Assembly (NCBI GenBank): GCA_946411695.1
Contig: CAMKEX010000013.1
Location: 1 to 32,503 of the forward strand
From: an uncultured Lachnospiraceae bacterium
Lineage (GTDB): Bacteria; Bacillota; Clostridia; Lachnospirales; Lachnospiraceae
DNA length: 32,503 nucleotides
Direction: 5' to 3'
A model generated the notes under the pieces. It was given only the letters and a program-made list of their open reading frames with translations. It was not told the DNA's origin and made no database searches. A program made the position numbers and the translations under genes. Shown here piece by piece: positions 1 through 32,503 of the stretch; within the stretch, counting starts at the first letter, position 1; each line of letters starts with the position of its first letter.

Positions 1-62
1 CTTTATTATCAAAAATAAGAACTATAATTGTACAACTTTTTTATTCAAAGACAGATGCCTGT

Positions 63-449
63 ATGGGAAAGGAGGTGATCAACACGAGCAGAAAATTAAA
101 GAGCCTGATCAGAGAAGAGGAGAAACTGGAGGCGAAGATCGCTGATATGCAGATCCGCCTGGAAGAGGTCAGGAAAGCCAAAAAGATGGAGGAGGATGCG
201 GAGATCCTGAAAAGCTTCCGCAGCATGGAACTGGAGACATGGGATCTTTATAACCTTGCAACCGGAATCAAGGACGGAGAAATCAGTATGGAGATACTCC
301 GGCAGGTCATGGCAACAGGTGCAGAGGCCAAGAAAGCGGAAGAGAGCGAAGCAGCAGCTGCAGATCCGGAATCTCCGGAAAGTCTGATTCCAGAGGATGA
401 TTTCAATTTAACAGATGCAGGAGAGGAGAGCATTGACGATGAAGAATAG
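63..449 (+). CDS. DUF4315 family ICE protein
   Basis: Small acidic protein (128 codons from ATG 63) with an N-terminal coiled coil (about residues 8-50, rich in E, K, R and L heptads) and an acidic, Ala/Glu-rich disordered tail. Size, coiled coil and position directly before a DUF4366 gene match DUF4315 proteins of Tn1549-like conjugative elements, whose function is unknown. The start is doubtful. ATG 63 has no ribosome site before it, while a near-perfect Shine-Dalgarno (AGGAGGTGATC, 70-80) lies inside the frame and points to ACG 84, which would give a 121-aa product beginning like other family members. The stop overlaps the next gene by 11 nt, suggesting coupled translation. Family call fairly sure, start unsure. 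Confidence 0.8.
   Translation: MGKEVINTSRKLKSLIREEEKLEAKIADMQIRLEEVRKAKKMEEDAEILKSFRSMELETWDLYNLATGIKDGEISMEILRQVMATGAEAKKAEESEAAAADPESPESLIPEDDFNLTDAGEESIDDEE
69..86 (+). promoter_or_regulatory. Strong Shine-Dalgarno pointing to a non-canonical ACG start
   Basis: AAAGGAGGTGATC (68-80) matches the complement of the 16S rRNA 3' end over about 12 bases. The in-frame codons after it are ATC, AAC and ACG. ACG at 84-86 lies 8 nt after AGGAGG, where an ATG would normally be. The only ATG in frame (63) lies upstream of the Shine-Dalgarno. Confidence 0.6.
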
Positions 450-564
450 GAAAAGAAGAAAAGTGATGGTAGTAGTGGGAGTACTGGCAATCGTGGCAGC
501 CATTGCGACACTGATCTGGAACGCGGCCAAAGCAATAACGGGATATGTGGAATACCCCTGGTGA
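439..564 (+). CDS. Small single-span membrane peptide (41 aa)
   Basis: A 41-codon reading frame starts at ATG 439, inside the end of the DUF4315 gene, and stops at TGA 562-564. The peptide has a basic N-terminus (MKNRKRRK), then one hydrophobic segment of about 20 residues rich in Val, Ala and Ile, and a short tail ending EYPW. This is a classic positive-inside single transmembrane peptide. A GAGGAGAG stretch at 420-429 can serve as ribosome site. The overlap with the upstream gene implies translational coupling. Function is unknown; its place among T4SS-adjacent genes suggests an envelope role (inference). Bases 565-723 up to the next gene hold no convincing gene. Confidence 0.6.
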   Translation: MKNRKRRKVMVVVGVLAIVAAIATLIWNAAKAITGYVEYPW

Positions 565-723
565 GCTGCCAGGACTGGTATACAGGCACACAGATCCATG
601 AAATCACAGCACAGCTGATATTCATAACTGCTCTGATAATGCCTACAAAGAGGAAGACAGCAAAACTGTCATCACAAAAGATGAGAATGGCACGCAACAG
701 TGTGCCGGAAAGAGAGGAAGAGA

Positions 724-1488
724 ATGACGCACAGCATAGCGGATGCGGGGAAAAGGGTAATAGTAACAGTCGTGGCAGTGATTACTGCGGGCATTCTTGT
801 AATGGGATGCGCTACTCCGGCATATGCAAAGTCTGATAATGGATGGGGAGAGGAAGGTTATACGGATCAGGGGCAGAATACTCAGGGGGCTCCCACAGAC
901 AACAATCAGAACGATGGAAACGGGCAAGCCGATGGAAATGGCCAGGAGACGGTGAACGATTCCGGGAACGGGAATGATGATAAAAACGAAGGAAACGGAA
1001 ACGACGATATGAGCGCTGAGCCCGGGTTTACAACTCCCGGAAATGGAAATCTCGGGGATCAGATCAAAAGCTCGAACGGCAAGGACTTTTTCACTGTTCA
1101 TACCAAAAATAACAACACCTTCTATCTGGTAATTGATCATGCCAATTCCTCGGAGAATGTATACATGCTTTCCCTGATTGATGAGGATGATCTTGCAGAA
1201 TTCCTGGAAGATACGCAGAAAAAAGAGGAGAAGACCACAGCGCCGGTTGTGATCCCGCAGACCAAACCGCAGACGACCGAGGAAGGGGAGGGAAAAAAGG
1301 AAACACCTCAGGAGCCAGTACAGGCACCATTCCAGAACACCTTTATCTGGATCCTTGGTGCAGCAGCCATTGGCCTCGGAGGTCTTTATTATTTCAAGAT
1401 TTACAAGCCAGGCCGGGAAGAAGAGGAGGATGACAGCGAGGGAATGGAAACTGCCGGCGATGGATTTGAGACGGAAAGCGAAGAATAA
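724..1488 (+). CDS. DUF4366 (CD1107-like) signal-anchored surface protein
   Basis: 254-aa protein. I chose ATG 724 because it follows AGAGAGGAAGAG; an upstream GTG at 700 would only lengthen the tail before the signal peptide. Residues 1-36 form a signal peptide (basic start, Val/Ile-rich core, MGCATPAYAKS). Next comes a low-complexity Gly/Asn/Asp-rich spacer (about 40-100), then a compact domain (about 115-160) with FFTVHTK, FYLVIDHANSSENVY and LSLIDEDDLAEFL, which I recognise as the DUF4366 core. A Pro/Thr/Glu linker leads to a C-terminal membrane anchor (TFIWILGAAAIGLGGLYYF) and an acidic cytosolic tail. Such proteins are encoded beside the T4SS genes in Tn1549-like ICEs and are probably exposed on the cell surface; their exact job is not known. 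Confidence 0.85.
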   Translation: MTHSIADAGKRVIVTVVAVITAGILVMGCATPAYAKSDNGWGEEGYTDQGQNTQGAPTDNNQNDGNGQADGNGQETVNDSGNGNDDKNEGNGNDDMSAEPGFTTPGNGNLGDQIKSSNGKDFFTVHTKNNNTFYLVIDHANSSENVYMLSLIDEDDLAEFLEDTQKKEEKTTAPVVIPQTKPQTTEEGEGKKETPQEPVQAPFQNTFIWILGAAAIGLGGLYYFKIYKPGREEEEDDSEGMETAGDGFETESEE

Positions 1489-1523
1489 TTCCACCTGACT
1501 TTCTCTTCCGAAGATGTCACTAT

Positions 1524-1579
1524 GGACCGCTCCGGCAATCGTCATGGCAGGCAGAAATGTCTGGGTGTAGAAGCGGTCC
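1524..1579. repeat. 8-bp perfect inverted repeat in the DUF4366-DUF5688 gap
   Basis: GGACCGCT (1524-1531) is exactly complementary to AGCGGTCC (1572-1579), enclosing 40 nt with smaller pairings. It sits in the 139-nt spacer between two same-strand genes and has no T-run, so it is not an obvious terminator. It may be a leader RNA structure or a protein site, or chance. Confidence 0.3.
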
Positions 1580-1627
1580 GGCATTTTGTGGAAGATCGTT
1601 GGATTGATGAAAGGAGACAATTGAATA

Positions 1628-2935
1628 ATGAGTGAAAACAGGATGACATTTGAAGACTTTGTGGACACAGTCAGGAATAACATCAGAGATTACCTGCCTG
1701 AGAAATTCCATGAGGCTGAAATCAGTATAAGCCCCTTCCAGAAGCTGAATGGTTCCTATCTGGGCATGCAGGTTCGGCGGGAAGGGCAGGTGGCGGTTCC
1801 CACGGTGAACCTGGAGAGGGCATTCAGCTCGTACAGTTCCGGACCGGCGGGGATCAATGGAATGGATGCGATCCTTCACAAGATCGCCGATCAGGTACAG
1901 GGTGAACTCGGACTTGAGACAGCATGGCTGCAGGACTATGGGCAGGTGAAAAAGAGCCTGTTTATTCGGGTCAACGATGCACAGGAGAATGCAGAGAGTC
2001 TCCGGAATCTCCCGCACAGGGAAATGGATGGATTGGCGGTTTCCTACCACATTGCCATGGAAGGCCCTCATGGAATAGAAGCATCAGTACCTGTTACATA
2101 CAGCATGATGAAGATGTACGGCGTTGATGAGAATCAGCTTCATGCAGATGCGGTTGCAAGTGGACAAGTGTTGAACCCTCCCCTGTTCCTGAGTATGGCG
2201 GAGATGATGAGTCGCATGACAGGTATTGATGCGGAGGAGCTTGCGCCTGCTGTACCCGGGCCGGATCTCATGGTGCTGACCAACGAACAGGCTCTCTATG
2301 GTGCGGGATCACTTTTTTATCCGCAGATGATGGACCAGATCGCAGACAGGATGGGATCAAACTACTTCGTCCTGCCTTCCTCAATACATGAGACTTTGAT
2401 CCTCGTTGACAACGGAGACGTGGACAGAGAGGCGCTGGAATCCATGGTACAGGAAATCAACGGTATGGCTGTGGCACCGGAAGACCGCCTGTCGGATCAT
2501 GTTTACCATTATGATGCAGAGGAACATATCTTTGAGAAAGCGGAGACATATGAGAACCGGATGGAGCAAAAGGAAATCGCCGCGGAAAAAGCAGCCATGG
2601 AGGCAGCCTCCAAAGCAGCCTTACTGGACGCCTCAAAAGCGGAAGCAGGGCAGGAAAAAAGTGCCCGGGAGACTTCCGCAGCGGAGAAGAGCAAAGAGGC
2701 TTCTGATCACAACCGGGCTGGCGATAAGGAAGGAAAGGAACAGGGGCATAAGGATACCCGAAAAGAAGCCAGACAGGAAAAGGACCTGACATCGAGCAGC
2801 AGGGATCAGCGAAAGACGCCGCCCAAGAAGGAGAGGAAATCCGTTCTTGCCCGTCTTAACGAGAAAAAGGAGCAGTTGAAAGCCCAGCCAAAGAAGGAGA
2901 CTCCGCACCGGGCGAAGACCAATGAGATTGGCTGA
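1628..2935 (+). CDS. DUF5688 family ICE protein
   Basis: 435-aa soluble protein starting at ATG 1628 after AAAGGAGA. The N-terminal part (MTFEDFVDTVRNNI, then LNGSYLGMQVRR with PTVNLERAF) and the C-terminal core (LTNEQALYGAGSLFYP, NYFVLPSSIHETLIL, VYHYDAEEHIFEKA) match the DUF5688 family, usually found in Tn1549-like and related gut conjugative elements. No catalytic motif is evident and the function is not established. From about residue 300 the protein becomes a charged Ala/Lys/Glu/Arg-rich disordered tail. Near the end it carries RKSVLARLNEKKEQLK, a short motif also seen at the C-termini of three other proteins of this element. Confidence 0.85.
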   Translation: MSENRMTFEDFVDTVRNNIRDYLPEKFHEAEISISPFQKLNGSYLGMQVRREGQVAVPTVNLERAFSSYSSGPAGINGMDAILHKIADQVQGELGLETAWLQDYGQVKKSLFIRVNDAQENAESLRNLPHREMDGLAVSYHIAMEGPHGIEASVPVTYSMMKMYGVDENQLHADAVASGQVLNPPLFLSMAEMMSRMTGIDAEELAPAVPGPDLMVLTNEQALYGAGSLFYPQMMDQIADRMGSNYFVLPSSIHETLILVDNGDVDREALESMVQEINGMAVAPEDRLSDHVYHYDAEEHIFEKAETYENRMEQKEIAAEKAAMEAASKAALLDASKAEAGQEKSARETSAAEKSKEASDHNRAGDKEGKEQGHKDTRKEARQEKDLTSSSRDQRKTPPKKERKSVLARLNEKKEQLKAQPKKETPHRAKTNEIG

Positions 2936-3069
2936 CACCTGGAATGCACTTCATTATGGTTTTCCTCTATAAGTACCTGAGGAAGACAGCAATCGGAGGA
3001 ACAAGCAGAATATTTTTATTATATGGACGATGAATATAGCGTATTTCTTTAATTCAGGGAGGATTTGGG

Positions 3070-3168
3070 ATGGATCATAGAGAGAAACAGACAGAGCGCC
3101 TTAAGAATTACAGGATGCTCATGGCATTTGTTGTCAGGAGAATGAAAGATAAGGGCAAGAAAGCCTGA
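3070..3168 (+). CDS. Small basic peptide (32 aa)
   Basis: A 32-codon frame starts at ATG 3070 with a good ribosome site (GGGAGGATTTGGG, spacing about 8) and stops at TGA 3166-3168. The peptide is highly basic and mostly helical in character (MDHREKQTERLKNYR ... FVVRRMKDKGKKA). It lies between DUF5688 and a terminator-like hairpin upstream of topB. I do not recognise it. The strong ribosome site and basic composition favour a real small gene, possibly nucleic-acid binding, or a leader peptide for the downstream hairpin. Confidence 0.5.
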   Translation: MDHREKQTERLKNYRMLMAFVVRRMKDKGKKA

Positions 3169-3228
3169 CCCTGTGAACTTCCGTTTCAGGAGAAGACAAT
3201 CTGACGAAAGAACAGGAATATAAAGCGG

Positions 3229-3263
3229 GCAGGCATCCGATTACACGGGTGCCTGCTTTTTTT
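3229..3263 (+). terminator. Rho-independent terminator upstream of topB
   Basis: An 11-bp stem GCAGGCATCCG / CGGGTGCCTGC (one G-T pair) with a 6-nt loop is followed by seven T. It lies between the 32-aa peptide and topB on the same strand, with no clear promoter before topB. It may therefore attenuate rather than end transcription. Confidence 0.8.
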
Positions 3264-3341
3264 AAACAGGAATATATGAGAAGCAGGGGAAACAGTTCCG
3301 ACTGTGTGCCCCTTGATTTACAAAGAACAGGAGAATGAAAC

Positions 3342-5732
3342 ATGTACGAGAATCCTTTTGAAGAGCGATTCCTGATTATTGCGGAAAAGCCAAGTGTTGC
3401 ATTAACCATCGCTGCAGTACTTGGTTTCAAAGAGAAGAAAGATGGTTATGTGGAGGGACCGGATGGTTATGTTACATGGTGCCTCGGCCACCTTGCGGAG
3501 TATGCCATGCCGGAGGCTTATGATGTGCGTTTTAAAAAATGGTCCCTTGATACACTTCCGATCATTCCTGACAAGTGGCAGCTTGTTGTTCCGAAAGACA
3601 AGGAAAAGCAATTCCGGGTAATTTGCAGCCTGCTTAAAAAAGCAGAACAGACGAGAGCGCCGGGATGGACCGGATCGCCGGTAACTGTGGTGAATGCGTG
3701 TGATGCAGGACGCGAGGGAGAACTGATCTTTAACAGGGTATATGAACTTTCCGGCTGTACGCTTCCGGTAAAGCGTCTCTGGATTTCCTCTATGGAGGAT
3801 GATGCAATTTTCCAGGGGTTTCTGGATCTGAAGGATTCGTCAGAGCTGAGAAATCTTGCGGCGGCATCCGTTTGCCGGGCTCAGGCGGACTGGCTGATTG
3901 GAATGAATGCATCCCGTGCTTTTACAAAAGTCTATGATTACAGACTCACTGTCGGCAGGGTGCAGACACCGACTCTGGCGATGCTGGTAAAGCGTGGGGA
4001 TGAGATCACCGGTTTTCAGAAAACCCAGTATTTCATCACACATCTTATGGTGGACAGTATGGGACATACGATCGATGCAGTTTCCGAACATTTTCAGGAT
4101 CGGGAGGAGGCAAACCGACTTGCAGGTATCTGTAATACCCGGGTGGCAAGTGTTTCTTCCCTTGACAGGCAGACAAGAACAGCCGCAGCCCCGAAGCTAT
4201 ATGATCTGACAAGTCTTCAGCGGGATGCAAACAGACTGTTTGGAATGAGTGCCTCGAAAACTCTTTCCTGTGCACAGAATCTGTATGAAAACAAATTAAT
4301 TACTTATCCAAGGACGGACAGCCGGTTCCTGACCGATGACATGGAGAAGACTGCATTGGATGTGATCAGTGCCAGCCGGAAGTCCTTCCCTTTTCTCAAC
4401 CTGCCGGAAACAAATTTCGGAAGTACAGGATCGAGGGGTTCTTCAGGCAATACGCAATCCGGAGAGCCTTATACAAATCCCTATGCGAACACGTACGAAA
4501 GGCCGAATGTTCAAAGGCTTTTGAACAGCAAGAAGGTTTCAGATCACCATGCGATCATACCGACAGTCCGGATCAGAAATTCGGATTTATCTCAATGCAG
4601 CGCGGAGGAGAAATACATCCTGATCATGCTTGCAACAAGACTGATCTGTGCTTCCGGCAAGGACCATGTATACGAGTCTGTGAAGGCATCTTTCTATTGC
4701 GGTGGATATACCTTTACAGCAGCAGGCCAGTCTGTGAAGGAAGTCGGCTGGAAAGCGGTGGATGCTGCTATGCGGCAGTATTGCAAAATCGGTTCCGATG
4801 CGGGTAAGAATGAGACGGCTTCGGGGATTCCCGACAGGAAACTGAAAGATGATAAATGGGAACAACACGGCATAGAAATGGCAGGTGAAGAAAGCGGAAT
4901 AGGCGCTGGCGCTGATAACGACTCTACAGGCTTCCAGGATCTCTCATCCCTTTATAAAGGCGCACAGTTCATGCCTGTGCAGACAAGAGTGACCGACCAC
5001 TGGACACAGCCTCCAAAACAGTACACGGAGGATACACTGCTTCATGCGATGGAGACAGCCGGAGCCTCTGAGATGTCAGATGACGTCGAACGGAAAGGCC
5101 TTGGAACCCCTGCAACCAGAGCAGCAATCATTGATAAGCTCGTGGCGTCCAATTACATTACCCGCAACAAACGTCAGCTCATTGCAACGGATGCCGGAAA
5201 GCAGCTTGTCTCTGTACTTCCGGAATATCTGAAATCAGCGCAGATGACAGCAGACTGGGAGAACCGGCTTCTTCAGATTGAAAGAGGACAGTACAACAGT
5301 CAGGCATTCATGGACGGAATCACTCAGCTGATCAATCGCATGCTGCTGGACTGCAGACAGATTGACGAGGGCGAGAAGAAGAGATTTGCCTACAATGATA
5401 ATACCAGCGGTGGAACTCGCATGGGACGCCCCGGACGCGAAAGTCTCGGAAAGTGTCCGGTCTGCGGATCTCCTGTGTATGAAGGAGGAAAGAACTTCTA
5501 CTGCTCGGACAGGAACTGCCGCTTTGTTCTCTGGAAGCAGAATCGATACCTCGACAGGATGCGCACAAGCCTGGACGCAAGGATGGTCAAGGACCTTCTG
5601 GCGAATGGCAGGACACATGTGAAGAACCTCTACTCCGTGAAGAAGGACAAGTACTTTGCTGCAGATCTGATCATGGAGTGGGCGAGTGACAAAGCAACGT
5701 TCGGCTTAGAATTTCCACGTCATAACAACTGA
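3342..5732 (+). CDS. topB: DNA topoisomerase III (ICE type)
   Basis: 796-aa type IA topoisomerase that passes single strands and can unlink DNA during conjugative processing. Visible landmarks are the N-terminal TOPRIM (FLIIAEKPSVA at residues 10-20; DAGREGELIFNR near 121, giving the acidic metal ligands), the RVQTPTL and QADWLIGMNASRAFT motifs, and the active-site loop LITYPRTDSRFL with catalytic Tyr about 322. The core ends with GLGTPATRAAII near 587. A C-terminal zinc ribbon CPVC ... YCSDRNC begins near 705. A Gly/Ser/Asn-rich insert (about 360-390) and a charged insert near 490-520 are extra to the core. Start ATG 3342 follows ACAGGAG. Another imperfect hairpin (about 3285-3313) lies just before the ribosome site. 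Tn1549-like ICEs routinely carry a topB at this place. Confidence 0.95.
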   Translation: MYENPFEERFLIIAEKPSVALTIAAVLGFKEKKDGYVEGPDGYVTWCLGHLAEYAMPEAYDVRFKKWSLDTLPIIPDKWQLVVPKDKEKQFRVICSLLKKAEQTRAPGWTGSPVTVVNACDAGREGELIFNRVYELSGCTLPVKRLWISSMEDDAIFQGFLDLKDSSELRNLAAASVCRAQADWLIGMNASRAFTKVYDYRLTVGRVQTPTLAMLVKRGDEITGFQKTQYFITHLMVDSMGHTIDAVSEHFQDREEANRLAGICNTRVASVSSLDRQTRTAAAPKLYDLTSLQRDANRLFGMSASKTLSCAQNLYENKLITYPRTDSRFLTDDMEKTALDVISASRKSFPFLNLPETNFGSTGSRGSSGNTQSGEPYTNPYANTYERPNVQRLLNSKKVSDHHAIIPTVRIRNSDLSQCSAEEKYILIMLATRLICASGKDHVYESVKASFYCGGYTFTAAGQSVKEVGWKAVDAAMRQYCKIGSDAGKNETASGIPDRKLKDDKWEQHGIEMAGEESGIGAGADNDSTGFQDLSSLYKGAQFMPVQTRVTDHWTQPPKQYTEDTLLHAMETAGASEMSDDVERKGLGTPATRAAIIDKLVASNYITRNKRQLIATDAGKQLVSVLPEYLKSAQMTADWENRLLQIERGQYNSQAFMDGITQLINRMLLDCRQIDEGEKKRFAYNDNTSGGTRMGRPGRESLGKCPVCGSPVYEGGKNFYCSDRNCRFVLWKQNRYLDRMRTSLDARMVKDLLANGRTHVKNLYSVKKDKYFAADLIMEWASDKATFGLEFPRHNN

Positions 5733-5756
5733 TCTTTTTGCAAGCACATACAACCC

Positions 5757-5785
5757 TTTTAGAAGCATGGCAAGATTTGTATAAT
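5757..5785 (+). promoter_or_regulatory. Possible promoter for the cargo block
   Basis: A perfect TATAAT (5780-5785) in AT-rich DNA lies after topB and about 120 nt upstream of the NADAR gene. The matching -35 at 17-bp spacing is poor (TTTTAG). A small hairpin (GTCGC ... GCGAC, about 5800-5816) follows it. The sequence suggests the cargo genes have their own promoter, but the call rests mainly on the -10 box. Confidence 0.35.
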
Positions 5786-5903
5786 ACATATTATATTAGT
5801 CGCCTCTTAAGCGACCTATTGTACCAGGAGGCCGGGTATAATCCCTTTATCAATCGCAAGTAGAAAGAACATTACTTTTGAAAAAGCAGAGGAGGTTGTA
5901 ATA

Positions 5904-6827
5904 ATGAATAGAGCAGACATTCCATTTGCAGTTTTGAAAATGATAGAGGACCCGGCTTATGATCTGTTCTTTGATGCATATGCTTCAGAATTTGGGAAAA
6001 AGAAAGCCAGGGAGATAGTACATTCATTAAGTGGAGAATGTCTAAATGACCGGGAAATGGGATGGTGCATTCCTAATTTATCAGTACTGATGGAGCGTTG
6101 GGAAAGATTGGAGGAAGCCAGCCCATTTAATGAAAAGCTTCTTAACGGACTGGTTATACCTTTCTTCCGTCCAAACGAAGCATATGGAGTCCTCAGCCAA
6201 TGGTTTAGGAGCTATTTCACAATTGAAGGAGTTACATATAAAACAGCAGAACAATATATGATGGCAAGAAAAGCCTTGCTGTTTCATGATTACGCCGCCT
6301 TTGATAAAATCATTCAAGAAGAGGATCCGGCTGAATGTAAAGCGTTGGGGCGCGAAGTACGTCATTTTAAGAATGAGGAATGGATGACTTGTAGAGAGGA
6401 GATCGTTTTTAATGGGAACTATGCAAAGTTCAAGCAGAATCGCTTTCTTACACGCGTACTTCTAAGAACCGGTGATGCTGTTCTTGCAGAGGCGAATCCT
6501 CATGATAAGATATGGGGCGTAGGCCTTTCTGCGACCGTTGAAAGAGGTAAAAAAGCCAATCCGGCAATTCAGGATCAAAAGAAATGGCGCGGAAAGAATC
6601 TTTTGGGAAATATTCTTATGCAGGTGCGTGAGAGATTGAAATTGGAATACCAGCAGTTCGAGATTATTGATCTTGGCAGACGGGCAGCTTTTGATAATCT
6701 AGATCCGGATCATTACAATGTTTCGGATGAACAGAGAGATGCCATGGAACAATATCTGAAAGCAATACTGGGTGTCAGAAGATGGGATACAGGCGGCAGA
6801 CTGATTCCCTATGAAGAAAAGCATTAA
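5904..6827 (+). CDS. NADAR (YbiA-like, DUF1768) domain protein
   Basis: 307 aa; start ATG 5904 after a strong AGAGGAGG. Residues about 85-240 form a NADAR domain: FFRPNEAYGVLSQWF (Phe/Asn/Glu nucleotide-contact region), TYKTAEQYMMARKALLF, the central EEWMTCREEIVFNGNYAKF, and the end ANPHDKIWGVGLS plus NLLGNILMQVRERL. Family knowledge: NADAR proteins act on ADP-ribose-type or riboflavin-pathway N-glycosides, and some reverse guanine ADP-ribosylation of DNA in DarT-NADAR systems. Here about 80 extra N-terminal residues and a 60-residue C-terminal extension flank the domain. No DarT-like toxin is seen next to it, so a stand-alone protective or anti-defence role is only inferred. The gene is more AT-rich than topB or the helicase, consistent with cargo. 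Confidence 0.88.
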   Translation: MNRADIPFAVLKMIEDPAYDLFFDAYASEFGKKKAREIVHSLSGECLNDREMGWCIPNLSVLMERWERLEEASPFNEKLLNGLVIPFFRPNEAYGVLSQWFRSYFTIEGVTYKTAEQYMMARKALLFHDYAAFDKIIQEEDPAECKALGREVRHFKNEEWMTCREEIVFNGNYAKFKQNRFLTRVLLRTGDAVLAEANPHDKIWGVGLSATVERGKKANPAIQDQKKWRGKNLLGNILMQVRERLKLEYQQFEIIDLGRRAAFDNLDPDHYNVSDEQRDAMEQYLKAILGVRRWDTGGRLIPYEEKH

Positions 6828-6884
6828 AAGGCAGCTTGCAATTATAAACAACGAAACAAAGAATTCCAGCGGTTGGCAAAAGCA

Positions 6885-7793
6885 ATGGCTAAGAAAAAAA
6901 GACCAAATGATCAGAAAACTATCATAAGAGTAAGGAGGAGATGTTATCTTGTTGAGAATCTGAAAAAAATCAGATTATGCAGAAAATGCAACGAAAGTCT
7001 CGAGAAGTCAATGGGGTTTGGTCGCAGATGTCCTCGTTGCAATGTATATTACGTAGACAAGAAGACATATGCTCGTTATAAAGATGCATATATCCTACTG
7101 AATTCTGACTTTTTGGAGGATCGTCTTAAAGGAACCTATTCCTACCCCAAAAGTACTGCGACGTCGGAGCGAGTAAACAAGTCGAGTATAGACAGCCTCT
7201 CAATTACTGCCCATGATTTTGTGGTACGCTCCTATGTCTTCAAATGCAGTAATAAGGAGCATGCACTACAAGATATTCAAGCAACGTTTACAATTATAGA
7301 TCGCCAAGGGAATGTTTCAAAGCTGTCGGTTCCAGCAGGTTATTGTCCAAGTTGTGACACATATTATGTAATGGACAGCGTGTTTCGGCAGATTGAGGAC
7401 AAGGGAATCCCTATTTGCAGAACCACAGATTTGAAAAAAAATACATATTCGTTGTTTGGTTGGCATAATAAATCGGCATATAGAAGGATGGCATCCGAAT
7501 CAATACTCAGAAAATTCGGCTATTCTGTATCCCAGGAAAGAGATCTGCCTGAAGAACAGCGGCGAAATATCCTGGCTGCAATGGTTGATTTTGAAGTTCT
7601 TACAAAAAGCGAAATCGACAGTTATCTTTCCTTTTATATAAAAAGCAAAAACGGCCAAAGAAATGCTGATGGTACTTTACGATATGGAGCAGCTATAGAA
7701 AAATGGGAAAGTGACCGTAAGTGGTTAAATAGCTATAAAACTGGGGCGTTTAAAGAAATACCGGCGAAGAGAATTGTTATCAATAAAAACTGA
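6885..7793 (+). CDS. Zinc-ribbon protein of unknown function
   Basis: 302 aa from ATG 6885 (a TTG at 6873 is in frame, and neither has a strong ribosome site). The N-terminus is lysine-rich. A first Cys pair set LCRKC ... RRCPRC (about residues 32-56) and a second YCPSCDTYYV near 165 suggest two zinc ribbons, with FKCSNKEH between. The C-terminal third (SLFGWHNKSAYRRMASESIL, then GYSVSQERDLPEEQRR, SEIDSYLSFYIKS and a terminal KWESDRKWL) looks like a helical domain that I have seen in other uncharacterised Firmicute proteins, but I cannot name a family. An AGGAGG at 6932-6939 falls inside the frame and points to an out-of-frame ATG that stops at once. The gene follows NADAR by 57 nt on the same strand, so the two are likely co-transcribed. 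Confidence 0.7.
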   Translation: MAKKKRPNDQKTIIRVRRRCYLVENLKKIRLCRKCNESLEKSMGFGRRCPRCNVYYVDKKTYARYKDAYILLNSDFLEDRLKGTYSYPKSTATSERVNKSSIDSLSITAHDFVVRSYVFKCSNKEHALQDIQATFTIIDRQGNVSKLSVPAGYCPSCDTYYVMDSVFRQIEDKGIPICRTTDLKKNTYSLFGWHNKSAYRRMASESILRKFGYSVSQERDLPEEQRRNILAAMVDFEVLTKSEIDSYLSFYIKSKNGQRNADGTLRYGAAIEKWESDRKWLNSYKTGAFKEIPAKRIVINKN

Positions 7794-7944
7794 GGCAGGA
7801 CGAAGCATTTTTAAAAACAGGTGTTAAATACGACATAGCCATTTACAAGAAAATATCATGCTGAACATGTAAATCAGATGACAACCGGTATGTGACGATG
7901 AATTTTAATAAGTATGACAACATAGTCAAGATAAGGGAAGAATC

Positions 7945-8649
7945 ATGGACGAGAAGTGGAAACAAATCCATGCGGATTATAAAAAGGCCAAATTTGCACT
8001 CTGGTGTCCGAAGCACTGCAACGGATGGACCCGTGATGGAGAAACAGGCCATTATTACATGTGGAAAGCCTATCATCAGGCACGTACTACTGAACCTAAA
8101 GACTATTTGATCTATGCAAGAATTCTTTCTATGATGGCTTCAGAAAGCAGGGGAAAAGAATTTGATTATGATCGCTATCACAAGTATGTTAAGCCTGCCG
8201 CAGATGCCTATCACCTTGCTGTAAGAGCCGGGCAGAACCCTTCAGATAAGGAATTGAAATACTCTTATTATGAGGCAGACAAACTGGAGTATATACTCAA
8301 TAAGCGGAAAGAACCTTATGAAGATCAAATACGACATATTTCCGGTTATAAACTGCTGTCGGATTTTCAATTTCATGATAGCAGGTTTGTGAGCTTTGAA
8401 CACAATGATCAGAATGCCCTGATGAAGCTTAATTTTGATGGACGTGTGGCAACATTCTTATTCGAAGATGTTGATACCGTGACGGCATATTTTGACTATG
8501 ATAACCGCTGGGTTTTCGACTTTTGCTGTTATCCCCCGTTTAATCCTGATGGAAATACAGGTGTTAGTGATCGTGGGATTGTCTTTGATATTGAATTTTA
8601 CAAAATTGTTTGTGGAAAGGTCACAGTTATATCCTGTGTAAATGAATAA
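7945..8649 (+). CDS. Uncharacterised soluble protein, last gene of cargo block
   Basis: 234 aa; start ATG 7945 after AAGGGAAG. The N-terminal half is Tyr/Lys/His-rich and helical (YYMWKAYHQARTTEPKDYLIYARIL; KPAADAYHLAVRAG). The C-terminal half (about 135-234) is a beta-rich domain beginning LLSDFQFHDSRFVSFEH and continuing through LNFDGRVATFLFEDV and WVFDFCCYPPF. The FHDSR-containing part recalls DUF4085-like and immunity-protein-like small beta domains, but I am not confident of the family. No signal peptide or membrane segment is seen. It is separated from the zinc-ribbon gene by 151 nt without an obvious gene and is followed by a terminator-like hairpin. Function unknown. Confidence 0.65.
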   Translation: MDEKWKQIHADYKKAKFALWCPKHCNGWTRDGETGHYYMWKAYHQARTTEPKDYLIYARILSMMASESRGKEFDYDRYHKYVKPAADAYHLAVRAGQNPSDKELKYSYYEADKLEYILNKRKEPYEDQIRHISGYKLLSDFQFHDSRFVSFEHNDQNALMKLNFDGRVATFLFEDVDTVTAYFDYDNRWVFDFCCYPPFNPDGNTGVSDRGIVFDIEFYKIVCGKVTVISCVNE

Positions 8650-8675
8650 CGAAACTGAATAGATTCTTATTGTCT

Positions 8676-8702
8676 GCGCCCGAAAATCTGGGCGCTTTTT
8701 TT
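8676..8702 (+). terminator. Terminator directly before the giant helicase gene
   Basis: Stem GCGCCC / GGGCGC with loop GAAAATCT is followed by seven T. Its T-run ends only a few bases before the ribosome site GAAAGGAG (8704-8711) of the next gene. It would end the cargo transcript, or attenuate read-through into the helicase. Confidence 0.75.
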
Positions 8703-8718
8703 GTGAAAGGAGAAGTAA

Positions 8719-11700
8719 ATGGCACGCTTCAATGACATACGGACGTTGGCAGAGACCCACGCGTCCGAGATCTCCCGGTCCGTCCGTGCATGGACCGGCT
8801 ACCTTGACACGGCGTCCCAGCTCTACCGCTATAACTTTGCGGACACTCTGCTGATCCACGCCCAACGTCCCGATGCGACAGCCTGTGTGGAGCTGGAGAC
8901 CTGGAACAACCGTATGGGGCGATGGGTCAACCGCGGGGCAAAGGGAATCGCCCTGATCGATGACAGTGGCCCCCGCAAGCGTCTTCGCTATGTTTTTGAC
9001 ATCTCTGATACCCACATGGTTCGAGGAGGGAAGACCCCCTATCTATGGCAGATGGACACACAGCTCCGGTCGGAGATGGCGGACTACCTGATGGACACCT
9101 ATGGCCTCGACTATGATCCCGAGGCTTCGCTCAGCACGGTACTGATGGCTCTGGCAAAAACACAAGTGGAGGAGAACCTTAAAGATGCGATGGACGGACT
9201 CGCCTATGAGATTCAGGGTACTTACCTGGAGGGACTTGGGGAAGATGCCATACAGGAGAACTTCCGCAGGCTCCTGGAGAACAGTACCTACTACATGCTG
9301 GCAAGACGCTGCGGGCTTGATCCCATGGATGAACTGACACCTGACGACTTTTTGGGACTCTCCAACTTCAACCGGCTTTCTGTCCTGTCCTTTCTAGGAA
9401 ACGCCGCTCATGACATCGCAGAGCCGGTCTTGAAGGATATCGGCAGGGAAGTAATCTTCCGCTACCGAGCTATTGCAGCTGAAAGAAAAGTGGATGAATT
9501 ACTACAGCAGAGAGGGTTTTCTGTTGAAAATGAAAATGAAGTGGCTTATAATGAATTTCACACGTTAATTCGCGAAAGCGCAAATGGTGAAGAGCACTCG
9601 CCTGAAGAGCCAGAAGAAACCACACAGGATAAAGAAGAAGGAGGAACAGACCATGGAAGTGACTTACACGAGGAAGGGCGATTACCTGTTTCCGGACCTG
9701 ACGATCGAAGAAGAGCCGGCAGTAATCGGGAAGTACGGGATGTTACGCAGGACGTTCCTGAAGGAGAACAAAAAGAACTGGTACCAGAGCATGCTGCTGA
9801 CAGGGAAGCTGGAGAGGCACCTCGAGGAGATCGACCAGACAGCGGACGAGCAGATGGAGAGGATCTCGGCGGAGATGGCACAGAGAGAAGGCGTGGACGA
9901 GAAGCTGAAGGCAGCAGACCAGATGGAATGGATCCGACGGATGAACAGCATCCGGAGCCGCGCGGAAGAGACCGTTCTGAGGGAATTGGTGTACAGCTGA
10001 TCCCGGAGGAAGCCCTGGAAGACATCGATGAAAATAGAACCGTTGATAATAGAGTCATTGATCTTACCAGTGAATCAAGTGCACATTCCGGTTCAGGACC
10101 TGGTTCAGCAGAAGCAGTAGAAGCAGAAATACAGAAGACATCCGAAGCAGAGGACACAAGATCCCCTGCTTTTTTCATGCCTCCGATCACCGTATTTCCT
10201 TCATTTCCAACTGCCAGTCAGCAGAGAAGGCAGATTGAACAGCGAATGGATGCCGCCTTTGCAGGTGAATCCAACATACCATCAGAAGTCATTGATGAAT
10301 TCCTGCGGACCGGAGGCAACCGCAATAGGAGCCAGCTCCGCATCATCTATCACTTTATGACGGATCCCTCTCCTGAGGAAGCAGCAGAGTTTGTCCGCCG
10401 CGAGTATGGAAAAGGTGGAAAAGGGCTCACCATAGGTGAAACTGACTACTCCGTCTGGTTTGATGAAGCAGGCATGAAGATCTCTGCCGGACACTCTGTG
10501 GATGAACCTCTCGCAGAGAAGGCCTACCTGTCCTGGGAGGATGTTTCCGGACGGATTCGCCAGCTTCTTGCACAGGGAGAATTCGCTCCCCAGTCAGTTC
10601 TCGATGCAGCGAGGGAAAATGCCCTTCATGAACATGCCACAGCGCTGGTCTACATGGAACATGACCTTGCCGACGGGATCGCGGAGATTGTATTTGATGA
10701 CACTTCGGTATTTGAGGGCGGTTTCCCGGGTGCGGTGCAGAAAGTATCCGAGCGTCTGGATGATCCTGCATATCTTGATGACCTCGTGGAACGCCTGGAG
10801 GGGCTTTCAGCCGCCTATGCGGAGTCCCCGGAGATCATGCGTTTTCCATTTTACAACCCTGACAGGATGCTGGCGCAGTTCCGCCAGTTTTCAAAGGAGT
10901 ATGTTCCTTTTGACGCCAGGGACGGCTTTGCATGGGAGGAGCATTCCATCTTTATCACACAGGAAGAGGCGGACGCTTTTCTCGCCTCAGGAGGCCCTTA
11001 CTCCGATGGAAGGATCGCAACCTATTCCTTCTTCCTCCGGCATGAGGATACCCAGGAGCGGGCGGAATTCCTCAAGAACCAGTACGGAACCGGCGGGCGC
11101 ACCCACGCTCTTTCCGGAGCGGATGATTCTTACGCGGATTACAGTGCAAAAGGCATTGTCCTCACCCGCGGAGATAACGACCACCCTGCTTCCTACAGCA
11201 TGACTTATAGCCAGGCTGCCCGTCGCGTCGATCATCTGATCAGCCAAGACCGTTTTCTTACGGCACAGGACCATATACGGATGCCTTCTTATGAACGTGA
11301 ACAGCTGGCGGCAGGTGTGATCCGTTTCTACACGGCGACACCGCCTGTATCCCAGTGGCCATTTACCGGAAGCATCTTTGATATGGAGACCCGCAAAGAA
11401 ATCGCCGCTATGATTGAAGATCCCGAAAAACTCTCCGGGCTGCTGGCCGGGATGGATACAGCGCTTGCCGGAGTCCCAGAAACAGACCCGCGATATCAGA
11501 TGAGGGTTGATGCGCTTGCAGACCTTCACTCATATGCAGAAGGAACCTATACACTGTTTCCGCAGAGGAGGCAGGAACTTGCGATTCCCGATGCACGCCA
11601 GATGTCCCTGACAGATCTGTTTGAGATGAATGTCCCGGAGGGCGCGGTGCAGATTCAGTTGCCTGTTCAGGAAGGGGCCGAACGCTTTACGGCAGCGCTG

Positions 11701-14700
11701 CCTGAAACGGAACGGTCTGAACACGCTTCAACAGAACAGCACAAAGCGGAAATATCCGGGATAGACACATCCGAAACAGAGCAGCCGGATGCTGATCCGG
11801 ACACCTCCTCCTGGGATTCCGTAACACAGGAGGCTGGAACAGATGCACCCCTGTCTGCAGAAGCTGCAACGGAATACAATGCCCTGAAACAGGAGCATTC
11901 CTTCTCTCTGGTGGGCTTTGAACAGAACGGAAACTTTGAGTTTTACGGTGAGGATGCCCGTATCATCGCAGGTCTTTACGGCGAGGAGCCTTTGAAAAAG
12001 GAGTTTCCTGGCGGCACTGTGGACATGATCAGATTTGCAAGTGACCACTGGGAGCCTGAACTCCAGTATCTATGGAGCAGGGGAAACAGTGTTTATCTTG
12101 CAGGAGAGAATGAGGACGGGACTCACTATGAAACTGCGAGCGTCTTTAAAGAGGATTTTCTCCCGATCAACTCAAGGCTCAGGATCTCCGACAGGGATTA
12201 TAGGATTGACAGTGTCGATTTTGCAAACGGTACAGTATCCCTGCAGGATATGACCATGGCAAGGGAAGCCCGTTATCCCATCTTTCGCACGGAATCCGTT
12301 GAATATATCCGCTCCTTCTATGAGGAACAGTATCAGGATATTCCGGATCTTGAGACTGAAACAGAAACATCAGTCCTTGAAGAAACACAGCCTGCAGATA
12401 TCGCTGCAATTGATTCTGCAGAATCCAGGGACCTTCAAACCGGTGACCGTCCTTCGGAACCGGGAACCGTTGATCCATCAACTGCGCAGGTGGAAGGGCT
12501 TCGGGAAGCCTCTATTCATAAAGCGGAATCTTCAAATAACCGTGTGAGTGTGCCTGATACTGAAAACTCCCCACAAATGCCACAAAAACAGGTATCCGAG
12601 CGCCGCGAGGAAGAGATCGAGCAGGCTGTCTTCGATGCCCTTCAGGAATCCGGCACTGACTATGGCAATTACTCCCCAGAGCAGATGGATGTCCTTTATG
12701 ATGCCGCCGAAAAAGGCTTTGACCTTGTTTCTCTCTGCAATCCGCAGTATCCGCCCCAGCAGATGCAGCTCATCGTGGATATGCAGGCCCGCATGGAAGC
12801 CCATACCATTGCCCATTTCCAGGGAGTGATTGGACAGATCACAGGGGATGCACTTAGTATCGACGAGATCAATTCCATCCGAGCCGCTAATCTTCTTCCT
12901 TTGGAAGAAACCAGTCTGCAGGGCACCAACAATCCGAAAAAAAGGACTCAAACAAGTCCACAATTACCAGAAACAGGCCATCCACAGACACAGGAAAGCA
13001 CGGATGATACCGGTTCTCGCGACGTTGTCATCGATCTGACTCCGGATGGACAGGTGGAAAGGATCAGCCATGCTCAATTTGGTACTGAAATACAGGTACT
13101 GCCTCCCGAACTCCACAACTTCCGTATCACAGATGACGACCTCGGAGCCGGTGGGCCCAAAGCAAAATTCCGCGCCAACATGGATGCCATCTATATGCTG
13201 AAAACACTGGAAGCGGAAAACCGGCTTGCCACTCCTGAGGAGCAGGAAAGGCTTTCCCGCTATGTAGGATGGGGTGGAATCCCCCAGGCATTTGATGAAA
13301 ACAGCCGCGACTGGCATGGTGAAGTGGCGGAACTCAAAGCGGCTCTTACTACGGAGGAATACCGCGAAGCCAGGGCAAGCACGCTGAACGCTTTTTATAC
13401 TTCCCCCACTGTGATCAAGGCCATTTACGGGGCACTGGAACAGATGGGGCTTTCCTCCGGCAATATGCTTGAACCGTCCTGCGGCGTCGGCAACTTCATG
13501 GGGCTCCTTCCGGAGAGCATGTCCGACATGCGGATGTACGGTGTGGAGCTTGATTCTGTCTCCGGCAGGATCGCACAGCAGCTATATCAGAAAAACAACA
13601 TCGCTGTTCAGGGATTCGAGACGACCTCCTTCCCGGACAGCTTTTTTGATGCCGTGATCGGTAACGTGCCCTTCGGCCAGTACAAAGTCGTCGATGCCAG
13701 ATATGACCGGCACAATTTCCTGATCCATGATTATTTCATTGCAAAATCCCTCGACCTGGTCCGTCCCGGCGGCGTAGTGGCTGTCATCACCTCCAGCGGC
13801 ACTATGGACAAGCAGAACGAATCTGTAAGGAAGTATCTTGCTCACAGGGCTGATCTGCTCGGTGCCGTCCGCTTGCCCAACAATGCCTTTATGCGCAATG
13901 CAAACACAGGTGTGGTGGCGGACATCCTCTTCTTTCAGAAAAGGGACCGCATGTCCCTGGAAGAACCCGACTGGGTGCACCTAGCGGAAACCAAAGAGGG
14001 ATATATGATCAACAGCTACTTTAAGGATCATCCGGAAATGGTTCTGGGAGAACTTACGACTGAAAGCACCCAGTACGGCAGGCAGGAAGTCACGGTGAAG
14101 CCCGTCGAAGGCGCTGTTCTCGCGGAACAGCTTCAGGAAGCCATGGGCCATATCCATGGCGAGATCACCGCACCGGAAGTAACGGATTCCGAACTGGAGG
14201 ATGAAGATCTCTCCATCCCTGCAGACCCTTCCGTAAAAAACTTCAGCTACACCAACATCGATGGGCATGTCTACTATCGGGAGAACTCCCGTATGAACCG
14301 CATGGAGCTTCCGGCGACAACGGCAGAGCGCGTGCTCGGCATGATCGAGCTGCGCGACACTGTTCAGGAATTGCTGCAGGCACAGTTGGACGACCAGAGT
14401 GATGCAGAAGTTGCCTCTATCCAGAGACGCCTGAACCGCCGCTACGATGAATTCACTGCCCAGTACGGGATCATCAGCAGCAACGCTAACCGCAGGGCCT
14501 TTTCCCAGGATTCCAGCTACTGCCTCCTGGCTTCCCTGGAAATCCTTGATGAGGAAGGAAAGTTTGACCGGAAGGCAGATATTTTCACCAAACGCACCAT
14601 ACGACGCTCGGAGCCGGTCACCAGCGTGGATACCGCAGTGGAGGCACTGGCCCTCTCCATCGGCGAGAAAGCACGGGTCGATCTGCACTACATGGCAGAG

Positions 14701-17700
14701 CTCACTGGCAAAACAAAGGACGAGATCACAGAAGAACTCACTGGCGTCATCTTCAGAAATCCGCTGACAGACCAATATGAAAATGCGGATGAATATCTAT
14801 CCGGCAATGTCAGGGAGAAGCTCCGGACCGCAAAAGAGTTTGCGCAGAACCATCCTGAATATCAGGTCAATGTCACTGCCCTGGAGCGAGTCCAGCCCAA
14901 GGATCTCGACGCTTCGGAGATCGAAGTCCGCCTCGGCGCGACCTGGGTGGATCCGGAGTATATCACAGAATTTATGGGCGAGACCTTCAAGACTCCCTGG
15001 TACCTGCTGGGCAAAGATATTGACGTCCGCTATGCGGAGGTCAACGGACAGTGGAATATCTCCGGAAAGAACAGGGACAGCTACGGCAACCCGCTCGTCA
15101 CTTCCACCTATGGGACCACTCGCGTCAACGCTTATAAACTCCTGGAGGATGCCCTGAATCTGCGTGATACGAAAATCTATGACAACGTGGAGGATGCTGA
15201 AGGAAATGTACGCCGTGTCCTAAACCGCAAGGAGACCATGCTGGCCCAGCAGAAACAGGAAATGATCAAGGAAGCCTTCAAGGAATGGATCTTCCGTGAT
15301 CTGGAAAGGAGGGAAAAGCTATGTGAGAAGTACAACGAACTGTTCAACAGCATCCGTCCCAGGGAATATGACGGCTCCCATATCCGCTTTGTCGGGATGA
15401 CGCCGGAAATCTCCCTGATGGACCACCAGAAGAATGCCGTCGCCCACATCCTGTACGGGGACAACACACTCCTCGCCCACTGTGTCGGGGCTGGGAAAAC
15501 CTTCCAGATGATCGCCGCGGGCATGGAATCAAAGCGCCTTGGTCTTGCCCAGAAATGCCTCTACGTCGTCCCCAACCACCTGATCGAACAGTGGGGGAGC
15601 GACTTCATGCGGCTCTATCCCGGGGCAAATATCCTTGTCGCAACAAAGAAGGACTTCGAGCCGGCCAACAGGAAGAAGTTCTGCTCCCGCATCGCGACTG
15701 GGGACTACGATGCCGTCATCATCGGCCACAGCCAGTTTGAGCGCATCCCGCTCTCACGGGAGCGTCAGGTCGCGACCATCCAACGCCAGATCGACGATAT
15801 CGAGGATGCCATCTCCGAGTTGAAATACGATCGTGGAGAAAACTACACCATCAAACAGATGGAGAAGACCCGCCGGACACTGGAAGTACGTCTCGCAAAG
15901 CTGAATGACCAGAAGCGCAAGGACGATGTCGTGACCTTTGAGCAACTGGGCGTAGACAGGCTGTTCGTGGATGAAAGTCATTTTTACAAGAATGCCTTTT
16001 TCTACACCAAGATGCGCAACGTCGCGGGTATTGCCCAGTCTGACGCGCAGAAGTGTTCCGACATGTTCATGAAATGTCAGTACTTGGACGAGATCACCGG
16101 CGGCAAGGGCGTCACCTTCGCAACAGGCACACCGGTCTCTAACTCTATGGTGGAGCTATATACTGTCATGCGTTATCTGCAGTACGGCACCCTGCAGAAG
16201 CTGGGCATGGGGCATTTTGACTCCTGGGCAGCCGCCTTTGGCGAGACCGTCACAGCCATCGAACTGGCACCGGAGGGAACGGGGTATCGCGCCAAGACCC
16301 GCTTTGCCAAGTTCTACAACCTGCCGGAGTTGATCACCCTTTTCAAGGAGTGTGCCGACATCCAGACTTCGGACATGCTGGATCTCCCCGTTCCGGAAGC
16401 GGAGTACATCAACGAGGTTTTAAAGCCCAGTGAGGAGCAGAAAGAGCTTGTCTCTACCTTTGCTGACCGTGCGGAGGCCGTCCGTTCCGGAAAGGTCCAG
16501 CCCACAGAGGACAACATGCTCAAGATCACCAACGACGGGAGAAAGTGCGCTCTGGATCAGCGCCTGATCAATCCCATGCTGCCGGATAATCCGGAGAGCA
16601 AGGTCAACCGCTGTGTCGAGAACATGTTCAGGGTCTGGAAGGACACGGAAAAGGATCGGTCCACCCAGCTCTGCTTCTGTGACCTCTCCACACCCAAGGG
16701 CGACGGATCCTTCAACGTCTACGATGACATCCGCGAAAAGCTCGTCGCAAAGGGCGTCCCGAAGGAGGAAGTCGCCTTTATCCATGAGGCCAACACAGAG
16801 ACCAGAAAGGAGGAATTGTTTGCCAAAGTCCGCTCCGGCCAGGTACGGATCCTGATGGGGTCCACGCCCAAGCTCGGCGCCGGCACAAATGTGCAAGACA
16901 GGCTCATCGCCCTGCACCATCTCGACTGCCCCTGGAAGCCCTCCGACCTGGAACAGCAGGAAGGCAGGATCCTTCGCCAAGGCAACAGAAACCCGAAAGT
17001 TCAGATCTTCCGCTATGTCACGGAGGCAAGTTTCGACAGCTACATGTGGCAGATCCTGGAACAGAAGCAGAAATTCATCTCCCAGATCATGACCTCCAAG
17101 TCCCCTGTCCGCTCCTGTGAGGATGTGGACGACACCGCCCTCTCCTATGCGGAGATCAAGGCCCTGGCTACTGGAAATCCCGCCATCAAGGAAAAGATGG
17201 ATCTTGATATCCAGGTCAGCCGTCTGAAACTCCTCAAAGCAAACCACACCAATGAGCACTATCGTCTGGAATCTGATATCGCCCGCACCTACCCCATGCA
17301 GATCACTTCCGTCAAGGAACGGATCGGCGGCCTGCAATCCGACCTTTCTGCTGTCAAAACTCTGCATGCACAGCAGGAAAAGGACAAGGAAAGCGACACG
17401 GACAGCTTCACCATGACCATCGGTGGAAAAGAGTTCACGGACAGGAAGGAGGCAGGGACCGCTCTTATCGCGGCCTGCGCAGGCCTTAAGGCCGTCCGCA
17501 CGGAAGGGATCATTGGCGAGTACGCGGGCTTTTCCATGAGCGCCAGCTTCGACGGTTTCCGTCAGGCCTACATGCTGACTCTGAAGCGCCAGTGCAGTTA
17601 CACCGTAGAGGTGGGAAAAGACCCGTCCGGCAATATCACAAGGATCCAGAATGTCCTTTACGGCGTGGAACGGCAGCTTGCGGAATCTCAGCAGAAACTG

Positions 17701-18123
17701 GAGAACCTGCAGGGACAGCTCGCCGCCGCAAAAGAGGAAGTCCAGAAACCCTTTGCCCATGAAGCGGAGCTTGTGGAGAAATCCGCCCGTCTGGCCGAAC
17801 TCAACGCTATGCTCAACATGGACGAGCGATCCCCTGTGGAGACTCTGGGCGTGGATGAGGAGACGGACCAGTCAACTCACGAAGGCAGCAAAGAAAGATA
17901 TACTGCCACGGTTGCCGACCGGGCAGCAGGATCAGAGACCTATGCCGACAAGGCAGCTTCTCTGAAGGAACAGTCTCTGAGGAAAGAACATGTATCCGGA
18001 AAGAATAAAACTACAGGCAAAGAATCTCTGATTGAACGCCTGCAGAGCAAAAAAGCAGAAATCGCAGAATCAGCAAGATGTACTGATGTACGGATAAAGG
18101 CAAGACCGGAGCCTGCTTTGTAA
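8719..18123 (+). CDS. Giant ICE protein: adenine methylase plus SF2/SNF2-type helicase
   Basis: 3134 codons from ATG 8719 (GAAAGGAG before it). In order: an N-terminal ArdC/LtrC-like domain (about 1-255; [27 protein letters not shown]); a charged linker (about 290-430) whose DNA also encodes TnpV in another frame; two copies of a roughly 150-residue module (about 496-650 and 709-870; pattern FLxxGG then EYGxGG / QYGTGG); a beta-rich module near 1052-1160; an N6-adenine methylase ([12 protein letters not shown] about 1514, [12 protein letters not shown] about 1583, NVPFGQY about 1649, a variant of NPPF); then a helicase with Walker A CVGAGKT about 2255, DESH box about 2418, and C-terminal motifs [12 protein letters not shown] about 2715 and [11 protein letters not shown] about 2746. 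A coiled coil and a [15 protein letters not shown] tail end it. Such proteins typify Tn1549-like ICEs. Probable roles are DNA unwinding and protection by methylation during transfer, but these are not proven. Confidence 0.92.
9653..10000 (+). CDS. tnpV: TnpV, encoded in another frame inside the giant gene
   Basis: A 115-aa frame, +1 relative to the surrounding methylase/helicase frame, starts at ATG 9653 and stops at TGA 9998-10000. Its own ribosome site GAAGGAGG (about 9635-9643) lies at good spacing, inside the larger gene. The product is a recognisable TnpV (transposon-encoded protein): [42 protein letters not shown], then [20 protein letters not shown] and a terminal VLRELVYS. In the larger frame the same DNA encodes a Gly/Arg/Asp/Glu/Pro-rich linker, as expected where that frame is the less constrained one. 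The function of TnpV is unknown. The match to the family covers its whole length. Confidence 0.85.
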
Positions 18124-18163
18124 GCATCGATACATTTGGCTTTAGATTTGTTTATAAAGTTTC

Positions 18164-18200
18164 GGAGCCTGTCTGTTACTTTTGGGAACGGACAGGCTTC
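18164..18200 (+). promoter_or_regulatory. Hairpin at the ribosome site of the ArdC-like gene
   Basis: AGCCTGTCTGTT (18166-18177) pairs with AACGGACAGGCT (18187-18198) with a 9-nt loop and one G-T pair. No T-run follows; the ribosome site GAAAGGAG comes a few bases later. This suggests an RNA structure affecting translation or stability rather than a terminator. Confidence 0.5.
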
Positions 18201-18219
18201 CGGGAAAGGAGAGTAATAA

Positions 18220-20325
18220 ATGGCAGAAAAAAATGTAAGTGATCGTTACGTATCTCGGGAACAGGAGCTGTCTGTGTCCGTTTCGGAGAAGGCCCCCAAC
18301 AGGGTCAATGTTGTCGGGGATAGAAAAGCGCAGGAAAAGAAGACCCGGGATAAGAACGAGAAGGTACCAGAGCATGTTTCCGACTCTGGCATGAAGGGCA
18401 AGAAAAGCTATGAAGAGATTCTGGCAGCCAGAAAGGAGCAGATGAAGGAAATCACAGAACGTCTGGAGGCTGGTCTGAAAGAGTATATGGCATCAGACGA
18501 GCAGTTCAAAAAGGTCCTGGATACGATGGCCAAATTTCATCATTACAGTGCCAACAACGTACTTCTGATTGCCATGCAGATGCCCTCAGCTACACGGGTG
18601 GCATCGTACAATACCTGGCAGAAGCGTTTCAATCGGCAGGTCATGAAGGGGCAGCATGGGATCTCCATTATTGCGCCGGCGCCTTATAAGAAAAAGACAT
18701 CACAAGAAATACAGGATCCACGAACTGGAAAGACAGTGCTTGGACCGGATGGAAAGCCGAAGACAAAAGAAGTTGAGATTACCGTTCCCCGCTACAAGGT
18801 CGCAAAGATATTTGATATCTCTCAGACAGTTGGAGAACCGCTTCCTGAGCTGGATGTTCCTGAACTGACGGGTACAGCTGAAAACTTTGAGATCTTTATG
18901 GACGCTATGCGTGCAGTCTCACCTGTGCCGATCCGATTTGATGAGATCAAGGGAGAGTCAAAAGGCTATTACGACAGCACTAACAAGGAGATTGTTATCC
19001 AGAGCGGAATGAGTGAGGTTCAGACCATGAAGACCACAGCGCATGAGCTGGCTCATGCCCGGCTCCATGATCGGGATACCATGCGAGAACAGGGTGTTAT
19101 AAAAGACCAGAACACACGGGAAATTGAGGCTGAGGCCTGTGCTCATGTACTGCTGTCCCATTATCATCTGGATTCCTCTGGCTATACGATTCCGTATTTG
19201 GCTTCGTGGTGCGGAAGCCAGGATACGTCCGCGCTCCGTGCTTCCATGGATACGATTCGAAAAACAGCCTCAGAGATCTTCGATGAAGTCGAAGCCTATA
19301 TCGCAGAGCGGGATGTGGACCGCTACACAATCTATCAAATCGATAAGGATAGTCCCGCAAGAGACTATTCATTTATGGATCTCGTATATGCCAGGGAGAC
19401 AGGAATTCCTCTGGCAATGGAATTCTACCAGGATGTTTATCATGGATACCTGCGTCCCGGTGATACTCTCGACAGCCTTTATGAGAAATTCAACCGAGAT
19501 GACCGCCCTGCAGCAGGGCAGATGCATTCCCTCAGCATGAGCGATGTGATTGTTCTTCATCAGGACGGAAAGGATAAAGCCTATTATGTGGATCGCGTCG
19601 GATTCGAGGAGCTTCCAGAGTTTTTCATTCCGGTACAGGAACAGGAAGCCTTCGAGCAGATAGACTCGGAAAAAGAAGAAATACCGTTTGAAGAGGCGAA
19701 TCAGGCTGTACCAGTAAATCCAACAGTCGTATCCCATGAACCCGATAAATCACAGGAAGTACATTCATCAGAGAACAGACCGAATATCTCAGATGACAAC
19801 ACGGATCATTCTGACTCTGATGAACAGAAGGATCACAAAGAAAGAACCCTTACCTTTTACGTTGCGGAGTGTATGGAGTTCCCTGTCATGGGGGAAGTTC
19901 ATCGGGGACTTACCCTTGAGGAGGCAGTAAAAGCACTCCGGGACATTCCGGATGACCGTATGCACGGAGGAAAAGGCATTGGTTTTGAACTGCAGGACGG
20001 AAGCGAATATGCAGGCAGCTTTCCTCTCGTCGTATCCGGACAGGTAAGGGAGGAGACAATCAACTCCGTGGATTATTATCGTGCCCATACCAGTCTTCAG
20101 GCGGCCATTGCTGAGGCAAAGTCTTTCTTCCCGGATCATTCTGTCACCGCCAAAGAAGAGCAAAGGACAGCACCTGCCAGAAAAGAGGAGAAAGCACCTG
20201 CGGGAAGAAAAGAATCAGTCCTTGCTGCCCTCAGGGCTCATCAGGAAAAAGCACGGGCTGAGGATAATGGACATAGAAGCAGGGAAACAACCAGGCAGCA
20301 CAGAAAGGGGGAATTATCCTTATGA
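18220..20325 (+). CDS. ArdC-like protein with ImmA/IrrE metallopeptidase and YodL domains
   Basis: 701 aa; start ATG 18220 after GAAAGGAGAG. Residues about 60-160 form an ArdC-type N-terminal domain that binds single-stranded DNA in relatives (FHHYSANNVLLIAMQ, ATRVASYNTWQKRF, KGQHGISIIAPAPYK). A zinc metallopeptidase follows: HELAH at 275-279, with a further acidic ligand likely in EIEAEACAHVLLSHY. A YodL domain (about 365-470; YTIYQIDKDSPARDYSFMDL, LSMSDVIVLHQDGKDKAYYV) comes next. After an acidic linker there is another small domain (LTFYVAECMEFPVMGEVHRG, PDDRMHGGKGIGFEL) of the kind attached to large mobile-element proteins. The end carries RKESVLAALRAHQEKA, the tail motif shared with other element proteins. 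ArdC proteins protect incoming DNA from restriction, and that is the likely role here. Confidence 0.87.
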   Translation: MAEKNVSDRYVSREQELSVSVSEKAPNRVNVVGDRKAQEKKTRDKNEKVPEHVSDSGMKGKKSYEEILAARKEQMKEITERLEAGLKEYMASDEQFKKVLDTMAKFHHYSANNVLLIAMQMPSATRVASYNTWQKRFNRQVMKGQHGISIIAPAPYKKKTSQEIQDPRTGKTVLGPDGKPKTKEVEITVPRYKVAKIFDISQTVGEPLPELDVPELTGTAENFEIFMDAMRAVSPVPIRFDEIKGESKGYYDSTNKEIVIQSGMSEVQTMKTTAHELAHARLHDRDTMREQGVIKDQNTREIEAEACAHVLLSHYHLDSSGYTIPYLASWCGSQDTSALRASMDTIRKTASEIFDEVEAYIAERDVDRYTIYQIDKDSPARDYSFMDLVYARETGIPLAMEFYQDVYHGYLRPGDTLDSLYEKFNRDDRPAAGQMHSLSMSDVIVLHQDGKDKAYYVDRVGFEELPEFFIPVQEQEAFEQIDSEKEEIPFEEANQAVPVNPTVVSHEPDKSQEVHSSENRPNISDDNTDHSDSDEQKDHKERTLTFYVAECMEFPVMGEVHRGLTLEEAVKALRDIPDDRMHGGKGIGFELQDGSEYAGSFPLVVSGQVREETINSVDYYRAHTSLQAAIAEAKSFFPDHSVTAKEEQRTAPARKEEKAPAGRKESVLAALRAHQEKARAEDNGHRSRETTRQHRKGELSL

Positions 20326-20681
20326 AGAAGATTACCTTTGATGAAGAAGAAATGTTTGTCATTGCCGTTTTCAATCCGGATACACGTTCCAATACGATTC
20401 ATATAATGAGTGAAGTTCTTCCTGAACTGAAAGATGATCAGGATATGTTTGACCTGCTGTTAAGTGCCATGGAAAAGCTGAAAAAGATCTCTGATGATGA
20501 GTATAAAAAAATGGATCTCTCGGATTACCGTGATGAAATCGAATGGGCTATCGAAGAGGAGGGGCAGGAGAATCCCGAGGAAGAAGGGCTGCAGAAGGAG
20601 CAGGGGATCACTGATAAACCTCAGGAGCAAGCGGAGTCTGATTCTGCATATGATGATAAAAGCATGGAGGAAGATGAATGA
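20322..20681 (+). CDS. TTRAP-like transposon-transfer assisting protein
   Basis: 119 aa. The first about 70 residues (ITFDEEEMFVIAVFNPDTRS, LPELKDDQDMFDLLLSAMEKL, ISDDEYKKMDLSDY) match the small TTRAP family (transposon-transfer assisting protein, Pfam PF14203), normally 60-80 aa. The remainder is a Glu/Asp/Gln-rich disordered tail. ATG 20322 overlaps the upstream stop (ATGA) and has the site AAAGGGGG, so it is translationally coupled to the ArdC-like gene; it is coupled in the same way to the next gene. The biochemical role of TTRAP is unknown. Confidence 0.75.
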   Translation: MKKITFDEEEMFVIAVFNPDTRSNTIHIMSEVLPELKDDQDMFDLLLSAMEKLKKISDDEYKKMDLSDYRDEIEWAIEEEGQENPEEEGLQKEQGITDKPQEQAESDSAYDDKSMEEDE

Positions 20682-21592
20682 GCGGCAGGGTGAACCAGTT
20701 TGTGATCTATCGCCTCAGACGTGATAAGAAAGAGATTCGTGCCTTGCGCCACCAGTCCTACCAGTATCTTAAGGAATACGGCTTTACGATCAATTCAGAT
20801 GATTACGTGCAGCTTTATCTTGCCAGCTTTGATCCGGCACTAATACTTACACCGCAAGATCTGCGTAAAAGTATCGATCAGGACTTGCCGAGAGGCGTAA
20901 CCGGAAAAGCCCTTGAAACAGGAGATATCCTTGCGATCACCAGAGATGGCATCTCAAAAGCCTATTTCGTAGATCCTGACAGGCTTGTTCCTCTTAGTGG
21001 ATTCTTCCATGTCACCTCTTCATCTACAGTCCTGAATACAAACACAAGCGGCTATGCAATTGAAGGACGGGAAGGACTGTGGAGCGCAGCAGAAGAGATG
21101 TGGATCGATGGCCAGAACTTCCTGCTTATGCAGAGTGACGAATATGACGATGAAGTGGCCTTTGCAGTTCTTGACAGCCATGGAAAGACGGCGGCGGCAG
21201 ATACCATGGACGGCTTTACAGACCAGGTTATCGAGCAGATTCGGGAATACATGCACAGATGCAGAACGCCGATGCGCCAATCTTCTGAGAATGTTGACAA
21301 GGGATCTGATGCAAACAAATCTTCTACGATGGCGTCTAAAAACACCACCGAGAATACAGAGGCTGAACTTACGCCAGTGGGAAAAACGGAAATTCTTCCT
21401 CCTGAAGAATCAGCTCCGGAAAGAGGCCGACTCAAGCGGGATGAGAAAAAAGAACAAGAAGCACGACAGCGTAGGAAGAAAAGACGAAAAAAAGGCAAAC
21501 TTCCACTAAAGGGCAGGGATTCTGTCCTTGACAGGTTAAAGAGATACCAGGAGAAGGTCAGAAAGAAAGCAGAAGCGGGTACACTTGTATGA
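20678..21592 (+). CDS. YodL/DUF4316-type domain protein
   Basis: 304 aa; ATG 20678 overlaps the TTRAP stop (ATGA). Residues about 6-110 are a second YodL-like domain (NQFVIYRLRRDKKEIRALRH, YVQLYLASFDP, TGDILAITRDGISKAYFVD, RLVPLSGFF). A middle segment (SGYAIEGREGLWSAAEEMW, FAVLDSHGKTA) looks like a small polyvalent-protein-associated domain. The final about 90 residues are charged, with a run of Arg/Lys (QRRKKRRKKGK) followed by GRDSVLDRLKRYQEKVRKKA, the shared C-terminal motif. YodL domains are attached to mobile-element DNA-processing proteins and their function is unknown. The gene is last in the ArdC-TTRAP-YodL set and is followed by a strong terminator. Confidence 0.75.
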   Translation: MSGRVNQFVIYRLRRDKKEIRALRHQSYQYLKEYGFTINSDDYVQLYLASFDPALILTPQDLRKSIDQDLPRGVTGKALETGDILAITRDGISKAYFVDPDRLVPLSGFFHVTSSSTVLNTNTSGYAIEGREGLWSAAEEMWIDGQNFLLMQSDEYDDEVAFAVLDSHGKTAAADTMDGFTDQVIEQIREYMHRCRTPMRQSSENVDKGSDANKSSTMASKNTTENTEAELTPVGKTEILPPEESAPERGRLKRDEKKEQEARQRRKKRRKKGKLPLKGRDSVLDRLKRYQEKVRKKAEAGTLV

Positions 21593-21736
21593 TAACTTAT
21601 CAGGTCGGTAGAAGCAGGATGAAAAAATAGAAAATCAGATTACCCTAATACCAATTCGCCGAAGGGTTCATTTAGGGCATGGAAGCAAGAAATGAAGTGA
21701 GAATTACTCTTTAGGTGGTGTATGGGTTTATGGCAG

Positions 21737-21777
21737 GCAGGGAGACGATATAAGCATATCGTTTCTCTGCTTTTTTT
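21737..21777 (+). terminator. Strong terminator of the ArdC-TTRAP-YodL operon
   Basis: A 15-bp stem (GCAGGGAGACGATAT / ATATCGTTTCTCTGC, two G-T pairs) with a 4-nt loop AAGC is followed by seven T. It lies 145 nt after the last gene of the operon and marks the end of the conserved ICE block. Confidence 0.9.
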
Positions 21778-21854
21778 GTGTGAAAAGTTCTAGGAGATAC
21801 AAAAGCAGTAGCGATGGAGAATTTACTGTGTTAAAAGGCATATCTGTATACTGG

Positions 21855-21885
21855 TTGCCGAATAAATATGCTTACATGATATAAT
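21855..21885 (+). promoter_or_regulatory. Promoter-like sequence before decayed genes
   Basis: TTGCCG (21855-21860) and TATAAT (21880-21885) are separated by 19 nt, longer than the ideal 17. The perfect -10 and its position after a terminator and before 22115 make it plausible. Confidence 0.4.
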
Positions 21886-21907
21886 AAATAAGGACTTAGC
21901 TTAGTGA

Positions 21908-22093
21908 CAGGAAGGAGAGGACGACACTGACGCTTACAGGCCAGGTAATATGGCTGATTTAATCTCTTGGAAAGGCTATAAAAGTGCTCTAAGCAGAGCA
22001 GTTGATGAGTCGGGCTAGTCGGACTGAATGTCTTTGAAGAGCTTGAAATTGCCATTTCTGCATGGCCACGATTTAATAATATGGGTTTTTAAT
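21908..22093 (+). pseudogene. Frameshifted gene remnant
   Basis: One frame runs from 21908 (after a stop at 21905) through ATG 21950 (MADLISWKGYKSALSRAVDE) to a TAG at about 22016. Shifting frame by one base at about 22010 restores an open frame, SGLVGLNVFEELEIAISAW, that ends at TAA about 22093. The two halves join into continuous protein-like sequence, so a single-base change in a small gene, or a truncated internal piece of a larger gene, is likely. I do not recognise the family. There is no ribosome site at ATG 21950. Confidence 0.35.
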
Positions 22094-22114
22094 TTTTAAT
22101 TGGAGATTTATTAC

Positions 22115-22408
22115 ATGGACGAAGAAAGAGAAATGGAACTAGAACTGGACAAGGTCTATACTTTGCCCGACTTTGAATATATCGAATATGATGGCCGTTG
22201 TCTTGCTATAGCTCCTGAAATTGCGAAATGGATTGTATTAGAAAACAATGAACAATATGAGATCCTGACAATGTTTGCTGGCGGAAGTGACCTTCAGACA
22301 GTATTAGAACAGTTCGAGGAAAATCAAGGGGACGTAATTGCCATCCTTACGCAGCTTGAAGCCAAGCACGTCGAGTGCGTAGTATTGATGTCACGTGCCG
22401 ACAGGTAA
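22115..22408 (+). CDS. PqqD/RRE-like domain fragment, probably truncated
   Basis: 97 aa from ATG 22115 with GGAG nine bases upstream; a TTG at 22100 is in frame but lies before that site. Residues 8-85 (VYTLPDFEYIEYDG, LAIAPEIAKWIVLEN, then a helical segment ending AILTQLEAKHVE) have the look of the small winged-helix peptide-binding domain (PqqD-like RiPP recognition element) found at the N-terminus of radical-SAM peptide maturases. The catalytic part is missing: after residue 85 the sequence changes to an unrelated short tail, and IS-end-like repeats begin about 120 nt later. It therefore looks like the surviving start of a larger, disrupted gene. The family assignment is from reading only and is uncertain. 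Confidence 0.45.
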   Translation: MDEEREMELELDKVYTLPDFEYIEYDGRCLAIAPEIAKWIVLENNEQYEILTMFAGGSDLQTVLEQFEENQGDVIAILTQLEAKHVECVVLMSRADR

Positions 22409-22524
22409 GAGGCACTGATAGGCTTGAAAACAAGCCGTTTGTCGATTTAGCTCTGATCGGGACGACCACTCGCGCAGCGCGAAAAACACTCGCCGGTAAC
22501 TTATCTACAGGTCATTTTGACAGA

Positions 22525-22638
22525 GGGTTGAGTAGGCCATTTAGATGTCGGGGGTCGAGTGCGCCATTTAGATGTCAGAAACCATAGGGTTGAGTGGGCT
22601 GTTTAGATGTCGGGGGTTGAGACGGTTGTTTAGATGTC
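22525..22638. repeat. Four spaced repeats, probable insertion-sequence end
   Basis: Four copies of a roughly 25-bp unit with consensus GGGTTGAGTgGGccaTTTAGATGTC start at 22525, 22552, 22587 and 22614 (spacings 27, 35, 27). The last ends TTTAGATGTCA at 22638, so the outward strand reads TGACATCTAAAC. Serial terminal repeats of this form are typical of IS21-family ends, which are the transposase binding sites. No transposase gene is present, so this would be a solo end or scar. Naming the family is inference. Confidence 0.5.
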
Positions 22639-22659
22639 AAGGCAGAGAGGTGCGTTACT

Positions 22660-23202
22660 ATGGGAATAGAACTTAAATCACTGGCTCCTGATGATCGCGA
22701 GCAGTTTATACTGGATAATCAGGAAGCGTTCAGGTACGGAGCCCTTGAGGAATTCGGTCTTAGAGATGACCATTTCGAAGAAGATGGCGAAATCATCTCA
22801 CGTAAAACGATCGAACAGTCCATCGATGGTGGTGAAGCATACAGGATCATGCAGGACAACCAGCCAGTCGGTGGAGTTGTCATCAAGGTAGATGGAGATC
22901 ATGGGGAATTGGAGTTGTTGTTTGTATCTCCTCGTGCTCATAGCAAGGGAATCGGCTATGCTGCATGGTGCGAGGTTGAGAGACTGCATCCGGAAGTGAA
23001 GGTGTGGGAGACGGTGACGCCGTATTTTGAAAAGCGCAACATCCACTTCTATGTTAACCGCTGTGGATTCCAGATCGTTGAATTCTACAACAGCCACCAT
23101 CCTGACCCGAATGAGCTGGAGGAAGATGATGAGGCTGCACTGGATGATATGGATGGCATGTTCTGTTTTCGCAAAGATATGAGGTCAAATAAGAGCGAAT
23201 GA
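22660..23202 (+). CDS. GNAT-family N-acetyltransferase
   Basis: 180 aa; ATG 22660 after AGAGAGGTG. The GNAT fold is visible: strands with PVGGVVIKVDGDHGELELLFVS, the acetyl-CoA loop region SPRAHSKGIGYAAWCEVERL (a Q/RxxGxG/A-like signature), then a TVTPYFEKRNIHFYVNRCGF ending typical of the C-terminal arm, followed by an acidic tail. It would acetylate a small molecule or protein N-terminus; the substrate is unknown. Its stop overlaps the next start (ATGA), so it heads a lipoprotein-gene operon. It begins 21 nt after the IS-end-like repeats, so its original promoter may have been replaced. Confidence 0.82.
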   Translation: MGIELKSLAPDDREQFILDNQEAFRYGALEEFGLRDDHFEEDGEIISRKTIEQSIDGGEAYRIMQDNQPVGGVVIKVDGDHGELELLFVSPRAHSKGIGYAAWCEVERLHPEVKVWETVTPYFEKRNIHFYVNRCGFQIVEFYNSHHPDPNELEEDDEAALDDMDGMFCFRKDMRSNKSE

Positions 23203-23978
23203 GTAGAAAAACGATCGTACTAAGCCTTTTTATGGTACTGATGATAACCGCACTTGTAGCATGCAATTCAGAAAAGGGAAAGTTGCTCGAATCCGGCGAC
23301 ATAACAAAAGAAAACATATCGCAGGTGTGCGAAATCCTAAATGAGGCAGGTCTCTCCAATGTGGATGTGTTTGAGAAATGGGTTAAGGAATCGGCATCTG
23401 GAGCATCCGAGAAAGCTTCGGAAGTGTCTGGCTTTAACGATGCCGATTGCCGCATGACAGTTATGCTCCTTGCAGGTGATCAGATCAAGTTTGACAGCGT
23501 TGAAGAGGACTATGGCGGCACCTATCTGATGTTTGATGTGGATGCCATAGAAAATAACGACGAGTATAGCGTGCTTAAGGACAAAAAGCAGCTGTTTACT
23601 ACCATGTTTGGCGAAATGGCAATCTCGAAGAATGGATTTGCCGAAACCCTACACGAAAACTGGAGTAAACACGGCATAAAGATGGAAAGTGATAAATGCT
23701 CCGTCATAAGCATCCTTTTCAAGGCTTATGAAGAGGATGCGGCATTCGTTGGACATACCGGTATTCTGATTGATTGCAGAGATATCAAATCCGTTGATAG
23801 TGACTATTTGTTCGTGGAGAAGATCGCTTTCGGCGATCCGTTCAAAATCATACTCGTCAAAGACGAGAGCGAACTGGTGAAGATGCTTTCCGAGAGATCG
23901 GACTACACAACAGAAGAGGGAGACCCTGCGCCGGTGGTTTATAAAAACGGGGAGATAATAGGAGAACTGAAACGATGA
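23199..23978 (+). CDS. DUF4300 family lipoprotein
   Basis: 259 aa; ATG 23199 overlaps the GNAT stop. A lipoprotein signal peptide ends in the lipobox ALVAC, with Cys22 as the lipidated residue. The mature part (ISQVCEILNEAGLSNVDVF, then DADCRMTVMLLAGDQIKFD, YLMFDVDAIENND, AAFVGHTGILIDCRD and LFVEKIAFGDPFKIILVK) matches my recollection of the DUF4300 family of Firmicute lipoproteins. It would be anchored on the outer face of the membrane. Function unknown. It is followed by another lipoprotein gene with an ATGA overlap. Confidence 0.75.
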   Translation: MSRKTIVLSLFMVLMITALVACNSEKGKLLESGDITKENISQVCEILNEAGLSNVDVFEKWVKESASGASEKASEVSGFNDADCRMTVMLLAGDQIKFDSVEEDYGGTYLMFDVDAIENNDEYSVLKDKKQLFTTMFGEMAISKNGFAETLHENWSKHGIKMESDKCSVISILFKAYEEDAAFVGHTGILIDCRDIKSVDSDYLFVEKIAFGDPFKIILVKDESELVKMLSERSDYTTEEGDPAPVVYKNGEIIGELKR

Positions 23979-24403
23979 GAAAATTGATTGCAGTATTGAT
24001 CACCGTTGTATGTATTGTTATGTTGGCAGGATGTGGTGCGAAGTCCTCGCCTGAAGTAGCAATAGATTACGGCAATTCCTCGATCTATTCAAAAGAAGAT
24101 ATGGATTCAGCAATTCAGATGATAAAAAAGGAATTTGATACTTGGGATGGCTGTGAATTGCACAGCATCACCTATGGGACAGATGAGGAATGTAATGATG
24201 AAAACATAAAGTGGATGAATGAGTTGGAAGAAGCAAATGATGCAAAAGAAACATTCACGCAGTGTATTATGTTTAAGAGCAATTTCCATTCACCAAAAGA
24301 AGGCGGTGGTGCTTGGAATGCAGATGAAGAGTATACTGATTGGCAATGGTGGCTGGCACGTTCTGACGGTGGTCAGTGGAAGCTGATGTCATGGGGATAT
24401 TAA
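23975..24403 (+). CDS. DUF4829-like small lipoprotein
   Basis: 142 aa; ATG 23975 overlaps the preceding stop (ATGA), with ATAGGAG before it. Signal peptide with lipobox MLAGC (Cys about residue 20). The mature domain (SKEDMDSAIQMIKKEFDTWD, CELHSITYGTDEE, a FTQCIMFKSNF strand, DWQWWLARSDGGQWKLMSWG) resembles the DUF4829 family, a small fold with a Trp-rich C-terminal strand. Predicted extracytoplasmic and membrane-anchored. It sits second among three consecutive lipoproteins, suggesting a shared surface function that I cannot name. Confidence 0.7.
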   Translation: MRKLIAVLITVVCIVMLAGCGAKSSPEVAIDYGNSSIYSKEDMDSAIQMIKKEFDTWDGCELHSITYGTDEECNDENIKWMNELEEANDAKETFTQCIMFKSNFHSPKEGGGAWNADEEYTDWQWWLARSDGGQWKLMSWGY

Positions 24404-24406
24404 CAA

Positions 24407-24799
24407 ATGAATAGAAAAGTCCTTATTATAACAATGATTTGCATTCTGACAGTTTTGGCTGGATGTGGAAAGAAAGCTGAGCCGATAGATTTGCCATCCA
24501 ATGAGGCTGTCACAAGTATAGAGATCATTACGATCGACGGAGCTAAAGCCGATATCACAGAAACCACTCAGATTGAGATAGTCATGACTGCTTTAAGCGC
24601 AGCTGAACCGACACGGTTGGAATCCGTAAATGACCAGCCTACGAATGTTGACGCCTACGGAACCATCAGCATCAATACCGTTGGTGAATCAACAGTGGTT
24701 TACTACTACGATAAAGATAGTAAACACTATATCGAACAACCGTACAGGGGAATCTATGAGATGGAAGATTATTTAGAAGAGACTCTGCTTCAAGAGTAA
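24407..24799 (+). CDS. DUF5301-like small lipoprotein
   Basis: 130 aa; ATG 24407 begins 3 nt after the previous stop. A short signal peptide ends VLAGC (Cys about 20). The mature part (IDLPSNEAVTSIEIITIDGA, IEIVMTALSAAEPTRLESVN, GTISINTVGESTVVYYYDKD, then a terminal EMEDYLEETLL) resembles the DUF5301 family. No enzymatic motif is seen. The tight spacing implies co-expression with the DUF4300 and DUF4829 lipoproteins. Confidence 0.7.
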   Translation: MNRKVLIITMICILTVLAGCGKKAEPIDLPSNEAVTSIEIITIDGAKADITETTQIEIVMTALSAAEPTRLESVNDQPTNVDAYGTISINTVGESTVVYYYDKDSKHYIEQPYRGIYEMEDYLEETLLQE

Positions 24800-24812
24800 G
24801 TGAGGTGTCGAA

Positions 24813-25190
24813 ATGTCTATGAAGGCAGTTAAGATCATTGATGCGATCTGCATTGTAATATTCGTGCTCATGGGCGTGTATATATTTGTTTTGCCTAATG
24901 CAACACAGGATTTGCTGTTGCCTGTCTTTACAATCATTAATCCCTATAAGACCGGAGCGTGGATCATGGGAATCGGATTTCTTGTCACCTGTCTATGGGG
25001 AAAAGGAAGGGCAGGCTTGGTTTTAGGTATAGTGTTGCTGGTGTGTTATCTGATTACGGCGTTTGTATCACTGGTAGGATTGATGGTGGTGACAACCGGG
25101 CTTGACCTTCTGTGGTATTTGCATCCTATTCCTATTGTAATTGGATGCATTGTGGCAATTTGCAGGAAGACAAGAGGACAATCATCATAA
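24813..25190 (+). CDS. Small multi-span membrane protein
   Basis: 125 aa; start ATG 24813 (a second ATG at 24819 is also possible), with GTGAGGTG before it. Four hydrophobic segments are apparent: IIDAICIVIFVLMGVYIFVL, a GAWIMGIGFLVTCLW segment, LVLGIVLLVCYLITAFVSLV with MVVTTG, and HPIPIVIGCIVAIC, ending in a short basic tail. I do not recognise a family. It lies between the lipoprotein genes and the TfoX-like gene, spaced for one transcript. Confidence 0.65.
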   Translation: MSMKAVKIIDAICIVIFVLMGVYIFVLPNATQDLLLPVFTIINPYKTGAWIMGIGFLVTCLWGKGRAGLVLGIVLLVCYLITAFVSLVGLMVVTTGLDLLWYLHPIPIVIGCIVAICRKTRGQSS

Positions 25191-25211
25191 TCAATGTAGG
25201 AGAGAGAGTTT

Positions 25212-25694
25212 ATGGCATCATCTAAAGATTATCTGGAATACATTTTAGATCAGCTGTCAGGACTGGACGATATATCTTATCGAGCGATGATGGGTGAATA
25301 CATCATCTACTATCGCAGCAAGGTAGTCGGCGGGATTTACGATGACCGTTTTCTGGTGAAGCCGGTGAAGGCAGCCTTGGCAATGATGCCGGATGCGGAT
25401 CTGGAACTGCCGTATGAAGGCGCGAAAGAAATGCTGCTTGTAGACGATGTTGAGAACAGGGAGTTCCTGCGAGAGTTACTGGAAGCGATGTATATCAAAT
25501 ATATATCTCAAATCTGTGAAATGCTAACGAAAGGGGCAAACTCATATAATAAAAAGGAAACAAGTTATACTGCAATCTATGTGGCTGTTGTTGGACTGGG
25601 GTATACACCAACTACATTTTTTACAGGTCATCCAAAGAAAGAGGAGGGAAAACGTATAACACATCTTCAATTTTCGGCTGCTTTTGTAGCGTAG
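25212..25694 (+). CDS. TfoX N-terminal domain protein with replaced C-terminus
   Basis: 160 aa; ATG 25212 after GTAGGAGAGAG. Residues 1-92 are a TfoX_N domain (YLEYILDQLSGLDDISYRAM, MGEYIIYYRSKVVGGIYDDR, PYEGAKEMLLVDDVENREFL, ELLEAMY), which in typical small family members is followed by only a few basic residues. Here, after EAMY, the sequence becomes an unrelated Tyr/Lys/Thr-rich stretch ending FSAAFVA. This suggests the gene's 3' end has been replaced by a deletion or insertion. Function of stand-alone TfoX_N proteins is mostly unknown. The domain call is good; whether the product is functional is unclear. Confidence 0.65.
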   Translation: MASSKDYLEYILDQLSGLDDISYRAMMGEYIIYYRSKVVGGIYDDRFLVKPVKAALAMMPDADLELPYEGAKEMLLVDDVENREFLRELLEAMYIKYISQICEMLTKGANSYNKKETSYTAIYVAVVGLGYTPTTFFTGHPKKEEGKRITHLQFSAAFVA

Positions 25695-25723
25695 TCTATC
25701 GCCTTATAGCAATAGAGGTTATT

Positions 25724-25864
25724 ATGCTGGTTGGTGCCATTGTATGGGGGCAGGTTGCATGGCACCATGATGACCTCTTGGGATATTCCCGGGCGCGCAA
25801 GTTCAGTCTTTACATGGTAATCCTAGTGCTTGGCGGTATATGCATAGTCTATATCCTCAAATAG
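25724..25864 (+). pseudogene. Possible C-terminal remnant of a membrane protein (46 aa)
   Basis: From ATG 25724 to TAG 25862-25864 a 46-aa frame reads MLVGAIVWGQVAWHHDDLLG followed by a transmembrane-like FSLYMVILVLGGICIVYILK. The open frame continues upstream of the ATG without a clear start or ribosome site. It may be the tail of a disrupted membrane-protein gene or a very small gene of its own. Confidence 0.3.
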
Positions 25865-25900
25865 TTGTTACTACTGTTGAGGTATACGACTGGGGCGCCT

Positions 25901-25945
25901 CCTGTTCCAATCTGCAGGCACCTTGCACCTGCAGATTGGAACAGG
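25901..25945. repeat. Perfect 18-bp inverted repeat
   Basis: CCTGTTCCAATCTGCAGG (25901-25918) is exactly complementary to CCTGCAGATTGGAACAGG (25928-25945) around a 9-nt loop. No T-run follows on either side, so it does not look like a standard terminator. It lies 37 nt after the last plus-strand gene and before the convergent minus-strand block, the only other notable structure in the 289-nt gap apart from the minus terminator at 26031-26076. Confidence 0.75.
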
Positions 25946-26030
25946 GTAAACGGAATTCGATACAGAAGCAATACTATTTAGCTTTATGCCGACAGGAGAC
26001 AGGCGTTCTGATCGGGATTATTATACACGG

Positions 26031-26076
26031 ACAAAAGACCGGGAAAGGTGTAACAATTTTGATACACCTCTCCCGG
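26031..26076 (-). terminator. Terminator of the DUF6465 gene
   Basis: On the minus strand, a 13-bp stem CCGGGAGAGGTGT / ACACCTTTCCCGG (one mismatch) is followed by the T-rich tail TCTTTTGT. It lies about 80 nt downstream of the DUF6465 stop. Confidence 0.7.
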
Positions 26077-26153
26077 CTGTCTCGTTTGTCTCGTATTTGT
26101 TTGAGCAGGGACAGAAACACGTTCGTTCCTTTTTTCTGTATACTGGTGTTTTA

Positions 26154-26543
26154 TCAGAACAGATCCACAGCACCGGCTGCTTCTCCGTTGACAACATAGT
26201 ATGCTTTGCCTTCCTCAGCTTTAACATAGATGTCCAGAGAAGTAACATCCTGAATCGTGATGGCGGCCTGCACTTTTTCAACTACAGCTGCGTAAGTGAT
26301 GCCGTCTTCTGCATTGTTCTGGATCACGAAGTTCGGAACGACAGCTTTCTTGCGGGGTTTCCTGGTGACGGTCTTTTTCACAGTTTCCTTTGCCTTTTCC
26401 TCAACAGATTCAGCGTCGGCTTTTTTTCTGCGTCCGCCGCGTTTCTTTGGGGCAGGAGCTTCTTCAGTAGGAGCCACGGTCACAGCAGCTTCAACAATCT
26501 CAGTGTTCTCAACAGCGACTTCTTCTTTTTTCTTTCTCGGCAT
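26154..26543 (-). CDS. DUF6465 family basic protein
   Basis: 129 aa; start ATG at 26543 (minus) with AAGGAAT upstream. The N-terminal 65 residues are histone-H1-like: Lys/Ala/Pro/Glu-rich with KKRGGRRKK and KKTVTRKPRKK. The C-terminal domain (PNFVIQNNAEDGITYAAVVE, VTSLDIYVKAEEGKAYYVVN) matches the small DUF6465 domain of Clostridia. A nucleic-acid binding or nucleoid-associated role is plausible from the charge, but not shown. It has its own well-formed promoter and terminator, so it is a stand-alone transcription unit, separate from the relaxase upstream. Confidence 0.8.
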   Translation of the reverse strand: MPRKKKEEVAVENTEIVEAAVTVAPTEEAPAPKKRGGRRKKADAESVEEKAKETVKKTVTRKPRKKAVVPNFVIQNNAEDGITYAAVVEKVQAAITIQDVTSLDIYVKAEEGKAYYVVNGEAAGAVDLF

Positions 26544-26605
26544 TTTTTATTCCTTTCTTTTCTGAATTCAATACCATGACCAGGTGTGAAATATTTTATA
26601 TTGCA

Positions 26606-26634
26606 ACTTTATTAAAATCAAAACGTATTGTCAA
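26606..26634 (-). promoter_or_regulatory. Sigma-A-type promoter of the DUF6465 gene
   Basis: On the minus strand, a consensus -35 TTGACA (26634-26629), a spacer of exactly 17 nt and a -10 TAAAGT (26611-26606) lie about 60 nt upstream of the DUF6465 start. Confidence 0.7.
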
Positions 26635-26727
26635 ATGTACATACTAGATCAAATATTTTTTGGGATGAAGAAAAAAGAAAAGCACCTCGCAGTGGTTCTG
26701 ATTCATCAAAAAACGAGGAAATGCAGT

Positions 26728-28527
26728 TTAAAGAGAAGGATCCGTATTCCTGGAAGACTGCTTGATTTGCGGCACTTCTCTTACTTTTGCTTCTTCGATT
26801 CCAAGAATTGCATCAACGTTTGCAGAAGCGGTCTGCAGATTTCTTTGTGCCTGCAGAAGAGTATTCCGTGAAGTCAGTTGCTCTTGCTTATGGGATTGAA
26901 GAATTTCTTTTTTCTCTTTTAAATCTTTGATTAGAGGAATATTGCCAGCATTGTTGTCTTTGAAAAAACTAACGGCTTCATCGTAACGATCCAGTTCATT
27001 CCGATGGGTTGAGCGGAACCCTCCTTTTTTCCAGGATTTCATAAAGTCAGAATGTACAGCCCGGTTTGCATAGTATTGACCAGCAAAATGAATCTGCTGA
27101 TTAATATCTTTAGTCTCGGCGTCGGCATTCCTTATTCTTGTTTCTAAGCCTTTTAATTGTTCAGTAAGTTCTGCCTGTTTTTCTTTTAATTCCTCTCTTG
27201 AATGGATTCCAAGCTCCTGAATATAGACAACTGTTCTAGCCATTTCCTTCAGATTTGAGATCTTTACTTTTCTCGCATATGCTGTGTTCATTTGGGCTTT
27301 TATATTTGTCTGTAGATCAACGACAAGTCTGAGCTCTGTGCGGATAAATAGAATCGCGACCGGATCTGCATGGTAGTCGTAAGAGGGATTGTAGTCAACC
27401 AAGATTCCTTTTTTGCCGGCGCAGTAAGCGGCAGCCATTTTTTCCCCGGTCATTTCGGAAACAGGCAATGTTTCCTGATTCGTTTTGTCACCGGTCTTAT
27501 TATTTCCCTGCATAAGGACTTTCTGAGAAGGGATAGTCTTCTGACGGGAAGATGCTTTGCTTGGGTGATCAGGACTACGGTTGTCTTTTTCGGAACATAT
27601 CTTCTGAATTCGTTCAAGCAAGCACTCTTTTTCATAATCCGTTCCTAGAGCACGCCCCGTAATAAACTTCTTCCGGTCAGGATGCAGGTAGCTGAATCTG
27701 CCGCGTCGGTCTTTCAATTCTATTCCGTATTTTTCTTTTAGTATTCTTCTAAATTCTTCCAGCGTGGTGGAATGATCTGCCGCATCGAGAATAGCATCAC
27801 GGAGAAATTGTTTCTGCGTTCGGAAGACAGTGTTTCGCGGAATCATCTGTGCCGCCCGGATCTTTTCGTTACGGGCATCCATAGCAATTTGTCCGGATTC
27901 ACGTGCTTCATATTCAGCGTTTGTGATTTTTGTTTTTGCAGGAGTCAGAAGATCCACCTGATGAAGTCCTTCCCTCTCGCAGATCTTCATGACTTGTGCC
28001 TGCATATATTTAAGATATCTCGGCGTCAGGTTGTGTTTGTAACCTGCACGGCTGTCTATATCCCTTTCCATAAATGGCTGCTTCTCAACATCCAGTTTCC
28101 TCAGACTGTTTAGAATTAAATGAACATGAATGTTGCCGCTCCCGTGATGTCCGTCGCTATGGGTACAGACGAGGATCTGGTGTCCGGGAAAACATCTTTG
28201 GGCGAATTCCATTCCAAGCTCGTGAGCATGTGCAGGATCAAGCAATCCTTCCTCTTTATCTTTTGGATCAAAGCTCAGGATGTAATGATGCGACTTGATA
28301 TCATTGTAATTCTGGTTTTTGCGGTACTGCCAGTTCAGCATTTCACATTCCTTATCGAAATAAAGCGGCGTGCAGTTGATTCCGTCCAGGATAAACGAAT
28401 CTCTCATAATGAGATTACCATCTGCATCTCGCAGAGGAGTTCCATTTCTGTCATGCTCGAACATCAGGTACTTAATGGGCTTTCCATAGTCGGCACTTTT
28501 ACTTGCGAGATGTTTTAACGTAGCCAC
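26728..28527 (-). CDS. MOBP-type relaxase (Tn1549-like)
   Basis: 599 aa with GTG 28527 as start, since GGAGGTGAG (28540-28532) lies 8 nt before it and the product then begins VATLKHLASKSADYG like other family relaxases. The relaxase nicks oriT and stays bound to the transferred strand. Visible motifs are an N-terminal Tyr region (ADYGKPIKYLMFEHD), SHHYILSFDPKD and the HUH metal motif GSGNIHVHLILNS (HVH about residues 134-136), preceded by VCTHSDGHHG. The C-terminal half (IRNADAETKDI and repeated Gln/Glu/Lys helices) is helical and specific to this family, ending RNTDPSL. It overlaps mobC by 29 nt, so translation is coupled. The nearest relatives I recall are Tn1549-type elements; the exact subgroup is not certain. 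Confidence 0.9.
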   Translation of the reverse strand: MATLKHLASKSADYGKPIKYLMFEHDRNGTPLRDADGNLIMRDSFILDGINCTPLYFDKECEMLNWQYRKNQNYNDIKSHHYILSFDPKDKEEGLLDPAHAHELGMEFAQRCFPGHQILVCTHSDGHHGSGNIHVHLILNSLRKLDVEKQPFMERDIDSRAGYKHNLTPRYLKYMQAQVMKICEREGLHQVDLLTPAKTKITNAEYEARESGQIAMDARNEKIRAAQMIPRNTVFRTQKQFLRDAILDAADHSTTLEEFRRILKEKYGIELKDRRGRFSYLHPDRKKFITGRALGTDYEKECLLERIQKICSEKDNRSPDHPSKASSRQKTIPSQKVLMQGNNKTGDKTNQETLPVSEMTGEKMAAAYCAGKKGILVDYNPSYDYHADPVAILFIRTELRLVVDLQTNIKAQMNTAYARKVKISNLKEMARTVVYIQELGIHSREELKEKQAELTEQLKGLETRIRNADAETKDINQQIHFAGQYYANRAVHSDFMKSWKKGGFRSTHRNELDRYDEAVSFFKDNNAGNIPLIKDLKEKKEILQSHKQEQLTSRNTLLQAQRNLQTASANVDAILGIEEAKVREVPQIKQSSRNTDPSL

Positions 28528-28891
28528 GATACTCACCTCCAAATGTCAGAAGTTCCTCCCTCATTTTCATCACCTCATTGATACAGCGGCGAAGCTCTTC
28601 CTGCATTGCTTCTGACTTCACTCCACCCATGTGAAAATACTTTGTCAGCTGGTTCAGATTATTGCTGATCGAAGACAGTTCGGCGGCAATCTTTTCCAGC
28701 GATGAAAAATTGGCAACAATGTGATTATGAATTTCAATCTTTCCATAGATCGCCTGATGTCGCATATATGCCGCCATCTTCATACCTGTAGCTTTTGCCG
28801 CGCTTTGCACTAAGGCATATTGTGTGTCATCCAGCAGTACTTTCATGTTGTGAGTTTTCTTTATTCCAGGATCTTTTTTAGGGTTAGGCAT
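28499..28891 (-). CDS. mobC: MobC-family relaxosome accessory protein
   Basis: 130 aa; start ATG 28891 (minus) with AAGGAG five bases upstream. The frame is open further upstream but has no ribosome site there. The N-terminus is a ribbon-helix-helix-like region (MKVLLDDTQYALVQSAAKAT, MAAYMRHQAIYG), followed by the MobC helical region (IAAELSSISNNLNQLTKYFH, then EELRRCINEVMKMREELLTF). MobC proteins bind near the nick site and help the relaxase open the strands. Adjacent, overlapping relaxase gene and upstream inverted repeats support this role. Confidence 0.88.
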   Translation of the reverse strand: MPNPKKDPGIKKTHNMKVLLDDTQYALVQSAAKATGMKMAAYMRHQAIYGKIEIHNHIVANFSSLEKIAAELSSISNNLNQLTKYFHMGGVKSEAMQEELRRCINEVMKMREELLTFGGEYRGYVKTSRK

Positions 28892-29200
28892 ACGGTCTCC
28901 TTCCTGCCATGCATTTCTGCAGGCCCTTAATACATTCATGCAAAGCATGACCGATGTGTTACGACGAAGGAGAAACGCAGCGCTGCGGACACAGATCCTG
29001 TGGAGCCAAAGATTCATTTCCAGGTTTCAAGCCCTTGGTGATGGAAAACATTTTGGAAATGAAACGCGAGGGAATGGGGAGCCGCAATCCCCATCAAGTT
29101 TTGCGATGATCTTTTTTCGAAACTGTCGAAAAAATGGTCAACAGCAGAATCTTGCGTTGATTTGTTAGACCCTTGGGATTTGCTGGAAAATCGCTGAGAA
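28892..29200. other. Probable oriT region upstream of mobC
   Basis: About 300 nt without a gene. They carry a dense set of inverted repeats: TCATGC/GCATGA (28936-28950), a 12-bp palindrome CGCAGCGCTGCG (28976-28987), ATGGGGA/TCCCCAT (29074-29094) and TTTTTTCGA/TCGAAAAAA (29112-29134). Two related TTGCG-containing segments (about 29099-29111 and 29152-29164) are also present. Position directly upstream of mobC-relaxase and the symmetry are what is expected for oriT. The nick site cannot be told from the sequence. Confidence 0.5.
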
Positions 29201-29201
29201 A

Positions 29202-29222
29202 TCCCCTTCTATTAACCCCAAA
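29202..29222 (+). repeat. Left copy of 21-bp inverted repeat bounding a cassette
   Basis: TCCCCTTCTATTAACCCCAAA at 29202-29222 is repeated in opposite orientation at 31070-31090 with 20 of 21 bases identical. The two copies enclose the 397-aa minus-strand gene together with its terminator and promoter. Confidence 0.8.
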
Positions 29223-29249
29223 GAAAATAAGATGGAGGAAAGTAGTGGA

Positions 29250-29280
29250 TGAAAGAAAAACCCGGCTATTAGAGCCGGGT
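29250..29280 (-). terminator. Terminator of the 397-aa gene
   Basis: On the minus strand, stem ACCCGGCT / AGCCGGGT with a 5-nt loop is followed by TTTTTCTTTC. It lies 67 nt downstream of the stop of the minus-strand gene. Confidence 0.8.
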
Positions 29281-29346
29281 GAATAGAACAATCATTTGAT
29301 TATAAACATGCTTTTATCTGCTTTATCCGTATTAATATTCATTGTT

Positions 29347-30540
29347 TTAACTTCTGAGTTCCTTATTTGCTTTGTAGTAGTAATACATTGTATTTCCTTG
29401 TACTGTTTTCTGATTCTCTTTAACTTCGGCTTTTGCTTTGTTGGCAAAATCAAGTGTCTTCAAAAAACCAGTAGCAATTTGTGGAGAGATTACTATCAGC
29501 GAAAGACCAAGAAGCCAAGCTTTAAAATCGCTAAGAATACTGATAAAACTACTTTGTGAGATAATCGTACTTGCGATTCCTCCAACGACCCACCCAGCTT
29601 TCTTCCGAACTTCCTCATCAGCCAAAACCTGCTTTCCAAAATTTTTTAATGTAGAGGTTTCAGATGCAAGTGTATTAATTTCTTCAACACGAGGCAGGAC
29701 CTCGGTATTATAGAGTTTCACACAATCATATTGAAAAGAATCATCCCAAGGAAGAGAATGGATTCTTTCTGAGAAATCATAGATTGCTTTTCGGAATAGC
29801 ACTAAGGCGTTTTCGTTTTCCTTCTTGAAATCCAAGATTTCATCTACACTAGCACCTTCCAAGGTTGGGAGAGTCATCAAGATACTTGATGCAACACCAG
29901 CGTGCCGCATTATTTCAGGGTTAAGACGACCAATATCAAGAATATGTGTATCCACGGCACCCTTAATAACATTTTCACTGGTTTTGTCAAGCAGGGGATA
30001 GGAGGTTTGATTTTTTGCAACATTTATTAATCTCCCAAAATAACCTCCAATCAATTCATCAGCCTCAAAATCATCATATCCATAATCATGGATAGTAATG
30101 ATTCTTTTGTCTACGAGTGATTTGAGAATTTGTGAACCTGTTGTGTTAAATATACTGTCTAAGCCAACAAATATTTGTTCTTGGCTTTGTTTCATCACCT
30201 GTTTCATTTTCATCTGAGCTAATATTTCACCTTTGTTTCGGTGTTTTTTCTTTGTTAATAATGGACGATATTCTTCTAACAACAAAGATACTTCGTCAAT
30301 TTGTTCTAACAACTCTTTTCCACCGGGAACATCTATGTTTTTGATAAACGGTGTAATACAACTGAGAAGATGCGTAATATCCTTTGCATTAAGAATACGG
30401 TTTGGCAGGTATGCAAAAATGGCATACTCAATCATGCCAATTAATTCAATCTCATCGGCATAGAGCAGAGAACTCTTGATTAGTTTTAGCGTCTCTGAAA
30501 ATTCCATATTGCTGGAAACAGTCCCTATCGTAAATTTCAT
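29347..30540 (-). CDS. Uncharacterised 397-aa protein, possible membrane-associated cargo
   Basis: 397 aa; start ATG 30540 (minus). No strong ribosome site is visible. The opening (IGTVSSNMEFSETLKLIKSS, then LLYADEIELIGMIEYAIFAY) recalls other uncharacterised accessory-region proteins that begin with a strand and an LLYAD motif, but I cannot place it in a named family. The middle is helical and charged (EILAQMKMKQVMKQSQEQIF, DDFEADELIGGYFGRL, a MRHAGVASSILMTLPTLE segment). Near residues 330-365 hydrophobic stretches (AGWVVGGIASTIISQSSFIS, AWLLGLSLIVISPQIATGFL) may span or touch the membrane. It is AT-rich, has its own promoter and terminator, and lies between inverted repeats. Such stand-alone cargo genes are often defence genes, but nothing here proves that. 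Confidence 0.65.
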   Translation of the reverse strand: MKFTIGTVSSNMEFSETLKLIKSSLLYADEIELIGMIEYAIFAYLPNRILNAKDITHLLSCITPFIKNIDVPGGKELLEQIDEVSLLLEEYRPLLTKKKHRNKGEILAQMKMKQVMKQSQEQIFVGLDSIFNTTGSQILKSLVDKRIITIHDYGYDDFEADELIGGYFGRLINVAKNQTSYPLLDKTSENVIKGAVDTHILDIGRLNPEIMRHAGVASSILMTLPTLEGASVDEILDFKKENENALVLFRKAIYDFSERIHSLPWDDSFQYDCVKLYNTEVLPRVEEINTLASETSTLKNFGKQVLADEEVRKKAGWVVGGIASTIISQSSFISILSDFKAWLLGLSLIVISPQIATGFLKTLDFANKAKAEVKENQKTVQGNTMYYYYKANKELRS

Positions 30541-30686
30541 TTTTAACTATTATTCCTTTATCAGATTGTTTAAAGCAGCCTAATTGCTTGAATTATATTG
30601 CTTTCAGAGATAATTACTATCTTCCGTATGGCTGATAATACCTTCTACACATGCTGTAAAATTACTGTGCTATTTTTCCTGATATT

Positions 30687-30714
30687 AGTATAAGAAGAAT
30701 TTTATTTTTTTCAA
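30687..30714 (-). promoter_or_regulatory. Likely promoter of the 397-aa gene
   Basis: Minus strand: -35 TTGAAA (30714-30709), 16-nt spacer, -10 TATACT (30692-30687). The start codon lies about 147 nt downstream, a rather long leader. Confidence 0.45.
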
Positions 30715-30766
30715 TGTTGAGTCATAACAACGATATCAGAATAGAAGAAATATAGGAAGAGCAAGC

Positions 30767-30922
30767 ATGCATACATTTCACCCGATGATGTTTTTGTCTA
30801 TTTTTCCGACTACCATACTGTTCAAGTGTACAAAATTGTTTTGCAATAAATCCTTTTATGGCTTATGTAAGATGCAATTAGTGTATTCTTTGAGCTTGAC
30901 TATTTTTATTCGTCAGCGATGA
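30767..30922 (+). CDS. Possible 51-aa hydrophobic peptide
   Basis: ATG 30767 follows TAGGAAGAG and the frame closes at TGA 30920-30922. The product is rich in Phe, Leu, Cys and Lys (MHTFHPMMFLSIFPTTILFK start, ending TIFIRQR). It could be a small membrane peptide, but in such AT-rich DNA a chance frame is at least as likely. Confidence 0.2.
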   Translation: MHTFHPMMFLSIFPTTILFKCTKLFCNKSFYGLCKMQLVYSLSLTIFIRQR

Positions 30923-31069
30923 TTTCCATACATACATTCTGGCAAAAACACTCTAATTGTAAAGATACATATTACATAGTGCAGATGAAAGCACACTACT
31001 ATTCTTAACGGATTAAAGAAAAAACAATCCATAAATCTTTTCAAAATAGCTTTCCTGTGGCTCTGAATT

Positions 31070-31090
31070 TTTGGGGTTAATAGGAGGGGA
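31070..31090 (-). repeat. Right copy of 21-bp inverted repeat bounding a cassette
   Basis: On the minus strand this reads TCCCCTCCTATTAACCCCAAA, differing at one base from the copy at 29202-29222. It sits 90 nt before the SHOCT-like gene. Confidence 0.8.
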
Positions 31091-31179
31091 ACGTCGACGC
31101 CAAAAGAAATGAAGTAATGTGGCGGGCACGCCTTTCCTATGCTGGATCAAGGCAATAATAATAGAGTGGGAGAAGGAAG

Positions 31180-31389
31180 ATGGATAAAGAACTGGAGTTT
31201 GCGAAGAAGATTGCTTTGCTTAGAAAGCTGGTGAGAGAAGGGCTTTTGACAGAACAGGAATATAGCAAAGTAAGGCAGAGGCTTATCAATATAGGTGGAG
31301 AAATCAAGGAGGTTCCTGATAACACTCAAAAGCAACATAAACGAAGAAAAAGGAGAAGCAGAATCAATCCTGTTCTCACGACAGGGTAA
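31180..31389 (+). CDS. SHOCT-like small protein preceding the recombinase
   Basis: 69 aa; ATG 31180 after GGGAGAAGGAAG. Residues 5-42 form a short helical hairpin (EFAKKIALLRKLVREGLLTE, QEYSKVRQRLINIGGE), the pattern of the SHOCT oligomerisation motif (helix, GLLTEQEY turn, helix). A basic tail (KQHKRRKRRSR) follows. Small proteins of this type commonly precede large serine recombinases in clostridial mobile elements. A helper or regulatory role is inferred, not known. Confidence 0.65.
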   Translation: MDKELEFAKKIALLRKLVREGLLTEQEYSKVRQRLINIGGEIKEVPDNTQKQHKRRKRRSRINPVLTTG

Positions 31390-31521
31390 AGGTTGATTGT
31401 TTTCAAGACGGACTTCCGACAGTCGTTCATATTTTCCATTTGAATTATGATGATGCTGAAGAAAGTCATAACCGCAAGCTTTTGCCAAAAGACGTAAAGA
31501 GACAGGAAGGAGGAAGGCTTT

Positions 31522-32503
31522 TTGAGTGACGTAAAGGTATTTGAAGCAACAAGGTCAGGACCAAACAGCAGACGAAGAGTAAAGAGCACAGGTTTTCAGG
31601 CACCGGAACGGATCCGTGTAGCTGCTTATGTACGAGTTTCAACAGATGACGATGAACAGCTTGGCAGTTTTGAGTCGCAGAAGAGTTATTATGAAGATAA
31701 GATTCGTGAGAATAAAGAATGGGCTATGGCCGGTATCTTTGCGGATGAGGCTATAACGGGCACAAATGTAAATAAAAGGGAGCAGTTTCTTGAAATGATT
31801 GACCGCTGTATGGCGGGGGAAATCGATATGATTCTAACAAAATCAATCTCAAGATTTGCCAGGAACACGCTGGATACACTTAATTATGTCCGTATGTTGA
31901 AGGACAAAAACATTGCTGTGATTTTTGAAAAGGAGAATATCGACACACTTACCATGAATGGAGAGCTGATGCTGACAATCCTTAGTTCCCTGGCACAGCA
32001 GGAAGTGGAGTCCCTTTCTTCCAATGTCAAAATGGGTCTTGCCATGAAAATGCAGCGGGGTGAAATGGTCGGTTTTAACGGATGCCTCGGCTACGATTAT
32101 CATCCGGAAGACAAGAGCATGACGATCAATCCCGATGAGGCAGATACAGTAAGGATGATCTTTGATCTTTATGTGCAGGGCTATGGAGCACCCAGTATTG
32201 CCCGGTTGCTTACTGAGATGGGCAGAAAGAATAAAAAGGGACAGGTTCAGTGGCTGCAGAGCGGTGTGATAGGTGTGATCAAAAATGAAAAGTATACTGG
32301 GGATCTATTGATGGGAAAGACATTTACAGTTGATCCAATTGGAAAGCGCCGGATTGCCAATATGGGTGAGGAAAAAATGTATCTGACCCATAACCACCAT
32401 GAACCGATTGTCTCCAGAGAGATCTGGGAAAAGGCACAGGAAATCCGACTGTCCCGCAGTCAGGGCAGGATTATGGAAGACAACGGGATGCGGGAATGCA
32501 AGA
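31522..32503 (+). CDS. Large serine recombinase (5' part, runs off the window)
   Basis: 327 codons are present, starting at TTG 31522, which lies 8 nt after GGAAGGAGG. The product begins MSDVKVFEATRSG with a basic stretch, then the resolvase catalytic domain: VAAYVRVSTDDDEQLGSFES with the catalytic Ser in RVST, FADEAITGTNVNKREQF, then ILTKSISRFARNTLDTL containing the conserved Arg residues. The long linker helix with SSLAQQEVESLSSNVKMGL follows. The recombinase domain begins at LGYDYHPEDKSMTINPDEAD and continues through GAPSIARLLTEMGRK, NEKYTGDLLMGKTFT and HHEPIVSREIWEKAQEIRL; the zinc-ribbon and coiled-coil end lies beyond the window. It would excise and integrate the element by site-specific strand exchange (TndX/TnpX type). 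The reading frame shows no break. Confidence 0.92.
   Translation, partial: MSDVKVFEATRSGPNSRRRVKSTGFQAPERIRVAAYVRVSTDDDEQLGSFESQKSYYEDKIRENKEWAMAGIFADEAITGTNVNKREQFLEMIDRCMAGEIDMILTKSISRFARNTLDTLNYVRMLKDKNIAVIFEKENIDTLTMNGELMLTILSSLAQQEVESLSSNVKMGLAMKMQRGEMVGFNGCLGYDYHPEDKSMTINPDEADTVRMIFDLYVQGYGAPSIARLLTEMGRKNKKGQVQWLQSGVIGVIKNEKYTGDLLMGKTFTVDPIGKRRIANMGEEKMYLTHNHHEPIVSREIWEKAQEIRLSRSQGRIMEDNGMRECK

Follow-up and report, generated by a model that had tools for sequence, protein, structure and literature searches.

Evidence for a conserved tnpV gene nested in the +1 frame of giant methylase/helicase genes

Two open frames at one locus

The window that we analyzed is a stretch of 32,503 nucleotides from an uncultured Lachnospiraceae bacterium. 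Among the open reading frames (ORFs) of the whole window is an unbroken frame of 3134 codons, which starts with an ATG at position 8719 and ends at position 18123 of the forward strand. The product of this outer gene (3134 aa) is a giant DNA methylase and SNF2-type helicase. It has Pfam matches to an Eco57I adenine methylase region (PF07669; residues 1636-1713, positions 13624-13857, +), an SNF2-related helicase region (PF00176, SNF2-rel_dom; residues 2236-2425, positions 15424-15993, +), and a helicase C-terminal domain (PF00271, Helicase_C; residues 2679-2755, positions 16753-16983, +). The protein thus carries an adenine methylase and an SNF2 helicase in one chain and is of the methylase-helicase polyvalent type. 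All of these matches lie beyond residue 1580, 3' of the overlap described below, and at E ≤ 1 there is no Pfam hit within residues 1-594. The N-terminal domain (residues 1-283; positions 8719-9567, +) served as the query for the searches described in the next section.

A protein with a NADAR domain, from a family for which NCBIfam has an anti-phage member model, is encoded upstream of the giant gene (5904-6827, +). Downstream lie genes for a protein with ArdcN, M78 peptidase, and YodL domains (18220-20325, +) and a protein with LPD18 and YodL domains (20678-21592, +), both of the polyvalent-protein kind. In addition to these ArdcN and LPD18 proteins, the window encodes a relaxase (26728-28542, -) and a topoisomerase III-like protein that scores just below the curated cut-offs.

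Within the giant gene, in the +1 frame relative to it, a second frame runs on the same strand from an ATG at 9653 to a TGA ending at 10000 and encodes a protein of 115 aa. This inner protein matches the TnpV family (PF14198) over profile positions 1-111 of 111 (E = 8e-43; 145.4 bits, cut-off 27), and we refer to the gene as tnpV. A ribosome-binding site, GAAGGAGG (9637-9644, +), is located 8 nt 5' of the ATG. An alternative inner start at 9584 would give a protein of 138 aa, but we favor the start at 9653 because of its Shine-Dalgarno (SD) sequence. The first-pass annotation had described two real frames here and had placed tnpV at these coordinates with its own ribosome site and ATG. The unbroken outer ORF and the full-length inner family match bear this out, and the coordinates are correct.

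Both frames are open throughout the overlap, which is therefore a same-strand nested overlap. The outer frame crosses it (9652-10000, +) as a linker rich in Gly, Arg, Ser, Glu, and Asp; across 114 loci, these five residues make up 54.6% of the outer-frame overlap, compared with 33.6% of the N-terminal part. At each of the TnpV loci that were compared initially, the third forward frame contains at least 4 stops. Opposite the overlap there is an antisense open frame of 210 codons (9558-10190, -) that is rich in Ser, Arg, and Pro and is probably a by-product of composition. A structural model of TnpV is confident (pLDDT 91) and largely helical. It matched no PDB fold at E ≤ 0.001, and the best match of the TnpV sequence to the PDB had E = 0.41.

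Conservation of the nesting

We searched for the outer N-terminal domain in 392 genomes of the same order and found it in 96 of them, at 146 places. We took 120 of these loci, comprising every place outside the window whose open frame reaches 1000 aa plus two shorter ones, and left out 25 places with frames of less than 1000 aa. The TnpV profile was run over the six frames of each locus, with a limit of E = 1e-4 for 80 loci (L131-L210) and a laxer limit of E = 0.01 for the other 40 (L211-L250). A tnpV gene was nested in an intact outer frame at 112 of the 120 loci (79/80 in the first set and 33/40 in the second), although two of the 112 matches are weak (L233, 14 bits; L245, 22 bits). Three further loci were partial: in L248 and L250, tnpV is present and the outer frame is open over the overlap but broken upstream, and in L249 the contig ends after the first residues of the nested TnpV. 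The remaining five have no tnpV in place. None was detectable by the TnpV profile in the six frames of L230, L231, L239, or L242, and L194 has one only further downstream, outside the outer ORF. As these five outer genes lack a nested tnpV, the latter is dispensable.

The suggestion in the first-pass annotation that the nesting might be conserved is upheld by these homologous loci, which keep an open tnpV in place within an intact outer frame. All 117 in-place matches (from the order-wide loci and three plasmid records) share the +1 phase, and among them the identity of the N-terminal domain to that of the window falls as low as 24%. In L248, L250, and L252, the N-terminal domain of the outer frame is broken, yet the overlap is open and tnpV is intact. 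We rejected an assembly artefact as the source of the nesting, which is present in more than 100 loci, some of them on contigs longer than 3 Mb (in G305, G415, G149, and G341).

The N-terminal domain also matched 19 plasmid records and 17 records of a phage collection, of which we analyzed ten and two, respectively. In two of the first three plasmids, tnpV is nested in an intact ORF; in the third (Monoglobus), the outer frame is broken upstream. The other seven plasmids (from Streptococcus, Aerococcus, Listeria, Anaerococcus, Ruminococcus, and, twice, Enterococcus) have weak N-terminal domain identities of 24-31%, and the two phage-collection records have identities of 37% and 56%. In all nine of these records, the N-terminal domain is followed by a TnpV match in the +1 phase (E from 1.5e-9 to 3.5e-47 with a profile of nested copies). 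In the Aerococcus record, the outer frame stops shortly past the overlap, after 436 codons. The nested arrangement thus reaches plasmid records of Bacilli, Clostridia, and Tissierellia.

In nine plasmids that are annotated or partly annotated, the PLSDB gene table, which is incomplete, never lists both the giant gene and TnpV. In this table, only an SNF2 or helicase gene is listed for five plasmids (the original records may hold more), only TnpV for Cohnella and for Monoglobus (the one with the broken outer frame), and neither gene for two. The records with a one-sided or empty listing are L251, L252, and L302-L308; the Cohnella plasmid has an outer frame of 2086 codons without any listed gene.

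TnpV also exists outside giant genes. In a phylum-wide sample, TnpV was found in 28 of 398 genomes, and 46 of 48 loci could be classified, 23 as nested and 23 as stand-alone (one stand-alone place, L276/L299, is counted twice); three short matches were left out of this sample. We added 13 of 20 earlier loci, the other seven having come out as nested (L005 at a contig end). The resulting 61 loci comprise 28 nested copies, 31 stand-alone copies, and two (L278 and L280) that were left unclassified for want of a profile match, with L276/L299 and L002/L300 each counted twice. About half of the classified TnpV genes are therefore nested. Every one of the 28 nested copies has the outer N-terminal domain upstream and no outer-phase stop. 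The domain was not found in the available flanks of any of the 31 stand-alone copies, nine of which are near a contig end, and all of these copies except L282 contain outer-phase stops. The genome from which the window comes has five TnpV matches, four nested (L001, L003, L004, and, at a contig end, L005) and one stand-alone (L002). One stand-alone copy, at L043:9914-10345, has a nested gene (L041) as its nearest kin, and no outer-gene homology was found in the 19.5 kb that were examined around it; it is a candidate for a recent escape.

Selection on the two frames and the origin of the overlap

When the codons of 114 nested tnpV genes were shuffled synonymously, the shuffled genes had a mean of 3.25 outer-frame stops, and only 6.5 of the 114 would be expected to be open, compared with the 114 observed. 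Because the 114 were chosen as open, the count free of this selection is that of 112 among 120 loci given above. Another 24 nested copies were likewise all open, against an expectation of 2.6. Stand-alone tnpV genes have 0-23 stops in the same phase (mean 3.72), and 1 of 64 is open; their mean is nevertheless below the 5.36 found in their own synonymous shuffles. By the genetic code, an outer stop in this phase requires an inner codon that ends in T followed by AA, AG, or GA. Since a T-ending codon can always be replaced by a synonym with another last letter, keeping the outer frame open costs the inner protein no amino-acid change.

We compared substitution rates in 24 close pairs of nested copies, using each locus once, and recounted 20 of the pairs with a bootstrap. 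The inner dN/dS was 0.238 (95% bootstrap interval, 0.191-0.292) in the 20 pairs and 0.235 over all 24, and we conclude from these ratios that the inner frame is under purifying selection. Amino-acid constraint on the outer frame was not clearly detected in the overlap: the outer NS/SS ratio was about 1.1 with a wide interval (1.12, 0.669-2.480, in the 20 pairs, with few double-synonymous sites; 1.20 in the 24). Changes that create an outer stop occurred at 0.073 (0.019-0.140) of the level of other inner-synonymous changes in the 20 pairs, an approximately tenfold suppression. The few stop-creating differences that were counted are neighboring double changes, because no nested copy has a stop. 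In 25 of 34 more distant pairs, the corresponding values were 0.347 (inner), 0.938 (outer), and 0.099 (stop-creating). The inner dN/dS of 13 stand-alone pairs was also 0.238, with a value of 0.94 for the same outer-phase ratio, and stop-creating changes in stand-alone genes stood at 0.110 against 0.198.

Outside the overlap, the outer pN/pS of close pairs was 0.199 in the N-terminal domain and 0.223 downstream (0.285 on a wider set), and inside it the value was 2.39. This high value is explained by the coincidence of most outer synonymous positions with the second positions of inner codons. The outer synonymous rate was 0.027 in the overlap, compared with 0.195 and 0.227 outside it; relative to the flanks, outer synonymous change in the overlap was 0.10 in close pairs and 0.18 in distant pairs, a six- to tenfold drop. 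By these measures, the outer gene is under purifying selection, and its frame is kept open in the overlap. Inner-synonymous changes occurred at 0.70 (0.562-0.914) of the synonymous rate of the outer flanks, with a range of 0.70-0.75, so that a slight amino-acid constraint on the outer frame is possible. The first-pass annotation had proposed that the inner frame carries the constraint; our comparison of codon rates in both frames agrees, placing selection on the inner frame and not solely on the outer one, with the outer frame of the overlap showing suppressed stops and no clear amino-acid constraint.

The drop in outer synonymous change marks the position of tnpV. In the comparison of the window with L131, tnpV contains the lowest of 304 scanned segments of the outer gene (0.077, compared with a median of 0.568), and the minimum coincided with tnpV in 8 of the 10 pairs scanned, this pair included. 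The exceptions were L132-L133, which are nearly identical elsewhere, and L143-L144, which share a long identical stretch of the N-terminal domain. We used the same scan to ask whether the outer gene holds another nested gene and rejected this, since the deepest minimum was tnpV in those eight pairs and near-identical stretches mask the other two. For the most part, the outer genes of L132 and L133 are near-identical, with a synonymous difference of 0.037, but they are more diverged around tnpV, which suggests recombination there.

We examined the origin of the overlap with two unrooted TnpV trees. The first has 192 rows, with identical rows and rows shorter than 95 aa dropped; most of its stand-alone rows came from a search with the window's TnpV, towards which they lean. 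The second adds the phylum-wide sample and has 167 of 232 rows, after removal of eight long-branch rows and then of near copies with more than 85% identity. The nested and stand-alone labels require 5 changes on the first tree and 8 on the second, of which at least 4 are forced. In both trees, nested rows are spread over most of the diversity and stand-alone rows fall mainly in one group; in the second tree, but not in the first, this group encloses the nested clade of L202. The distances between N-terminal domains and between nested TnpV proteins are correlated (rho 0.83 over 114 loci; none of 200 permutations reached this value), as a long shared descent would predict. On the N-terminal domain tree, the five loci with no tnpV in place are scattered and require 5 changes, and this suggests losses; all five are on long branches, and two have less than half of the columns.

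There is about an even chance that TnpV arose by overprinting, with the inner frame formed de novo in the linker of a giant gene and stand-alone copies passing later onto mobilizable elements, some of which inserted into giant SNF2 genes. Such a history would account for the spread of nested rows over most of both trees, for the confinement of stand-alone rows mainly to one group, and for the co-divergence of TnpV with the N-terminal domain. It would also fit the stop deficit of stand-alone genes relative to their shuffles, although base composition may produce the same deficit, and the pairing of stand-alone L043 with nested L041 in both trees. Elements that carry TnpV and are integrated into snf2 genes are described in the accessible part of one report (PMC9815147), and the lack of a PDB relative of the TnpV fold points weakly in the same direction. 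Against overprinting, the trees are unrooted, have only 117 columns, and contain forced changes of state, and the query used for the first tree may have shaped its stand-alone rows.

The main competitor, which we regard as less probable though a serious one, is that an independent tnpV gene entered the linker of an ancestral giant gene, whose outer frame was then opened by synonymous changes and kept open. Stand-alone genes are indeed frequent, making up 31 of the 59 copies that were classified (two places being counted twice). The +1 phase can carry any protein without amino-acid change, and in the second tree, unlike the first, the nested L202 group falls among the stand-alone copies. At 70 of 114 loci, codon choice in the overlap also resembles that of the remaining gene slightly more in the inner frame than in the outer frame. 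We rejected codon usage as a means of dating the two frames, as it is weak and confounded by the constraint on the inner frame. Insertion accords less well with nested copies that occupy most of the TnpV tree and co-diverge with the N-terminal domain, and with a nesting that reaches N-terminal domain identities of 24-31% in Bacilli, Tissierellia, and Clostridia. On this balance of sequence evidence, birth by overprinting followed by escape appears somewhat more likely than insertion. The full history, in which TnpV was born by overprinting in an ancestral methylase/helicase gene, was kept across Bacillota while its host gene was merely held open, and later escaped to mobilizable elements, some of which inserted into the same host genes, falls a little short of even odds.

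Proposed internal initiation and comparison with known systems

The start of tnpV is conserved along with its reading frame. With starts chosen on the basis of the SD, the start codon is ATG in 112 of 114 nested copies, an SD match of at least 5 nt is present in 110, and the spacing between SD and start is 7-9 nt in 102. A combined start score of at least 6 was reached by 109 of the 114 nested tnpV genes, compared with 16 of 256 other +1 ORFs of at least 80 codons in the same genes; choosing starts in this way favors SDs by design, and the control ORFs were scored by the identical procedure. When starts were picked by distance alone, 11 of 114 loci had no SD-like match, but this choice misplaced the starts of N-terminally extended loci, and so we used the SD-based choice instead. 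Extended nested TnpV proteins with an upstream start are encoded in L202, L204, L206, L211, L212, and L214-L219, several of which have an SD-like site before that start. The SD is encoded by different outer codons in different lineages (for example, EGG or ERS), and thus it is kept as nucleotides.

These features bear on the possibility that TnpV is reached by +1 ribosomal frameshifting, which would yield a fusion of the N-terminal domain and TnpV and no separate protein. In many loci, the inner frame is indeed open upstream of the ATG, by up to 252 nt. In many others, however, no more than 3-30 nt separate the ATG from an inner-frame stop; the spaced SD is present in 110 of the 114 copies, and in several loci an SD that is missing at the expected start is found farther upstream, where TnpV is N-terminally extended. 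We therefore consider frameshifting very improbable. It is more improbable still that one of the two frames is a chance open frame and not a gene: the linker-like outer sequence and the G+C-rich composition do lower the frequency of stops, but the full-length family match, the conservation, the avoidance of stops, and the selection in both frames refute this at the sequence level.

We put at roughly nine in ten the probability that tnpV is a genuine, conserved nested gene that is read by internal initiation while the outer frame is kept open as a hydrophilic linker. The nesting, its phase, the conservation of the ribosome-binding site, and selection of both kinds can be read directly from the aligned loci, and the working that we propose goes beyond them. 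One message would carry both tnpV and the giant gene. Ribosomes that start at 8719 would read through to make the giant protein, with the overlap forming a hydrophilic linker that joins the N-terminal domain to the remainder of the chain, and ribosomes that start internally (SD at 9637-9644, ATG at 9653) would enter the +1 frame and make the helical TnpV of 115 aa. In the overlap, selection would act on the amino acids of TnpV and would mainly bar the outer frame from stop codons. Nesting would tie the production and inheritance of TnpV to those of the giant gene, and as a working proposal, TnpV may be a partner or regulator that acts with the methylase/helicase.

The recurrence of the tnpV/giant-gene pair in Clostridia, Bacilli, and Tissierellia provides a large natural data set on how overlapping genes arise, persist, and escape. 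Its signature is clean, in that the amino acids rest with the inner frame and the main demand on the outer one is to stay open, and it gives a genomic context to TnpV, a widespread protein. According to one account, nested genes are rare and anomalous in bacteria, and coding sequences inside larger genes are dropped by many annotation tools (PMC12350097, accessible text). We found no report of the nesting of tnpV in the literature on TnpV, its elements, and overlapping genes, mostly non-subscription papers; the accessible texts covered were those of PMC3158075, PMC9815147, PMC5512222, PMC10782964, PMC11913394, PMC9930590, PMC7168690, PMC6435816, PMC5633684, PMC5704250, PMC12350097, and PMC8665328.

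By domain content, the outer gene resembles the methylase-helicase polyvalent proteins of Tn1549-like elements (PMC5512222) and the SNF2/COG4646 genes of Tn5252 and Tn1549 integrative and conjugative elements (PMC7168690). The accessible texts of these two papers do not mention a nested gene, and the words TnpV and overlapping are absent from the former. The inner protein belongs to the same family (PF14198) as TnpV of Tn4451, for which a role as an excisionase has been suggested and to which a product of Clostridium difficile Tn6104 is reported to be 48% identical (PMC3158075, accessible part). TnpV of Tn4451 and its stand-alone relatives are described as encoded by genes of their own on mobilizable elements, whereas the window's copy is nested in another gene.

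Among known overlaps, comS of Bacillus subtilis likewise lies out of frame and on the same strand inside a giant gene, srfA (PMC12350097, accessible text). Compared with comS, which is much shorter, the nested gene described here encodes a Pfam family of 115 aa and keeps a single phase in several classes of Bacillota. The distribution of comS is narrow. Long coding in a second frame is likewise found in the overlapping genes of E. coli and Pseudomonas (PMC4683798, PMC9927249, PMC2268670), which include olg1 and olg2 of P. aeruginosa (PMC12350097). In the accessible parts of these sources, several of the overlaps are antisense or are called recent, and few are established. The nested tnpV, unlike them, lies on the same strand as its host gene, is old, and bears signatures of selection over more than 100 loci.
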